DNA of 64,000 nucleotides from contig NZ_CP102288.1 in the NCBI RefSeq assembly GCF_025151535.1, positions 2,048,501 to 2,112,500 of the forward strand, in the 5' to 3' direction. The notes beneath the pieces were generated by a model. The model was not told where the DNA came from, did not search any database, and saw only the letters and a list, made by a program, of their open reading frames with translations. How positions within the stretch are numbered: position 1 is the stretch's first letter; every line of letters starts with the position of its first letter. The stretch is from Segatella copri DSM 18205 (lineage in GTDB: Bacteria; Bacteroidota; Bacteroidia; Bacteroidales; Bacteroidaceae). Of the stretch, positions 1 to 64,000 are shown one piece after another. The position numbers were made by a program, and so were the translations under genes.

Positions 1-1908
1 GCACTGGAGATGGATATGGAAGGCATGAAAAAGAACAAGTCGCGACTGCTTATCTATGGCCTGCTCACCTGTTTTATACCGTTCTTCCTCACATACGGCA
101 TGAGTATCTGGCTGCTCCACTACTCTGCCAAGGCTTCCTTCCTGCTGAGCTGCATCATGGCATCCAATACGCTGATTGCCTATCCTATCGTTTCGAGATA
201 CGGACTGCAACAGAAACCGAGCGTTACGCTGAGTGTGGGATCGAGCATGATTTCGCTGCTCATAGCCCTGATTATGCTTGCCGGACTGGTAGCATCGTTC
301 AGCAAGCATGACGGCGTACTGTTCTGGGTATTCTTCACCCTCAAGTTTGCTGTCTATTGTGGCGTGATGATCATGCTGATTCCCCGACTTACAAGATGGT
401 TTTTGCGAAGATACAGCGATGCGGTGATGCAGTTTATCTTCGTACTTTCGATGCTCTTTATGAGTGCGGCACTTTCGCAGATAGTGGGCATTGAGGGCGT
501 TTTCGGTGCTTTCTTCGCCGGTCTGATATTAAACAGATATATTCCGCATGTTTCGCCACTGATGAACCGCCTCGAGTTTATCGGCAATGCCCTCTTCATT
601 CCTTATTTCCTGATAGGTGTGGGCATGCTGATCAATATCAATCTGCTGTTTCAGGGCAGTCATATTCTGTGGGTAGTATTCTGCATCGCCTTCTTCGGAA
701 CCCTGGGCAAAGCCATCGCAGCCTATATCGCCTGTCTGGGTTTCCGATTACCACTTTCTTCGGGTCACATGATGTTCGGACTCACTTCGGCTCATGCTGC
801 AGGAAGTATCGCCATGGTGATGGTGGGTATGCATCTGCTCGTAGCACCGGGCACTTATCTCGTAAACGATGATATGCTCAATGGTGTGGTTATGATGATT
901 CTGATTACCTGCATCATCTCATCCATCCTTACCGACCGGTCTTCGCAGAAGATTATCCTGAGAGACAAGGAACTGCCTGATGCGGAAGACGACAAGAAGG
1001 TGAGCGATGAGAAGATTCTGGTTCCGGTGAAATATCCTGAATATGCCGACAACCTGATGAATCTGGCGTTTCTGGTGAGAAACCAGAAACTGAACAGGGG
1101 ACTCATCTGCCTGAATGTGGTATATGAAGACAAGGATATGCGATACAACCAGGAACAGGGAAGACGGATTCTGGAACATTGCAGTCAGCTGGCTGCAGCT
1201 ACCGATGTGATGACGCAGACCCAGGTTCGTATTGCCGCCAACATCGCCAACGGCATCAAGCATGCCTTCAACGAGTTCCAATGTTCTGAGATTATCATCG
1301 GAATGCACATGCATCCTGAGGTTTCGCCGAAGTTCTGGGGAGAATTCCACCAGAGTCTCTTCAACGGATTGAGCCGACAGATTATCATGGCACGCATCAG
1401 ACAGCCGTTGAATACATTGAGAAGAATACAGGTAGCCGTACCTTCGAGAGCAGAGTTTGAGCCGGGTTTCTACCGCTGGCTGGAACGACTAGCCCGACTT
1501 GCCGGCAACCTAGACTGCCGCATCCAGTTTCATGGCAGAGAAGAGAGTCTGGCGCTCATCAATGAATATATCAAGAACCGGCATCCGGAAGTGCGTGCCG
1601 ATTATACCCAGATGATTCACTGGAACGAGTTGCCGCAGCTGGCTTCGCAGATATCTCCAGACCACCTGTTCGTGATAGTAACCGCCCGTAAGGGAACCGT
1701 ATCTTACAAGACAGCACTGGAGCGTCTGCCGGAGGAAATCACGAAATACTTCTCAGGTACCAACCTGATGATTATCTTCCCCGACCAGCATGGTGATTCC
1801 TACGGTGACCAGCTTACCTTCGCTGAGCCTCAGCATCAGGAAGAGATCAGTGCTTACGAATCATTCCTGCAATGGTTTAAGAAGAAATGCAACTTTAAAA
1901 AAATGTAA
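1..1908 (+). CDS. Cation:proton antiporter, CPA2/KefB-like, 5' end missing
   Basis: The reading frame is open from base 1, and the first residues visible (ALEMDMEGMKKN) look like the middle of a membrane domain, so the gene starts before the window and the ATG at base 10 is internal. About 300 residues of alternating hydrophobic helices follow, with a Na+/H+-exchanger look (for example VFGAFFAGLILNR and GLTSAHAAGS). The last 300 residues are soluble. They start with KILVPVKYPEYADNL, which resembles a universal-stress-protein fold appended to Bacteroidota antiporters. The expected role is exchange of monovalent cations for protons at the inner membrane; the ion cannot be read from sequence. 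The gene is followed by a repeat-rich gap and shows no operon partner here. Confidence 0.85.
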   Translation, partial: ALEMDMEGMKKNKSRLLIYGLLTCFIPFFLTYGMSIWLLHYSAKASFLLSCIMASNTLIAYPIVSRYGLQQKPSVTLSVGSSMISLLIALIMLAGLVASFSKHDGVLFWVFFTLKFAVYCGVMIMLIPRLTRWFLRRYSDAVMQFIFVLSMLFMSAALSQIVGIEGVFGAFFAGLILNRYIPHVSPLMNRLEFIGNALFIPYFLIGVGMLININLLFQGSHILWVVFCIAFFGTLGKAIAAYIACLGFRLPLSSGHMMFGLTSAHAAGSIAMVMVGMHLLVAPGTYLVNDDMLNGVVMMILITCIISSILTDRSSQKIILRDKELPDAEDDKKVSDEKILVPVKYPEYADNLMNLAFLVRNQKLNRGLICLNVVYEDKDMRYNQEQGRRILEHCSQLAAATDVMTQTQVRIAANIANGIKHAFNEFQCSEIIIGMHMHPEVSPKFWGEFHQSLFNGLSRQIIMARIRQPLNTLRRIQVAVPSRAEFEPGFYRWLERLARLAGNLDCRIQFHGREESLALINEYIKNRHPEVRADYTQMIHWNELPQLASQISPDHLFVIVTARKGTVSYKTALERLPEEITKYFSGTNLMIIFPDQHGDSYGDQLTFAEPQHQEEISAYESFLQWFKKKCNFKKM

Positions 1909-2426
1909 AGACAGCTTCGTTTCTTAAAATATGTTTAAGAGAAACCGAAAACACCCTTCACCTTTAATAAATTGATCTACAGAATGTTAAATAAAAAGGT
2001 GAAGGGTGAAGGTTTGAAAACTCTATTTATATATGTACGCGTGGGTAAAGGAAAAAAGGGTAAAATCAAAAAGTACCCTAGGGTCAAAAATCGAAAAAGC
2101 CCTAAAAAGAATATAATATAAAGATTTAAAATATACCCTTCACCCTTCACCTCGTCACCCAACACAGCTTCCAAGTCTTCTTTATCGAAGATATTTTCTT
2201 ATCCTTCGGAGATATTCTGCTATCTTTCGGAGATAATTTCTTATCTATCGGAGTTATCTTTTTATCCTTCGGAGATATTTTCAGAATGATTTCATGGTAT
2301 TTTCTGTACTTTATTTCCCGAATCCACGCAAATCGCACAAATCGCATAGGTAGGAAACGGAAATGTTGTATCTTTGCAACGTCAATCAGAAGTAATGCTG
2401 GATTCCTGAAAAAAACGACATAAAAA
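1909..2426. repeat. Repeat-rich intergenic region with a 21-bp tandem array
   Basis: There is no convincing gene. At about 1948-2015 an inverted repeat is built from the word cacccttcacctt and its complement, and the word returns at 2137-2155. At 2201-2284 four head-to-tail 21-bp units share the core atcNttcggagatatt; a degenerate unit precedes them from about 2184. Read on the minus strand the array encodes seven-residue repeats like SPKDKKI, but there is no supported start, so coding is doubtful. A possible extra -7 box (TATCTTTG) lies at 2369-2376. Confidence 0.7.
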
Positions 2427-2458
2427 TTTGGAAGTTAGAATTATCCAGCGTAATTTTG
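2427..2458 (+). promoter_or_regulatory. Promoter of the AraC-family rhamnose regulator
   Basis: A full Bacteroidota-type promoter is visible: TTTG at 2427-2430, a 20-nt spacer, and TAATTTTG at 2451-2458. Transcription would begin near 2465, about 20 nt before the ATG at 2487. Confidence 0.7.
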
Positions 2459-2486
2459 CAGATGAAAATCATAAAACAGAAACAAT

Positions 2487-3362
2487 ATGCAAACAAGTAA
2501 ATACCTATTAGCAACAAAAAGAGATGCCGAATGGGGACTCACCATCAGCACCGTGGGACGAGAAGAAATCGCCCCAGGAGAAGCCTATCCAACAAAAGGA
2601 CATGCTGACGGATATTACTTCGATCTTCAGAAGGGAAGAATACTCGACGAATACCAACTGCTTTACCAGCCAGAAGGTGAAGGAGTGTTCTGTTCTGCCC
2701 ATCTCCCGGAAACAAAGATCAAGGCTGGAGACATCTTCCTGCTCTTTCCCGGTGAATGGCATAGCTATCATCCATCAGGCACCAAGGGTTGGAAAAGCTA
2801 TTGGATCGGCTTCAAGGGCAAGAACATCGACGACCGCGTGAAAGCAGGGTTTCTTTCTCCTGAAAAGCCAATCTACCATGTAGGTTACAGTAACGAGATT
2901 ATCGCTCTCTACGAAGAGGCTTACAAAACCGCACAGGAAGAGGTTGCTTTTGCACAACAGACTATGGCGGGTATCGTAAACCATCTGATAGGCAAAATGT
3001 ATTCTCTGGAGAGAAATATCGTGTTGAGCAAGGATACCAAGCATGTTGACATGATCAATAAAGCCCGTTTGCGTATCCGAGAATCGCTTGAAGATACGCT
3101 CACCATCCAGGAGATTGCGCAGGAACTGGGCATCAGCTACTCTTCTTTCCGCAAGCTCTTCAAGGAGCATACCGGATTCGCTCCCGCCCTCTATCAGCAG
3201 AATCTGAAACTGCAGAGAGCCAAAGAACTGCTGTCTACCACCGACGAGAGCATCAAGGAGATTGCATACCGGCTCAATTTCGAATCGCCTGACTATTTCT
3301 CTGCCAAATTCAAAATTCAGACGGGCATGAAGCCATCAGATTTCAGAAATATGACGAGATAG
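2487..3362 (+). CDS. rhaR: AraC-family transcriptional regulator, probably L-rhamnose responsive
   Basis: The protein has 291 residues. The N-terminal half is a cupin-like sensor (FLLFPGEWHSYHPS and similar). The C-terminal ~100 residues carry the paired AraC helix-turn-helix: the first helix pair is around LTIQEIAQELGISYSSFRKL and the second around IKEIAYRLNFESPDYFSAKF, ending with the usual GMKPSDFR. The gene sits directly upstream of and codirectional with rhaB, rhaA and rhaT, with a separate promoter for each part. It therefore most likely activates the rhamnose genes when L-rhamnose is present, as RhaR does in Bacteroides; the ligand is inferred from context only. The symbol is given on that basis. 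Confidence 0.85.
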   Translation: MQTSKYLLATKRDAEWGLTISTVGREEIAPGEAYPTKGHADGYYFDLQKGRILDEYQLLYQPEGEGVFCSAHLPETKIKAGDIFLLFPGEWHSYHPSGTKGWKSYWIGFKGKNIDDRVKAGFLSPEKPIYHVGYSNEIIALYEEAYKTAQEEVAFAQQTMAGIVNHLIGKMYSLERNIVLSKDTKHVDMINKARLRIRESLEDTLTIQEIAQELGISYSSFRKLFKEHTGFAPALYQQNLKLQRAKELLSTTDESIKEIAYRLNFESPDYFSAKFKIQTGMKPSDFRNMTR

Positions 3363-3417
3363 TCAAAAAATAAGGCTCTAAAATCAATTTCTCTTGTTCC
3401 ATATCCCTTTTTTGGTC

Positions 3418-3425
3418 TACCTTTG
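3418..3425 (+). promoter_or_regulatory. -7 element of the rhaBAT promoter
   Basis: TACCTTTG lies about 45 nt before the rhaB start. The matching -33 box is only weak (TTGT about 20 nt upstream), which suits a promoter that depends on an activator such as the adjacent AraC protein. Confidence 0.55.
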
Positions 3426-3467
3426 CAAACGTGAACAAATAACAGCAACTTAAAGACAAAATTCATA

Positions 3468-4967
3468 ATGGAACAAAAGAAATACTTCTTCGCGGTAGAC
3501 TTAGGTGCTACCAGCGGAAGAACCATAGTAGGAAGCTTGTCAGACGGCAAGTTTGACTTAGAGGAGCTGACCCGTTTCGACAACAACCTGATCGAAACAG
3601 GCGGTCACTTCTATTGGGATATCTACGCCCTCTACTTTGAGATTATCAAAGGATTGAAACTCGTAGCACAGCGTGGCATCCACATCCAGAGCATCGGTAT
3701 TGATACCTGGGGATGCGACTTTGTATATGTAGACAAGAACGGAGATATCCTACGCAACCCGATGGCGTATCGCGACCCTCATACCATGGGCATCATGGAG
3801 AAATACTTTGATGAGAAAATCAGCAAGGAGAAGGTTTACGAAAAGACCGGCATCCAGTTTATGAATTTCAACTCATTGTTCCAGATGTATGCCATGCGCA
3901 AGGCAGGAAACGTGGCTCTGGAGAATGCCGACAAGATTCTCTTCATCCCTGATGCACTGAGCTATATGCTCACCGGCAACGCCATCTGCGAATATACCGT
4001 AGCATCTACTTCTCAGATTCTGAATCCGATGACCGGCGATTTCGACATCGACCTCGTGGAAAGTATCGGATTGAAGAGAGAACAGTTTGGCAAGATGACC
4101 CATCCTGCTACCATCATCGGCACACTGACCGAAGAGGTACAGAAGATAACAGGACTGAATGCCGTTCCCGTCATCGCAGTAGCAGGTCATGATACAGCCA
4201 GTGCCGTAGCAGCCGTTCCTGCCAAGAACGAGGAGTTTGCCTATTTGAGTTCAGGAACCTGGAGCCTGATGGGCATCGAGACCAAGAACGCCATCATCAA
4301 CGAGAAGAGCTATGAGCTCAACTTCACCAACGAGGGCGGCATTGAGGGCACTACCCGATTCCTGAAGAACATCTGCGGCATGTGGATTTACGAGCGTTGC
4401 CGCAAGGAATGGAAAGACGAGGCTGCTGCCAACCAGAAAGATATGACTTGCCTGGGTCATGCAGAACTTATAGCTGAAGCCATGAAGCAGCCAGCCTTCC
4501 AAAGCATCATCAACCCGGATGATACCTGTTTTGCCAACCCATCGAGCATGGTAGAAGCCATCAAGCAGTATTGCGAAAAGACCGGTCAGCATGTTCCTCA
4601 GAGCTATGGCGAATTCTGCCGCTGCATCTTCGAGAGTCTTGCCCTCCGCTATCGCCAGGTATTCACATGGTTCAAGGATTTCGCCGACATCGACCTCAAT
4701 GTGCTCCACATCATCGGTGGAGGTTCGCTCAACCAATATCTCAACCAGTTTACTGCCAACAGTTGTGGTGTAACCGTATTGGCAGGTCCTCAGGAAGGCA
4801 CCGCCATCGGCAACATCATGCTCCAGGCAAAGGCATCGGGCTTGGTAAAGGATATTTGGGAAATGCGCCAGATTATCGCCAACTCGCTGGAGCTTAAGAC
4901 ATTCGAGCCACAGAACAAGGAAGCATGGGATGCGGCTTACGAGAAGTTTTTAAAGGTAAAAAAGTAA
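3468..4967 (+). CDS. rhaB: Rhamnulokinase
   Basis: The protein has 499 residues and belongs to the FGGY sugar kinase family. It phosphorylates L-rhamnulose to L-rhamnulose-1-phosphate with ATP in the cytoplasm. The N-terminal phosphate-binding loop reads FAVDLGATSGR, the middle has GHDTASAVAAVP, and the C-terminal ATPase half has IIGGGSLNQYLNQF followed by GPQEGTAIGN; this last stretch is typical of RhaB. Length is normal for the family. It is the first gene of a plus-strand unit with rhaA (49-bp gap) and rhaT. Confidence 0.96.
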   Translation: MEQKKYFFAVDLGATSGRTIVGSLSDGKFDLEELTRFDNNLIETGGHFYWDIYALYFEIIKGLKLVAQRGIHIQSIGIDTWGCDFVYVDKNGDILRNPMAYRDPHTMGIMEKYFDEKISKEKVYEKTGIQFMNFNSLFQMYAMRKAGNVALENADKILFIPDALSYMLTGNAICEYTVASTSQILNPMTGDFDIDLVESIGLKREQFGKMTHPATIIGTLTEEVQKITGLNAVPVIAVAGHDTASAVAAVPAKNEEFAYLSSGTWSLMGIETKNAIINEKSYELNFTNEGGIEGTTRFLKNICGMWIYERCRKEWKDEAAANQKDMTCLGHAELIAEAMKQPAFQSIINPDDTCFANPSSMVEAIKQYCEKTGQHVPQSYGEFCRCIFESLALRYRQVFTWFKDFADIDLNVLHIIGGGSLNQYLNQFTANSCGVTVLAGPQEGTAIGNIMLQAKASGLVKDIWEMRQIIANSLELKTFEPQNKEAWDAAYEKFLKVKK

Positions 4968-5016
4968 AAGGGTAAAAAGGTAAAAATAAACAATAATAAC
5001 AAAATACATAAAAACA

Positions 5017-6270
5017 ATGAAAGCAGATTTGATTTTAAAGAATTACGAGATTGCAAAGGAGCGCTATGCTGCTCTGGGTGTAGATACAGACAAGGCTATT
5101 GAGACTTTGGAGAAAACTCCTATCTCTCTGCACTGCTGGCAGGCTGACGATGTAGTTGGCTTCGAGCGCGGCGAGGCTGCTTCTGGTGGTATCCAGAGCA
5201 CTGGTAACTATCCTGGCAAGGCTCGCAACATCGACGAACTCCGTCAGGACATCGAGAAGGTGAACTCTCTCCTGGCTGGTACTTTCCGTCTCAACCTTCA
5301 TGAGATTTACGGTGAGTTCGGTGGCAAGCAGATTGACCGTAACGAGGTAACCGTAGACCAGTTTACAGGCTGGATGCAGTGGGCTAAGGAGCAGAACATG
5401 AAGCTCGACTTCAACTCTACTTCTTTCTCTCACCCTAAGAGTGGCAGCCTCTCATTGTCAAATCCTGCCCCAGCTATCCGCGAGTTCTGGATTGAGCACA
5501 CCAAGCGTTGCCGCCGCATTGCAGACGCTATGGGTAAGTTCCAGAACGACCCATGTATCATGAACATCTGGGTACACGATGGTTCTAAGGACATCACTGT
5601 AGAGAAGGGACGCTATCGTGAGATTTTGAAGAACTCTCTCGATGAGATCTTAGCAGAGGAGTTGCCTAACATGAAGTCTTGTCTCGAAGCTAAGCTCTTC
5701 GGTATTGGCTTGGAGGCTTACACCGTAGGTTCTCACGACTTCTACGCTGGCTACTGCGCTAAGAACAACGTGATGTACACTCTCGATACAGGTCACTATG
5801 AGCCAACAGAGAACGTATCTGATGCAGTTTCTGCACTCCTGCTCTTCGTTCCTGAGCTGATGCTCCACGTATCTCGCCCAATGCACTGGGATTCAGACCA
5901 CGTAACCCTCTTCGATGACAACACACGCAACCTCTTCTCAGAGTTGGTTCGTGCCAACGCACTCGACCGTGCTCACATCGGTCTCGACTACTTCGACGGT
6001 TCTATCAACCGCATCGGTGCTTACATCATCGGTGTTCGTGCTGCCCAGAAGTCATTGTTGCAGGCATTCCTTGAGCCACTTGATACCCTCCGCAAGTACG
6101 AGGACGAGGGCAAGCTCTTCCAGCGCCTGGCTCTCCTCGAAGAAGAGAAGACATTGCCATTCGGTGCAGTATATGATTACTTCAACTTGAAGAACAACAT
6201 CCCTGTTGGCGAAGAGTACATCGCAGACATCGAGAAGTACGAGGCTGAGGTACTCGCAAAGCGAGTTTAA
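5017..6270 (+). CDS. rhaA: L-rhamnose isomerase
   Basis: The protein has 417 residues, the usual RhaA length. It interconverts L-rhamnose and L-rhamnulose, the first step of rhamnose use. Recognisable stretches are ISLHCWQADDVVGFE near the start, LDFNSTSFSHPKSGSLSLS, NIWVHDGSKD and LLHVSRPMHWDSDHV, which hold the metal-binding Glu/Asp/His residues of this TIM-barrel enzyme. The codons look strongly biased (many CGC, AAG, CTC), as expected for a highly expressed catabolic enzyme. A long hairpin separates it from rhaT. Confidence 0.97.
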   Translation: MKADLILKNYEIAKERYAALGVDTDKAIETLEKTPISLHCWQADDVVGFERGEAASGGIQSTGNYPGKARNIDELRQDIEKVNSLLAGTFRLNLHEIYGEFGGKQIDRNEVTVDQFTGWMQWAKEQNMKLDFNSTSFSHPKSGSLSLSNPAPAIREFWIEHTKRCRRIADAMGKFQNDPCIMNIWVHDGSKDITVEKGRYREILKNSLDEILAEELPNMKSCLEAKLFGIGLEAYTVGSHDFYAGYCAKNNVMYTLDTGHYEPTENVSDAVSALLLFVPELMLHVSRPMHWDSDHVTLFDDNTRNLFSELVRANALDRAHIGLDYFDGSINRIGAYIIGVRAAQKSLLQAFLEPLDTLRKYEDEGKLFQRLALLEEEKTLPFGAVYDYFNLKNNIPVGEEYIADIEKYEAEVLAKRV

Positions 6271-6281
6271 GAACGATTTAA

Positions 6282-6368
6282 CTGAAGAGTGAAGAACGAA
6301 GAACGAAGAATTCAATAGTCTTATGGCTAAAAAAACACATGAATTCTTCACTCTTCGTTCTTCACTCA
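6282..6368 (+). repeat. Long imperfect hairpin between rhaA and rhaT
   Basis: Two 27-nt arms based on the word gaagaacgaagagtgaa pair with about two mismatches around a loop near 6318-6340. There is no clear U-tract, so it may tune rhaT expression or protect the rhaBA message rather than terminate fully. A related word occurs at 17505-17540. Confidence 0.6.
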
Positions 6369-6398
6369 AAATCGCTCTTCACTTAATTACTAAACAAT

Positions 6399-7430
6399 AT
6401 GGAAATATTAATAGGACTTTTAATCATAGCCATCGGCGCATTCTGCCAGTCCAGCTGTTACGTTCCAATCAACAAGATTAAGGATTGGAGTTGGGAATCC
6501 TACTGGGTAGTTCAGGGTGTGTTCGCATGGCTTATTTTGCCTTTCTTAGGCGCAATGCTCGCTGTTCCAAGCGGCCATTCCTTCTTTGAATTATTCGACG
6601 GTTATGGCTTCAACGTAGCAATGACCATGCTCTTCGGTGTACTCTGGGGCATAGGTGGACTGACCTTCGGTCTTTCCATGCGCTATCTGGGAGTAGCATT
6701 GGGACAGAGCATCGCCTTGGGAACCTGTGCAGGTCTCGGCACCATCATGGGACCTGTATTGCTCAACATCTTCTTCCCGGAGATGGACGCCCTCTCATCG
6801 CTTACTTTCAGCGTAATTCTCGGCGTGGTAGTCACTCTTCTCGGTATCGCCATCATCGGTGTGGCAGGTAGTATGAAGGCGGCATCGCTCTCAGAAGAAG
6901 AGAAGAAGGCGGCAGTAAAGGACTTCAACTTCCCTAAGGGACTTGCCATCGCCTTGCTGGCTGGTTTCATGAGCGGCTGCTTCAATGTGGGTCTCGCCTT
7001 CGGTTCCGATATCCATTTCGGCAGTTTCACTCCTGATATGTACAAGACCTTGCCAGCCACCTTCCTGGTTACCCTAGGTGGTTTCATCACCAATGCCATC
7101 TACTGTTTCTATCAGAACACCAAGAATCATACTTGGAGCGATTACAAGAACCAGGAGGTTTGGAGCAATAACATTCTCTATTGTGCCTTGGCTGGTGCCT
7201 TGTGGTACAGCCAGTTCTTCGGACTGTCACTGGGCAAGGGGTTCCTCACCGAATCTCCTACCCTCATGACCCTATCGTTCTGCATTCTGATGGCGCTCAA
7301 CGTAGTATTCTCGAATGTATGGGGCATCATCCTAAAGGAATGGAAAGGCTGCTCAAAGAAGACCATCTCCGTATTAATTGTCGGCATCATCGTCTTGATT
7401 ATCTCAAGCTTCTTGCCACAACTTATATAA
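6399..7430 (+). CDS. rhaT: L-rhamnose:H+ symporter
   Basis: The protein has 343 residues with about ten hydrophobic helices and almost no soluble domain. It is a RhaT-type permease of the drug/metabolite transporter superfamily. It opens with IAIGAFCQSSCYVPINKIKDWSWESYW and includes GGLTFGLSMRYLGVALGQSI and the pattern FGLSLGKGF, all familiar from RhaT proteins. It imports L-rhamnose across the inner membrane with protons. Last gene of the rhaBAT unit, followed at once by a strong terminator. Confidence 0.95.
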   Translation: MEILIGLLIIAIGAFCQSSCYVPINKIKDWSWESYWVVQGVFAWLILPFLGAMLAVPSGHSFFELFDGYGFNVAMTMLFGVLWGIGGLTFGLSMRYLGVALGQSIALGTCAGLGTIMGPVLLNIFFPEMDALSSLTFSVILGVVVTLLGIAIIGVAGSMKAASLSEEEKKAAVKDFNFPKGLAIALLAGFMSGCFNVGLAFGSDIHFGSFTPDMYKTLPATFLVTLGGFITNAIYCFYQNTKNHTWSDYKNQEVWSNNILYCALAGALWYSQFFGLSLGKGFLTESPTLMTLSFCILMALNVVFSNVWGIILKEWKGCSKKTISVLIVGIIVLIISSFLPQLI

Positions 7431-7440
7431 CAAAAAAGGA

Positions 7441-7475
7441 ACCCCGAGTATTTCACAATGCTCGGGGTCTTTTTA
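7441..7475. terminator. Bidirectional terminator between rhaT and rhaD
   Basis: The hairpin accccgag...ctcggggt (7441-7468) has a T-run on the plus side and an A-run just before it (7432-7437). It can therefore stop both rhaT (plus) and rhaD (minus) transcripts. Confidence 0.85.
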
Positions 7476-7551
7476 CTAAACTTAATTATCTAAACCAAAA
7501 ATTCTTATAGAAAACAATCTTTAAAACTTATTTCTTTATCTAAAGCCTATA

Positions 7552-8361
7552 TTATCTTGGCAAATTAAATGCCTTGGTCATCTCAGCCATTTCCTCCTGG
7601 CTCATACCATCAGGCTCGAATCCCATGCACTTGGAATCGATGTAAATCTTGGCGCTCTTAGAGAGTACGTCAATCTGGTCGAAGGCATCCATCACGTCCA
7701 AGCCCTTGGCAAAGACACCATGCTTCTCCCACATCACTACATCATAATCCTCCAACTCCTTCAAGGTCTCCTCAGCAAGCTTCAAACTGCCTGGCAACTG
7801 ATAAGGAACGATACCCAAACCGAGTGGACAGAAAGCCTTGGTCTCTGGAATCATGCTCCAGAGCAGGTTGCTCAACACATCCCTGCCCATGAACTTCTTG
7901 TTGTGGCTCATGGCGATAAGCTCGATAGGGTGAGTATGAACAGTAGCCTTATAGTTGGAACCCTTCTCGATGAGACGGGCATGAACGCTCAAGTGACTAG
8001 GCAACTCAGATGTTGGCATTACAGGATTATTTGCGATGATAACATAGCTGGCGCAATCGTCGAGGATGCGGATGATAGAACCGTTCTCCATAGGCCAGCG
8101 AGCCAAGTCGCGCATACGCTTACCTGTACCCTTGCAGAAGAAATAGCAACCTTTTAAGGCTGGCAATGCTGTACCAATCTGCTTTACTTCGCTGATGGCA
8201 GGCAAAGCCTTGATTTCGTCATCAACCAAGTCGGTAACGTTTACAGTGATGTTACCACCATTACGCTCAGCCCAACCATTCTGCCAGAGGTATCCAGCAA
8301 CTTCAGCTATCTTCTCGACCTCCTTTTTCAAGGCAGGACGACCTTCTAAAACACTATTCAT
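7552..8361 (-). CDS. rhaD: Rhamnulose-1-phosphate aldolase
   Basis: The protein has 269 residues and belongs to the class II aldolase/epimerase family. It splits L-rhamnulose-1-phosphate into dihydroxyacetone phosphate and L-lactaldehyde. Visible active-site parts match the E. coli enzyme: Glu119 in TSELPSHLSVH, zinc ligands His142 and His144 in VHTHPIEL, and His214 in WEKHGVFAKG; the N-terminal phosphate loop is ERNGGNITV. Unusually for the pathway it faces the rhaBAT genes from the other strand with its own promoter. No lactaldehyde reductase gene is present nearby. Confidence 0.95.
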   Translation of the reverse strand: MNSVLEGRPALKKEVEKIAEVAGYLWQNGWAERNGGNITVNVTDLVDDEIKALPAISEVKQIGTALPALKGCYFFCKGTGKRMRDLARWPMENGSIIRILDDCASYVIIANNPVMPTSELPSHLSVHARLIEKGSNYKATVHTHPIELIAMSHNKKFMGRDVLSNLLWSMIPETKAFCPLGLGIVPYQLPGSLKLAEETLKELEDYDVVMWEKHGVFAKGLDVMDAFDQIDVLSKSAKIYIDSKCMGFEPDGMSQEEMAEMTKAFNLPR

Positions 8362-8398
8362 ATTAATCTTGTTATTAGCTTATTTAAAATTTCTGCTG

Positions 8399-8406
8399 CA
8401 AAAGTA
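8399..8406 (-). promoter_or_regulatory. -7 element of the rhaD promoter
   Basis: Read on the minus strand this is TACTTTTG, about 38 nt before the rhaD ATG. A TTGG about 18-19 nt upstream may serve as the -33 box. Confidence 0.5.
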
Positions 8407-8488
8407 ATCATTTCCGCCCATATCCAACCTATTCTTTTGATATTTGGGCTATGACATTTGGCATAACCCTCAAAATCGTGAAAAATGC

Positions 8489-8526
8489 AGAAAGCGGCTT
8501 CTTGCATCACGCAAGAAAACCGCCCT
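8489..8526 (-). terminator. Terminator downstream of the M56 peptidase gene
   Basis: On the minus strand a stem gcggttttcttgc / gcaagaagccgc is followed by a T-rich stretch. It lies about 115 nt beyond the ancestral stop of the BlaR1-like gene. Confidence 0.55.
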
Positions 8527-8560
8527 TTTCATTCTACATGTCAATAGAGAATACATACCC

Positions 8561-8620
8561 TATCGCTGAGATGAGATTTATGCTCTTTTTCATTGAGTTG
8601 AGATATATGCTCTTATTATA
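8561..8620. repeat. Two tandem 28-bp units
   Basis: The segment holds two related copies of about 28 bp, each with the core gagatNNgatttatgctctt or gagatatatgctctt. No coding potential is seen. Confidence 0.5.
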
Positions 8621-8641
8621 ACCTGAGATTGATATTCTACT

Positions 8642-10090
8642 TTACTTCTTTTTCCCTGGGGTTGCATCTTTCCAAAGAGAGAATTTTACAGGGACCATAT
8701 ATCTTACACTTACAGGTTTACCATTCTGTGTACCCGGAGTCCACTTAGGCATTCCCTTCACGACTCTCAATGCCTCAGCATCAAGTTCCGGATCTATAGA
8801 TTTGGCTATCTTGGCATGCGTAACGCTGCCATCCTTCTAGACGATAAAGGTTACGATCACACGACCCTGCTTTTTGGCCTTGACTGCGGAAGCAGGATAT
8901 TTGATGTTATCAGCCAGATACTTCATCAACATTAACTGACCACCAGGAAAAAACGGCATCGTCTCTGGTATATCATACACTACGCTCTTAGTCGTATCGG
9001 CAGGAGCTGTCGCATCAGAAGTCTTTGCTTCCGCCTTCAGTTCAGCTTCCGCCTTTGCCAATTCTGCAGCCTCGGCAGCTTTCATTTCAGCCGTCTCTGA
9101 TGGGTTCATCATCTCGACAGCATCCTTTGCCATCGGATTCGCCACAGCCACATCAGCATTCAGAGCCTGCTCAGTCTTCTGCTGAACCTCAGCTACTACT
9201 GGAATCTGCTCGCCAATCTCACGAGCCACACTCTCGATGTTGCTCACCATGAGCAACACTCCTGCCAAAGGTGCGAAAAGGAGGTACTTCGCCTTGCCTA
9301 TTTCACTTGTTCTACGTTTGTTCATCATTTTAATTCTTTTTTTAAGAGGTAATAAATTAAAATTATTGGCAATCTTGGTCGATTCATTCGGCTGTCGATA
9401 TGCCAAACCTAGAAGGTGATACTGATAGGATTTGCGCGCGTTGCCATCAGATAAAACACTTTCATCGGCTAAATATTCCAAATTCATTCTTACTTCCTGC
9501 TTCATCAGCCAGGCAAACGGATTAAACCAGCAGGCGATGGAGAAAAGCTCAGAGAAGAGGGTATCCAGGGAATGGAGAACCGAAACATGGGTGCATTCAT
9601 GAACCATCACTTCATGCAACTGCCTACCCTCCAGGGTAGATGGATACAAAAACACCCAGCGGAAGAAGGAGAACGGACTCCCCTCGCCCTTGAGCAGATG
9701 TACCGTGATGCCTTCCACCTCTTGTTTCCGGGAAATAACCACAAGGCGGATGATGCTGAAGAGCTGCCATACCAACCGCAATGAGAGGACGGCTACTCCT
9801 ACCCAATAGATGCCCAGCAGCATATCCATCCAGGTTATGCCGGAAGCCTGAGCCTTTACAACCACCACGGGATAAAACGTGTCGGCATATACATTCGCCA
9901 TACTCACCATCGTAGGGGTATCGCGTACCCAATATTCCAGATTGAGCGCCGGAACCATCAGGGCGACGGCATAGATGAGCCAGAGGGTAAGGCGGCGAAG
10001 ACCGAAGAAGGTATCGCGGCTCACCGTGAGGCGATAAAACCCATAAAGGAGCATCAGGGCTACATTGATTTTTATAAGATATATTGCCAT
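8642..10090 (-). pseudogene. BlaR1-like M56 peptidase with TonB-like C-terminus, interrupted by an amber codon
   Basis: The intact frame from the ATG at 10090 gives 417 residues: four N-terminal helices, an M56 zinc metalloprotease core with HECTH at residues 164-168, a Glu/Ala-rich periplasmic stretch (residues ~320-365), and the start of a TonB C-terminal domain (MPFFPGGQLMLMKYLADNIK, then KQGRVIVTFIV). At 8837-8839 a TAG stops the frame. The same frame then continues for 64 codons to a natural TAA at 8642-8644 and encodes the missing end of the TonB domain (KDGSVTHAKIAKSIDPEL..., WTPGTQNGKPV). One base change (GAG to TAG) explains it. The product is either truncated to 417 residues or read through. 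The neighbouring BlaI gene upstream suggests a BlaI/BlaR1 pair that senses cell-envelope stress. Confidence 0.85.
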
Positions 10091-10167
10091 ACAGTTTCGA
10101 TTTTTGTTTGAAATGAACTTAATAATTATTCTTCCGAAAGCTTGATTTATTCAGCAAAGTTCTCGAG

Positions 10168-10530
10168 TTATTCTTCCGAATTCTCGATTTCACGGATGAT
10201 ATCCTTGAGGTCCTCAGGACTGATTTTCTCGTCCTTGGCAAAGAAGGAAACCATTTCCTTGAAGGAATTCTTGAAGTAATTGTTCACGAAACCCGACAGG
10301 AACTTCCGCTTGTAATCGCTCTCGGCTATGAGTGGAGAATAGACATAACCCTTACCATCCCGCTCCGCCTTGACATATTCCTTGCGCTTCAGATTGTTCA
10401 CAATAGAAGCCACTGTAGTATAAGGTGGACGAGGTTCTGGCAACAGTTCCATAATCTGTTTCACGGCACATCGTCCCAATTGCCATATCCGAAGCATAAT
10501 ATCTTCTTCCTGATTCGTCAGCTTTTCCAT
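10168..10530 (-). CDS. blaI: BlaI/MecI-family transcriptional repressor
   Basis: The protein has 120 residues, normal for the family. The N-terminal winged helix reads LTNQEEDIMLRIWQLGRCAV and PYTTVASIVNNLKRKEYV, the classic BlaI recognition region, followed by a dimerisation tail rich in Phe and Lys/Glu. It lies 77 bp upstream of the M56 peptidase on the same strand. Such repressors bind palindromic operators and are released when the partner BlaR1-type protease is activated. Three matching palindromes stand just upstream, so autorepression is likely. Confidence 0.93.
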   Translation of the reverse strand: MEKLTNQEEDIMLRIWQLGRCAVKQIMELLPEPRPPYTTVASIVNNLKRKEYVKAERDGKGYVYSPLIAESDYKRKFLSGFVNNYFKNSFKEMVSFFAKDEKISPEDLKDIIREIENSEE

Positions 10531-10582
10531 ATTTCTATCTTTATTCTTTTAAATTCAACATTCTTGTTTCTAAATCACGCTG

Positions 10583-10707
10583 CAAATCTACGAACTTTTC
10601 GTATAAGTAAAAAACAACCTACGTTAAAAAACATAAATTCAACTACATTTTAACGTTTTACGAGCTTTTCGTAATACTAAAACATAGAAAATTACGAGTT
10701 TATCGTA
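10583..10707 (-). promoter_or_regulatory. blaI promoter with three BlaI-type operators
   Basis: Three 15-bp palindromes of the form TACGAnnTTnTCGTA occur at 10589-10603, 10659-10673 and 10693-10707. The first overlaps the -7 box TAGATTTG (minus strand, 10583-10590), so bound repressor would block transcription. The outer two have their centres 34 bp apart, about three helical turns, which suits cooperative binding. Confidence 0.8.
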
Positions 10708-10738
10708 GATTACATATAAAAAGAACCAATATATAATA

Positions 10739-10993
10739 ATACACGATCAGTGCCAGTGCAACAACATCTCCATCAAGAACATCCAGATGGATTGCGACAA
10801 CTTCTTCGATGTGGGTAAGAGCGATAAATACCGCCTAGTAGATTTCACCTTCCAGGATATCACCTGCACCGACAAGAAGATGGCATTCGATGCCAACCTT
10901 ATCGAGAACACCATAGCGAAGAAAGTGAATATCACTCCTCGCGAAAAGAGCAACGGATTGAAGACCACCGGCGATGCCGACGGGTTGAAATAA
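10739..10993 (+). pseudogene. C-terminal remnant of a GH28 polygalacturonase-like gene
   Basis: An open frame of about 84 codons encodes CQCNNISIKNIQMDCDNFF, DVGKSDKYRLVDFTFQDI and a short tail ending at TAA 10991-10993. This is the repeat rhythm and end of a right-handed beta-helix pectinase (glycoside hydrolase family 28). The upstream part is missing and replaced by AT-rich sequence that belongs to the blaI promoter. It is therefore a 5'-deleted remnant. A pectin-degrading enzyme would fit the nearby rhamnose pathway, since rhamnogalacturonan supplies rhamnose. Confidence 0.6.
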
Positions 10994-11127
10994 CACATAC
11001 ATTTTATAGAAAGTAATACAGAATTGAGTACTGAAACGAGCTTAATTTGCAAGAATAAGGCGCGTTTTGTTTTTTTATATCCCTCCTTATTTCTTTTTAT
11101 CTCTTAAAATTAGGCATTTCCAAATAT

Positions 11128-11158
11128 TTTGCTTAATTTTGCCTGCAAAATAATTTTG
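11128..11158 (+). promoter_or_regulatory. Promoter of lolD
   Basis: TTTG at 11128-11131 and TAATTTTG at 11151-11158 are 19 nt apart. A second TAATTTTG at 11134-11141 offers an alternative start. With either, the leader before the ATG at 11168 is very short (0-20 nt), which rules out the ATG-like starts further upstream. Confidence 0.5.
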
Positions 11159-11167
11159 AGTAAGAAA

Positions 11168-11926
11168 ATGATAGATATAAAAGGTATAACCAAGAGCTTC
11201 GGCTCCCTGCAGGTGCTTAAGGGCATCGACCTGCATATTGACAAGGGCGAGGTGGTAAGTATCGTCGGACCTAGTGGTGCCGGGAAGACTACACTTCTCC
11301 AGATTATCGGTACCCTCGACAAGCCTGATAGTGGCAGCATCATGGTTGATGGCATCGATGTAAGAAGCCTCAGCATCAAGAAACTGAGCGATTTCCGCAA
11401 CCAGCATCTCGGTTTCGTATTCCAGTTCCACCAACTTCTCCCTGAGTTCACCGCCTTGGAGAACATCATGATTCCTGCCTTCATTGCAGGCAAGAGCCGA
11501 AAAGAAGCCAAGGAGCGTGCCGAGGAGTTACTGGCGTTCATGGGCTTGAGCGATAGAGCCAGTCACAAGCCTGCCGAGTTATCTGGTGGTGAGAAACAGC
11601 GTGTAGCCGTGGCGAGAGCTTTGGTCAATAATCCTGCCGTCATCCTTGCCGATGAGCCATCAGGAAGTCTCGACACCAAGAACAAGGCTGAGCTTCACCA
11701 GCTCTTCTTCGACCTCAGAGACAAGTTCGGCCAGACTTTCGTCATCGTAACTCATGATGAGGGCCTTGCTGCCATCACCGACCGCACCATCCATCTCAAG
11801 GATGGAATGATTGAGAAGACGGTGGAAGCAGGAGCTGCTGATAGCCAGGAAGAAACTGCAGAAGTTGCAGAAGCCCCAACAACAGAAGAAAAAACTGAAG
11901 ATAATATTATATGGCAAAAAAGATAA
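11168..11926 (+). CDS. lolD: Lipoprotein-releasing ABC transporter ATPase (LolD/MacB-type)
   Basis: The start chosen ([12 protein letters not shown]) gives 252 residues; a longer frame begins inside the promoter. Walker A is GPSGAGKTT, the signature is [15 protein letters not shown], and Walker B is [13 protein letters not shown]; the spacing and the words [15 protein letters not shown] are typical of LolD. It would power a LolCE-type membrane component to detach lipoproteins from the inner membrane. The last ~35 residues form an acidic Glu/Ala-rich tail not usual for LolD. No permease gene is adjacent. It overlaps the next gene by 16 bp, so the two are translated together. Confidence 0.85.
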
Positions 11927-12753
11927 AACTCGGCGATTACAATCGCCTTCGCATCGTAAAGAAAGTTGATTTCGGTCTGTATCTCGATGGTGGCGACGAG
12001 GGAGAAATCCTCCTTCCATCCCGCTACGTACCTGAAGACGCAGGCATCGGCGACGAGTTGGATGTCTTCATCTATCTCGATCAGGAAGAGCGCCTCATAG
12101 CAACCACCGAAACTCCTTTGGCAAAGGTGGGCGATTTCGCCTATCTCGAAGTGAAATGGGTCAACGAATACGGAGCCTTCCTGGGCTGGGGGCTGATGAA
12201 GGACATCTTCTGCCCATTCCGCGAGCAGAAGAAACGTATGTTGCTCGGCAACTCCTACATCGTGCATATCCACATCGATGAGGAGAGCTACCGCATCGTT
12301 GCCTCTGCCAAGATTGAGCGTTATCTCAACGAAGACCATCCTCACTACAAGCATGGTGACGAGGTGGATCTCCTCATCTGGCAGAAGACCGACCTGGGCT
12401 TCAAGGTTATCATCGACAACCAGTATCCGGGTCTGCTCTATCAGGACCAGATTTTCCAGTACATCCATACGGGTGACAAGATGAAGGGCTACATCGGAAG
12501 AGTTCGTCCTGACGGAAAGATAGACGTCACCCTGCAGAAAACCGGCATCCAGCAGACTGCCGATTTCGCCGAAACCCTCTACCAGTATCTCCTGGACAAC
12601 GATGGCGAGTGTAACCTTGGCGACAAGAGCGAGGCCGACGACATCTACGAGCGTTTCCACGTGAGCAAGAAGGTTTACAAGCGTGCCGTGGGCGACCTCT
12701 ACAAGAAGCGCCTCATCACCGTAAGCCCGATGAGCATCCGATTGGCAGAATAA
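11911..12753 (+). CDS. cvfB: S1-type RNA-binding protein, CvfB family
   Basis: The protein has 280 residues. It starts with an S1-like barrel ([19 protein letters not shown]), continues with further OB-fold segments ([20 protein letters not shown]), and ends with a winged-helix domain ([19 protein letters not shown]), which is the CvfB architecture. Homologues bind RNA and affect virulence-factor expression in Gram-positives; in Bacteroidota the role is unknown. It overlaps the 3' end of lolD by 16 bp. Confidence 0.9.
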
Positions 12754-12771
12754 AGCAGATTAGAAGTATAT

Positions 12772-12823
12772 ATAATTAAGGTGGACAATGCTTTTTAAAA
12801 ATAGCAATGTCCACCTTAATTAT
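12772..12823 (+). terminator. Near-perfect palindrome after cvfB
   Basis: Two 21-nt arms (ataattaaggtggacaatgct and its complement with one mismatch) flank a 10-nt loop. It can act as the transcript end for lolD-cvfB, although the T-run is weak. Confidence 0.6.
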
Positions 12824-12852
12824 ATAGAAAGCAATAAGCTAATTGAATTATT

Positions 12853-12898
12853 CATACGCTTATGTTACAAATCAGTGAGAAAGATACGACTTTTTAGT
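12853..12898. repeat. Direct repeat, left copy, bracketing the DUF5053 cassette
   Basis: This 46-bp stretch matches 13764-13809 at about 83% by eye (shared core catacgc...caaatcag...aaagatac.actttt). On the minus strand the right copy holds a -7 box TATCTTTG and the start of a broken ATPase gene; here the box reads TATCTTTC. Confidence 0.6.
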
Positions 12899-12957
12899 AT
12901 TACTTTATAGACAGATATGTTAAAACAAGCAGAACATAAAAAATAGTTTATGTAATG

Positions 12958-12989
12958 TTTGGTTATTAAAAGAGTTTTATGTACCTTTG
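12958..12989 (+). promoter_or_regulatory. Promoter of the small-protein/DUF5053 pair
   Basis: TTTG (12958-12961), 20-nt spacer, TACCTTTG (12982-12989): a full match to the Bacteroidota consensus. Predicted start of transcription is near 12996, about 40 nt before the first gene. Confidence 0.75.
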
Positions 12990-13035
12990 CATCGTGATCA
13001 GCTAACATGATATACTACAATTAAAAATTCAACAA

Positions 13036-13203
13036 ATGAATGAAGAAGAGTTAGAAAAGCAGATTAGAATAAAGAAAAAACTGCTTAGTGATTACATCAG
13101 ATTGAGAGATGCATACAACATTGATGACGAAACTTATTGGAAGTTTACAGACAGCGTTTTAGACCAGCTTTCAGATCTGATTAAGAAAAGAAAAAAGAAT
13201 TAA
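13036..13203 (+). CDS. Small hypothetical protein (55 aa), charged coiled-coil type
   Basis: An ATG 40 nt after a good promoter opens a 55-residue frame that begins MNEEELEKQIRIKKKLL and ends with a lysine-rich tail. It is rich in Lys, Asp and Glu, with a leucine/isoleucine pattern that suggests one or two helices. It lies 50 bp before the DUF5053 gene on the same strand, so the two probably form one transcript. I do not recognise the family. Confidence 0.6.
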   Translation: MNEEELEKQIRIKKKLLSDYIRLRDAYNIDDETYWKFTDSVLDQLSDLIKKRKKN

Positions 13204-13253
13204 GAAATCCCATCCTTCGGGATTTGGGAGAGGATTAAAAAACAAGATAAGAT

Positions 13254-13655
13254 ATGAATAATAACACAGATTTACTTAAAGAATACGCTTCTCTTGCAGG
13301 TAAGGAAGACGAAAAGAGCGAAACTCGAAAAACTGAGATTTTAAACTACATCAAATTACATGCTGATGATAGTGACAGAGAGGAGGCTAAGGCTTTCATA
13401 AACCAAAAGATGGAACAGCTTCAGAGTGAAGTTCTAACATTGCGTGACCAACTTGCAGAGGATGATTACAAGTTGCTGCCACTTAGATACATCGCACAAA
13501 AATACTTCGGCAAAAGTGCTGCATGGCTCTCTCAGCGTCTCAACGGCTCAGAGGTTCGTGGTCATGTTTACACGCTCAATGCAGAGCAGAAAAGCATTTT
13601 CAATCGTGCCGTTCAGGAAATAGGACAACGCATCAGCTCTTTGCAGTTGGCATAG
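13254..13655 (+). CDS. DUF5053 family protein
   Basis: The protein has 133 residues. The first half is a charged helix (KLHADDSDREEAKAFINQKM, coiled-coil-like). The second half, YIAQKYFGKSAAWLSQRLNG followed by GHVYTLNAEQKSIFNRAVQE, resembles a helix-turn-helix and fits the DUF5053 family, which is found in Bacteroidota and has no established function. It forms a two-gene cassette with the 55-aa protein between degenerate direct repeats, and it ends close to a truncated ATPase gene. This suggests a small mobile or recombining module. Confidence 0.75.
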   Translation: MNNNTDLLKEYASLAGKEDEKSETRKTEILNYIKLHADDSDREEAKAFINQKMEQLQSEVLTLRDQLAEDDYKLLPLRYIAQKYFGKSAAWLSQRLNGSEVRGHVYTLNAEQKSIFNRAVQEIGQRISSLQLA

Positions 13656-13700
13656 GGTTAACTTTATCACACAAACGTCTCCGACACGATTCCGTGCTGG

Positions 13701-13772
13701 GGACTTCTTATGCTTTTTGTCTTGCTTCCAAGCCTCCAGTTTACTGATGATATTTCGTCTAAACATACGCAT
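13701..13772 (-). pseudogene. N-terminal stub of an AAA ATPase gene
   Basis: On the minus strand, just after a TATCTTTG -7 box (complement of the segment around 13794-13801), an ATG opens about 24 codons, MRMFRRNIISKLEAWKQDKK and then HKKS. This is the usual opening of the DUF4143-type AAA ATPases (MxxFxRxIxxKLxxWKxxxxRKPL), but the Walker A motif that should follow is absent. The frame instead runs into the 3' flank of the DUF5053 cassette. It is best read as a gene broken right after its first codons. Confidence 0.45.
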
Positions 13773-13809
13773 TTGTTTCAAATCAGGGGCAAAGATACTA
13801 CTTTTTTGT
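13764..13809. repeat. Direct repeat, right copy, bracketing the DUF5053 cassette
   Basis: Partner of 12853-12898. Next to it the word gtaaatcag(c/g)ggcaa is repeated at about 13811-13826 and 13840-13857, so the area has been rearranged more than once. Confidence 0.55.
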
Positions 13810-13875
13810 CGTAAATCAGCGGCAATAGCGTTAAAGTTTGTTGTAAATCAGGGGCAACTAGGCATATCATTTAAA

Positions 13876-13907
13876 AAGGTGGCGCATCAAATGAGATGCG
13901 TCACCTT
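13876..13907 (-). terminator. Terminator that includes the stop codon of the defence operon
   Basis: On the minus strand the stem aaggtgacgcatc / gatgcgccacctt is followed by TTTTTAAA. The TGA stop of the HerA-like gene lies in the loop, so the operon's last codons form the 5' arm. Confidence 0.8.
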
Positions 13908-15470
13908 TATTTTCTTATACGGTTTACCACCCAAACCAAGGGCAGCCATCGTATGATCCTTGATAATCAACTCGCCTTTCTGCAAACCAGCTATCGCCGA
14001 CTTGATTTCCTGGAAGTCTTTACCCGACACACCAAAGAGATCCTTGATGATACTGTCAGAAATCGTCTGCTGCTTCATAATGAGCGGATACTGTGCATTG
14101 GCATAGAAATCGAAAAACTTACTCTTGTAACTATCCATGTTTTGAGTGGCAAAGATGATGCTCAATCCCTTGTTTCTACCCACTGCTATCAGATTGCGAA
14201 GCGGCTGATTATCGAAGTCCAGCATATAGTGAGCCTCATCGATAATCGTGAAGTGGCGAATCTGTACATAATCCTCATTAACCGCCTGCTTCGGCAACAG
14301 CTCATAGATATTATTGAGCTTAGAAATGATGAAATACACGATAGCCCTGGCTATCGGACCATCTTTCGGGAAAGCATCCATCTTCACGACAAAACACTCA
14401 TCTATCAGATTCGCCTTATCTTCCGATGCAAACAGATGATTGCGAATCAACTGCTTCAAAACCGAAGTGATGCTGTCATCCTTATCCGGATTCTGCATTC
14501 TTTGCTGATACTTCATCAGCATCAGCTCAAAAGTGATAGGCTTGCCTGCCGTCTGCTTATAAGCCTCAACAATAGCTTCACTCAGTCGATTACTCATGGA
14601 TGCGCTCACCGTTGCACGATCTACAGCGCAGAGTGCACCAGCCATCTCCGTGGAATAGAGATTGATTTCGTTGATGGTCCTGCCCGTAAAATCCTTGAAC
14701 GGCGTGAAAGGCAATGGCGCAACCACAGGATCGAGAATGCAACTCCTATCTACATCGAAGTGAACAAGCCAACTAGCATTCGACGGGTCTGAGAATTCAC
14801 CCTTATAATCGAACAAAAGGAAGTTGACGGGATAAGGCGTTTCCGTGGAGAGATTACGAAACTGCTGAATCAACACAGCCAGAAGATTGGTCTTACCTGA
14901 ACCCGTGGTACCAGCCACCAGAATCTGTGCATTCGATACCGAACGCCCGTTGATATTCAGTTTCGCTTCCATATCCTCTGCATACTCGCCTATCAGCAAC
15001 TCCAGGGCAGGAATGCCACTTCCGCCATGTCGCCTGTCGCTGGCAGCAAAGAGGAAAGCATTCAGATTCTCATCTTCCGAAAGATAAGCGATACCCCGAT
15101 AGATTTCCTTCGCCACGATGCGACCCACGATACTGGCATTCTGCCAATCCACCTCACAATCTCTATATCTCAACTTCAACAAAGCCGAAAAAAGCGACTT
15201 CTTATTGTCCTTGGTAAAGAAACTAGGCATGATGCGCTGAGAAGATTTCGACAATACGATTTCTCCCAAACCATCCACACTTCTCTTCTCCGTTAAGCTC
15301 AAACTGGCTATCAGGCAGATTCGCATCACCTTATTCAGGGTTAGCATGGCATCCCTCTCCCCTTCCACTTGCCGCGAAAGGTTCAAACGCTTCTCCAGTT
15401 TCTCCTTCAAAGGCATGATGGCTTCTACCATACCTTCTGCCTGTCGTATATTCTCTAATGCTACTTCCAT
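13887..15470 (-). CDS. HerA/FtsK-type ATPase with a possible DndE-like N-terminal region
   Basis: The protein has 527 residues. Residues ~20-105 (KEKLEKRLNL, MRICLIASLSLTEK, FSALLKLRY) have the helix order and spacing of DndE, a small protein that binds nicked DNA in phosphorothioation systems; this match is by eye and uncertain. Residues ~160-527 are a HerA/DUF87 ATPase: Walker A GTTGSGKT at 187-194, LLFDYKGEF after it, Walker B IIDEAH at 409-414, and FATQN as sensor. HerA proteins form rings that pump DNA, usually with a nuclease. It is the last gene of a five-gene minus-strand operon, 28 bp after the DndD-like gene, so its likely partners are the SMC ATPase and the Res-like nuclease. Confidence 0.85.
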   Translation of the reverse strand: MEVALENIRQAEGMVEAIMPLKEKLEKRLNLSRQVEGERDAMLTLNKVMRICLIASLSLTEKRSVDGLGEIVLSKSSQRIMPSFFTKDNKKSLFSALLKLRYRDCEVDWQNASIVGRIVAKEIYRGIAYLSEDENLNAFLFAASDRRHGGSGIPALELLIGEYAEDMEAKLNINGRSVSNAQILVAGTTGSGKTNLLAVLIQQFRNLSTETPYPVNFLLFDYKGEFSDPSNASWLVHFDVDRSCILDPVVAPLPFTPFKDFTGRTINEINLYSTEMAGALCAVDRATVSASMSNRLSEAIVEAYKQTAGKPITFELMLMKYQQRMQNPDKDDSITSVLKQLIRNHLFASEDKANLIDECFVVKMDAFPKDGPIARAIVYFIISKLNNIYELLPKQAVNEDYVQIRHFTIIDEAHYMLDFDNQPLRNLIAVGRNKGLSIIFATQNMDSYKSKFFDFYANAQYPLIMKQQTISDSIIKDLFGVSGKDFQEIKSAIAGLQKGELIIKDHTMAALGLGGKPYKKIKVTHLI

Positions 15471-15498
15471 ATTTATATTGCTCCGTCAATATGAAACA

Positions 15499-17499
15499 TT
15501 ATTCATTACACATTACTCCAAAGTATCCTTCCTCCACGTGGGTGCTCTGACTTTCCACATCTCTTACCAGTGTATAAGAACGGGAAAGGAATGGTTCCAG
15601 CTTCATGTAATCCTTATCCTTTCTGATTTCCGAAGTGGTGCAGAGCAGGATGGTTTGCTCGGCAAGTCCCGGGAAGTATTCTTCCATCAGCACATCACGG
15701 CTCTCCTCATCCAATACGCCCATCACCGTGTCTATCATCACAGGTGGATTATAGTCGCCCAGATTTCGAAGCACCTTCAGCAACACCTGGATAAAGATTT
15801 GCTTGGATGCCGCATTCAATTGGTTGAGCGAGATTTCATTTCCTGCCTTGTGATAGAGACGGATGGTGAAATTCTCCATACTGTCTGATAGCTCCACCTT
15901 GGCGATGCAGCCCTTGTAGGAAATGAGGAGTTTGTTGAGTTGCTCCTTCATATCCTCCTCAATCTTTTCCTTCTTGCGCTTGAGCAGAGTGTCGGCAACA
16001 TCCTCAAAGAAAGGCTTAAGTTTCACCAACATGTCATATTTTACATCTGGTTCCTGCTGTATCTGCACATCAAACTGGTGAATCTTCCGCTCCAGTTTCT
16101 CAATGCTCATCTTTCTGTCATCCGCCTCCTTCTTCAAGATTTCAAGTTCACGGCTAGCCTCCTCGTATGCCTTGATGATTTCGGTATTGCCGCTTACCAT
16201 GCTACGACGGAGCAGAGCTATCTGACTCTGCTGATTATCATAGTTCTCCAACCGCTTTTCCAAATCATAACGACTGTCATTAAGGGCGATAAACTCATTC
16301 ACAGCATTGGCACCCAGCAGATTCTTGAGCGCATCAAACTCGCTTTCATCCAGAAAAGCATAGTCATCCTTGCGCTGCAAAGCTTCCTGCTGACTCTTCA
16401 GGTAAGCCACCACATCGTCATCCTCCACGGAATCCGGACAGAGGCACTTTGATTTCAGATAACCAAGAATCTTGGTAGTTACCTCACGCATCTGCTCCAG
16501 GGAGAGCACCCCTTCACGTTCCTGCTTCAAGGCTTCTTTCTGTCGGATGATGTCATTCACCTCGTTTGTGATTCCCTGTGCAAGTTTCGGAAAGAACACG
16601 TTGATTTCCAAGGTCTCCACCACCTGCTTCAATTGGGCATTATATCGCTTTGACAACTCCTGCGTATCTTTCACGCTGGCCTCCAGATCCTGAATCTTTC
16701 GTGCAGTCTCGGCAGAATCCTTAGCACCTTCCTTGGCAGCATCATATTCAGCCTGAATGGAAACCAGATATTTGTACTTATCATCCTGGTGCTTGGTATT
16801 CTCCTCCTGCAAAGCCACCAGTTGGTTGCGCTGCTCGCAAAGACCATTATATTCCTCAGCCTCCTTTTGTGCCTCCAGTCTCCTTGCCGCCCATTCCTGC
16901 TGCTGATGCTCGGCAGCATTTTTCAATTGCAGATACTTGTTGAATCCCATCACATTCTGGATATTATCCTTGATGATTTGGGCAAAAACATTCTCCTTCA
17001 AGAGCTCGCTCGACTGCATAGCATCGAATAGGAAATACTTACTGAGTTCCTGTGGCAGGTTTGCCTTGATGATTTTATTCACCTGCTGCTCGTTGATGGC
17101 ACGCTGCTGCGGAGGCGTAGCCGTACCATAGGAGAAAAGCGTGCCATCCATATTGAGCAGCACATTCTCCACAGGCTTGTTGGCAGGATTAAGCTTATAA
17201 GTGCGACGCAGCAGATACTGCTGCTTGCGTCCGAGCACCATACCTTCGAAAGAGAGTTCAAGCACGATGGTAGGCTCCACCTTTCCCAAGGCACCATTGT
17301 TCAGGAGTTCCTGAAAATGCGCCTTGTTCTGAATTTTGAGTCCATATAGAGCCCCACAGATAGCCTCGAACAGCGTGGTCTTACCACCACCATTCATACC
17401 ACCTATCAGGATGATGGGCTGATCGGGGTTCACCGACAAATCCAAGTCAAGACTCAGATAAGTCTTATAGTTCTTGATTTTGATTCTTTTGATAATCAT
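15499..17499 (-). CDS. DndD-like SMC/Rad50-family ATPase
   Basis: The protein has 666 residues with the layout ATPase head, long coiled coil (~190-560), ATPase head. Walker A is GGMNGGGKTT at residues 33-42 after the motif IKNYKTY. The C-terminal head has VMIDTVMGVLDEESRD then YFPGLAEQTILLCTTSEI, which follows the DndD pattern (IDTpmGrLD...YFP...Q.ilLstdtEI) closely. The ABC signature is degenerate: NQLNAASKQIF where LSxGE/AGEKQ is expected. The hinge holds KCLCPDS instead of a canonical CPxC zinc hook. DndD works in DNA phosphorothioation and similar defence pathways. Here DndA, DndB and DndC are absent and the neighbours are type III-like restriction genes. Confidence 0.85.
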   Translation of the reverse strand: MIIKRIKIKNYKTYLSLDLDLSVNPDQPIILIGGMNGGGKTTLFEAICGALYGLKIQNKAHFQELLNNGALGKVEPTIVLELSFEGMVLGRKQQYLLRRTYKLNPANKPVENVLLNMDGTLFSYGTATPPQQRAINEQQVNKIIKANLPQELSKYFLFDAMQSSELLKENVFAQIIKDNIQNVMGFNKYLQLKNAAEHQQQEWAARRLEAQKEAEEYNGLCEQRNQLVALQEENTKHQDDKYKYLVSIQAEYDAAKEGAKDSAETARKIQDLEASVKDTQELSKRYNAQLKQVVETLEINVFFPKLAQGITNEVNDIIRQKEALKQEREGVLSLEQMREVTTKILGYLKSKCLCPDSVEDDDVVAYLKSQQEALQRKDDYAFLDESEFDALKNLLGANAVNEFIALNDSRYDLEKRLENYDNQQSQIALLRRSMVSGNTEIIKAYEEASRELEILKKEADDRKMSIEKLERKIHQFDVQIQQEPDVKYDMLVKLKPFFEDVADTLLKRKKEKIEEDMKEQLNKLLISYKGCIAKVELSDSMENFTIRLYHKAGNEISLNQLNAASKQIFIQVLLKVLRNLGDYNPPVMIDTVMGVLDEESRDVLMEEYFPGLAEQTILLCTTSEIRKDKDYMKLEPFLSRSYTLVRDVESQSTHVEEGYFGVMCNE

Positions 17500-17537
17500 A
17501 ATCTATTCTTCACTCTTCGTTCTTCATTCTTGGTTCT

Positions 17538-17753
17538 TTACTTGATCTGAGAAATCGCCTCGGCGATAATCTTCTCAGTATCCTCGTCATTCATTTCTAT
17601 CTTATCCACCTTGGCTGCATGATATTTGCGCAGGATTTCCTCGCTCATCCAGTCGAAGTCAATCTCATGCTTCTCGCATAGCGTCCTGATCAGGTCGAGG
17701 TCTTCCTTTCGGATGCCATAGTGCAAGAATTTTCCATCTAGTCCCTTTGCCAT
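17538..17753 (-). CDS. Small conserved-looking protein (71 aa) of the defence operon
   Basis: The 71-residue product (MAKGLDGKFLHYGIRKEDLD, later IDFDWMSEEILRKYH) is acidic and predicted to be helical. It sits between the Res-like and DndD-like genes with gaps of only 37 and 38 bp, so it is surely part of the same transcript. I do not recognise its family. A small helical protein in this position may be an adaptor or regulator of the helicase or the SMC ATPase; that is inference from position only. Confidence 0.75.
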   Translation of the reverse strand: MAKGLDGKFLHYGIRKEDLDLIRTLCEKHEIDFDWMSEEILRKYHAAKVDKIEMNDEDTEKIIAEAISQIK

Positions 17754-17790
17754 CGTTATTACACCTTATTATAAATGTAGCGTTTATGAC

Positions 17791-20145
17791 TTATTTATAT
17801 TCTTTCGGATAGAAGCTATCCCACTCCACAATGTCTGTAGTGTTTTCTATCTTCAGCGGACAATACTTCCAGTTGTTATTTCTCTCGATAATGATGCCAC
17901 CTTTCAGATGCTTGTCCTTGTTCTCTTCGCTCGCCATATAGTCGATGAGGGCATTATGCTTTTCTACGGCATCCACATCACTTCCAGCACTCTTGGTATC
18001 GAAGAGGAAGATCTGACCATTCTTCATACGAATCACGAAATCTACATAGAATAGGGCTTTGTGCCCCTCCTTGTTCTCGTAACTGATGGCATAATGTTGC
18101 CTGCCGGCATCACCATTTTTATACCACCAGTCAATATACTCCCTGTTGGCTTCCAGGAAAGCTTCGAAACGCTCTTCAGGCTTAGAGGCATTCTTCAATT
18201 CTACGAATGGCAAAAGAGCATGATCTCGTACCTCATCCTTGATGTGATGGCTTTCTTCCTTATAGAGTCGTTCCACTGGAACCTCCCAGTCATAAGTTTT
18301 ATAAAACTTTGCATTCTGCAGATTCTGCCGCTCCTCAAGTATTTTCTGATAACGATTCAAGGCACGGTCTATCAAATCTGCAAATACCTCCTTATTACCA
18401 TGATAAAGAATCACCTTCACGGCATCCGTCTCAAAGAGTTCAAACAAGTCTTCCATCAGTTCCTTCAAGGCAAAAGCCAATGTCGTGACACTCACCTTCT
18501 CAAACTTCGAACCAATACACTTGGCACAGAAAGCATTGAATGAATTGTTCAATTCCTGCATCGTGCGGACATATCTTGCCTTCTTATCCACATGAGTCTC
18601 ACCAGTCTCGCCCGTGATACTGACATCCTCTATCAAATCGATTCCAATGCTTCTTACCTTAAAGGTAATCTTATCCTCACATGCCTTTCTGTTTTTGGCA
18701 TAAATGCTCTCTGCAGCCTCAACATCTTCGGAATCTTCTTCATCCACATTGCCCTCCAAGTCATCTATCGTGAAAAGAGATAACTGGCGGTTCTTAACCA
18801 GAAGAATATCTTCAAAGACTTTTGCAAGTACCTTCTTGAAATCTGGTCCCAGTCGCTTACGTGCAATGGCAGGACGCTCACAATATTCAGAACGCAGCAC
18901 CACATTGCATAGATTCTCTCGACGAACAGCATGAATATTCGACATATAGTCCATATCATCTTGCACAATCTTGATGATGTCTTTGCTGAGATTGGTATAT
19001 ACATAGCCCCAATTCAGTCGGTCGTCCTCATAGAAATGCTGCTCAGGCATACGAAGAATGCGTCCCACGGTCTGAGCGGTGAAAGTAAAACTCTCTATCT
19101 TTCGGAAGATGAGGAGCACAGCGGCACGAGGGCAGTCCCATCCCAGAGCGATGGCCTGCTTGAAGAGTAACACCTCGGTCAGATTATCCGGTTTCTCTAT
19201 ACCATCCAGATTCTCCTTTTCGTTGCTGAGCCATATCGCCAACTTGCCATTGTCAACATTGATATTCTTGATGGTGTCCAGATATTGCATCACCTCTTCC
19301 TTGATACTTTCATCATCCTTATCCATCTTATCTTTATCATTAGGCAACTGAATAAGCAGCAGAGGATTGATATGAACACCTATCTTGCGATAAGCCTCAG
19401 CCAACTCTTCCCGCTTCTTGAACGCAAGGCTCACCAGATGCTGGTTCAAAGAGCCATTCGGATCCGTAAAGTTCAAGGCAGGATTCAATACCACACCCTG
19501 TTTAATCATACCTTCTCTAACAACAGCCTCTCTAGGTATTTTCACATCCAAATCGCCTTTTGTCTCAGGGGTTGCCGAGATACGGAGCTCAACTTTTGGA
19601 TTGATGTTCTTCAACACCTTCTCTGTCTTGTTGGCGAGTTTGCTGGCAAACATGTGCTCTTCGTCGATGATAACGACGATAGGAATATTCTGTTCTTCCT
19701 GGGTTCTGCGAGTAAGATCATAGAGCGAAGCACTCTGCTCCGTATCACGTATCATCACGGCATTATCCTTATTGATACTCTCCCAATTGACGAAAAGGAT
19801 TTCTCCCGGATGAATGTAGCCTTCGGCAGAATGGTCGAGGTCGTCATAGATGACCGGATGCAACTCCTGTCCTTCCGTAAAGAAGGATTTCATCTTAAAG
19901 TAGCTCTGCTCATGAAGCTTGTTGGGAGCAATCCAAATATACGCCAACTCTTTATAAGGTACATCCGTACGGTCTCTCAACTCTGCATTCAGTCGGAGCA
20001 ACATTTCTGATGCCATCACCGTCTTGCCGGCACCTGTTGGAGCCTTAAATACGAGTGTATGGCGCATACCTGAATAGGTAAGCAAATCAATGGTCTTATC
20101 TACCAATTCCTTGACTGCTTTCTGCTGATATTGTATCTGTTTCAT
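17791..20145 (-). CDS. Type III restriction (Res)-like helicase/nuclease
   Basis: The protein has 784 residues and shows superfamily 2 helicase motifs: Walker A APTGAGKT (35-42), IIDEEH as motif II, SATPE as motif III, and QTVGRILRMPE as motif VI. Near the C-terminus, FYVDFVIRMKNGQIFLFDTKS supplies a PD-(D/E)xK-like nuclease core (Asp ... Asp-x-Lys). It is shorter than classical Res subunits (about 900-1000). Its ATG overlaps the Mod stop codon (ATGA), the usual mod-res arrangement. It would translocate or switch on DNA and cut unmethylated sites, but here it is also linked to DndD-like and HerA-like ATPases, so the cutting logic may differ from EcoP1-type enzymes. Confidence 0.9.
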   Translation of the reverse strand: MKQIQYQQKAVKELVDKTIDLLTYSGMRHTLVFKAPTGAGKTVMASEMLLRLNAELRDRTDVPYKELAYIWIAPNKLHEQSYFKMKSFFTEGQELHPVIYDDLDHSAEGYIHPGEILFVNWESINKDNAVMIRDTEQSASLYDLTRRTQEEQNIPIVVIIDEEHMFASKLANKTEKVLKNINPKVELRISATPETKGDLDVKIPREAVVREGMIKQGVVLNPALNFTDPNGSLNQHLVSLAFKKREELAEAYRKIGVHINPLLLIQLPNDKDKMDKDDESIKEEVMQYLDTIKNINVDNGKLAIWLSNEKENLDGIEKPDNLTEVLLFKQAIALGWDCPRAAVLLIFRKIESFTFTAQTVGRILRMPEQHFYEDDRLNWGYVYTNLSKDIIKIVQDDMDYMSNIHAVRRENLCNVVLRSEYCERPAIARKRLGPDFKKVLAKVFEDILLVKNRQLSLFTIDDLEGNVDEEDSEDVEAAESIYAKNRKACEDKITFKVRSIGIDLIEDVSITGETGETHVDKKARYVRTMQELNNSFNAFCAKCIGSKFEKVSVTTLAFALKELMEDLFELFETDAVKVILYHGNKEVFADLIDRALNRYQKILEERQNLQNAKFYKTYDWEVPVERLYKEESHHIKDEVRDHALLPFVELKNASKPEERFEAFLEANREYIDWWYKNGDAGRQHYAISYENKEGHKALFYVDFVIRMKNGQIFLFDTKSAGSDVDAVEKHNALIDYMASEENKDKHLKGGIIIERNNNWKYCPLKIENTTDIVEWDSFYPKEYK

Positions 20146-22085
20146 TCGTCGCCTCCTTCCCTGTTATCTTTGATTTCACTTGCTGCCATCGTATATGTTT
20201 GATTTTGAAATAAATCCGATTCTTCGACTGTTCTCGCTTCTGAATCCGTTTCTTCTGCAACATCATCCAGGAGTTGCGCTTGACGCTTCTTTGGCAAAAC
20301 CCTGCGATAAGCATTCAATACGGCATCAGGCATGGCACAAAGCGAGACACAATCTGCCACATCCTCAAACTCATCATCATAAGCATAGCCGTTTGGCGAG
20401 AAGACATAGACCATGAGTTTGCCGTTCTCCTTACTTTCGGCATTCTTGAATTCCTCCTTCATCAACTCTACCAGGGCTTGAATAGCCTCAGCGCGATAAA
20501 TCACCAACATTCGTTTAGTTCCATCATTGCTCTCGAAATAGCGAGCAATCTTGTTGTTGATGTTCTTGCCAGCAAATGGCTTCTCGATATATGTATCGTT
20601 GTGGATGCAAAGCATATCTGTAGAGAGTGCCATCAAATTACGCAGATTCTTCGGACTCTTATCACGAGGCACAAACTTCGTCTTGTAATAACGAAGGTTG
20701 TTGCGGGTTAAGCCAGGAACCTGAGTATGTCCCTTAATAGTTGTATAACCATTAATAACTTTATAGATGCGTGGATGAGCAACTTCTTCACAAATGTTAT
20801 TCTCATTATTAGTAGCAAGAATACCTTTTCGATGTCCTCCATCACCATCATTCATTTTCATAATAGCGTCTAATGTTGTGGCACTACCTGCAAAGAAATC
20901 TAGCACAGTAATATCAGATGGCTTCTCTGTTATAGCAATCAAATATGCTATCAATTCCCATGGCTTACTAAATGGGAAATCAATTCCCATATTATTTAAA
21001 TATGTAGTGGCAGAAGAGTTTAAATAATCATAGATTACATCATCTGGTAGGTTATAATCAATATCACCATCAGTTTCTTCATCCTCATATTTTTTCTCAT
21101 AAACGTTCCAATCCGTATGATTTCCATATGAATCAATCAAAGGAGATTTTTTTGATTCAGAGAACATTATGCGATCTTTCTTTGCAAGATAAGATTGATA
21201 AGACCAACGCCAAACTTTATCTGCTCTTGTCGCAGGAGCTATATGAGCAGCATCTTCATTTTCTAAAGGCATAGTATGACCAGGAGGCAATATTAATGTG
21301 CCATCAGGAGCCTCTATATAATAACGTTGATTCTTACAACCTCTCAAAGGATCTAAAGAAGCTTGAAATAAAGAATGTGCTTTACGAAAGTTTCTTCCAT
21401 TTTCATCAACTAAAGGATATTCTTTCACTTGAAATTCCTTTGTATGAAATCCTTTTACCATTTCTGTATTTTTGCAATACACCAAGATATAATCTTTTGT
21501 AGGTCTAAAATAAGTACCTTGCTTTGAGCCAGATTTAGCAATTCGTGGTAAAAAGCCTAAGCATTGACGTGAAAATATTTCATCACAAAGAATTTTCAAT
21601 TGTGATACCTCATCATCTCCAATAGAGATAAAGATAACACCATCTTCTTTCAATAAAGATTTAGCTATCTTCAATCGCTTATTCATAAATGACAGCCACT
21701 TACTATTATAATAGGCATCTTCTTTATCTACATAAGCATCATTATATTTAAAATCCTTATTGCCAGTATTATAAGGTGGATCGATATAAATGACATCAAT
21801 CTTTCCTGCATGGGTATAGCTAAGGGCTGTAAGGGCTTCGAGGTTATCACCTTCAATAAGAATATGGTTTGGAGCCTCAGCGTCATCGCTGAGGATGGCA
21901 CGTTCAGGTACTTCAACAAGCACAGGCTGGTCATCAAGCATTCTTTGCTCTATATCCTCAGGTTTGTCTTCCCAAACCAAACCATACTTTTTCTTCGAAC
22001 GAAGAAGCTGAAACAACTCCGATTTCTCATCATTTGTAAGACCTTCCAGCTCATTTATCTTCTTTGCGAGTTCGTATTTGTTCAT
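20142..22085 (-). CDS. Type III-like DNA (adenine-N6) methyltransferase, Mod subunit
   Basis: The start MNKYELAKKINELEG at 22085 gives 647 residues; an alternative ATG at 22133 would add 16 residues of non-homologous look. Catalytic motif DPPYNTGN is at about 102-109 and the AdoMet motif DFFAGSATT comes much later, so this is a beta-class N6-adenine enzyme, as in type III Mod. The segment between them (about bases 20,950-21,770) is the target recognition region and is clearly more AT-rich than the ends, consistent with exchange by recombination. It is the first gene of the operon and would protect host DNA. C-terminal residues ~560-640 are charged and poorly conserved in look. Confidence 0.9.
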   Translation of the reverse strand: MNKYELAKKINELEGLTNDEKSELFQLLRSKKKYGLVWEDKPEDIEQRMLDDQPVLVEVPERAILSDDAEAPNHILIEGDNLEALTALSYTHAGKIDVIYIDPPYNTGNKDFKYNDAYVDKEDAYYNSKWLSFMNKRLKIAKSLLKEDGVIFISIGDDEVSQLKILCDEIFSRQCLGFLPRIAKSGSKQGTYFRPTKDYILVYCKNTEMVKGFHTKEFQVKEYPLVDENGRNFRKAHSLFQASLDPLRGCKNQRYYIEAPDGTLILPPGHTMPLENEDAAHIAPATRADKVWRWSYQSYLAKKDRIMFSESKKSPLIDSYGNHTDWNVYEKKYEDEETDGDIDYNLPDDVIYDYLNSSATTYLNNMGIDFPFSKPWELIAYLIAITEKPSDITVLDFFAGSATTLDAIMKMNDGDGGHRKGILATNNENNICEEVAHPRIYKVINGYTTIKGHTQVPGLTRNNLRYYKTKFVPRDKSPKNLRNLMALSTDMLCIHNDTYIEKPFAGKNINNKIARYFESNDGTKRMLVIYRAEAIQALVELMKEEFKNAESKENGKLMVYVFSPNGYAYDDEFEDVADCVSLCAMPDAVLNAYRRVLPKKRQAQLLDDVAEETDSEARTVEESDLFQNQTYTMAASEIKDNREGGDE

Positions 22086-22149
22086 AAAGATAGCTACATT
22101 ATTTTGTATGCTCACCCCTATTAGCAAATACATAATAATTTTATTCTGT

Positions 22150-22185
22150 TTTCATTTCTCTGCAAACCTACAATCTTCCCATAAG
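22150..22185 (-). promoter_or_regulatory. Promoter of the defence operon (mod)
   Basis: On the minus strand TTTC, a 21-nt spacer and TAGGTTTG lie just upstream of the mod gene, with transcription predicted to start near 22,150. It is separate from the promoter of the structured RNA region further upstream. Confidence 0.5.
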
Positions 22186-22197
22186 CCGACAGAAACT

Positions 22198-22551
22198 ATC
22201 TTAAAAGAAATTGGCGCAGGGGTGTCATTACTCCTTTAACGTTCTTGCAAAACTGGAGGTTTAGGAGACCCGTGACTTAACAAGAACAAGAAGCAAGAGG
22301 ACACACCTACGCCAACATGGTATATATGTATGTAGCACAAGGCACACCCTTCCTATACGAAAGGGCGCACTTGTGCCGTGTATATATACACGTTATGTAG
22401 GCGTCCACTGCCATCTCTCTCCGATAAGTCACTTGAAGTTCCTAATTTCCAGTTTATCAGAAGCGAAACGTAGTAAACGTCTAATTCTAAAAGATATAGC
22501 CAATCCCCAGACTTTTCAGCCAGCATCCCTTTGCCAGCCATCTCGGAAATG
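22198..22551 (-). ncRNA. Candidate structured RNA (~350 nt) upstream of the defence operon
   Basis: A strong promoter (TAATTTTG on the minus strand at 22558-22565, with TTTG 20 nt upstream) points into this stretch, which has no credible gene. Hairpin 1: 22300-22313 pairs with 22213-22226 (13 of 14 positions), with an inner perfect 7-bp stem 22281-22287/22241-22247, and it ends in a T-rich tail (aatttctttt), like a terminator. Hairpin 2: 22395-22404 pairs with 22309-22318, enclosing 22335-22341/22370-22376 and more. The two hairpins compete for bases 22309-22313, so a switch is possible. It matches no RNA class I know. Confidence 0.5.
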
Positions 22552-22620
22552 ACGCTACAAAATTAACGAAAAGAATTGGAAATGCCAAAGAAAAGAACGA
22601 CTTTCTTTAGTTTAAGATAC
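22552..22620 (-). repeat. Duplicated promoter cassette, copy 1 (in front of the structured RNA)
   Basis: This 69-bp segment is identical to 23011-23079 except at two positions. Read on the minus strand it holds TTTG, a 20-nt spacer and TAATTTTG, a perfect Bacteroidota promoter. Confidence 0.85.
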
Positions 22621-22621
22621 A

Positions 22622-22654
22622 AAAAAGCCTTTCAGCATCTGAAATACTAAAAGG
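22622..22654 (-). terminator. Terminator after the 93-aa gene
   Basis: On the minus strand gccttttag / ctgaaaggc is followed by a run of T. It separates the 93-aa gene from the second promoter copy. Confidence 0.7.
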
Positions 22655-22706
22655 CAAATTTTATTCTAAGACAGTTTGAAGTTCTAATATTATAGCACTG
22701 TCAGAA

Positions 22707-22988
22707 CTATTCCTCCTCTTCTCTAAGTCTTTTCAAAAATTCATCAGCATCCATCGGCTTAGTCCCATTCTTCTTATGAGCTTCCAGTTCATCAAGAGCA
22801 CGGTTGAGGCTTTCTGCCACATAGGCTTCCTGCTCTGCCTGGCTCATATAAGTTTCCTGGTAACTGTTTCCTGATTTGGAGATAGAACTGGCTAATTTAT
22901 CAGCATAGTCTTTGAGCTTGGCGACAAATTCGTCAAGCGTATATTGACCTGTAGAAGGTACTTGAAACTGAATATTAATCGTTTCCAT
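22707..22988 (-). CDS. Small acidic protein (93 aa), antitoxin-like, unassigned
   Basis: The 93-residue protein begins METINIQFQVPSTGQYTLDE, continues through a helical middle, and ends DADEFLKRLREEEE. A beta-strand start and an acidic helical end with xDEFLxxLRE resemble antitoxins that bind a RelE-type toxin with their C-terminus, but no toxin gene is next to it. It has its own promoter (copy 2 of the duplicated cassette) and its own terminator, and the same promoter also drives the structured RNA region in front of the restriction operon, so shared control with that system is possible. Confidence 0.7.
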   Translation of the reverse strand: METINIQFQVPSTGQYTLDEFVAKLKDYADKLASSISKSGNSYQETYMSQAEQEAYVAESLNRALDELEAHKKNGTKPMDADEFLKRLREEEE

Positions 22989-23010
22989 CTTATTCCTTTC
23001 TTTTAAATTA

Positions 23011-23079
23011 ACGCCACAAAATTAACGAAAAGATTTGGAAATGCCAAAGAAAAGAACGACTTTCTTTAGTTTAAGATAC
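23011..23079 (-). repeat. Duplicated promoter cassette, copy 2 (in front of the 93-aa gene)
   Basis: Partner of 22552-22620 (67 of 69 positions equal). The minus-strand -7 box is about 25-30 nt before the ATG of the 93-aa gene. Confidence 0.85.
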
Positions 23080-23246
23080 GAAAAACATTCAACAACAGAT
23101 TTTGAATGTAGCAAGCTACATGATACAAATAAAATATGTAATCTGCAAGATGCATCATTTTTTCCTTTTCAACCCAGCCTAATAAAACAAGGGAACGAAC
23201 TGCATCGCAACGCAGCCCGCTCCCTTATCTATACAGATGATTGAAT

Positions 23247-23792
23247 TTAATCAACCTTTTCGATAATCTTCATTCCCTCTTCCACTGCCTGCATGTTCAG
23301 CGGAATCAAACCATGATGGCGCTCTGGCAATGACTTGTAAAGCGCCTTGTTCAAACCATCGGTGCTCACAACAGGACAAACCTTCAGCAGACCGCCCAAA
23401 ACAATCATATTGAACACCTTGGAGTTTTTCATCTCGGCAGCCTTGTCCATCGCATCAATGCGATAAATGGTGATGTCCTTGCGCTGTGGAGGATTCATCA
23501 CACCATAGCCATCATAAATCAGGATGCCGCCTGGCTTAATCTTCGGCTCAAACTTGTCGAGCGACGGCTGGTTGAGCACGATGGCTACATCATAATGGCT
23601 CAGGATAGGCGAAGAGATGCGACTGTCGCTCACAATGACCGTTACATTAGCTGTACCGCCACGCTGCTCTGGTCCGTAAGCAGGCATCCAGGTTACCTCC
23701 TTATCCTCCATCAGTCCTGAATAAGCCAGAATCTTTCCCATAGAGAGAACACCCTGACCGCCAAAACCGGATATAATGATTTCTGTCTTCAT
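23247..23792 (-). CDS. korC: 2-oxoacid:ferredoxin oxidoreductase, gamma subunit
   Basis: The protein has 181 residues. The opening TEIIISGFGGQGVLSMGKIL is the signature of the gamma domain of pyruvate/2-oxoacid:ferredoxin oxidoreductases, followed by AYGPEQRGGTANVTVIVSD. With the alpha, beta and ferredoxin subunits upstream on the same strand it forms a four-subunit enzyme that oxidises a 2-oxoacid (2-oxoglutarate or a branched-chain 2-oxoacid) to the acyl-CoA, reducing ferredoxin. It is the last gene of this operon. Whether the complex is Kor or Vor cannot be decided from sequence alone. Confidence 0.93.
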   Translation of the reverse strand: MKTEIIISGFGGQGVLSMGKILAYSGLMEDKEVTWMPAYGPEQRGGTANVTVIVSDSRISSPILSHYDVAIVLNQPSLDKFEPKIKPGGILIYDGYGVMNPPQRKDITIYRIDAMDKAAEMKNSKVFNMIVLGGLLKVCPVVSTDGLNKALYKSLPERHHGLIPLNMQAVEEGMKIIEKVD

Positions 23793-23814
23793 TGTTCTAA
23801 TCTTTTGTAAATGC

Positions 23815-23846
23815 CAAATTCAACATTCAACATTCAACATTCAACA
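23815..23846. repeat. Tandem 10-bp word (attcaacatt) between korB and korC
   Basis: The word attcaacatt is repeated about four times in the 54-bp gap between the beta and gamma subunit genes. No function is evident. Confidence 0.6.
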
Positions 23847-24611
23847 TTACATGTTCGTTGTATCCTTCAGGTCACCCTTAGGATACTGCTTAAACATGTT
23901 CTCTTCCATCCACTTGTTAGCCTCAACAGGTGAGAGTTTCCAACCGCTGTTGCAGGTAGAAACAATCTCTACCAGGCTGGAGCCCTTGCCCTGCATGCTT
24001 GCCTCGAACGCCTTGCGGATAGCCTTCTTTGCCTTCTTGATGCTTGCCACGGTCTCCACACTCTGGCGGGTTACATAACAAGTACCCTGCAGATGGCTTG
24101 CCAACTCGGTAATATTGAGTGGATAACCATGAAGATCAGCCTCTCTACCATAAGGACAGGTAGCAGTCTTCTGACCCAAAAGCGTGGTTGGAGCCATCTG
24201 ACCGCCGGTCATACCATAGATGGCATTATTGATGAAGATGATGGCGATATGCTCACCACGGTTCAGGGCGTGGATAGTTTCGCAGGTACCGATGCACGCC
24301 AAATCGCCATCGCCCTGATAAGTGAAGACAAGACGATCAGGCCACAAGCGCTTGATACCCGTAGCTACAGCAGGTGCACGACCATGAGCAGCCTCCTGCC
24401 AGTCAATATCCAAATAGCGATAAGCAAAGACAGCGCAGCCCACCGGACATACGCCTACCGTCTTATCCTCCATGCCCATCTCCTCGATAACCTCGGCAAC
24501 GAGCTTATGAACTACGCCATGCGAACACCCCGGGCAATAGTGCATCGGGGTATCGTTCATCAGCGTAGGCTTCTTATATACCAGATTCTCTGGTGAAATA
24601 ATATCATTCAT
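23847..24611 (-). CDS. korB: 2-oxoacid:ferredoxin oxidoreductase, beta subunit (TPP-binding)
   Basis: The protein has 254 residues. It carries HYCPGCSHGVVHKL (an iron-sulfur/TPP domain start), then GDGDLACIGTCETIHALNRG with NNAIYGMTGGQ, which is the thiamine-pyrophosphate motif (GDG...NN). This is the catalytic TPP half of the 2-oxoacid oxidoreductase. The 58-bp gap to the alpha gene holds an inverted repeat made of the word gttaactatta. Confidence 0.94.
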   Translation of the reverse strand: MNDIISPENLVYKKPTLMNDTPMHYCPGCSHGVVHKLVAEVIEEMGMEDKTVGVCPVGCAVFAYRYLDIDWQEAAHGRAPAVATGIKRLWPDRLVFTYQGDGDLACIGTCETIHALNRGEHIAIIFINNAIYGMTGGQMAPTTLLGQKTATCPYGREADLHGYPLNITELASHLQGTCYVTRQSVETVASIKKAKKAIRKAFEASMQGKGSSLVEIVSTCNSGWKLSPVEANKWMEENMFKQYPKGDLKDTTNM

Positions 24612-24669
24612 TTTATTTAATTTATAGTTAATAGTTTACAGTTTATAGGAGGCTATACCCTATCAACTG

Positions 24670-25758
24670 TTAACTATTAACTGTTAACTGTTTTAATGCT
24701 TCAACGATTTCCTCCGGCTCCGGTACGATACCGCCCAGACGACCAAAGTGCTCCACAGGAGTCTGACCATTCACAGCCAGTCGCACATCCTGAACCATCT
24801 GACCGGCATTGATTTCTACAACCAGAATGCCCTTCTTGGTCTTGGCGAGTTCATGAATCTCCTTTTCAGGGAAAGGCCAGAGGGTGATAGGACGGAACAA
24901 TCCTACCTTGATGCCCTGCTCACGCGCACTCTCGATGCTCTTCTCGGCAATACGTGCCGCACTACCGAAGGCTACAATAACATAGTCGGCATCATCCATC
25001 TGCTCGGTTTCATAACGAACCTCGGTTTCACGGATTTTTCTGTATTTCTCCTGAAGAGCAATATTGCGCTCCTCCATCACCTCAGGCTTGAGTTCCAGAG
25101 AGGTCATGATGTTGACTGGACGATTCTTCGGACGGCCGATGGTAGCCCAAGGACATTCCTTCGCAATCTCCTCCTCGGTACGTCGAGGCTTGACAGGAGG
25201 CAGAACCACCTTCTCCATCATCTGACCAATGACACCATCGCTCAGAATCATCGCAGGATTGCGATACTTAAAGGCAAGCGTAAAGGCGAGATCAACGAAA
25301 TCAGCCATCTCCTGAACAGATGCAGGAGCCAGCACAATCACATTATAGTCGCCATTACCACCACCGCGGGTAGCCTGGAAATAATCACTCTGGGATGGCT
25401 GGATGGTACCCAGACCCGGACCGCCACGCTGCACATTGACGATAACGCCCGGAATCTCAGCACCTGCCATGTAAGAGATACCCTCTTGCATCAAAGCCAC
25501 ACCCGGACTTGAAGAAGTGGTAATGACACGCTTACCGGCACCGGCGCCACCATAAACCATGTTGATAGCCGCCACCTCACTTTCAGCCTGCAGAACCACC
25601 ATACCTGATGTTTCCCATGGCTTGAGCAGAGCCAGCGTCTCTATAATCTCACTTTGAGGTGTGATAGGATAGCCGAAGAAACCATCCACACCACATCTGA
25701 TACAGGCATGGGCTATCGCCTCATTGCCTTTCATTAATGTAACTTCCTGATTTGCCAT
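24670..25758 (-). CDS. korA: 2-oxoacid:ferredoxin oxidoreductase, alpha subunit
   Basis: The protein has 362 residues. It shows the pyrimidine-binding domain GYPITPQSEIIETL, ITTSSSPGVALMQEGISYMAGAEIPGV and QRGGPGLGTIQPSQSDYFQ, all typical of alpha subunits of Kor/Vor enzymes. It starts 3 bp after the ferredoxin-like subunit gene, so the two are translationally linked. Together with KorB, KorC and KorD it supplies reduced ferredoxin and acyl-CoA for an anaerobic, branched or incomplete TCA cycle. Confidence 0.94.
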   Translation of the reverse strand: MANQEVTLMKGNEAIAHACIRCGVDGFFGYPITPQSEIIETLALLKPWETSGMVVLQAESEVAAINMVYGGAGAGKRVITTSSSPGVALMQEGISYMAGAEIPGVIVNVQRGGPGLGTIQPSQSDYFQATRGGGNGDYNVIVLAPASVQEMADFVDLAFTLAFKYRNPAMILSDGVIGQMMEKVVLPPVKPRRTEEEIAKECPWATIGRPKNRPVNIMTSLELKPEVMEERNIALQEKYRKIRETEVRYETEQMDDADYVIVAFGSAARIAEKSIESAREQGIKVGLFRPITLWPFPEKEIHELAKTKKGILVVEINAGQMVQDVRLAVNGQTPVEHFGRLGGIVPEPEEIVEALKQLTVNS

Positions 25759-25761
25759 TAT

Positions 25762-25992
25762 TTAGTCCTCCTTCTTACGATAAACAGTGATACAGCCGTC
25801 CGGACACACGATGGCGCACGAAGTGCAACCAACACACGCATCAGGTACAGCTGCCTCTACATAACGGTAACCATGCACATTGACTTTTTTCTCTGCCAAT
25901 GCGATGACATGCTGAGGACAAGCCTCCACACAGAGCGAGCATCCCTTGCAACGCCCGGTGTCGACTACAATAGCCCCTTTAATCTTACTCAT
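25762..25992 (-). CDS. korD: 2-oxoacid:ferredoxin oxidoreductase, ferredoxin-like delta subunit
   Basis: The 76-residue protein has two complete 4Fe-4S motifs, CKGCSLCVEACP and CVGCTSCAIVCP, of bacterial ferredoxin type. It is the first kor subunit gene, directly before korA, and would carry electrons out of the TPP subunit. Confidence 0.94.
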   Translation of the reverse strand: MSKIKGAIVVDTGRCKGCSLCVEACPQHVIALAEKKVNVHGYRYVEAAVPDACVGCTSCAIVCPDGCITVYRKKED

Positions 25993-26061
25993 ATTCTAAT
26001 TTCTTACTAATTATCTTTACCATTGGAGTAAACAAAGCTCCTGCTGTCCACATGTCGGTTG

Positions 26062-26241
26062 TTATGGATTGTAGTAGTCTTTGCAATAAAAGCTCATGAT
26101 ATCATCCAGCATCTCCTTGGCTGCTACGGCAGGGCTCTCCGGATCGAGGGCAATGGCCTCCATATAGCAGTCGAGGGCACGCTTAAAGTCACCCTGCTTG
26201 CGCCAGGCGTTACCTTGCTGATAATATTCTTCTGCTGTCAT
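26062..26241 (-). CDS. Small TPR-type protein (59 aa) at the head of the kor operon
   Basis: An ATG opens a 59-residue frame: MTAEEYYQQGNAWRKQGDFK, ALDCYMEAIALDPESPAVA and a short tail ending YCKDYYNP. The pattern is one tetratricopeptide repeat. It lies 69 bp before korD on the same strand and its sequence is clean, so it is very probably real. Such single-TPR proteins commonly precede kor genes in Bacteroidota; an assembly role is a guess. Confidence 0.8.
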   Translation of the reverse strand: MTAEEYYQQGNAWRKQGDFKRALDCYMEAIALDPESPAVAAKEMLDDIMSFYCKDYYNP

Positions 26242-26434
26242 TTACTCTTTTCTTTTTAAGTTTTGCTCTGCGAAATTACTAATTTTCGGCTAAGAAAAAG
26301 AATATAAGCCTAAGATTTAAACTATATTAATGTAGTTTTTCACAAAAATGCGCACACTAGAATTCAGTGTGCAATTTTTATGAAAGATGTACATTATTTC
26401 TACTAAAATATTCTATAAAAACACAATTTGCCAT

Positions 26435-27724
26435 TTACCGCAGTTTTTTACGATAAATGACAAGCAGTACGATTCCCCTCAACAGAAGGTAGAGAATGAA
26501 GGCCAACCACAGGGCATGATTGCCCAGAAAAGGATGCAAGCCAAAGAACAGACCGAAGAACGAAGCCGAGGCTACGGCGGTAGAACAGAGCATCGACTTA
26601 GACTGAGTGATGCCTACAAAGATGCCATCGAAGACGAATGCTGACATGCCAGACAGCGGAATCAGCACAGCCCACCAGAAATATTCGCCCGATGCAGCTA
26701 TCACCTGCTTATCGCTCGTGAGCAAAGAGAGGAAATTCTCGCCACCCACTATATATAATAAGGTGAAACCTACAGCCACGACAGCTCCAAAACCCATCGT
26801 TCTTCTAACCACCTCGCGAAATGCCCCCATGTTGCGGGCTCCATAATACTTGCCGCTCAACGCCTCTGCCGCATAGGCAAAACCATCCATAAAATAAGAG
26901 AAGATGGTAAAGAGCGTCATCAGCAGCGTATTCACAGCCAGCACGATGGTACTCTCCCTGGAACCTGCCGCCGTAAAGAAGAGGTTGACCGCCACCAGAC
27001 AGAGGGTGCGGAGAAAGATATCCTTATTGAGCGAGAAAAACTGCTTCAGCGGTTCGGCAGCAAAGAGATGCCGGCGATAGTCATACTTGCTTAACCGGCG
27101 ATAACAGATGCGATAGAACAGACATGCCATCAGGAATCCCCACCATTGGGCTATGACTGTTCCGAGCGCCACACCTTCTACCGTCATACCGCCGACAAAG
27201 ACCAGCAGCAGAGAGGCTATGATGTTCACCACATTCTGCGTCAGCGATACCATCATCGGAATGCGCGTGTTCTGCATACCGATAAACCAGCCCGTAAATC
27301 CGTAGAGTCCGAGCACTGCCGGGGCTCCCCAGATACATACATAACAGTATCTTCGTGCCAGTTCCACGACATCCGCTTCCGGCGACATCGCCCACAGTCC
27401 GCAGCCTATCAGCCATTTCTGGAGAACGAAGAACAGCACTCCTATCCCCACACCGATACTGAGAGAGCGCACCAGGAGCCTCAGCACCTCAGCCAAATCT
27501 CTCCTTCCCAAAGCCTGCGAAGTCATTCCGCTGGTTCCCATTCTCAGGAATCCGAAAAGCCAGTAGATGACATTGAACAGCATCGACCCCACGGCAATGG
27601 CTCCGATGTAAGCCGCATCGCCGATATGCCCGACGATAGCGACATCAACCAAACCCAAAAGCGGTACCGTGATATTGGATATTATCGACGGCACCGCTAA
27701 TTGTAATATTCGTTTATTCAACAT
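26435..27724 (-). CDS. MATE-family efflux transporter (DinF-like)
   Basis: The protein has 429 residues with twelve predicted helices. Typical MATE features are AVPSIISNITVPLLGLVDVAIVGHIGD at the start, the two-halved arrangement, and GFAYAAEALSGKYYGARN in the second half, which is the DinF-subgroup pattern. It would export cationic or toxic compounds using Na+ or H+. Its ATG overlaps the stop codon of trpS (TAATG), so both share one transcript. Confidence 0.92.
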   Translation of the reverse strand: MLNKRILQLAVPSIISNITVPLLGLVDVAIVGHIGDAAYIGAIAVGSMLFNVIYWLFGFLRMGTSGMTSQALGRRDLAEVLRLLVRSLSIGVGIGVLFFVLQKWLIGCGLWAMSPEADVVELARRYCYVCIWGAPAVLGLYGFTGWFIGMQNTRIPMMVSLTQNVVNIIASLLLVFVGGMTVEGVALGTVIAQWWGFLMACLFYRICYRRLSKYDYRRHLFAAEPLKQFFSLNKDIFLRTLCLVAVNLFFTAAGSRESTIVLAVNTLLMTLFTIFSYFMDGFAYAAEALSGKYYGARNMGAFREVVRRTMGFGAVVAVGFTLLYIVGGENFLSLLTSDKQVIAASGEYFWWAVLIPLSGMSAFVFDGIFVGITQSKSMLCSTAVASASFFGLFFGLHPFLGNHALWLAFILYLLLRGIVLLVIYRKKLR

Positions 27725-28809
27725 TAAATTTTATATTTCGCAGCCTGCTCCTCAATATAGGCAGCATCGCTGAAATAGTCGATACGCATAGCCTTGCGAA
27801 CCTCATCCATGGTCTGGGCTGCAAACTCGCGGGCATCCTCGCTACCCTTCTTCAGGATATTGAATACCTCAGGAATATCCTGCTCAAACTCATGACGGCG
27901 GGCACGGATTGGGTCGAGCATCTTGTTGATGACGCTGTTCAGGAACTTCTTGCAGGTGCCGTCACCGATACCACCCTTCACATACTGCTCCTTCAACTCA
28001 TCCAAAGTCTTGAACTCAGGCCAGAATTCAGCGAAGTCCTCAGGAGTAGAGAATGCCTCGAGATAGGTGAACACGGCATTGCCCTCCAGATGTCCCGGCT
28101 CTTCCATGCTCATACGTGGCTCACCATTAGACATCTTCTTCACCTTCTTCCAAACGGTCTTCTCGTCATCGCTCATATAGATGCAGTTGCCGAGACTCTT
28201 ACTCATCTTCTCCTTACCGTCAGTTCCAGGAAGACGACGGCAGCAGGCAATCTCTGGAAGCAGAATCTCCGGCTCTACCAAAACAGGTGCATAAGTCTGG
28301 TTGAAGCGGCGAACCAACTCGCGGGTTACCTCCAGCATAGGCTCCTGGTCCTCACCGGCAGGCACGGTTGTAGCCTTGAAAGCGGTGATGTCGGCAGCCT
28401 GACTCACAGGATAGCAGAAGAAACCGAGCGGAATGTTTGCTTCGAAGTTACGCATCTTGATCTCAGTCTTCACGGTTGGGTTACGCTGAACACGAGATAC
28501 GCTGATGAGGTTCATCAGATAGGTAGTCAACTCAGCCAACTCTGGAATCATACTCTGGATATAGAGTGTACACTTCTGTGGGTCAAGGCCCGCAGAGAGA
28601 TAGTCAAGAGCCACCTCTGTAATGTTCTGGCGAATTTTCTCAGGATTGTCGGCATTATCAGTCAAAGCCTGAACATCTGCCATGAAAACGAACATTCTGT
28701 CGAAGTCGCCAGCGTTCTGAAGTTGTACTCGGCGCTGCAGAGAGCCGATGTAATGACCCAGGTGAAGTTTACCTGTAGGACGGTCGCCCGTCAATATAAT
28801 CTTTCCCAT
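27724..28809 (-). CDS. trpS: Tryptophanyl-tRNA synthetase
   Basis: The chosen start (MGKIILTGDRPTGKLHLGHY) gives 361 residues; a longer frame would begin upstream of the promoter and is rejected. The class I signatures are GKLHLGHYIGS (HIGH-type) and KMSKSLGNCI (KMSKS). It charges tRNA-Trp in the cytoplasm. It has its own promoter and is the first gene of a unit with the MATE exporter. Confidence 0.97.
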   Translation of the reverse strand: MGKIILTGDRPTGKLHLGHYIGSLQRRVQLQNAGDFDRMFVFMADVQALTDNADNPEKIRQNITEVALDYLSAGLDPQKCTLYIQSMIPELAELTTYLMNLISVSRVQRNPTVKTEIKMRNFEANIPLGFFCYPVSQAADITAFKATTVPAGEDQEPMLEVTRELVRRFNQTYAPVLVEPEILLPEIACCRRLPGTDGKEKMSKSLGNCIYMSDDEKTVWKKVKKMSNGEPRMSMEEPGHLEGNAVFTYLEAFSTPEDFAEFWPEFKTLDELKEQYVKGGIGDGTCKKFLNSVINKMLDPIRARRHEFEQDIPEVFNILKKGSEDAREFAAQTMDEVRKAMRIDYFSDAAYIEEQAAKYKI

Positions 28810-28837
28810 TTTCTTGCAATTTATTATTATTTTTGTG

Positions 28838-28845
28838 CAAAGGTA
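28838..28845 (-). promoter_or_regulatory. -7 element of the trpS promoter
   Basis: Minus-strand TACCTTTG, about 30 nt before the ATG at 28809. It decides the trpS start. Confidence 0.65.
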
Positions 28846-28920
28846 CAACAAAATATTGAGAAACTGCAAGAAATGGTAAAAAAATAACAAAATGAGCGGG
28901 AGAAGGAAGGGATATCAGAA

Positions 28921-28963
28921 CGAAAAACGGGGCACCCCTTTGGATGCCCCGCCACCAATTAAA
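28921..28963 (-). terminator. Terminator of the OmpA-like gene (28996-30141)
   Basis: Minus-strand stem ggcggggcatcc / ggggtgccccg-type followed by TTTTTCG. A near copy (41 of 43 positions) occurs on the other strand at 36662-36704. Confidence 0.85.
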
Positions 28964-28995
28964 ATAATTGATTGTCGCATTATAAACTTACCGTA

Positions 28996-30141
28996 CTACT
29001 TAGCGATCATGATCGTTACACGGTTCTCTGCGTTTTCTGCAAAAGGCTGCACACGTGCACCCTTAGATTCTTCTGTAATGCGCTCTGAAGGTATATTATA
29101 TTTCTTTGTCAGCATCCAAACCACAGCTGCAGCTCGCTTTGCAGCGATGCGGTCGTTGATGACGTCATTGCCTGTACCCTTGTCTGCATAGCCGGTTACT
29201 ACAACCTTTGCCTCTGGGTTCTTGTTCAGGAAGTCAACCACCCCACGGATCTTAGCATCCTCAGCAGGAGCAATCTTGTAAGAATTGATGGTGAAGAAGA
29301 TGTCACGGCGAATCTCCTCTACCTTCTTCTCTACAGGAGCTGGCTTAGGCTCTGGCTTAGGAGCTACATATTCCTGCTTAGGAGCTGGTGCCGGAGCAGG
29401 TTCCTCTACCGGCTTAGCCTTCTTGGTATAGCTCTTGCCCAGGTTGATGCGTACACCTGCCAGTGCATTGAAGTACCAGTCAGGGTTATCTGCCTTCTTA
29501 GAGTTGTACTTGTCTGAAATCATGTTGGCATTGCCTTCGAGCATGATGCTCACAGCCTTGCTTACCTTGAATTCCAGATCGATACCGGCTCTGCCGTATG
29601 GGCGAACCTTCTTTCCCTGCCAGAGATATTCCAGCAGATAGTTGCTCTGATTCTTGATGTTGGCAGCCAGGTCGTTTACCTCCTGGTTAGCTCCTGCCCA
29701 GTTGATACCACCACCAACGAAGGCAGTAGCGCTAAACACGCGGTTCGGGTTCCAACCACAGAAGAGGTTAGAGAGGTTGAACATGAAGTCCAAACCCGGA
29801 GCTACATATTTCCATTTGTAGCTGGCGGTATACGGAGTACCGTCCTTGGTAGCCTTGTATCCGTTCCATCCGCCCTTGCTCCAGATACCGTTAATCTGAC
29901 CACGGAGTCCGAAAACAGGAGAGAACTGGTAGCCGATGGCACCCTGGAAGTTAGGAGAAAGCAGGTCTGAGAAGCTTGCCTCACCCACAGTATATTGCCC
30001 ACCAGCCTGAATATCCAGGAACCAGTGGCGCTTAAACTGATATTCGTTTCCGTCCTTGTCTGTGTAGGATGCTTGCGCCATAGCGGCTGTAGAGCCGATG
30101 GCTAACATGGCTGATACCATGAATATCTTGACGGTTTTCAT
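28996..30141 (-). CDS. OmpA-family outer membrane beta-barrel protein
   Basis: The protein has 381 residues. A signal peptide (MKTVKIFMVSAMLAIGSTAAMAQA) is followed by an N-terminal beta-barrel (FNLSNLFCGWNPNRVFSATA), a Pro/Ala/Lys/Glu-rich linker near residues 240-270, and an OmpA/peptidoglycan-binding domain (DIFFTINSYKIAPAEDAKIR, VVTGYADKGTGNDVINDRIA, RVTIMIAK). It would anchor the outer membrane to the cell wall. It is separated by only 5 bp from the lipoprotein gene upstream on the same strand. A broken copy of part of this gene lies at 36621-36704. Confidence 0.92.
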   Translation of the reverse strand: MKTVKIFMVSAMLAIGSTAAMAQASYTDKDGNEYQFKRHWFLDIQAGGQYTVGEASFSDLLSPNFQGAIGYQFSPVFGLRGQINGIWSKGGWNGYKATKDGTPYTASYKWKYVAPGLDFMFNLSNLFCGWNPNRVFSATAFVGGGINWAGANQEVNDLAANIKNQSNYLLEYLWQGKKVRPYGRAGIDLEFKVSKAVSIMLEGNANMISDKYNSKKADNPDWYFNALAGVRINLGKSYTKKAKPVEEPAPAPAPKQEYVAPKPEPKPAPVEKKVEEIRRDIFFTINSYKIAPAEDAKIRGVVDFLNKNPEAKVVVTGYADKGTGNDVINDRIAAKRAAAVVWMLTKKYNIPSERITEESKGARVQPFAENAENRVTIMIAK

Positions 30142-30146
30142 ATAGC

Positions 30147-30725
30147 TTATTGTTTTAGTTTTTTCTCACGCATCTCTTTGTTGAATTCTTGTGTCATGGA
30201 GTCTTTCTTGACACCATTGATAATAGTTCTGTCACCACTGTTCGTGTCAACTATGCATAATTTCCAAGAGTCGAAGTATTTGATAGGTTTGAAGTAGAAT
30301 ACAGTTTTTATTTCTGGCACATTGTCATGTGCAGGTTCTATGATAGCTGTACATTTTACCTCATTGTTTTCCGCCTCACTGAACTTTATGTAGTCGATGT
30401 TATGACTTCGTATCGGCAAAGAGTTGAGGAGAACTTTCATTTTCTCCATTGCTTTGTTGTCTATCGGTTGTGGTTCTTCACCATCTGCTTCATCGTTATT
30501 TTCATAAAGCATTCCTGCAGCTTCCCCAATCTGTCCATTTTCTGCATAATTGAAGAATTGATCTACCAGTCTGATTACTTCCATGGAATCAGTATTGGTC
30601 ATTTCTTTTTCGAATGCAGTAAATTTCTCAGGTTTTTCTTTAGACTTGCTTTTACAGCCAGAGATGGAAAATGAAATAAACAATAATAGCAAAACTCCTA
30701 AGAGTACTTTCTGATTCTTTTTCAT
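30147..30725 (-). CDS. Lipoprotein with DUF4878/NTF2-like domain
   Basis: The start MKKNQKVLLGVLL gives 192 residues with a lipoprotein signal peptide ending SISGCKSKSKEK, so Cys is the lipidated residue. The rest (VIRLVDQFFNYAENGQIGEA, VKCTAIIEPAHDNVPEIKTV, FDSWKLCIVDTN) has the look of the NTF2-like DUF4878 fold common in Bacteroidota lipoproteins. It is cotranscribed with the OmpA-like gene. Function unknown. Confidence 0.75.
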   Translation of the reverse strand: MKKNQKVLLGVLLLLFISFSISGCKSKSKEKPEKFTAFEKEMTNTDSMEVIRLVDQFFNYAENGQIGEAAGMLYENNDEADGEEPQPIDNKAMEKMKVLLNSLPIRSHNIDYIKFSEAENNEVKCTAIIEPAHDNVPEIKTVFYFKPIKYFDSWKLCIVDTNSGDRTIINGVKKDSMTQEFNKEMREKKLKQ

Positions 30726-30820
30726 GTTATGTTCTACTTTAAGAGAAAAGGCAGGCATGCTTTAAGTCATGCCTGCCTAAACTAATACTGAAAGCTTATT
30801 ATTTTAAACCAGGCCTTATA

Positions 30821-33800
30821 TTAGTGCTTTCTTGCACCTACAGATGTGGCCTTGATTGTAGCTTCTACCTCTGTCTTGATGGTACCCCACTCGTAAGTGA
30901 TAGTAACAGGGAACCATGCATGGAAGGTACCTACTGTCAAACCGTTGTTGATGTAAGTGATAGTACCATACTTACCTTCGGTGATATTTTGGCCATTTAC
31001 GTTTACATCATTATATACGAATTTAACCTCAGATGTGATATCGCTGAGAAGCTTTCTTTCACCATTCAAGTCTGTTTCAACCTTCTTGGTATCAATTTCA
31101 ATCTTGCTAACCTTATAGTAATCGAAATAGTCAACACCCTTTGTAGCCTTGTCTACATTAAACTTATAACCACGCCAGTCAACAAAGTTCAAATTGAGCT
31201 TCTTCACGTTACCATCAGTCTCTGCATCATTGAATGCCTCGATAGAGCCATCCTTAACAGTGATTGGACGGAGGAACTTCACATTGAATGTGTTGTTCTC
31301 TACAGGTACGTTGATATTATCACAGAGGGTAGCCTTTACTGCAACTTTGGCAGTCAATGTATTAGCCAAGTCTGTTGGGGCATACTTATTCAAGAGTTCC
31401 TTAGCTACAGCTGTAGTGGCTAAAGTAACAACTCCATTCTCGATAGATGCTACCATATTTGTTGCGTTCTGTGAAGCCTTTCCTGCAACTGAATACAACT
31501 TATGGGCATCTTCCTCACCAGCATAGAGCTTATAACCATCAACAAATACGATATCTGCCTTAAGGTTGTCATTCAAGTCTTTATAAGCACCTGTCAACTT
31601 AGCTACTGCAAGCTTGTTGCCATTGAGACCCTTCTTGATGTCGAATTCATACTTGTCTGTATTGTCAGCAGCTACAAGCTGAACATTGCCATGGATTTCA
31701 TCATAACCAGAACCTGCCTCTGCGTTATTTGCAGCATACCAGTTACCCTTAATCTTGTTCTCTGTGTTAGAGAAAGATGTCTTTGGATCATTATTGATAG
31801 CATCTGGGTTCCATGTGAATGTAATCAAGATGTGCTCATACTTAGCGGTATTATCACTCTTCAAGCTATAACGAATCTTCGTAGTAGCAGACTTGGTCTT
31901 GCCATCCTTGAACAGATCGTATGCTTTGTTGGCTGCGATAGTCCAAGAGAGAATCTCAGTCTCTTCGTCAGCACCATCTGTTTTAGTCTGAGAAATCTTT
32001 CCGATGTACTTGTCTGCAGGAAGAGCTTCGTCCTTTTCGCCACCATATTGGGTAGCATCGGCTTCACCACCATCAAGCTCATACTTTGCCTCGAAGTCGG
32101 CCTTTGACATACCGAGTTTAGCGATAATCTGCTCCTCTACGTCGTGCCACTTAAGCTCCTGGATTGTTTGGTTGCCAGTACACTTGATAGTATAAGTCTC
32201 AGTGCTAGGCTTTAAATCGATGCTTAAAGGTGTGTCGATAGTCTCACCTGATGTGATGTTTACCTTAACATAGCCTACAGCAACAATCTTGTTGTTTACA
32301 GCATCCTTCAAGGTAACACGAACCAATGGCTTACGACCGATAGTAGCCTCGCTCTGAGTATACTCTTCCTTAACCTGCTTGCCATCCTTTGGCATCTGAG
32401 GGCGAAGAACGGTACCATTAATCCATGCGTGAGCACTCTGAGATGTAGAATTTTCACCTTCTTCGTAACCAACCAATTCGAATGAATACTCGAAACCTGC
32501 ATCTTTCTTCAACTGACCATCGGCAGCATTGCCATCCCAACTAATGCATTTATCATCAGAGTTGATTCTTACAGTATTAATCTTCTCTGCAAGGTTCACA
32601 GAAGAGTTCCATGGAACATCAATCTGAGCACCTGCATCGATAGCTGCTTGAGCTGAAGTGTAGAGATGTGTCACACTTGCAACGCTTGAAGCGTGCTCGT
32701 GATTGTCAGTTGATACGAGGTTAAGAGCCAAGCCTTTATAGATATTTGCTCTTACAGCAGCGAAGTCTGATGTTACACCATCATTGTTAGTACCTTTGTA
32801 CTTCAATGCAAGAACTGTAACCTGCTCGTCGTTATTAATATCCTTGATAGCATCGCCATTGTACTTAGCTTTGACAACCAATTCTCCCTCGTTATTAGTT
32901 GCACTAGATATAACGAAGTTTCTTGTAGTGTTGGTTTCGTCAGCACGAGTGTACTTCTTGTCATACCATACAAACTCGAAGTTCTCTGTCTTGGTTTCAA
33001 TCTTAGAGTTCTTAGGATTCAAGAAATATGTAGCAGCCATTTCTGGAGCATAACGGAACACATTATCAGCATTAATAGCCTCAGCCTTGTCGGTACTCAT
33101 GTCTTTGTCAGCGTCTGCTGCTGCAGGAACCTTAAGAGGAATGTACTCCATTGTCTGAAGCTCCAATGCCTCAATGCCCTGATAGTAGAACTCTGGACTG
33201 AATACCAAAGACTTCAAGTCAGTAGTCAGGTTAATTACCACCTGCTCACCAGCTTCATTCTTAACACCATTCAATGTAAGAGCATCCTTAGTCCAAGTTG
33301 CGGTAATGATACCAGGAGTCATATAAGTAACACCTGAATCATATGCAGCCTTATCACCATCTCCATAAACGAAGAATGTACCGGTTTGTGGGTTTGGAAC
33401 ATAGTACTTACCATCCTTACCAGGAGTTCCAGCTGTGCCTGCAGCACCATTAGTACCTACAGCCTTCCACTCTTGCTTTGTGTCATTCTTGTACCAATAG
33501 CCATCGTCACCGATCTTCCAAACGTCAGCGTCCTTACCTGGAGTACCTGGGGCACCTGCAGCACCAGCTTCACCTTTGGCTCCGTCCTTACCATTTGTGA
33601 TAGTGTACTCTTTACCATTACTCAAGGTAAGTTTAACACCATTCTCTACAGGGTTAACACCTGTCAGAATTGCACCATTGTCAATTTGACCCTGGATCTT
33701 ACTTACCATCTCATTCAACTTGTCAATCTGAGACTGCAAGCTGCTGATGTCATCGTCGTAATCTTTACAAGAAGTAAATGTGCTTACCGAGGCAATTGTC

Positions 33801-33841
33801 AATGCACCCACAAGCAGCGCGCTAAAATACTTTCTTTTCAT
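30821..33841 (-). CDS. Large surface lipoprotein (1006 aa) with collagen-like repeats (DUF4988-type N-terminus)
   Basis: A lipoprotein signal peptide (STFTSCKDYDDD) leads into a short coiled coil (SSLQSQIDKLNEMVSKIQGQ) and the domain NGVKLTLSNGKEYTITNGKD, which is how DUF4988/PL29-N-terminal-type proteins start. Two Gly-X-Y blocks follow (AAGAPGTPGKDADVWK and GTAGTPGKDGKYY), each before an aromatic WYKN or TFFVYGD box. The remaining ~800 residues are beta-rich repeats with many Asn, Thr and Lys, no known catalytic motif, ending in VGARKH. It is probably exported to the outer membrane surface. The gene has a ~285-nt leader with tandem repeats. Confidence 0.8.
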   Translation of the reverse strand: MKRKYFSALLVGALTIASVSTFTSCKDYDDDISSLQSQIDKLNEMVSKIQGQIDNGAILTGVNPVENGVKLTLSNGKEYTITNGKDGAKGEAGAAGAPGTPGKDADVWKIGDDGYWYKNDTKQEWKAVGTNGAAGTAGTPGKDGKYYVPNPQTGTFFVYGDGDKAAYDSGVTYMTPGIITATWTKDALTLNGVKNEAGEQVVINLTTDLKSLVFSPEFYYQGIEALELQTMEYIPLKVPAAADADKDMSTDKAEAINADNVFRYAPEMAATYFLNPKNSKIETKTENFEFVWYDKKYTRADETNTTRNFVISSATNNEGELVVKAKYNGDAIKDINNDEQVTVLALKYKGTNNDGVTSDFAAVRANIYKGLALNLVSTDNHEHASSVASVTHLYTSAQAAIDAGAQIDVPWNSSVNLAEKINTVRINSDDKCISWDGNAADGQLKKDAGFEYSFELVGYEEGENSTSQSAHAWINGTVLRPQMPKDGKQVKEEYTQSEATIGRKPLVRVTLKDAVNNKIVAVGYVKVNITSGETIDTPLSIDLKPSTETYTIKCTGNQTIQELKWHDVEEQIIAKLGMSKADFEAKYELDGGEADATQYGGEKDEALPADKYIGKISQTKTDGADEETEILSWTIAANKAYDLFKDGKTKSATTKIRYSLKSDNTAKYEHILITFTWNPDAINNDPKTSFSNTENKIKGNWYAANNAEAGSGYDEIHGNVQLVAADNTDKYEFDIKKGLNGNKLAVAKLTGAYKDLNDNLKADIVFVDGYKLYAGEEDAHKLYSVAGKASQNATNMVASIENGVVTLATTAVAKELLNKYAPTDLANTLTAKVAVKATLCDNINVPVENNTFNVKFLRPITVKDGSIEAFNDAETDGNVKKLNLNFVDWRGYKFNVDKATKGVDYFDYYKVSKIEIDTKKVETDLNGERKLLSDITSEVKFVYNDVNVNGQNITEGKYGTITYINNGLTVGTFHAWFPVTITYEWGTIKTEVEATIKATSVGARKH

Positions 33842-34131
33842 ACGGTAATAATTTATAAAGTTATACGATTTTCCTAGCCTTTCGGCAGGAAGTTATTAAT
33901 TAATTCTCTATATCGAATCAAGAGTTCCGTTTGATGAAAAGAGTCTGCACTCTTAGAAAAGTTCTTTTTTTCAGTTTCAAAGGTCCTCTTAGAAAAGTTA
34001 TTTTATCGTTCTTAAATATCGTGGCTTTTATCACCACTTAGTGTTTATCGTTCTTAAATATTGTGGCTTTTTATCGCCACTCAGTTCTTATTGTTTTTAT
34101 CATATCTCCAGCCGGGAGATTTTTCATGTTG
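33842..34131 (-). promoter_or_regulatory. Long repeat-bearing 5' leader of the 1006-aa lipoprotein gene
   Basis: The minus-strand -7 box TATATTTG at 34132-34139 implies a leader of about 285 nt. Two 42-nt tandem units (34003-34044, 34045-34087; core ttatcgttcttaaatat.gtggctttt) and two copies of ctcttagaaaagtt (near 33950 and 33987) lie in it. Immediately after the start a mini-frame (MKNLPAGDMIKTIRTEWR) could be a leader peptide, and atctcccggctggagat forms a small stem. Confidence 0.5.
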
Positions 34132-34283
34132 CAAATATAAGTATATTTTTCGAAACTTGCAAGTTTTTGAGCATTTTTTTTCAAAAAAAGGCTATTTTTC
34201 TTATGTTTTTTATAAAATAGCCCCCATGTTGGGCTTCTAATCCGTCCATTTTCCCTGTTTTCCTCCATTTTTCCGATATAAAA

Positions 34284-34309
34284 CCTACACCTTATTATAT
34301 ATAGGGGTG
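34284..34309. repeat. Extra copy of the AT-rich repeat core
   Basis: The 22-nt core cctacaccttattatatata(gg) occurs here and again 32 bp downstream inside the 75-bp repeat, and once more at 35589. A nearby copy is separated by ggtgattaacga. Confidence 0.6.
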
Positions 34310-34384
34310 ATTAACGACCCTACACCTTATTATATATAGGAGCTTCATACAATTCGGAGGTTGGGTGCTAAAGAATAGGAAAGA
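34310..34384. repeat. 75-bp direct repeat, left copy, flanking the Abi_2 gene
   Basis: It matches 35580-35654 in 72 of 75 positions. Between the two copies lies only the Abi_2 gene with its promoter and terminator region (about 1.27 kb). Confidence 0.85.
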
Positions 34385-34514
34385 GATAAAAAACAAAGCG
34401 ATATTTTTAGAAACTTTTCTCCACTGACAAAACGTGATTCTATGATCAGATTTGGCATTATTAAATATAAATATGTTAAAGAATCCACTTTAGAATGATT
34501 TTTCTTGCTAAAAA

Positions 34515-34545
34515 GTTTGTATTGTCAATGATTATTCGTATCTTT
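34515..34545 (+). promoter_or_regulatory. Promoter of the Abi_2 gene
   Basis: TTTG, a 19-nt spacer and TATCTTTG (34538-34545) form a perfect promoter. A TTG start codon inside the -7 box is thereby excluded, and the first usable start is the ATG at 34610, about 60 nt after the predicted transcription start. Confidence 0.75.
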
Positions 34546-34609
34546 GCAGCAACAGAATCCGCCACGCTTCCCATTAGAACAGCGAACCAGGGCGGGTCTT
34601 TTGCTTTTT

Positions 34610-35515
34610 ATGAGTACATTAAGATTATACACTAAGCAGGCTCTTTCTATTTCTGAACAAATAGAACTACTAAAAAGTAGAGGCTTAAATATTGCTGATT
34701 CATCCAAGACTGCAAAATTTCTTGGAGAGGTCAGTTATTTTCGTTTTGTTCAATACCTTCGTCCAATGGAGGCAGATAAAACTTCACATCAATTTAAGCC
34801 TAATAGTAGATTTGAAGATGCCGTAGCTCTCTACAACTTTGATATGGAGTTGAGAGACTTGATGTTCAAAGCTATCCAACGATTAGAGATAGCTTTGCGC
34901 ACAAAAATTATACAAGAGTTCTCATTGGAACATGGACCATTTTGGTTCTTTGATACAAGCCTTGCTGATGACGAACATAAGTTTATTGAGAATATGAACT
35001 CCATAGACAGAGAGCTTCAACGTAGTAAAGAGGACTTTATCAAGGAGCATAGGCGCAACTATGACAAGCCAATTTTCCCACCAGCATGGAAAACTCTTGA
35101 ACTGGCATCTTTCGGTACGCTTTCAAAACTCTATTACAATTTCTGTGACAAGAAATTGAAGAAGCGTGTAGCTCGTCAGTTCAATCTTCCTCAGCATGAG
35201 GTATTGGAAAGCTGGATGCGTAGCGTAACTGTCTTGAGAAACTGTTGCGCTCACCACTCACGCCTCTGGAACCGTTATCTTTCTACAGCTCCTCAAATGA
35301 GCGCTTCTTTACGTGGTGCATGGGTGAACATAGAAGGTGTAGATGCAAACAAAGTATATGCTATAGCCTGTTGTATTGCATATTGGCTTGATTCCATGGG
35401 ATACGGATTGGACTTCAAGAACAAGCTCAAATCCTTACTCGCTTCTTATTCACAGGTAGATCCGACCGCTATGGGTTTTCCTGAAAATTGGATTTCCGAG
35501 CCCCTATGGAGATAA
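34610..35515 (+). CDS. Abi_2 (AbiD/AbiF-type) HEPN protein, abortive infection
   Basis: The protein has 301 residues and starts MSTLRLYTKQALSISEQIEL, with FLGEVSYFRFVQYLRPME soon after, which is the Abi_2 opening. The middle has LYNFDMELRDLMFKAIQRLE and the C-terminal half holds RNCCAHHSRLWNR, the HEPN R-x4-6-H catalytic motif of RNase toxins. Such proteins stop phage by degrading RNA, and AbiF-type members are known to be held in check by a neighbouring small RNA. The gene stands alone, with its own promoter, between near-identical 75-bp repeats, so it looks like a mobile cargo. Substrate and trigger are unknown. Confidence 0.88.
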   Translation: MSTLRLYTKQALSISEQIELLKSRGLNIADSSKTAKFLGEVSYFRFVQYLRPMEADKTSHQFKPNSRFEDAVALYNFDMELRDLMFKAIQRLEIALRTKIIQEFSLEHGPFWFFDTSLADDEHKFIENMNSIDRELQRSKEDFIKEHRRNYDKPIFPPAWKTLELASFGTLSKLYYNFCDKKLKKRVARQFNLPQHEVLESWMRSVTVLRNCCAHHSRLWNRYLSTAPQMSASLRGAWVNIEGVDANKVYAIACCIAYWLDSMGYGLDFKNKLKSLLASYSQVDPTAMGFPENWISEPLWR

Positions 35516-35517
35516 CT

Positions 35518-35578
35518 TTACAGACTCAAAAACAAGTTAGTCTGTCGGCAGTGAACTTTTCACTATCGACTGCTTTTT
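35518..35578 (+). terminator. Two hairpins after the Abi_2 gene
   Basis: The stem acagact...agtctgt (35519-35544) is followed by gcagt...actgc (35548-35573) and a T-run. They can act as a terminator; alternatively they are part of a small antitoxin RNA. Confidence 0.55.
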
Positions 35579-35579
35579 A

Positions 35580-35654
35580 ATTAACGGCCCTACACCTTAT
35601 TATATATAGGAGCTTCATACAATTTGGAGGTTGGGTGCTTAAGAATAGGAAAGA
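35580..35654. repeat. 75-bp direct repeat, right copy
   Basis: Partner of 34310-34384; three mismatches. Confidence 0.85.
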
Positions 35655-35671
35655 AGTATAATATTTCAAAG

Positions 35672-35703
35672 AGGGTGTGTCATCAGTCCATGACGCACTT
35701 TCT
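35672..35703 (+). terminator. Hairpin with T-run
   Basis: gtgtgtcat / atgacgcac pairs around a six-base loop and is followed by ttctttt on the plus side. Confidence 0.6.
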
Positions 35704-35776
35704 TTTACCTTTAATAAAGGCTGGACAGTAAGCCCCGAACGCCTAACAGACTAGCGAATCGTATTATACCAAGCCG

Positions 35777-35996
35777 TCTCATTCTGATAACTCAAGTGCT
35801 TCATTCTGATAACTCAAGTACTTCATTCAGCTAACAGAGCTATTTCGTTCAGCCAACGCAGCCATATTATTCAGCCAACGAAATTGACTCTTCCACCCAA
35901 CGCAGTCGAATCTTTAACCCAGCGCAGTCGAATCTTCCGCCCAGCGCAGTCGTATCTTTAACCCAACGCAGTCATATCTATCGACTCAATGAAACG
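35777..35996. repeat. Ten degenerate 22-bp tandem units
   Basis: Ten consecutive 22-bp units fill the segment exactly. They drift from ctcattctgataactcaagtg-like at the left to atctttaacccagcgcagtcg-like at the right, so neighbours are most alike. There is no spacer, no palindromic repeat and no long frame. Confidence 0.8.
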
Positions 35997-36245
35997 TATA
36001 AACTTGTTAAATGACGTACATGATTTCATCTACTTACTTAAACTGGCTGCACATTACACCTTATCATATATACTGTCATTGATGTGAATATCGGAAAAGT
36101 ATCTATGACGATGTGATAGACAGATACAACGATATGCTTATCGAAGCTATCAGTATATGAGAGGGAGGTAGAGTTTTTCCGCCAACGATGCAGGAGAAAT
36201 TACGTCGTGACGCAGTTTCAGGAGCATCCTACCCATTATCAAGTA
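35997..36245. other. Intergenic sequence with a possible protein fossil
   Basis: No complete gene. At about 36,094-36,160 a short frame encodes EYRKSIYDDVIDRYNDMLIE and then AISI before a stop; it looks protein-like but has no start and no recognised family. Confidence 0.35.
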
Positions 36246-36333
36246 AGGCTCTTTTGAAGTTCGAAAGAGCCTTTTTGGGATTTCAAATAAGCCTTTTTTG
36301 AATCTAAAGTAAGCCTCACTTCCATTTTTGGTG
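36246..36333. repeat. Second 22-bp tandem array (four units)
   Basis: Units begin aggctc, agcctt, agcctt and agcctc at 36246, 36268, 36290 and 36312. Their sequence differs from that of the ten-unit array, but the period is the same. Confidence 0.7.
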
Positions 36334-36620
36334 ATAAAAAGACGAAAAAAGGGGCTATATTGAACGCAAAAACCCTTGTTTTGTTCAGTCGTTGCACCAA
36401 GCGTTCCAATGAATAGAAAAACAAAAAGTAAGCAAGAAGCACCTGAATATCAGCCAATTACGCCGGTTTTTGTACACCTAGGGTGTGGCAATAGGTGACA
36501 ATAAGGTGACAATAGAAATAGGGCATATTGCCACTATTAAACCATTGTATGCCAGTAAGTTAATATGCGTGTGGCAAATGTGGCAATAAAATCGAGAAAA
36601 AACTTTTTCTCATGCAGATA
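36334..36620. other. Intergenic sequence before the OmpA fossil
   Basis: I see no gene. The stretch holds a word repeat (gtgacaataaggtgacaatag, and gtggcaa repeated at about 36574-36590) but nothing I can name. Confidence 0.4.
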
Positions 36621-36704
36621 TTCAACCTCTATAACCTCTTTTGTGGCTGGAACCCGAACCGTTTAATTGGTGGCGGGGCACCCAAAGGGGTGCCCTGTTT
36701 TTCG
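36621..36704 (+). pseudogene. OmpA-like gene fragment joined directly to that gene's terminator
   Basis: Bases 36621-36661 match the OmpA-like gene (complement of 29741-29781; IFNLYNLFCGWNPNR) with three mismatches. Bases 36662-36704 then match that gene's terminator (28921-28963) with two mismatches. The intervening ~780 bp, the whole OmpA C-terminal domain, are missing. It is a deleted relict of a paralogue on the opposite strand. Confidence 0.75.
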
Positions 36705-36747
36705 CTCACCATATATCCATAAGCTGACGCAAGTACTTGCGAAGAGC

Positions 36748-36793
36748 AATGAAGCCTGTTTCGAAGGACATCGAAACAGGCTTCATTTTTTTA
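36748..36793 (+). terminator. Strong terminator hairpin beside asnS
   Basis: atgaagcctgtttcg / cgaaacaggcttcat is a perfect 15-bp stem followed by tttttttatt on the plus strand. On the minus strand it lies directly after the asnS stop codon. Confidence 0.7.
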
Positions 36794-36795
36794 TT

Positions 36796-38223
36796 CTAGA
36801 ATTCTGCGTTCTTGGGTGTACGTGGGAATGGAATCACGTCGCGGATATTCTGCATACCGGTTACGAAGAGAATCAGACGCTCGAAACCGAGACCGAAACC
36901 TGCGTGTGGGCATGAACCATACTTACGGGTATCGAGATACCAGTTCATATCCTTCATAGGGATGTTGCGAGCCTCTATCTCACCCATCAGCTTGTCATAG
37001 CTCTCCTCACGGACAGAACCACCGATAATCTCACCAATCTGTGGGAACAGTACGTCGGTACCCTGAACGGTCTGACCGCTCTTGCCACCGAAACCACTCT
37101 CCTCCTCGTCTATCTTCATATAGAATGCCTTGATAGCCTTAGGATAGTTGGTCATGATAACCGGGCGCTTGAAGTGCTCCTCTACGAGGAAACGCTCATG
37201 CTCTGAAGCCAGGTCATCACCCCACTCGCATGGGAACTCAAACTTCTTACCGTTGGCAATAGCCTCCTGAAGGATACGGATACCCTCGGTATATGGAAGA
37301 TGAACGAAGTCGGAATTCAATACGCCTTCCAGACGGGCAATCAGACCCTTGTCAATCATCTTGTTCAAGAAAGCAAGATCGTCCTTGCAATGCTCCAGTG
37401 CCCAACGGATACAATACTTGATGAAGTCTTCCTCCAACTCCATCAAACCGTCCATATCCAGGAAAGCAACCTCAGGCTCTACCATCCAGAACTCAGCCAG
37501 GTGGCGAGGAGTATTACTGTTCTCTGCACGGAAGGTTGGACCGAAGGTATAGATGGCGCCGAGTGCTGTAGCACCGAGCTCACCCTCCAACTGACCGGAA
37601 ACGGTCAATGAAGTCTGCTTGCCGAAGAAATCATCAGAATAGTCAATCTTGCCATCCTCGGTCTTCTTCAGGTTGTAGAGGTTCTTGGTTGTAACCTGGA
37701 ACATCTGACCAGCACCCTCGCAGTCGCTGGCTGTGATGAGCGGAGTATTGAAATAGAAATATCCATGCTCATGGAAGTAGGTGTGGATAGCCATCGCCAT
37801 GTTGTGGCGGATACGCATTACGGCACCAAAGGTATTGGTACGGAGACGGAGGTGAGCATACTGACGCATGTACTCGAAGCTCTGTCCCTTCTTCTGCATA
37901 GGATAGTCGCTGCCGCAGAGACCGTAAATCTCGATGCTCTCGCACTGGATCTCAACACTCTGTCCGGCACCCTGGCTTTCTACCAGCGTACCTACGGCGC
38001 TGATACAAGCACCAGTAGTAACCTGACGGAGCTGATTCTCATCGACCTTTGATGGGTCGACTACTATCTGAATATTATTAATAGTAGAACCATCGTTAAG
38101 AGCGATAAAATCGACTGCTTTGCTACTACGATGGGTACGAACCCATCCCTTGACATTCACGATTGAGCCGTAGGCTGTACTCTTGAGCAAGTCTACAACT
38201 TTAGTTCTTTTTACTTTTTCCAT
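36796..38223 (-). CDS. asnS: Asparaginyl-tRNA synthetase
   Basis: The protein has 475 residues, a class II synthetase. The N-terminal OB-fold reads [23 protein letters not shown]; the catalytic core has [21 protein letters not shown] (motif 2) and the C-terminal motif 3 [20 protein letters not shown]. These patterns are of the AsnS type. It charges tRNA-Asn. The next gene upstream is separated by a hairpin made of the word aaggagtta. Confidence 0.97.
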
Positions 38224-38237
38224 TGTTAATATTAATG

Positions 38238-38368
38238 CTTCAAGGAGTTAAAGAAATTAAGGAGTTAAGGAGTTAAGACAATTGTTACAAACCAAGAATC
38301 CTTACCATATAAAAACTCCCAGCTAATAAAGCACTTGTCTTAACTCCTTTCAACTCCTTAACTCCATA
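38238..38368. repeat. Word-based inverted repeat between rluB and asnS
   Basis: Arms of ttaaggagttaaggagttaag and its complement occur near 38259-38279 and 38336-38366. It may attenuate or process the rluB transcript. Confidence 0.55.
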
Positions 38369-38378
38369 TTATTGTTTT

Positions 38379-39812
38379 TTATTCAAAAGCACCCATGCGG
38401 AGCATGTCTACCTCCTTCTCAGTAAGGAAGCGCCAGTCACCGCGACGGAGATTTTTCTTAGTCAAACCTGCGAACTGTACACGGTCGAGCTTGGTAACAC
38501 GATAGCCGAGGCTCTCGAAGATACGGCGCACGATACGGTTCTTGCCACTATGAATCTCGATGCCAACCTGTGCCTTGTCGCGATCATCAGCATACTCTAC
38601 AGCATCTGCCTTGATCTCACCATCTTCCAAGGTGATACCCTCACGGATCTGATCCATATCGTGAGCTGTCAGGTTCTTATCGAGGTGAACGTGATAAACC
38701 TTCTTCTTCAAGAACTTAGGGTGAGTAAGCTTAGAAGCCAGGTCACCATCGTTGGTCAAGAGAAGTACACCTGTTGTATTACGGTCGAGACGGCCTACAG
38801 GATAGATACGTTCAGGACAAACATCCTTTACGAGGTCCATCACAGTCTTGCGCTGCTGAGGATCATCGCTGGTTGTAACATAATCCTTTGGCTTGTTGAG
38901 CAATACGTATACCTTCTTCTCCAAAGTTACAGGAGCGTCGTGGAACTTCACCTCATCGGTACGAAGGATCTTGGTACCCAACTCGGTAACTACCTCACCA
39001 TTGACAGTTACCAGACCAGCCTGGATGAACTCATCAGCCTCACGGCGAGAGCATACACCAGCATTGGCGAGGAACTTGTTCAAGCGCAATGGCTCTGTTG
39101 GGTCGATGTTCTCCTCCTTATATTCGATACGCTTCTTCATGCTATACTTAGCATTTGGATCGTAACCAGGAGTGTGCTGACGGAAACCGCCACCACGGTT
39201 GTTGCCATAGCCACCACCCTGTGGACGGCCATAACCGCCACGGTTGTTGCCATAACCACCCTGCTGAGGACGACCATAGCCGCCACCACGGTTGTTGCCA
39301 TAGCCGCCACCCTGTGGACGACCATAACCACCACGGTTGTTATTACCATAACCACCCTGCTGAGAACGAGACTGGTAGCCGCCCTGCTGGCGTGGCTGAT
39401 AGCCACCCTGCTGACGAGGCTGATAACCACCCTGCTCATCATTATTGTTGTAACGAGGACGATAGCCACCCTGCTGAGGACGAGACTGATAGCCTCCCTG
39501 CTGACGTGGCTGGTAGCCACCACGGTTGCTGTTACCATAACCACCACGGCTCTGATAGCTGCTGCGCTGTGGACGCTCGCTGCTGCCTGTACTCTGCAAG
39601 ACAGCACCGAAACCTTCAGGACGGAAACCGCCTTCGCTGTTACTGCTACTTCTGTCGCTGCTGTATGCGCGATGTGAATTGATACGAGGACGCTGTGTGC
39701 GACCTACTGGTCGATAACTCTTCTGATAACCACCTGCTGGGTTGTAGCCCTCACGGGTTCTCTCATTCTCAGAAGACTGACCTTGAGGTTTGTTTTCAAA
39801 TTCTGAATCCAT
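38379..39812 (-). CDS. rluB: rRNA pseudouridine synthase with a long RGG/GGY-rich N-terminus (RluB/RsuA family)
   Basis: The protein has 477 residues. Residues ~1-230 are low complexity with repeats such as GGYQPRQQGGYQ and RGGGYGRPQQGG, an RNA-binding, possibly phase-separating tail. Then follow an S4 domain (LNKFLANAGVCSRREADEFI), and the RsuA/RluB catalytic block PVGRLDRNTTGVLLLTNDGD with the catalytic Asp in GRLDR. It isomerises a uridine in large-subunit rRNA. The catalytic half is normal in length; the tail makes it about twice the E. coli size. Confidence 0.9.
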   Translation of the reverse strand: MDSEFENKPQGQSSENERTREGYNPAGGYQKSYRPVGRTQRPRINSHRAYSSDRSSSNSEGGFRPEGFGAVLQSTGSSERPQRSSYQSRGGYGNSNRGGYQPRQQGGYQSRPQQGGYRPRYNNNDEQGGYQPRQQGGYQPRQQGGYQSRSQQGGYGNNNRGGYGRPQGGGYGNNRGGGYGRPQQGGYGNNRGGYGRPQGGGYGNNRGGGFRQHTPGYDPNAKYSMKKRIEYKEENIDPTEPLRLNKFLANAGVCSRREADEFIQAGLVTVNGEVVTELGTKILRTDEVKFHDAPVTLEKKVYVLLNKPKDYVTTSDDPQQRKTVMDLVKDVCPERIYPVGRLDRNTTGVLLLTNDGDLASKLTHPKFLKKKVYHVHLDKNLTAHDMDQIREGITLEDGEIKADAVEYADDRDKAQVGIEIHSGKNRIVRRIFESLGYRVTKLDRVQFAGLTKKNLRRGDWRFLTEKEVDMLRMGAFE

Positions 39813-39906
39813 TTTCTTAAAATACTTAATAGCCTCACGGCTGGGTTAATAAATCTAATTTTTACTTATATATATGTACTAAAACTACAAAATTCCTTTG
39901 TGTATA

Positions 39907-41253
39907 TTAGATACCTGTATAATTGCTTGGTGTGATTGCCATCAGTTCAGCCTTAACACTATCACTCACATTCAATCCCTGGATAAACTCATGAATAGTT
40001 TCCTCAGTCATGTGCTGGTTGGTACGTGTCAACGCCTTCAATGCCTCGTAAGGATGTGGATATGCCTCACGGCGAAGGATAGTCTGGATAGCCTCAGCTA
40101 CAACTGCCCATGTATTATTCAAATCTTCCTGCAGTTTCTCCTCGTGAAGAATCAGTTTACGCAAGCCCTTCAATGTACTCTGGATAGCAATGACGCTATG
40201 ACCGAGAGGCACACCGATGTTACGGAGTACGGTACTGTCAGTAAGGTCGCGCTGCAAGCGGCTAACCGGAAGTTTCTGTGCCAAGAACTGAAGAATGGCA
40301 TTGGCTATGCCCAGGTTACCTTCACTGTTCTCATAATCGATAGGGTTCACCTTGTGAGGCATCGCACTTGAGCCTACCTCACCTGCCTTGATCTTCTGCT
40401 TGAAGTAATCCATAGAGATATACATCCAGAAGTCACGGTCTAAGTCGATGATAATGGTGTTGATACGACGGATGGCGTCAAAGATAGCGCCAAGGTAGTC
40501 ATAGTTACTGATCTGTGTGGTATACTGCTCGCGTTCCAAACCGAGTTTTTCGCTGACAAACTTGTTACCGAATGCTTTCCAGTCATACTGTGGATAAGCT
40601 ACATGGTGAGCATTGTAGTTACCGGTAGCACCACCGAACTTAGCTGTAATCTTGCAAGCCTTGAGAGAATTGAGCTGCTCGGTAAGACGGTAAACATAAA
40701 CCATGATTTCCTTGCCCAGGCGGGTAGGTGAAGCAGGCTGTCCGTGAGTCTTAGCCAACATAGGCACATCCTTCCACTCATCAGCATAAGTCTGGAGCTG
40801 TGCTATCAGCTCTTCAACCTGCGGATTGAAGCACTCTTCCAAAGCCTCTTTTACAGAGAGAGGCACACTTGTGTTGTTGATATCCTGAGATGTCAAACCA
40901 AAATGGATAAACTCCTTGTAAGCATCCAAGCCTCCGATCTTATCGAGTTCTTCCTTGATAAAATACTCAACAGCCTTTACATCGTGATTGGTAATCTTCT
41001 CGATGTCTTTTACGCGCTGTGCTTCATTTTCGTCAAAATTACGATAAATGTCACGCAGACGTTCGAACAGCGACTTGTCGAAAGAAGCAAGCTGTGGCAA
41101 AGGTAACTCGCATAGAGTAATGAAGTATTCAATCTCTACGCGTACACGATAACGAATGAGAGCATACTCTGAGAAGTAGTTAGCGAGCTGCTCTGTTTTT
41201 CCCCTATAACGACCATCAATTGGTGATATGGCAGTCAATAAATCTAAATTCAT
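39907..41253 (-). CDS. purB: Adenylosuccinate lyase
   Basis: The protein has 448 residues and belongs to the fumarase/aspartase superfamily. It cleaves adenylosuccinate to AMP and fumarate, and the equivalent SAICAR step. Visible motifs are DGRYRGKTEQLANYFSE, FIHFGLTSQDINNTSVPL, KTHGQPASPTRLGKE and GEVGSSAMPHKVNPIDYEN (the GSSAMPxKxNP signature). A TATATATAAT-like stretch stands in front of the gene. Confidence 0.97.
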   Translation of the reverse strand: MNLDLLTAISPIDGRYRGKTEQLANYFSEYALIRYRVRVEIEYFITLCELPLPQLASFDKSLFERLRDIYRNFDENEAQRVKDIEKITNHDVKAVEYFIKEELDKIGGLDAYKEFIHFGLTSQDINNTSVPLSVKEALEECFNPQVEELIAQLQTYADEWKDVPMLAKTHGQPASPTRLGKEIMVYVYRLTEQLNSLKACKITAKFGGATGNYNAHHVAYPQYDWKAFGNKFVSEKLGLEREQYTTQISNYDYLGAIFDAIRRINTIIIDLDRDFWMYISMDYFKQKIKAGEVGSSAMPHKVNPIDYENSEGNLGIANAILQFLAQKLPVSRLQRDLTDSTVLRNIGVPLGHSVIAIQSTLKGLRKLILHEEKLQEDLNNTWAVVAEAIQTILRREAYPHPYEALKALTRTNQHMTEETIHEFIQGLNVSDSVKAELMAITPSNYTGI

Positions 41254-41344
41254 AACAATACGTATTATATATAGGGTGCAAAATTAATAAATTATCGTGA
41301 GAAAACAGAGAAAATAGTGATAAAATAATTTAAAAGCAAAAAAA

Positions 41345-41373
41345 AGGTCTCTCAACGTTTGTTGAAAGACCTT
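41345..41373 (-). terminator. Terminator after the tRNA-Val gene pair
   Basis: On the minus strand ggtctttcaac / gttgagagacc is followed by a long T-run. Confidence 0.8.
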
Positions 41374-41381
41374 CACCATTG

Positions 41382-41456
41382 TGGGCGTTGACGGATTCGA
41401 ACCGCCGACCCTCTGCTTGTAAGGCAGATGCTCTAAACCAGCTGAGCTAAACGCCC
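41382..41456 (-). tRNA. tRNA-Val(UAC), distal copy
   Basis: Read on the minus strand: acceptor GGGCGTT with AACGCCCA, D-arm GCTCAGCTGGTTTAGAGC, anticodon stem-loop TCTGC CTTACAA GCAGA (anticodon TAC), T-arm CGGTTCGAATCCG. It is 75 nt long with no encoded CCA. Confidence 0.95.
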
Positions 41457-41460
41457 TCTA

Positions 41461-41496
41461 AAAAAAGTCCCTGCAACCACAAAAGTGAATCACAGG
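41461..41496 (-). terminator. Hairpin between the two tRNA-Val genes
   Basis: tccctg...caggga with a following T-run on the minus strand. It can separate or help process the two tRNA transcripts. Confidence 0.5.
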
Positions 41497-41507
41497 GAAC
41501 ACCCCCG

Positions 41508-41582
41508 TGGGCGCTGACGGATTCGAACCGCCGACCCTCTGCTTGTAAGGCAGATGCTCTAAACCAGCTGAGCTAAGCGCCC
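41508..41582 (-). tRNA. tRNA-Val(UAC), proximal copy
   Basis: It equals the other copy except for two compensating acceptor-stem bases (GGGCGCT with AGCGCCCA). The first tRNA after the promoter at 41603-41634. Confidence 0.95.
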
Positions 41583-41602
41583 TTACTTTTCGTAAGCGGT
41601 TG

Positions 41603-41634
41603 CAAAGGTACGACTTTTTTTTGGTTCCACCAAA
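41603..41634 (-). promoter_or_regulatory. Promoter of the tRNA-Val pair
   Basis: On the minus strand TTTG (41631-41634), an exact 20-nt spacer and TACCTTTG (41603-41610): a full consensus match. Confidence 0.85.
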
Positions 41635-41844
41635 TTTTTCAGAAACTTTTTTCGTTTTTTCTTCAAAAAAGTGCATTTTCTGGTGTTTTTCCTCAATATT
41701 CAGGGTAAAAACGGTCAGTTTTTGCATTTCAATTGCCAAAAACAGCCAACCAAGAGAAAGTACCTACGATGGGACAGCAAAACCTCTTTCAACTCCAAAA
41801 GGTACTTATTGAGAAAGAAAAGTTCTTTTAAGAAATTCAAAGAA

Positions 41845-41877
41845 ACAAAAAAGGCATTCTTCACGAGGAAGAATGCC
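41845..41877 (-). terminator. Terminator of the second OmpA-like gene
   Basis: On the minus strand ggcattctt / aagaatgcc is followed by a T-run. Between the tRNA promoter and this hairpin (about 41,640-41,845) I see no gene. Confidence 0.8.
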
Positions 41878-41917
41878 CTATTCTATTTTTATACCTTATA
41901 TTATATATACTGTATAA

Positions 41918-43090
41918 TTACTCACCAACCTGAACAGTTGCACGACGGTTGTAAGAAGCAGGAGTCAAATCCTTAACACCACCGTTAGCCTTAACTACGA
42001 TGTTCTCCTTAGCAACACCCAACTTAACGAGCTCTTCAGCTACCTTCTCAGCACGAGCCTTAGAAATCTTCTGGTTAACAGCTGCAGAACCAGTAGCGCT
42101 GTCAGCATAACCGTTAACTACCAACTTAGCGTTGTTGTCCTTAGCATACTGAGCGAGAGCCTGTACGTTTACGAGATCCTTCTTAGAAGCAACCTTAGAC
42201 TTGCCGATGTTGAAGAATACAGAAACTGGAGTAGCAACATACTCCTTAACTGCCTTTTCCTCTACAGGCTTCTGGTTGTTCAAGAGATTCTTCAAACGGT
42301 CGTTCTCTGCATTAGCATCGTTCAACTTAGCATTGAGAGCGTCGAGTTCTGACTGATGAAGAGCGTTGATAGCATCAACATCTGGAACCTTGTTCCAAGT
42401 AGCCTTACCCAAGTTGTATGTAACACCGACCTCAACATTCAAAGAACGGTCGTGACTTGCAATCACATTGTCGATAGAGCGAGATGTGCTAGGCTTAGCA
42501 CCTGCCAATACACCTGTGTAACCATCATAGTCGTTAGCACCTACTGCATAGTTTACATCAAGGTTGACAGCCCACTTGTTATTGATCTTGAACTCGTTCA
42601 AGATACCAACACCAACTACAGGAGCATAGCAGTTAGCGCTCATGTTACGGTTAATACCAAAACCTGCGTAAGGGATGCAATCCCAAACACGAGCCTCGTT
42701 GTAACCACACAACATATTGCTAACATTGAACAAAACCTGCTCATTCAAAGTCCAATACTTATTTGCATTTGTTGACTTATTCTCAGAAACTACTGTACGG
42801 CCCCAAACGCCATTGAACTTGGTACGGAGACCGAGACCTGGTGTGAACCACTTACCTACAGCAACAGAGAAACCGAGATTGTTTCTGAAGCCCTTGAGTG
42901 GGCTCTTAGAGAAACCATTGCCCTCTTCCTGGTTGCCCCAGAATGCAGAACCAGCAACGTTTGCCTGAACAAACCAATTGCTCCAGAAAGAATTTGTTGC
43001 AACGCTATACTTCTCAGTAGTTGCTGCATCCTGAGCCATACAGCCCATTGTTACGCTAGCCAATGCTAGCACTGCTAATAACTTTTTCAT
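41918..43090 (-). CDS. OmpA-family outer membrane protein, major type
   Basis: The protein has 390 residues. It has a signal peptide (LAVLALASVTMGCMAQ), an 8-stranded-barrel-like region with SNMLCGYNEARVWDCIPYAG, a short coiled-coil linker (LNAKLNDANAENDRLKNLLN), and an OmpA domain (VFFNIGKSKVASKKDLVNV, LVVNGYADSATGSAAVNQK). Codon choice is strongly biased, so it is probably abundant. It resembles the other OmpA-like protein of the window (28996-30141), but the two linkers differ. It would bind peptidoglycan and stabilise the outer membrane. Confidence 0.92.
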   Translation of the reverse strand: MKKLLAVLALASVTMGCMAQDAATTEKYSVATNSFWSNWFVQANVAGSAFWGNQEEGNGFSKSPLKGFRNNLGFSVAVGKWFTPGLGLRTKFNGVWGRTVVSENKSTNANKYWTLNEQVLFNVSNMLCGYNEARVWDCIPYAGFGINRNMSANCYAPVVGVGILNEFKINNKWAVNLDVNYAVGANDYDGYTGVLAGAKPSTSRSIDNVIASHDRSLNVEVGVTYNLGKATWNKVPDVDAINALHQSELDALNAKLNDANAENDRLKNLLNNQKPVEEKAVKEYVATPVSVFFNIGKSKVASKKDLVNVQALAQYAKDNNAKLVVNGYADSATGSAAVNQKISKARAEKVAEELVKLGVAKENIVVKANGGVKDLTPASYNRRATVQVGE

Positions 43091-43241
43091 AACTTTACAA
43101 TTTAAAAATCAATTTATATATATATATACCTTCTGAATGATGGAGCAAAGATAATACTATTTTTTGAAATAACCTTCATTTTCTAAAAAAAATAGCAATT
43201 TTCGTTAACTTTTTTAAGTAAAACGGGATTTTTCCCTGCTT

Positions 43242-45110
43242 TTAACCTAAAAGATGCTCTATTTCCTGCTGACGGAGGATACAAAGTACCGACTTTCCGT
43301 CGGGCGTATAATTGACATTCTGGCAGGCAAAAAGATCATTCACCAGCCCCTCCATCTCTTCATTACTCAATATCTGCCCCTGAGGTATTGCAGCCTGGCG
43401 AGCCAGACTCAAAGCCAAAGTCTGATTGATTTCATCAATGGCTGATACGCCCTTTTCTACTGCAGAAGAAACCATGTCCTGTACCAGTTTAAGAGGATTC
43501 AATCCTTCAAGTCCGCCAGGAACTGAATTTACGGCATAGCTTCCGCCTCCAAGATCTTCCAGTTCAAAGCCCATCGATTCCATTTCAGGCAGGATCTTTT
43601 CAAAGATTACCTTCTCAGACATCGGGAACTGCACAACCTCAGGAAAGAGGACTTTCTGTGAATGAAAGGTCCGGTCAGCCAACTGGCGCAAATACTGTTC
43701 GAACAAGACACGCACATGGGCACGATGCTGGTCGATAATCATCAATCCCGATTTTACCGCAGTCATGATATACTTACCTTTATACTGATAATGGGCTGGC
43801 GATTTCTCTGCAATGATACTGTCTGGCGTATTATCCCGACTAGAATCATCGGAAAACACCATGGTCTGTTCCATCCCCTGCACATCATCCTGATTTTTGA
43901 GTCCTTCATAAAGCTGTTCCCATTTTTCATCCACCTGCGGTTTCGACTTAGGAACAGAGAAGCCTGATCCCATAGGGACTGCTCCCGTGGAAGAGGAAGA
44001 CTTGAACGGATTATAACCAGGATTCAAACTGATCTTCGGTGCAGCAGCCGTACTCATCTCAGGATTGTAAACAGGGATGTCCGGTTTATCCTCGGTATCG
44101 AAATCAATGGTAGGTACATCATTGAACATACCGATGGACTCCTTGACTGAAGCCGAGAGGATTTGCCAGATAGCCTGCTCATTCTCGAATTTGATTTCAG
44201 TCTTCGTAGGATGGATATTCACATCAATATCCTTCGGATCTACATCAAAATACAGAAAGTAAGGCACCTGTTCACCCTGAGGAACCAGACGGTCATAAGC
44301 AGCCATCACAGCCTTATTGAAATAAGGATGTTTCATGTATCTCCCGTTGACAAAGAAGAACTGATGCACACCTTTCTTTCTGGCAGATTCAGGTTTGCCC
44401 ACAAATCCAGACACCTTACACATAGTGGTTTCTACATTTACCGGCAGGAGTTCCTGATTGAAACGCTTGCCGAAGACATCGAGAATGCGCTGACGCAAAT
44501 TAGCGGCACGCAAATTGAATACTTCGGTACCATTGCTATGTAAAGTAAAGGTGATTTGAGGATTTACCAATGCAATCCGCTCGAAAGCCGTCAGAATATT
44601 GTTCAACTCTGTAGAATTGGACTTCAGGAACTTCCTTCGCGCGGGTACATTATAAAAGATATTGCTGACAGAGAAGAGGCTTCCCACAGCACAGGAGCAT
44701 GGCTCCTGTTTCTCATATCGGGAACCAGAAATCCGTATCAGGGTTCCTATCTCGTCGGTAGCCTGTCTTGACTTCAGTTCTACCTGAGCCACAGCAGCTA
44801 TAGACGCCAAAGCTTCGCCACGGAAGCCCATGGTGCGAAGTGCAAACAAATCATCAGCCTTACGGATTTTGGAAGTAGAATGACGTTCGAAAGCCAAACG
44901 AGCATCTGTTTCAGACATACCTTTTCCATCATCTATCACCTGGATGTTGGTACGGCCAGCATCGGTAACTGTGACATGGATATTCCTGGCACCCGCATCG
45001 ACTGCATTTTCGACCAGCTCCTTGATAACTGAAGCCGGACGCTGTATAACCTCACCTGCTGCTATCTGATTGGCAACAGAATCGGGTAAAAGTTGAATAA
45101 TATCACTCAT
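43242..45110 (-). CDS. mutL: DNA mismatch repair protein MutL
   Basis: The protein has 622 residues. The GHKL ATPase head shows [22 protein letters not shown] and [13 protein letters not shown], all standard MutL motifs. In the C-terminal domain the endonuclease motif DQHAxxExxxE reads [14 protein letters not shown], and no CPHGRP-type motif is seen at the end ([14 protein letters not shown]), so nuclease activity is questionable. Length is normal. It lies downstream of the LptA/OstA-like gene on the same strand. Confidence 0.94.
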
Positions 45111-45152
45111 CTCTAAATATTTATCATATAAGAAAATGATGCTTCATTATAA

Positions 45153-46808
45153 TCAGTCAGTCAGTTTCTGAAGTGGAGCTTCATGACGCTTAATGTTCTT
45201 GAGTTCGGAGCCCTTGGATTTACCACGCCATACAAAGATATCATTCTTATCTTTAGGACGCAAGTCCTCGAACCAGGCAAAATTGTTAAGTTTATATTTT
45301 GCCGGCGGAATCTGCGTCATAGGATACATGGTAGACGTAAACTTATTGGTCCAGATTTTCTCCATCTTCCTGCCAGGTGCCATATACATGCGCATGGTAT
45401 CGGTCTCCAGATAATTCAAGCCAATGAGCGAACTGTCCTTATCATCCGTCATGTAATAGATGGTCTGCACATTACCGATAGACTCTCCTTGTTTAATCTC
45501 ACCTTTTTCAAAGTAAGATTTCATCTCAGAAGAACTGATCTGATTGAAATGAACACTATCCGGCATCTGCTCTACAGACAGCGCCTGTCCGATGACATGG
45601 GCAAAACGAACGGTAGAGTCGTTCATGAAGACCAGAATCTTCTCGCCCAGCAACTGACGGTTACCATTCCAGACGATAGGATCCTTATACATGGTCATAC
45701 AGGAATCCTGAGAATTGAAAACCAGGGAATCGCAGATGGCCTGCATATCCAGGCGATAGGCACGGACCTTAGGATAAGCATGCACCTTACGGTATACCGA
45801 ATCGGTATTGATATGGAAGGTATTGATACGCATGGTATCAGAATGAACCCAAAGGGTATCTTTCTGCGAATAGTCGATCGCTACAGGATTGCGGGTGGCA
45901 AAGCCATTACCGGTTTTCTCGTTGTAACGCAGATAATTGCAAGTAAGGGAATTCTTGTTCTTCTTATCTACATAAACCACATTACCATATCCGGTACTCT
46001 CTCCATCCTTTACATAATAGAGCGTATCACCCGTAAGCGTCTTGTCTTTATCCATAACCGTAGAGCGTCCGTAAAGCTGTGCTCTATCGGTCTTAGTATC
46101 ATAATATCCGTCTTCGGTCTTGACAACACTTGCACCGGAAACAATCTTAGAAGGTCCTACCATGTGAGCCTTTGACTTACGGACATCGTAATACAAAGTA
46201 TCGGTGGTAACAACATCCTTGCCGCTGCGCAACTTGACATTATAGACAAACTTAGCCTCGCGCGTTTCGGTATGATACTCACCCCAATCGGCAACCAGCT
46301 TATCCTTACCATCAATCAGCGTTCCGCCGTCAAAGAAGTTTGCCATATTATACAAGCGGTCGAAATCCAAGCTATCAGTACGCAAAGTCTGCCGACGATG
46401 ATGCAAGACCACATTCTTGCGTGCTCTCATCATCTGCATCTGCCCATCATACTCTGCTCTATTACAAGTGAGTGACAAGGTGTCTCCCTGCCGGTAATGA
46501 ACATGTCCGAAAGCTTTCACGGAATTAGAAGCCTGATAGAAATACGCGCTGTCACAGGTAAGATGACTGCCCTGATGCAAGAAAGAGACCTTACCTTTCA
46601 ATATCTGGGCATCAGGATTATTTCCGAACATATCATAGTACAATTCATCTGCATGCAAAAGATATACGCGGTCACCATGAGGGCGTTTTCTGGCATGCTT
46701 CTTTGGAGCCTGCATGGCTTGCATCAGACAAAACCCAAACAGGCATAGAACCATAACCGATATGATTCTATGCCCTCTGATATGATTATTTAATCTTTTA
46801 TTTATCAT
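45153..46808 (-). CDS. OstA/LptA-like lipopolysaccharide transport protein
   Basis: The protein has 551 residues with an N-terminal membrane/signal segment and repeated beta-jellyroll units such as VYLLHADELYYDMFGNNPDA, VSFLHQGSHLTCDSAYFYQ and SLTCNRAEYDGQMQMM, the OstA/LptA-N pattern. It probably bridges LPS or related lipid across the periplasm. The start codon overlaps the stop of the SurA-like gene (ATGA), so it is cotranscribed with the two chaperones. LptA proper is shorter; this is the larger OstA-like version of Bacteroidota. Confidence 0.85.
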   Translation of the reverse strand: MINKRLNNHIRGHRIISVMVLCLFGFCLMQAMQAPKKHARKRPHGDRVYLLHADELYYDMFGNNPDAQILKGKVSFLHQGSHLTCDSAYFYQASNSVKAFGHVHYRQGDTLSLTCNRAEYDGQMQMMRARKNVVLHHRRQTLRTDSLDFDRLYNMANFFDGGTLIDGKDKLVADWGEYHTETREAKFVYNVKLRSGKDVVTTDTLYYDVRKSKAHMVGPSKIVSGASVVKTEDGYYDTKTDRAQLYGRSTVMDKDKTLTGDTLYYVKDGESTGYGNVVYVDKKNKNSLTCNYLRYNEKTGNGFATRNPVAIDYSQKDTLWVHSDTMRINTFHINTDSVYRKVHAYPKVRAYRLDMQAICDSLVFNSQDSCMTMYKDPIVWNGNRQLLGEKILVFMNDSTVRFAHVIGQALSVEQMPDSVHFNQISSSEMKSYFEKGEIKQGESIGNVQTIYYMTDDKDSSLIGLNYLETDTMRMYMAPGRKMEKIWTNKFTSTMYPMTQIPPAKYKLNNFAWFEDLRPKDKNDIFVWRGKSKGSELKNIKRHEAPLQKLTD

Positions 46809-48259
46809 TTAATCCAACCTTGATATTCAAACTTACAATCCTTATAGCGATCGTTCATACGAACATAAGTCTGCTTGATTTTATTGACTACCCAATCGTG
46901 CAAGGTCTGGGCACGCTCCTTAGCCAACACTACATCCTTCATCACCTGAAAATCTTCGGTAATAGTAGCTCTATGTCCGTCAACACGGCTTACCAGTTTT
47001 ACCAAAGCACAAGTGGTTTTACCCTTGGAATTCACCATCGTGAAAGGTGCAGAAACCTCACCTACCTTCATTGTATCTACCGTACGGGCAACCTCGGTAG
47101 GCAGATCCTTCATCTGGAAGCGGGAAGTTCTTGACTGGTCAGGAGTAACATTGGCCATCAAACCCTTGTTGTTGCGGGTATCCTTATCATCAGACAATGC
47201 TTCAACAGCCTGCTCAAAGGTAAACTTAGCGGCACGGATATCATTACCGATAGAATCCAGACGGCCGATAGACTTATCAATAGCATCTTGAGAAACCTGA
47301 GGCTTGAGCAGGATATGGCGACACTTAATCTTATCACCACGCTTATCAATCAACTGGATGATATGATAACCAAACTCAGACTCAACAATCTTTGAGATTT
47401 TCTTAGGGTCGGTAAGATTGAATGCTACATTTGCAAACGCAGGATCCAACATACCTCTACCGATATAATCCATCTCGCCACCCATACGGGCTGAACCCGG
47501 ATCCTCAGAATAAAGACGAGCCAAAGTAGCAAAAGAAGTCTCACCCTTATTCACACGGTCAGTAAACTCACGCAACTGATTTTTCACACGGTTAATCTCC
47601 TCAAGAGGAATACGTGGCTGCATGGTAAGAATCTCAACCTCTACCTCTGTAGGAACAAAAGGGATACTGTCGGCAGGTAAATCCTTAAAGTATTTACGTA
47701 CCTGAGCTGGAGACACCTTGATATCCTTCACCAGTTCCTGCTTCATCTTCTGAATCAGCTGTTGGTTTTTGAAATCATCATGCATCTGCTGGCGCATCTG
47801 GGTGATACTTTGCTTGCGATACTCCTCCAGTTTTTCACGAGAACCAATCATGGAAACCCAACTGTTGATCTGTTCGTCGATACCATTCATGACTTCTGAC
47901 TCAGATACTTCGATACTATCGATAGCTGCCTGATGGAGAAACAGTTTCTGAACGGCAATCTGCTCAGGAATAGAACAGTCTGGGTCACCAGTATATTTAA
48001 TACCTTCAGCCTCAGCCTGCAAACGGGTTACCTCGACGTCTGACTTCAAGATAGCCTCATCGCCGACAACCCAAATTACCTCATCAACCACACTACCCTC
48101 ATTGATTTTCTGAGAATCGGCAGCAGCTTGTTGCTTGATATTTGCAGAATCAGCCTCATGAGCCAAAGCACTACGGCTTGCTCTAGTTGCACTAGCACTT
48201 ATTCCTACTATCATCAGCAGGGCTATAAATGCCATTGTCATTTTATATCCAGTATTCAT
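46805..48259 (-). CDS. surA: SurA-type periplasmic peptidylprolyl isomerase
   Basis: The protein has 484 residues with a signal peptide. The SurA N-domain is recognisable (VVDEVIWVVGDEAILKSDVE), followed by two parvulin domains (FATLARLYSEDPGSARMGGE, ending EFGYHIIQLIDKRGDKIKCR; and TFEQAVEALSDDKDTRNNKG). It folds outer membrane beta-barrel proteins in the periplasm. It is separated from the second parvulin gene by only 19 bp. Confidence 0.92.
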   Translation of the reverse strand: MNTGYKMTMAFIALLMIVGISASATRASRSALAHEADSANIKQQAAADSQKINEGSVVDEVIWVVGDEAILKSDVEVTRLQAEAEGIKYTGDPDCSIPEQIAVQKLFLHQAAIDSIEVSESEVMNGIDEQINSWVSMIGSREKLEEYRKQSITQMRQQMHDDFKNQQLIQKMKQELVKDIKVSPAQVRKYFKDLPADSIPFVPTEVEVEILTMQPRIPLEEINRVKNQLREFTDRVNKGETSFATLARLYSEDPGSARMGGEMDYIGRGMLDPAFANVAFNLTDPKKISKIVESEFGYHIIQLIDKRGDKIKCRHILLKPQVSQDAIDKSIGRLDSIGNDIRAAKFTFEQAVEALSDDKDTRNNKGLMANVTPDQSRTSRFQMKDLPTEVARTVDTMKVGEVSAPFTMVNSKGKTTCALVKLVSRVDGHRATITEDFQVMKDVVLAKERAQTLHDWVVNKIKQTYVRMNDRYKDCKFEYQGWIK

Positions 48260-48278
48260 GTATTGTTTCTATAATATA

Positions 48279-49265
48279 TTAATGTATATTGAGAGTGGTC
48301 AACATGCTATGGAAAACCACCACCTTATATTTCTTCTTCAATTGTGCGACCCATTGTTTCTCTAACGAGTCTTGATAGTCAGCAAGTACCACATCCGAGT
48401 ATTCGCCATTCCGGGGCAGATTAACCTTCATCTTCTTCAGGCGCTTCATTTCCCATTTGTATTTTTTCTTATTCTTGGCATAGAAGGCAGCCAGACCTTT
48501 TTTATCAGCAGCAGCCTTATCCCAAATATTACGCTGGCAGATTTCATTCAGCAAAAGGTTTTCTACTTCCTCCTGCTGCTGGTAGGTTCCCCGCCAATTT
48601 TCTACCTTAGCATCAGCAACATATTTTTTCTGATTACCATCATCATGTTTATCCAGCAACTTGACGATATGATAACCAAACTCAGACATAAACGGTCTAC
48701 TAATCTCACCCTTTCGCAGAGAGAAAGCTACTTTTTCAAAAGCCTGCACAGTCTGACCTTTTGTAAACCATGCCAAAGTTCCCCCATTGACCGCAGACCC
48801 TTTATCATCAGAACACTTTTTTGCCAGGTCTGCAAAATCTGCACCTTTACAAAGAGCCTGATAAATAGAATCGATTCTTCTTTCCACCACCTCCTGTTCC
48901 CGGTAAGATGCTTTCTGTCCCAATCTCAAGAGGATATGTGCAACATGAACACTGCCTTTATCGGGCATCAACTCGCATGGCTCGACATCATCATATCGTT
49001 TCAACACACGTCTGATATTAGGCAAAGTATCGAGATGAGCATCCTTAGCAGCTTGCACTTTCAGCTTATAATCAACAAAGCCATCGGTAAACACCTTGAC
49101 ACTTTTAGAATCAACCGTATTTCCCAAATGATTTTTCTGATAAAAGTACTCAAATTCCGACTTCTTGACAGATTGACCATCAATAATCATAACAATTGGG
49201 TCGGTATGAGCAAAAGCAATGCTCCCCGAAAGGAGCATTGCCGCTATAAGTGCATAAAACTTCAT
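48279..49265 (-). CDS. Parvulin-type peptidylprolyl isomerase (PpiC/SurA-like), second copy
   Basis: The protein has 328 residues with a signal peptide and one parvulin domain (ADFADLAKKCSDDKGSAVNG, EFGYHIVKLLDKHDD). The C-terminal half is Lys-rich (KKKYKWEMKRLKKMKVNLPR). It sits 14 bp after guaB and 19 bp before surA, on the same strand, so all four genes guaB, this one, surA and the OstA-like gene seem to form one unit. It would assist folding of exported proteins. Confidence 0.88.
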   Translation of the reverse strand: MKFYALIAAMLLSGSIAFAHTDPIVMIIDGQSVKKSEFEYFYQKNHLGNTVDSKSVKVFTDGFVDYKLKVQAAKDAHLDTLPNIRRVLKRYDDVEPCELMPDKGSVHVAHILLRLGQKASYREQEVVERRIDSIYQALCKGADFADLAKKCSDDKGSAVNGGTLAWFTKGQTVQAFEKVAFSLRKGEISRPFMSEFGYHIVKLLDKHDDGNQKKYVADAKVENWRGTYQQQEEVENLLLNEICQRNIWDKAAADKKGLAAFYAKNKKKYKWEMKRLKKMKVNLPRNGEYSDVVLADYQDSLEKQWVAQLKKKYKVVVFHSMLTTLNIH

Positions 49266-49279
49266 ATTTCCTAATTATA

Positions 49280-50782
<1,503 letters not shown>

Positions 50783-50792
50783 TTATTGCGTG

Positions 50793-50800
50793 CAAATTTA
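50793..50800 (-). promoter_or_regulatory. -7 element of the guaB promoter
   Basis: Minus-strand TAAATTTG, about 28 nt before the guaB ATG. The -33 box is not clear. Confidence 0.5.
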
Positions 50801-50867
50801 GCAATAATTTCTCAGATAGAGTTCGCTTTTCACGAAAATCTTACCTTATTAATGCTATTTAACGTGA

Positions 50868-53054
50868 TTAGTTGGCTTGTTCGGACAAAAACTTGATTCT
50901 GACGAGTCGAATTTCGTCTTCATTGTAGTCTTCACCCAATTCATCTTGAGCCGCATTCAAATCATCAGTATCGCTCTCCATGAAGTAATCGTAGATGTCA
51001 TCTACATGGTCATCATCCACAACTTCCTCTATGAAATAATCGATATTCAGCTTGGTACCGCTGTAAACGATAGCCTCTATTTCGTCAAGCAATTCTGAGA
51101 AATCCAAACCTTTTGCTTCTGCCAAATCATCAAGATCTATCTGGCGGTCTATGCTCTGAATGATGCTTACCTTCAAGACTGATTTCTTGGCAACTGTCCT
51201 GACACGTAATTCCTCAGGACGCTCTATCAGATTCTCTTCACAATACTGATTGATCAATTTACAGAACTCCTTACCATACCTCTTTGCCTTACCGGCTCCA
51301 ACTCCCTGTATGTTCTGCAATTCCTGCATATCTACAGGATACATCGTTGCCATCTGTTCCAGAGAAATATCCTGGAAAATAACATAAGGCGGCAATTTAT
51401 GCTTCTTTGCTACTGTCTTACGCAAGTCTTTCAACATGGAGAAAAGTGTCTGATCCAAAGCACCTGTATTATGCTCGCTCAGAGGCGCTCCATCAAAATC
51501 ATCAGAGAATTCCTTATCCGCAACGATCATGAATGATTCAGGATTCTTAATGAAACGCTTACCCGCAGCTGTCAACTTCAAAAGGCCATAGTTCTCTACA
51601 TCTTTCTTGAGATAACCGGCTATCAACGCCTGACGGATAACAGGATTCCAAACTTTGGCATCCATATCTTCTCCTGCTCCAAACTCCTCCAGTTCATCAT
51701 GCCTGTGAGAAACGATATCATCAGTAGCACGTCCCTTTACAAAATCGATGATATATTCCTGGCGGAAATTCTCCTTCACCGCAGCAACAGACTCCAAAAC
51801 AACGAGCAGCGCATCCTTAGCCTCGAATTTTTCTGTAGGATGCAGGCAGTTGTCGCAGTTATGGCAGTTTTCTTCATGATATTCCTCACCAAAATAATGA
51901 AGCAACATTTTTCTGCGACAGACAGACGATTCTGCATAGGCAGCCGTTTCCTGCAACAACTGTCTGCCGATATCCTGTTCTGCTACAGGTTTGTTCTCCA
52001 TAAACTTTTCCAGTTTTCTGAGGTCTTTACGGGCATAGAAGGCGATACATATACCCTCGCCTCCATCACGTCCGGCTCTACCTGTTTCCTGATAATAACC
52101 TTCCAAGCTCTTGGGTATATCATAATGAATAACAAAACGGACATCAGGTTTATCGATACCCATTCCGAAGGCGATAGTAGCAACAATGACATCAATACGC
52201 TCCATCAGAAAATCATCCTGGGTTTGAGAACGGGTAGCCGAATCAAGACCGGCATGATAAGGAGCCGCTTTGATTTCATTGGCTTTCAATACCTCTGCCA
52301 ATTCCTCTACTTTCTTACGGGAGAGACAATAGATAATACCACTCTTTCCTTTGTGTTGACGAATAAACATGATGATCTGACGATCGATATCCTTGTTCTT
52401 CGGGCGCACCTCATAATACAAGTTAGGACGGTTAAAAGAACTCTTGAATTCTTTGGCATCCATGATGCCTAAGTTTTTCTTGATATCAGTACGTACCTTA
52501 TCTGTTGCAGTAGCTGTAAGCGCTATCACAGGTGCAACACCTATTTCGTTAATAATAGGGCGAATACGACGATACTCCGGTCTGAAATCGTGTCCCCACT
52601 CAGAGATACAGTGAGCCTCATCAATGGCATAGAACGAAATCTTTACTGTTTTAAGGAACTCAACATTATCTTCTTTCGTCAAAGATTCAGGTGCAACATA
52701 CAGGAGTTTGGTCGTACCATTGAGAATATCATTCTTCACCTTCTCAATAGCCGACTTATTCAATGATGAATTGAGATAATGAGCCACGCCATCACTTTCA
52801 CTCAAACTATTAATAACATCTACCTGGTTCTTCATCAAAGCAATCAGAGGAGAAATCACAATAGCTGTGCCCTCCATAATGAGCGAAGGCAACTGGTAAC
52901 ACAAACTCTTACCGCCACCTGTAGGCATCAATACAAAAGTATCATTGCCACTCATCAAATTTCTGATGATTGCCTCTTGATCACCCTTAAACGAATCGAA
53001 GCCGAAATAATGCTTCAACTGTCCTGTAAGATTAACCTGTTCTGTCATATCCAC
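50868..53054 (-). CDS. recQ: ATP-dependent DNA helicase RecQ
   Basis: The protein has 728 residues, longer than E. coli RecQ (about 610). Helicase motifs are MPTGGGKSLCYQLP (I), AIDEAHCISEWGHDFRPEY (II), ALTATAT (III) and QETGRAGRDG (VI). The zinc-binding domain (CRRKMLLHYFGEE, CHNCDNC) and an HRDC-like domain follow. The C-terminal ~120 residues are acidic and extra. It unwinds DNA in recombination and repair. Confidence 0.95.
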   Translation of the reverse strand: MDMTEQVNLTGQLKHYFGFDSFKGDQEAIIRNLMSGNDTFVLMPTGGGKSLCYQLPSLIMEGTAIVISPLIALMKNQVDVINSLSESDGVAHYLNSSLNKSAIEKVKNDILNGTTKLLYVAPESLTKEDNVEFLKTVKISFYAIDEAHCISEWGHDFRPEYRRIRPIINEIGVAPVIALTATATDKVRTDIKKNLGIMDAKEFKSSFNRPNLYYEVRPKNKDIDRQIIMFIRQHKGKSGIIYCLSRKKVEELAEVLKANEIKAAPYHAGLDSATRSQTQDDFLMERIDVIVATIAFGMGIDKPDVRFVIHYDIPKSLEGYYQETGRAGRDGGEGICIAFYARKDLRKLEKFMENKPVAEQDIGRQLLQETAAYAESSVCRRKMLLHYFGEEYHEENCHNCDNCLHPTEKFEAKDALLVVLESVAAVKENFRQEYIIDFVKGRATDDIVSHRHDELEEFGAGEDMDAKVWNPVIRQALIAGYLKKDVENYGLLKLTAAGKRFIKNPESFMIVADKEFSDDFDGAPLSEHNTGALDQTLFSMLKDLRKTVAKKHKLPPYVIFQDISLEQMATMYPVDMQELQNIQGVGAGKAKRYGKEFCKLINQYCEENLIERPEELRVRTVAKKSVLKVSIIQSIDRQIDLDDLAEAKGLDFSELLDEIEAIVYSGTKLNIDYFIEEVVDDDHVDDIYDYFMESDTDDLNAAQDELGEDYNEDEIRLVRIKFLSEQAN

Positions 53055-53124
53055 CTATTATTATATTATATATGTCTATATATACGATTAAATAGCATTC
53101 AATTGGGCGAAAAGCCCAACTGAT

Positions 53125-54354
53125 TTATGCTGTTTCCAACTGTCCGAGATGAGATTTATCCAACTGCTGCTTGGCATACTCCAGCGTAACAGTGAATGAT
53201 TTAACCTTCTCTGATGGAATCTCAAACATAGCATCCATCATCACAGCTTCAACAATAGAACGAAGTCCGCGAGCACCCAATTTATACTCTACCGCCTTAT
53301 CTACGATATAATCGAGTGCTTCCTCATCAAACTTCAACTTGATGCCATCCATCTCAAACAATTTCTGATACTGCTTGACAATTGAATTCTTAGGTTCAAC
53401 CAAGATTTTGCGCAAAGCCTCCCTATCCAACGGATTGAGATAAGTAAGCACAGGCAAACGACCGATAATTTCAGGTATCAAGCCAAAAGACTTCAAATCC
53501 TGTGGAAGGATATACTGCATCAAATCCTTCTTATCTATCTTAGCTACATTCTGAACCGAATTATAGCCTACTACGTGCGTATTCATACGCTGAGCTATTT
53601 TACGCTCAATACCGTCAAAAGCACCACCACAGATAAACAGGATATTCTTGGTATCTACATGGATATAATCCTGATCAGGATGCTTGCGTCCACCCTTAGG
53701 CGGAACATTAACCATGGTACCTTCCAAGAGTTTCAACAATCCCTGCTGTACACCTTCGCCACTCACATCACGCGTGATAGAAGGATTATCGCTCTTGCGG
53801 GCTATCTTATCAATCTCATCAATGAACACAATTCCCCTTTCTGCTGCAGCCACATCGTAATCAGCAACCTGCAACAGACGCGACAAGATGCTTTCAACGT
53901 CTTCACCCACATAACCTGCTTCAGTAAATACAGTGGCATCAACAATGGTGAAAGGAACATCCAACATCTTAGCTATTGTACGCGCCAACAAGGTTTTACC
54001 TGTACCGGTACTACCAACCATGATGATATTACTCTTTTCGATTTCTACACCATCTTCATCCTTTGGCTGCTGCAAACGCTTGTAGTGGTTATATACAGCG
54101 ACAGCCAAATTGCGCTTAGCCTGATCCTGACCGATGATATATTCATCCAGGTATTTTTTGATCTCTACAGGCTTTGGCACCTCTTTGAGAACAAACTTAC
54201 CCTCCCCAGCTTTAGGAGCTAAGACCCCTGTAGACTGTATAATTTCATAAGCCTGCTTAGCACAATCTTCGCAAATGAAGCCATTGATACCCGTAATGAG
54301 TAATCTGACTTCATTTTCTGATCTTCCACAGAAGCTACATACTTTCTTTGGCAT
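53125..54354 (-). CDS. clpX: ClpX, ATPase subunit of the ClpXP protease
   Basis: The protein has 409 residues. The N-terminal zinc finger is CSFCGRSE...FICEDCA. AAA+ motifs are [13 protein letters not shown] (Walker A), FIDEID (Walker B) and [13 protein letters not shown] (sensor 2). The IGF-type loop for ClpP docking is not obvious by eye. It recognises and unfolds substrates for ClpP. It follows clpP on the same strand (65-bp gap). Confidence 0.97.
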
Positions 54355-54372
54355 ATTATAATTATTATCTCT

Positions 54373-54390
54373 TCTTGCGCACCTTATTAT
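54373..54390 (-). promoter_or_regulatory. AT-rich element in front of clpX
   Basis: On the minus strand this reads tatatataataaggtg. Related elements stand before recQ (53060-53090), purB (41264-41275) and in the Abi_2 repeats. It may be a promoter or processing motif. Confidence 0.35.
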
Positions 54391-54419
54391 ATATACGCAT
54401 ATTTACTTAAAACAATTCG

Positions 54420-55082
54420 TTATTTACGAACCAACACATTATCTATCATTCCATATTCCTTGGCTTCTTCAGCTGTCATCCAATAGTTACGGTCGCTATC
54501 AGCATAAACCTTATCATAAGGAGTATGAGAATGGTCTGAAATGATAGTATACAATTCCTTCTTCATCTTCAAGATTTCGCGAGCCTCAATCTCAATATCA
54601 GAAGCCTGACCCTGAACGCCTCCTAATGGCTGGTGAATCATGACACGGCTATGAGGCAAAGCAGAACGCTTACCCTCCTGACCAGAAACGAGCAGCACGG
54701 CAGCCATAGAAGCAGCCATACCTGTACAGATAGTAGCAACATCGCTAGAGATAAACTGCATGGTATCATAAATACCCAAACCGGCAGTAACGCTACCACC
54801 AGGACTATTCAAATAGATAGAAATATCCTTGCCACTATCTACAGAATCCAGATACAGCAATTGCGCCTGCAATGTATTTGCGGTGTAGTCATCAATCTGT
54901 GTACCCAGGAAGATGATACGGTCCATCATTAAGCGAGAGAATACATCCATCTGAGTAACGTTCAGCTGACGCTCCTCCAAGATGTAAGGGTTCATATACT
55001 GAGCCTGTGCCTTAATAACATCATCAAGCACCATACCATTCATACCAAGATGCTTGGTTGCATATTTTCTAAAATCGTTCAT
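54420..55082 (-). CDS. clpP: ClpP serine protease
   Basis: The protein has 220 residues. The catalytic Ser is in GMAASMAAVLL and the His in LPHSRVMIHQPLGG; the oxyanion-loop region reads YLNSPGGSVTAGLGIYD. It forms the proteolytic barrel that works with ClpX. It has a TATCTTTG -7 box (minus strand, 55156-55163), about 75 nt before the ATG. Confidence 0.97.
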   Translation of the reverse strand: MNDFRKYATKHLGMNGMVLDDVIKAQAQYMNPYILEERQLNVTQMDVFSRLMMDRIIFLGTQIDDYTANTLQAQLLYLDSVDSGKDISIYLNSPGGSVTAGLGIYDTMQFISSDVATICTGMAASMAAVLLVSGQEGKRSALPHSRVMIHQPLGGVQGQASDIEIEAREILKMKKELYTIISDHSHTPYDKVYADSDRNYWMTAEEAKEYGMIDNVLVRK

Positions 55083-55155
55083 ATCTATATAGTATTTTAC
55101 GTTTTAAACCATACGAAAAAAGAGGTTATCGACCCTTATTTCTCGTTCGGTGGAA

Positions 55156-55163
55156 CAAAGATA
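55156..55163 (-). promoter_or_regulatory. -7 element of the clpP promoter
   Basis: Minus-strand TATCTTTG. It likely serves the clpP-clpX pair. An inverted repeat around 55115-55180 (gaggttatcgac / gtcgataacctc) surrounds it. Confidence 0.55.
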
Positions 55164-55216
55164 ATAAAAAAAGTCGATAACCTCGTATTTATTTGAAGTT
55201 TTTTTTCAAAAAAATG

Positions 55217-56575
55217 TTATTCCTGCATCATCTTGTTGAAATCTTCTACAGAAATCTCCTTTTCGTTGAGTTTTACAGCTGTTTTCAGAGCTGCAGCCAA
55301 CTTACGATCGATAGAGCGATCTACAAGTGCATCTGTAGCGTCACCCTTCTTGAGGATTTCCTTAGCATAGTTCTCAATGTACTCCTCAGGAATGTTGTTC
55401 ATACCATACTGAGCGAACTGAGCACGAGCTGCCTCCTTAGCTGTCTCCATCAGGTCATTGTCATCAACCTTGATATCCTGAGCCTTGATAAGCTGCTCCT
55501 TGATAAGATGCCATGTCAACTCCTTGATGCTCTCAGCATAGTTCTTCTCGACGAACTCCTCGCCCTTATCCTTGTTGTTAGCCAACATGATACGCTTCAA
55601 GAGTGCATCTGGGAACTGCAATTCACCTACCTTCTTCTCGCAGTGCTCGCGAACGTCGAGAATGAACTTATAATCTGAGTCGTTAACGAGCTGTGCCTGC
55701 AAGCCCTCTGCAATCTTTGCACGGAAAGCAGCCTCGTCCTTCACGTCAGTATCCTCACCGAGAACCTGCTTAAAGAGTTCTTCATTGATCTCATGCTTCT
55801 TGAAACGCTGGATTTCTGTAATCTGGAAGCTGAACTCTGACTCCAAGTCCTTAACAGCTTCACGCTCAATCTTCAGGAGTGAAGAAACCTCAGTATCGTT
55901 CTCTGGATAAGCCTTCTTAGGGTTGAATGTGATTACATCACCGAGCTTAGCATCGTTGAAGAGATTCTTCTGCTCGTCAACCTTGATGTAGCTAGGCATC
56001 AGGATAGCACCCTCTACAGTGATACCACCTTCCTTGGTATTGCCATTTTCATCAAGCTCACGCAAGTCACCCTTCAAAAGGTCATTCTCCTCGTACTTCT
56101 CAGCCTTCTCGTAGCTACCTGCACGCTGAGCGTACATATCAATCTGCTGATCGAGAATCTTATCATCAACTGTGATGTTATAATAATCAACCTTGTCGCG
56201 ACCATTGAGAGTTACCTTGAACTCTGGAGCAACAGCGATATCAAACATAAATGTGAAAGAAGTACCATTCTCCAAGTCAGCTGGCTCCTGCTTCTCTGAT
56301 GGGAGAGGCTCACCGAGCATCTGGATATTGTTGTCCTGTACATACTTGTAAATCTGCTGACCAACGAGCTTGTTGATAGCTTCCATTTTTACAGATGGAC
56401 CGAACTGACGCTTAATCATACCCATAGGAGCCTGACCAGGACGGAAACCTGGAACATTAGCCTTCTTACGATAATCTTTCAATGTCTTCTCGACATCATT
56501 CTTGTAATCTTCCTCTTCGACAACGAGGGTCAAAAGACCATTAATCTTGTCAGGATTTTCAAATGAAATTTTCAT
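55217..56575 (-). CDS. tig: Trigger factor
   Basis: The protein has 452 residues. The N-terminal ribosome-binding domain has PGFRPGQAPMGMIKRQFGPS, close to the GFRxGxxP signature; then follows an FKBP-like segment and a long helical C-domain (NYAKEILKKGDATDALVDRS). It is the ribosome-bound folding chaperone. It stands upstream of clpP and clpX, as in many bacteria. A minus-strand -7 box TAATTTTG lies at 56652-56659. Confidence 0.95.
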   Translation of the reverse strand: MKISFENPDKINGLLTLVVEEEDYKNDVEKTLKDYRKKANVPGFRPGQAPMGMIKRQFGPSVKMEAINKLVGQQIYKYVQDNNIQMLGEPLPSEKQEPADLENGTSFTFMFDIAVAPEFKVTLNGRDKVDYYNITVDDKILDQQIDMYAQRAGSYEKAEKYEENDLLKGDLRELDENGNTKEGGITVEGAILMPSYIKVDEQKNLFNDAKLGDVITFNPKKAYPENDTEVSSLLKIEREAVKDLESEFSFQITEIQRFKKHEINEELFKQVLGEDTDVKDEAAFRAKIAEGLQAQLVNDSDYKFILDVREHCEKKVGELQFPDALLKRIMLANNKDKGEEFVEKNYAESIKELTWHLIKEQLIKAQDIKVDDNDLMETAKEAARAQFAQYGMNNIPEEYIENYAKEILKKGDATDALVDRSIDRKLAAALKTAVKLNEKEISVEDFNKMMQE

Positions 56576-56651
56576 CTTGATATTTGTTATTTTATTATTG
56601 TTAATATTTTCTTTAATTCTACAGTTTTCGTGTATAACCGCAATTGGCTTG

Positions 56652-56659
56652 CAAAATTA
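56652..56659 (-). promoter_or_regulatory. -7 element of the tig promoter
   Basis: Minus-strand TAATTTTG, about 70 nt before the tig ATG. Confidence 0.5.
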
Positions 56660-56707
56660 CACATTTTTAATGGATATACCTAATATATAAGAGAAAAAAA
56701 TGATTTT

Positions 56708-57532
56708 TTAACCATCAGACGCTGTTTCTTTGGCTCTTTTTTGCTCATCTATGAGCTGAAAGTCCTTCTTTCTGAGCACAAAACTGTTACTCAGATACTT
56801 TTCGCGCACAATCTTATTCTCTGCCAATTCCTCTGGTTTGCCCTGAAAAAGAATCTTACCTTCGAACAGCAGATAGGCTCTGTCTGTAATGGTCAGAGTC
56901 TCCTGTACATTATGGTCGGTAATCAAAATACCGATATTGCGATACTTCAACTGCCATACAATATGCTGAATATCTTCTACCGCAATAGGGTCAACACCAG
57001 CAAATGGCTCATCGAGCATGATAAACTTTGGGTCAATAGCCAGGCAACGGGCAATCTCTGTACGGCGGCGCTCACCTCCGGAAAGCTGGTCACCCTTATT
57101 CTTACGAACCTTATTGAGACGAAACTCGCTAATAAGACTCTCTAATTTCTGCAACTGATAACTACGTGGTTTTCCTGTCATTTCCAAGACTGAAAGTATA
57201 TTGTCCTCAACACTCATCTTGCGGAAAACACTGGCCTCCTGAGGCAGGTATCCGATTCCCGCACGGGCACGTTTGTATACAGGGAAATCAGTAATTTCCT
57301 GATCTCCCAGAAAGACATGTCCCTCATTAGGCACAACAAGTCCAGTTGTCATATAGAAAGAAGTTGTCTTACCAGCACCATTAGGTCCCAGTAATCCCAC
57401 AATTTCTCCTTGCTTCACATTGATAGAAACCCCATTGGCAACCGTTCGTTTACCATAGCGCTTCACCAATCCCTCTGTTCGCAAAACCAGAGAATTCTGA
57501 TTTTGCTGTTCGTTATTGTTAATTTCGTCCAT
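56708..57532 (-). CDS. lptB: LptB, ATPase of the lipopolysaccharide export transporter
   Basis: The protein has 274 residues. Walker A is [18 protein letters not shown], the signature is [16 protein letters not shown], Walker B is [20 protein letters not shown]; the last is characteristic of LptB. It powers LPS extraction from the inner membrane with LptF and LptG. An N-terminal extension of ~15 residues rich in Asn and Gln precedes the domain. A -7 box TATTTTTG is at 57551-57558 (minus strand), back to back with the mlaE promoter. Confidence 0.95.
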
Positions 57533-57550
57533 AATTAGCTAATTTGGCTG

Positions 57551-57640
57551 CAAAAATACTAAAAATAAAGGAAATATCGCTTATAAAATCAAAAACTATT
57601 CATAATATTGCAGTTTTTTAGAGGATTTTGGTTAATTTTG
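57551..57640. promoter_or_regulatory. Divergent promoters of lptB and mlaE
   Basis: Minus-strand TATTTTTG at 57551-57558 serves lptB; plus-strand TAATTTTG at 57633-57640 serves mlaE with a leader of about 19 nt. Confidence 0.6.
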
Positions 57641-57665
57641 CAGCAAAATTCAGTTTTATAATAGC

Positions 57666-58412
57666 ATGTTAATAGAAAAATGGCTTACCACCTTCGGTAA
57701 ATATCTTATATTGATGGGACGTTCTTTTTCCCGTCCTGAGCGCATGCGCATGTTCTTGAAACAATACATCAAGGAGATGTCGCAATTGGGTATTGACTCT
57801 ATTGGTATCGTTTTACTGATATCCTTCTTCATTGGAGCAGTTATCTGCATCCAGATGAAATTGAACATTCAGAGTCCATGGATGCCACGATGGGTTTCAG
57901 GTTACACCACCCGAGAAATCATGCTTCTGGAGTTCTCATCAAGTATCATGTGTCTGATTCTCGCAGGCAAAGTGGGCTCTAATATCGCTTCGGAGTTGGG
58001 AACAATGCGTGTCACCCAACAGATTGATGCCCTTGATATCATGGGAGTGAACTCTGCATGTTACCTCATTCTGCCTAAAATTCTCGGTTTGGTTACCATC
58101 ATGCCATTCCTGGTTATCTTCAGTTCTGGCATGGGTATTATCGGTGCCTACGGAACAGCGTATATTGGGCATATCCTACCACCAGATGATCTGACACTCG
58201 GCTTGCAACATTCATTTAACCAATGGTTTGTATGGATGAGCATTATCAAGAGCCTTTTCTTTGCATTCATCATTTCCAGCGTATCTTCTTATTTCGGTTA
58301 TACCGTAGAAGGTGGATCTGTTGAGGTTGGAAAATCGTCAACCGATGCTGTTGTCTGTTCTAGTGTTTTGATTCTGTTTTCAGATGTTTTCCTCACTCAA
58401 ATTCTCTCGTAA
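57666..58412 (+). CDS. mlaE: MlaE-type ABC transporter permease (phospholipid)
   Basis: The protein has 248 residues, with about five hydrophobic helices and the MlaE/DUF140 signature: GAVICIQMK, ELGTMRVTQQIDALDIMGVN, then PKILGLVTIMPFLVIFSSGMG. It moves phospholipids or similar between the membranes and keeps outer membrane asymmetry. It overlaps closely with mlaF (3-bp gap). The periplasmic MlaD-type subunit is not in the window. Confidence 0.94.
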   Translation: MLIEKWLTTFGKYLILMGRSFSRPERMRMFLKQYIKEMSQLGIDSIGIVLLISFFIGAVICIQMKLNIQSPWMPRWVSGYTTREIMLLEFSSSIMCLILAGKVGSNIASELGTMRVTQQIDALDIMGVNSACYLILPKILGLVTIMPFLVIFSSGMGIIGAYGTAYIGHILPPDDLTLGLQHSFNQWFVWMSIIKSLFFAFIISSVSSYFGYTVEGGSVEVGKSSTDAVVCSSVLILFSDVFLTQILS

Positions 58413-58415
58413 ACT

Positions 58416-59189
58416 ATGATAGAAGTTAGAAATCTCACCAAGTCGTTTGGCGACAAGGTTGTATTAGACAATATAAACGTCACCTTTGAAACAGGAAAGA
58501 CTAATTTGATAATCGGACAGAGCGGTTCCGGAAAGACCGTACTCATGAAGAATCTCGTAGGATTACTTCAGCCTACAAGTGGTGAAGTTCTCTACGATGA
58601 CCGTGACTTCACCCGGATGTCGAAAAAAGAAAAAGTTCTGATGCGCCGCGAGATGGGAATGATTTTCCAAAGCGCAGCCCTGTTCGACTCTTTGAATGTA
58701 CTTGAGAATGTCATGTTCCCTCTTGATATGTTCTCTACCTTGAATTACAGGGAACGCGTAAAACGGGCTCAGGAATGTCTTGACCGCGTCAATCTGATAG
58801 AAGCTCAGCAGAAATATCCTGGAGAAATCTCGGGTGGTATGCAGAAACGAGTAGCTATTGCACGTGCCATCGTAATGAATCCGAAATACTTGTTCTGCGA
58901 TGAACCAAACTCAGGTTTGGATCCAAAGACCTCACTTGTGATAGACGAACTTCTTTCAGGCATCACCAAAGACTATAATATGACTACCATCATCAACACC
59001 CACGACATGAATTCGGTGATGGGCATTGGTGAAAACATCTGCTTTATCTACCAAGGTCATAAAGAATGGCAAGGCAACAAAGATGAAGTGATGACCTCAA
59101 CAAACGAGAAACTCAACGATTTAGTCTTTGCTTCCGATCTCTTCCGCAAAGTAAAGGAGGTGGAGCTGGAAGAAGCTAAAAACAAATAA
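58416..59189 (+). CDS. mlaF: MlaF-type ABC transporter ATPase
   Basis: The protein has 257 residues. Walker A is GQSGSGKTVLMKNLVG, the signature is ISGGMQKRVAIARAI (the GGMQKR form is typical of MlaF), and Walker B is LFCDEPNSGLDPKT. It supplies energy to MlaE. Confidence 0.95.
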   Translation: MIEVRNLTKSFGDKVVLDNINVTFETGKTNLIIGQSGSGKTVLMKNLVGLLQPTSGEVLYDDRDFTRMSKKEKVLMRREMGMIFQSAALFDSLNVLENVMFPLDMFSTLNYRERVKRAQECLDRVNLIEAQQKYPGEISGGMQKRVAIARAIVMNPKYLFCDEPNSGLDPKTSLVIDELLSGITKDYNMTTIINTHDMNSVMGIGENICFIYQGHKEWQGNKDEVMTSTNEKLNDLVFASDLFRKVKEVELEEAKNK

Positions 59190-59207
59190 AACAGTATCGT
59201 TCAAAAA

Positions 59208-59243
59208 AAGCCATCAGACCAGAAACTGGCTGATGGCTTTTTT
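59208..59243. terminator. Bidirectional terminator between mlaF and the small lipoprotein gene
   Basis: gccatcag...ctgatggc is followed by a T-run on the plus strand and by A-rich sequence on the other side. Confidence 0.8.
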
Positions 59244-59258
59244 ATTACAAAATAAATA

Positions 59259-59657
59259 CTATCTCATTTTCCAGGCATCCTTGACCTCTACCATAGGTAC
59301 CACAATCTGTTCTTTAGTACTGTCACCATACACCACTTGCAAAAAAACATCAGCAACATGATGCGCTGTATCAGCCTTTGCACTCAGTACAATCACCTTA
59401 ACCATACCTTTATGTTCATCTTGCTGCTGCTCAACAAACATTTTGGCATTCATCAGCAATTGATCCTGATAGCCCTTTGGCAACCGATAAGGTTGATTGT
59501 AACCATCTACAAACTCCTTATACTTACCCTCTAAAAGCAAATCATAATATCCCTTGGCAGCAATACCTGCAAGATAGCCAGGATCAGGTTTCTCCTCCTT
59601 ACAGGAAGAAAATACCAATCCCATCATGAATATCATAAAAATCAAAAGTTTCTTCAT
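59259..59657 (-). CDS. Small NTF2-like lipoprotein (132 aa)
   Basis: The signal ends FSSCKEEKPD, so it is lipidated at Cys. The mature part (GYYDLLLEGKYKEFVDGYNQ and LQVVYGDSTKEQIVVPMVEV) has the look of the NTF2-like DUF4878 or DUF3887 folds. It lies 39 bp downstream of der on the same strand. Function unknown; the gene looks intact. Confidence 0.75.
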   Translation of the reverse strand: MKKLLIFMIFMMGLVFSSCKEEKPDPGYLAGIAAKGYYDLLLEGKYKEFVDGYNQPYRLPKGYQDQLLMNAKMFVEQQQDEHKGMVKVIVLSAKADTAHHVADVFLQVVYGDSTKEQIVVPMVEVKDAWKMR

Positions 59658-59696
59658 TTTTATACACTTTGATTCTGCATTCTTCGCTTCATTTAT

Positions 59697-61010
59697 TTAC
59701 TTCTGACGAATGAAGACGTTGATAGGACAGCCATGTAATGACCAGTTCTCACGAATCTTATTCTCCAGGAAACGGCGATAGTTCTCCTTGACATACTGAG
59801 GCAAGTTTGCATAGAACACAAACGAAGGAATCGTTGTATTAGGCAACTGGGTGCAATACTTAATTTTGATATACTTACCCTTTACGCTCTGTGGAGGATA
59901 TGCCTCAATAATAGGCAACATCACCTCATTCAACTTAGAAGTTCCAATATGAGCCTTACGGTTCTGGTAAACATCCTTGGCAGTTTCCAATACTCGGAAA
60001 ATACGCTGCTTAGTCAAGGCCGAAGCAAAGATGATAGGAAAGTCTACGAATGGAGCCATACGCTTGCGGATTGCATTTTCAAAAGTATCAATTACCTTCT
60101 GATTCTTCTCCTCAACCAAATCCCATTTGTTTACTACAACCACCAGACTCTTGTTGTTCTTCTGAATCAACTGAAAGATGTTCATATCCTGGGTTTCGAT
60201 ACCACGGGTAGCATCAAGCATCAGGATGCAGACATCACTATTCTCGATGGCACGGATAGAACGCATCACAGAATAGAATTCCAAGTCTTCGCTTACCTTA
60301 TTCTTACGACGGATACCAGCTGTATCAACCAGGTAAAAATCGAAACCAAACTTATCGTATCTGGTATAGATACTATCACGTGTAGTACCAGCAATTTCTG
60401 TCACGATATTACGATCCTCACCGATAAAAGCATTGATAATGCTACTCTTACCAGCATTCGGACGACCTACTACCGCAAAACGAGGAATATCTTCTTCGAT
60501 TGCCTCCTCAGGATTGTCCTGAAGTTTGTCCAAAATCATATCAAGCAAATCACCAGTACCACCACCTGTAGCAGCACTGATACACTGAGGATCACCCAAG
60601 CCCAACTTGTAGAACTCAGCAGCCTGATAATACTCAGCACTGTTATCAACCTTGTTAGCAACAAGGATAACAGGCAATTTGGCACGACGCAAAATAAGCG
60701 CCACGTCCTCATCCCAATCAGTAAGGCCCGTGTTAACGTCTACCAGGAAGAGAACCAGGTCAGCCTCTTCGGTAGCAACAAGTACCTGCTTGCGGATAGC
60801 ATCTTCAAAAATATCATCAGATTTTACAACCCAACCACCGGTATCAACAACCGAAAATTCTCTACCATTCCAACTGCATTTACCATACTGGCGGTCACGA
60901 GTAGTACCGGCAGTATCACTAACGATAGCGCGACGTGATTGAGTCAAACGATTAAATAAAGTAGACTTACCCACATTAGGGCGTCCTACAATAGCTACTA
61001 AATTTGCCAT
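59697..61010 (-). CDS. der: Ribosome-associated GTPase Der (EngA)
   Basis: The protein has 437 residues and two GTPase domains in tandem: [14 protein letters not shown] with DTAGTTRD first, [14 protein letters not shown] with [10 protein letters not shown] second, then a KH-like C-terminus ([28 protein letters not shown]). It takes part in 50S ribosomal subunit assembly. Confidence 0.97.
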
Positions 61011-61018
61011 AAACAGTC

Positions 61019-61217
61019 ATTATCCTCCTTCCTTTTAGGAGGTATTCAAGGATGTGGTCTCTGCATCCAAGTTAATAATTTGCCGAAGCTGACCTTGCTC
61101 CGGCCCTCGCTCTTTTGGCGAGAGTCACTCCCTCGATTACATTCAGGGAGGAGTTATTTTAGTTGATAGTTTATAGTTATTAAGGGCGTCTTTAAACTAT
61201 TAACTCTTAACTATCAA
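61019..61217. other. Spacer between era and der with several short hairpins
   Basis: Elements ctccctcgattacattcagggag, ctcgctcttttggcgagag and a word repeat built of agttaatagttta pair up locally. No gene is present. They may process or slow the era-der transcript. Confidence 0.5.
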
Positions 61218-62099
61218 TTATTCCGGATTATATCCAAAGGCATCAAGTTCTCGCTGAGAGCTGCGCCAATCCTTATCAACTTTTACGAAAGTCTCCAAGA
61301 AGATTTTCTTGTCGAAGAACTTTTCCAAAGCCTTACGACTCTCGGTATTCACCTTTTTCAATGCGATACCCTGGTGCCCGATGATGATACCCTTTTGGGA
61401 ATCACGTTCAACATAAATCACCGCATTAATGTGGATACGTTTTTCATCTTCCTTAAATCGCTCCACTCTTACCTCTACAGAATAAGGTATCTCCTTATCA
61501 TAATAGAGCAAAATCTTTTCTCGGATAATCTCTGAAACGAAGAAACGGGCAGGCTTGTCTGTCAGCTGATCCTTATCAAAGAAAGCAGGAGATTCCGGCA
61601 AGAGTTCCTTAATGCGCTTCAAGAGCATATCCGTTCCGAATTTATTCTTCGCTGAGATAGGAAGAATCTCTGCATTAGGCAACAAAGAGTGCCATTTTTC
61701 AACAATATCACCCAACTTTTTCGGATCACTCTGATCAATCTTGTTGATGAGCAAGAGTACAGGAATCTGCATTTTCTTAACCTTTTCCAAGAATTCCATG
61801 TTCTTTTCAGGATTTTCTATCACATCAGTCACATAAAGCAGCACATCAGCATCCGCCAATGCACTCTCAGAGAAGGCAAGCATCATCTCCTGCATCTTGT
61901 AATTAGGCTTCAAAACACCAGGAGTATCAGAAAATACAATCTGCATATCATCAGTATTCACAATACCCATGATACGATGACGGGTTGTCTGAGCCTTAAA
62001 AGTTGCAATACTAATACGTTCACCCACCAATTGATTCATCAAGGTACTTTTTCCCACATTAGGGTTACCTACTATATTTACGAAACCAGCTTTATGCAT
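61218..62099 (-). CDS. era: GTPase Era
   Basis: The protein has 293 residues. GTP-binding motifs are [23 protein letters not shown] and NKIDQSD; the C-terminal KH domain is recognisable around EVRVERFKEDEKRIHINAVI. Era binds 16S rRNA and assists small-subunit maturation. The gene precedes der on the same strand and ends with GYNPE. Confidence 0.97.
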   Translation of the reverse strand: MHKAGFVNIVGNPNVGKSTLMNQLVGERISIATFKAQTTRHRIMGIVNTDDMQIVFSDTPGVLKPNYKMQEMMLAFSESALADADVLLYVTDVIENPEKNMEFLEKVKKMQIPVLLLINKIDQSDPKKLGDIVEKWHSLLPNAEILPISAKNKFGTDMLLKRIKELLPESPAFFDKDQLTDKPARFFVSEIIREKILLYYDKEIPYSVEVRVERFKEDEKRIHINAVIYVERDSQKGIIIGHQGIALKKVNTESRKALEKFFDKKIFLETFVKVDKDWRSSQRELDAFGYNPE

Positions 62100-62244
62100 A
62101 AAAAATTGAATTTAGCAAAATTTACTATCAAGAAGTTAAGCTCTATTGTTTTAAAGCTAAAGAAACGCATCCTTACTTATTTATAGAGAAATAAGAAAGA
62201 TGCGTTTCCTTATATAGATAATTATTCTATCCTATTTTTATAGA

Positions 62245-63258
62245 TTACTTTCCGTAAGCAGCGCCATCATACGCCCACTTATAGAAAGAAGCGCCATGTA
62301 CAAATCCTGCACCAAATGCTGTGAAGATGACGTTATCGCCCTTCTTCAATTGGCTTTCAGCATCCCAGAGTGCCAATGGAATTGTTGCTGCACTAGTATT
62401 TCCATAATGATCGATGTTTACAACCACCTTATCAAGTGGAATTCCAGCACGCTTGGTTACTGCCTCAATAATACGGAGATTAGCCTCGTGAGGAATTACC
62501 CAGTTCACATCATCAGCCTTCAGATTGTTCATTTCCATGATCTTCATCACGTCGTTGCTCATATCTGTTACTGCGTAACGGAATACAGTACGACCTTCCT
62601 GATAAAGATAGTGCAGGCGATGATCAACTGTAAAATGTGATGGAGGGCAAACAGAACCACCAGCCTTCATGTGAAGGAAAGGCAAACCTTGTCCATCTGT
62701 ACGAAGGTATGAGTTCTGAACACCAACGTTCTCCTCTTCAGTTGCCTCCACCAAAACCGCACCTGCTCCATCTCCGAAGAGAACACAAGTAGCACGGTCT
62801 GTGTAATCTACCAATGAAGACATCTTGTCAGCACCAATCACAATAATCTTCTTGTATCTACCACTCTGAATCATGCTTGCAGCAACATCAAGGGTATACA
62901 AGAATCCACAGCAAGCTGCAGAGAAGTCAAATGCGAAAGCATTCTTCAAGCCCAGCTTACCGAGGACGATAGATGCTGTAGAAGGGAACTTGTAGTCAGG
63001 TGTCGTGGTTGTTACAATCAGTGCATCGATTGTATCTGGATCAACGCCAGTCTTCTGAATCAACTGCTTGGCAGCTTTACGCGCCAGATAGCTGGTTCCG
63101 AGACCTTCCTCTGTAAGGATGCGGCGCTCTTTGATACCCACACGGGTGGTAATCCACTCATCTGTAGTATCTACCATGCGAGACAATTCCTCATTGTTGA
63201 GGATATAGTCTGGCACGTAGCCACCGACACCTGTAATTACAGCATTAATTTTACCCAT
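62245..63258 (-). CDS. fabH: 3-oxoacyl-[ACP] synthase III
   Basis: The protein has 337 residues. The catalytic Cys is in FSAACCGFLYTLDVAASM, His in WVIPHEANLRIIEAV, and Asn in DHYGNTSAATIPLAL. It starts fatty-acid synthesis with acetyl-CoA and malonyl-ACP, though Bacteroidota enzymes may also take branched primers. Its ATG overlaps the stop codon of rpmF (TAATG), so it forms a unit with rpmF and the DUF177 gene. Confidence 0.97.
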   Translation of the reverse strand: MGKINAVITGVGGYVPDYILNNEELSRMVDTTDEWITTRVGIKERRILTEEGLGTSYLARKAAKQLIQKTGVDPDTIDALIVTTTTPDYKFPSTASIVLGKLGLKNAFAFDFSAACCGFLYTLDVAASMIQSGRYKKIIVIGADKMSSLVDYTDRATCVLFGDGAGAVLVEATEEENVGVQNSYLRTDGQGLPFLHMKAGGSVCPPSHFTVDHRLHYLYQEGRTVFRYAVTDMSNDVMKIMEMNNLKADDVNWVIPHEANLRIIEAVTKRAGIPLDKVVVNIDHYGNTSAATIPLALWDAESQLKKGDNVIFTAFGAGFVHGASFYKWAYDGAAYGK

Positions 63259-63443
63259 TATTCAGCTGCTTCCTTAACGATTGCAACCTTACCACGATAG
63301 TAACCGCAAGTAGGGCAAACAGTGTGGTATACATAGTATGCACCACAGTTAGGGCAAACTGCCAATGTAGGAGCTACTGCCTTATCATGAGTTCTTCTCT
63401 TAAGTGTACGTGTCTTTGACTGTCTTCTTTTAGGATGTGCCAT
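63258..63443 (-). CDS. rpmF: 50S ribosomal protein L32
   Basis: The 61-residue protein begins MAHPKRRQSKTRTLKRRTHD and has two CPxC pairs (AVCPNCGAYYVYHTVCPTCG), the zinc-binding L32 form. It lies between the DUF177 gene and fabH, the classic order in bacteria. Confidence 0.97.
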   Translation of the reverse strand: MAHPKRRQSKTRTLKRRTHDKAVAPTLAVCPNCGAYYVYHTVCPTCGYYRGKVAIVKEAAE

Positions 63444-63456
63444 AATTTTTAAATGT

Positions 63457-63996
63457 TTAAAATTTTAATTTTGATTTTTTCAATTTCAATAGAGCTTCCC
63501 AGCGTGGATCTACAGTTTCCTCTTCTTCCTCACCGCTTCGGGCGGCAGAATGCTCATTGAGCTTTTCAATCATAGCAGAGTTGCATTTTCCAGGTGCATG
63601 CACATGCTTGATGGGAATATTGAGAACTATAAATTCATAGATAAACCAGGCGACATCGAGTATTCCTTCGTTCTCGGCCACAGTCACCAGATCATCATCC
63701 TCTGAGTACTCTTCTCCGAATTTTACGACTAGCCTGTCATTAGTCTCAATGGTTTGAACCATATCGTCCAGACAGATGTCGCATGGTATGTGAACCACTC
63801 CCTCAGTATGGAAATTGAGTTCGAAGAAGTCGTCCGTCCTATTGACAGACAGACTACTTGACAACTCGCCTCTCTGAACATCAGGAGCATCGATTGCCTC
63901 AAAATATTCATTGGTAAGCTTAAATTCCTTTTCGGTTATCCCTTGAGGTAAAGCTTTCAAATCAATCTTAAAAGAATCTATGTTACACATATTCAA
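63457..63996 (-). CDS. DUF177/YceD family protein (large ribosomal RNA accumulation)
   Basis: The protein has 179 residues. The CDICLDD motif (VHIPCDICLDDMVQTIETND) and the C-terminal RWEALLKLKKS are typical of YceD/DUF177 proteins, which are linked with 23S rRNA or ribosome biogenesis. It stands right before rpmF, the usual position. The ATG at 63996 is four bases from the window edge; a longer N-terminus cannot be excluded. Confidence 0.85.
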   Translation of the reverse strand: MNMCNIDSFKIDLKALPQGITEKEFKLTNEYFEAIDAPDVQRGELSSSLSVNRTDDFFELNFHTEGVVHIPCDICLDDMVQTIETNDRLVVKFGEEYSEDDDLVTVAENEGILDVAWFIYEFIVLNIPIKHVHAPGKCNSAMIEKLNEHSAARSGEEEEETVDPRWEALLKLKKSKLKF

Positions 63997-64000
63997 TATA

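Follow-up and report, generated by a model that had tools for sequence, protein, structure and literature searches.

Type III-like adenine methylation genes joined to a DndD and DndE:HerA module in Segatella copri and other Bacteroidota

DndD and DndE have usually been studied in systems where both proteins also install the sulfur mark. Fusion of DndE to HerA, next to a DndD-related ABC ATPase, has been known since 2024, when it was published as the 'clade-3' HerA/FtsK group (Rakesh et al. 2024, PMC10853773). In the portions of that paper available to us, such fusions are placed in a subset of Dnd phosphorothioation (PT) systems, the methylases named with these cores are cytosine methylases, found with CxC ATPases, and the variable DNA-binding face of DndE proteins is suggested to have a role in target choice. 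For PbeABCD, the available part of PMC6459918 reports that pbeB, pbeC and pbeD are each required and pbeA only partly, and that viral DNA is left intact. The parts of the literature consulted contained no description of DndD and DndE:HerA with a type III Mod-Res pair; an earlier account would most probably stand in Krishnan et al. 2020 (NAR 48:10045), which lay beyond those parts.

We analyzed a 64,000-nucleotide stretch of Segatella copri DSM 18205 (the window; NZ_CP102288.1, positions 2,048,501 to 2,112,500), which carries an operon of five minus-strand genes encoding Mod, Res, Sp, a DndD-like ATPase, and DndE:HerA (Table 1). An earlier note on this DNA had described a composite five-gene operon here, which we confirm, and the joining of a type III-like Mod-Res pair to DndD- and DndE/HerA-type proteins is borne out by profiles, motifs, and fold. 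Its interpretation as a whole, that Mod marks self-DNA while SMC and HerA motors detect or process DNA for the Res nuclease, is partly supported.

Table 1. Features of the operon, in window positions.
Feature	Position	Strand	Basis or remark
Mod, type III-like beta-class N6-adenine methyltransferase, 663 aa as listed	20142..22133	-	alternative ATG at 22085
Swapped target-recognition region of Mod, ~residues 188-410	20903..21572	-	DNA and protein comparison with L015
Res, SF2 helicase with C-terminal PD-(D/E)xK-type motif, 784 aa	17791..20145	-	profiles and motifs
Sp, Sp-DndD small protein, 71 aa	17538..17753	-	PF20306
DndD-like coiled-coil ABC ATPase, 666 aa, altered signature LNAASKQ	15499..17499	-	PADLOC DndD, PbeC
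DndE:HerA fusion, 527 aa: DndE-fold domain ~1-140, HerA/FtsK-type ATPase ~150-527	13887..15470	-	DndE fold and profile match

This set of five genes is found repeatedly across Bacteroidota. From 185 relatives in genome contigs we took the best 80, each as a locus with up to 10 kb on either side, and the five-gene order is intact in 62 of them, the conserved synteny to which the earlier note had looked for support. The protein searches gave 1324, 280, and 550 matches, of which the best 120 were listed in each case; two of the three scored no more than the 7996 candidates with the most words in common. No relative was found in viral contigs, where 141 stretches matched a pattern and none was confirmed. 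An empty site was sought in eight stretches from other genomes of the genus, in which only the right-hand flank (from ~23254) aligned, so that neither a left border nor a clean empty site emerged.

Mod is of the type III kind, a beta-class N6-adenine methyltransferase with DPPY, a variable recognition region, and FxGxG in that order. It matches PF01555 (1.7e-28) and PADLOC MTase_III (1.7e-73) and, in the PDB, Mbo45V (2.5e-37) and the Mod subunit of EcoP15I (1.4e-27); DPPY is present in all 57 Mod family rows. The corresponding locus of Segatella copri iA622 (L015) aligns to window positions 13707-20902 at 94.9% DNA identity, and the adjoining recognition region gives no DNA alignment to that locus. 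At the protein level the recognition regions of the two loci are 20% identical, while Res, DndD, and HerA are 98-99% identical. Among 79 locus pairs whose DndD proteins are 85% identical or more, the median identity of the recognition region is 25%, and it exceeds 50% in a single pair; these pairs are not independent, falling into eight clusters, one of them with 14 loci. Target-recognition regions of Mod are thus swapped between loci at or above this level of DndD identity. From comparison of these sequences, the target seems to be set by the methylase, and the trio of Sp, DndD, and DndE:HerA seems to be an exchangeable module.

Res is predicted, by motif only, to combine an SF2 helicase with a PD-(D/E)xK nuclease, as a type III Res subunit does. 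It matches PF04851 (1.1e-15), and its match to PADLOC REase_III (3.9e-18) covers part of the protein, residues 156-395. No type III Res was among the 13 PDB sequences matched by its profile, all of them eukaryotic-type RNA or DNA helicases by name. The helicase motifs, Asp702, and the Asp716-x-Lys718 pair are kept across the family, and retention of these acidic and basic residues argues for a working nuclease.

The 71-residue protein of the earlier note can now be assigned to a named family, the Sp-DndD small proteins (PF20306: 1.4e-06, 28.8 bits against a cut-off of 27.2). One of the best 120 of its 280 relatives is named 'DNA modification system-associated small protein', and an Sp-like segment lies at the C-terminus of DndC in locus L141. 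The neighboring ATPase matches both DndD (2e-65) and PbeC (9.4e-59) in PADLOC. All 71 DndD rows compared carry the motif LN[AT]AS[KT]Q, with LN[AT]AS replacing the ABC signature LSxGE, which makes both ATP hydrolysis and the naming of DndD as a motor uncertain. A candidate zinc hook (SKCLCPD in the window) was rejected, with CxC found in only two of the 71 family rows, window included.

Where the earlier note saw a HerA-type ATPase with a DndE-like N-terminus, both parts are present, here as a single DndE-HerA fusion of the published kind. The full-length protein matches a profile of 120 DndE-HerA proteins with an E-value of 1.7e-24. When the N-terminal domain was compared by itself, its profile did not match DndE alignments, and 150-residue slices of the window family and of the 120 DndE-HerA proteins matched each other with an E-value of just 0.29; the DndE assignment therefore rests on the fold, by which the N-terminal domain is predicted to be DndE. 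An initial AlphaFold model of the full-length protein was of low quality (pLDDT 64.3, 14 sequences) and was left out of the fold search. The catalytic motifs of HerA are conserved in the family, as are those of Mod and Res. Fusions carrying PF08870 lie beside DndC and DndD in L142 and with other partners in L139 and L140.

Covariation was measured in 52 rows with all five proteins above the length limits, window included; omission of L031 and L094 as near-copies left 50 rows and 1225 pairs, which are not independent of one another. The Mod C-terminus covaries with Res given DndD (r = 0.64), and Sp with DndD given Res (r = 0.80), each value being reached by none of 1000 permutations. Sp and Res are barely correlated given DndD (0.10, reached by 47 of 1000), DndE and the recognition region show r = 0.01 given DndD, and a weak association between the Mod C-terminus and DndD remains (0.17, 4 of 1000). 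DNA borders were compared in seven hand-picked, mostly discordant pairs, and in four of them similarity across Sp, DndD, and HerA begins ~20 nt or less from the Sp open reading frame. The operon thus consists of two covarying units, the Mod C-terminus with Res and Sp with DndD and DndE:HerA, and the DNA often breaks near the Res/Sp junction. The edges are sometimes unclean: the block shared by L025 and L034 begins ~360 nt inside Res, and that shared by L016 and L080 runs over Mod, Res, Sp, and the beginning of DndD.

We consider it probable that the operon is an N6-adenine-marked restriction system made up of two modules that can each be exchanged. The target-recognition region of Mod would set the site, and Mod would mark host DNA with N6-methyladenine, which may protect it. 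The C-terminus of Mod would bind Res, the helicase-nuclease. The second module (Sp, DndD, and DndE:HerA) would be a DNA-engaging machine of the Dnd/Pbe kind, in which DndD and DndE clamp the DNA, a HerA ring probably moves it, and Sp, as a putative adaptor, couples the module to its partner enzyme. When the Mod-Res complex meets an unmodified site in unmarked DNA, it would recruit this machine or be powered by it; the machine would block or process the invading DNA, allowing Res to cut it.

The available part of the Pbe report (PMC6459918) describes viral DNA as uncut, and cutting by Res should therefore not be taken for granted here. The second module could instead sense unmarked DNA and halt replication, with Res acting mainly as a helicase and Mod replacing phosphorothioation as the mark. 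The gene order, which follows PbeA-B-C-D, the PbeC match, the covariation of Sp, DndD, and HerA as a unit of their own, and the requirements and intact viral DNA reported for Pbe all fit such a block, but the conserved nuclease residues of Res and the unconserved CxC hook do not, and we regard it as the less likely account, if a serious one. Ordinary type III restriction by Mod and Res, with the trio a separate defense or DNA-maintenance unit merely traveling along, seems rather unlikely. More distant Res relatives do adjoin a Mod where the ATPases are missing (L132-L136, of which one lies in this very genome), an arrangement that the earlier note had named as refuting its reading should it prevail in most genomes; the trio is inherited largely apart from Mod-Res, and two genomes that gave no Res match (G431 and G423) still carry it, spread over separate contigs. 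The Res proteins of trio-bearing loci, however, form one clade apart from seven Res proteins without the trio (SH-aLRT 98 in a quick tree), and the intact five-gene order is not what a chance neighborhood would be expected to give.

The scattered but retained trio in those two genomes has a domesticated look, which would suit an operon that regulates genes or chromosome structure by methylation. Such a non-defensive role is improbable: the patchy spread in the family (two full-length matches, own included, in 151 genomes), the swapped recognition regions, and the insertion of Abi_2, YhcG, and Schlafen-AlbA genes, among others, within the operon fit defense instead. Least probable of all is a canonical Dnd phosphorothioate system whose modification genes lie at another place in the genome. 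The operon does encode DndD- and DndE-type proteins, but DndD scores 188.5 bits against the 245.85-bit cut-off of the DndD equivalog TIGR03185, and DndC is absent among the five genes. Nor was DndC matched in the genome, by a model that rang in five of 14 control genomes, none above cut-off and hence none serving as a true DndC control, or in the 80 related loci (up to 10 kb on each side), where the DndC proteins of L141 and L142, finding each other, served as the control. The synteny without DndABC proposed in the earlier note accordingly holds for DndC, the one of the three that the search covered.

More tentatively, and as a possibility rather than our expectation, Sp-DndD-DndE:HerA may be an interference module that is portable, has no inherent site specificity, and can be wired to different self-marks: in one branch to phosphorothioate through DndC, in this one to N6-methyladenine through a type III Mod-Res pair. 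DndD might then be an ATP-gated clamp rather than a normal hydrolyzing ABC ATPase, with HerA as the motor and Sp as the plug to the partner enzyme. Since Mod alone seems to account for both marking and site choice, the DndD-DndE:HerA machine could be tested apart from modification, and loci between which the recognition region or the trio has been swapped in nature offer ready-made test pairs. The swaps predict that site specificity tracks Mod and not DndE, in contrast to the target-choice role suggested for DndE in the available portion of PMC10853773.

The clade-3 fusion, in the portions of that paper available, likewise unites DndE and HerA in a single polypeptide beside an ATPase related to DndD; at this locus, by contrast, a type III-like adenine Mod-Res pair is the partner and DndC was not found. 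The HerA domain most resembles that of DndH/DptH of the DndFGH/DptFGH systems, but the 527-residue protein is not a multi-domain DndH, for it covers the HerA end alone of the matched DndH models of 1389-1715 positions, and the seven proteins scanned at the locus gave no DndF or DndG among the matches listed. With type III restriction-modification (EcoP15I, Mbo45V) the operon shares a beta-class Mod with a variable recognition region, a helicase-nuclease Res, and Mod-Res covariation, whereas its Res is short and divergent and three further conserved genes are present. With PbeABCD, as described in the available parts of PMC6459918 and PMC10853773, it shares the order of helicase-nuclease, small protein, coiled-coil ABC ATPase, and DndE, along with a separate self-mark. 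Res, Sp, and HerA matched no Pbe model in PADLOC, a library that may hold none for PbeA, PbeB, or PbeD. The operon differs from Pbe, so far as those parts describe it, in the HerA domain added to DndE, the CxC hook that is not conserved, a PD-(D/E)xK-type Res where Pbe has the HKD-helicase PbeA, and a methylase instead of PT genes. What is new in this operon type is its modularity.

The window operon comprises five minus-strand genes, read in the order Mod, Res, a 71-aa protein (Sp), a DndD-like ATPase, and a HerA-like ATPase (DndE:HerA). Mod and Res overlap by 4 nt, and the remaining intergenic gaps are 37, 38, and 28 nt. This composition, claimed in an earlier note, is upheld by family scans and PDB matches. 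The operon lies in a 3.3-Mb genome, flanked on one side by a plus-strand ABC transporter ATPase and an S1/CvfB-like protein and on the other by oxidoreductase-like ORFs, recognized by eye. Its closest record in a scan of genome contigs is a locus of Segatella copri iA622 (L015), to which the repeat region upstream of the operon aligns in pieces only.

Features of the window operon, its surroundings, and related loci (L, loci; G, genomes; C, contigs)
Feature	Location	Strand	Match or remark
Mod		minus	N6_N4_Mtase (family scan); Mbo45V and EcoP15I Mod (PDB matches)
Res		minus	ResIII (family scan)
71-aa protein		minus	Sp-DndD, PF20306 (family scan)
DndD-like ATPase		minus	DndD/PbeC models (family scan)
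HerA-like ATPase		minus	DUF87/DndH-HerA models (family scan); DptH for HerA domain (PDB match)
80-nt direct repeat (94%)	window 22547-22626, 23006-23085		just upstream of operon, either side of 93-aa ORF
93-aa ORF	window 22707-22988		
28-nt inverted repeat (93%)	window 12769-12826		arms 2 nt apart; past S1/CvfB-like gene; perhaps a terminator
Abi_2 abortive-infection family protein	window 34544-35515		PF07751, 3.4e-55; away from operon; family also within operon in L041, L063
Second Mod-Res pair	G000:C1 ~1048000-1053000 (L136)		distantly related, Res 33% identical; no ATPases alongside
DndC-like protein	L141 7256-8632		Sp-DndD-like C-terminal segment, residues 394-437
Tandem Mod-like ORFs (two)	L088 1610-5449		upstream of Res
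Tandem Mod-like ORFs (three)	L071 1587-5384		upstream of Res; perhaps split
Scattered Sp, DndD, DndE:HerA	G431: C44, C61, C57; G423: C78, C72, C34		L137, L138, L143, L169, L170, L172, L173
Inserted YhcG nuclease	L018, L084		
Inserted RhuM	L034, L086; L036, L038		last two via L034 (at least 95% identical)
Inserted Abi_2	L041, L063; L045, L075		last two by 67% identity to L041/L063
Inserted Schlafen-AlbA	L061		
Inserted SocA-Panacea	L075		

Genome contigs contain 185 relatives of the HerA protein, of which the best 80 loci were analyzed. All five genes occur in 62 of these, with identical order and strand throughout (62/62), and 11 of the 62 carry incomplete ORFs (Mod cut at a contig edge in six, Res or DndD split in five). 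The contig ends within the operon in 16 of the other 18; the exceptions are L033, with only HerA and the DndD 3′ end preceded by 10 kb of other sequence, and L050, where the 578 nt ahead of Sp hold no Res match. DndC is matched in 0/80 loci, which agrees, as far as DndC goes, with the five-gene synteny without DndABC that the earlier note had proposed as a check. Most loci are labelled Bacteroidota; the labels of L082 and L078 are Ignavibacteriales and Opitutales, respectively, and two MAGs that stand alone in being labelled Alphaproteobacteria (L083) and Clostridium (L067) may be mis-binned. The spread is patchy, with any match in 8 of 151 genomes of the family and a near-full-length match in two, the window's own included.

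Covariation across 50 loci (1225 pairs; partial r with 1000 permutations) separates the operon into two modules. The Mod C-terminus follows Res with DndD removed (partial r 0.64, reached by 0/1000 permutations), and Sp follows DndD with Res removed (0.80, 0/1000). Sp and Res are weakly linked (0.10, 47/1000), and a small residual link joins the Mod C-terminus to DndD (0.17, 4/1000). DndD identity reaches 85% or more in 79 pairs, which form 8 clusters and are not independent. Res falls below 70% in 49 of them; the Mod C-terminus is at most 60% identical in those 49, whereas it is at least 69% in the rest. No pair combines Res of at least 85% with DndD below 80%, so at that level the loci show no exchange of the Sp-DndD-DndE:HerA trio under a fixed Mod-Res.

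DNA-level edges were compared in seven chosen locus pairs. In both L080/L048 and L080/L066, a 3.8-kb block (89%) runs from 9 nt into the Sp ORF to the end of HerA, with Mod and Res matching in short pieces only. Similarity begins within ~20 nt of the Sp ORF in L060/L048 and L052/L060, and ~360 nt upstream of it, inside Res, in L025/L034. L016/L080 shows the opposite pattern, one block that covers Mod, Res, and Sp as well as the initial part of DndD and then gives way to weaker pieces.

The target-recognition region of Mod varies separately. Its median identity is 25% in the 79 pairs whose DndD identity is 85% or more, exceeding 50% in one, and DndE does not track it (r 0.01). Window and L015 DNA are 94.9% identical over 13707-20902 and 81.5% beyond 21572, and fail to align over 20903-21572; the recognition region thus differs between close relatives whose DndE:HerA proteins are 98% identical. 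L054 and L064 are similar throughout except in this region and a ~680-nt insert between Res and Sp. L049 and L064 have recognition regions 89% identical with Res at 65%, which indicates that these regions move between loci. The tandem Mod-like ORFs of L088 and L071 are possibly spare specificities.

Mod-Res pairs without the ATPases, which the earlier note had named as a point against its reading if they prevailed in most genomes, do exist: in L132-L136, the last from the window's own genome, Res relatives lie beside a Mod, and the stretches examined hold no Sp, DndD, or HerA. The operon Res nonetheless stands apart, as 63 Res rows of the operon loci, the window's among them, group into a single clade apart from seven Res from elsewhere (SH-aLRT 98, in a quick tree with long branches). 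DndD-DndE:HerA also keeps other company, with DndC in L142 and other partners in L139 and L140. G431 and G423, genomes of one genus, each have Sp, DndD, and DndE:HerA spread over three separate contigs. A search run without a positive control found no Res match in either, and Mod is matched in just one (34% identity); G431 additionally carries the DndC system L142. This scattered trio is possibly a domesticated form. The Sp-like segment of the L141 protein scores 24.6 bits, under the Pfam cut-off, in one scan and 28.7 bits, over it, in another; one possibility is that Sp is a DndC tail that became detached.

In some loci, additional genes are inserted between Mod and Res or between Res and Sp. 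Sp-DndD gaps of at least 300 nt occur in L036, L041, L047, L053, L073, and L084, some being split DndD ORFs, and the DndD-HerA gap exceeds 300 nt in L075 (split DndD) and L053 (402 nt, with no ORF of at least 50 aa).

The ABC signature of DndD reads LN[AT]AS[KT]Q in 71/71 rows and in the scattered L137 and L138, whereas DndD of the other systems L139-L142 retains LSxGE; the Walker B stretch is IDTVMG versus [IV]DTPL[GA] in L139-L142. Since the serine and the glycine of the signature normally reach across the dimer to ATP, its hydrolysis by DndD may be altered.

We consider it likely, as a whole, that Mod would pick the site and mark host adenines, that Mod and Res would act as a site-specific pair, and that the trio would form a distinct, exchangeable DNA-engaging module. 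DndE fused to HerA next to a DndD-related ATPase was reported in 2024 for a subset of Dnd systems, as was the small protein; that source also describes cytosine methylases with CxC cores, and no adenine or type III partner was found in the sections covered (PMC10853773). Conserved D702 and D716-x-K718, the C-terminal PD-(D/E)xK-type residues of Res, favour predicted cutting by Res over a replication block by the trio. In PbeABCD, whose gene order parallels that of the window operon, pbeB, pbeC, and pbeD are reported to be essential and pbeA partly so, with viral DNA left uncut (PMC6459918).
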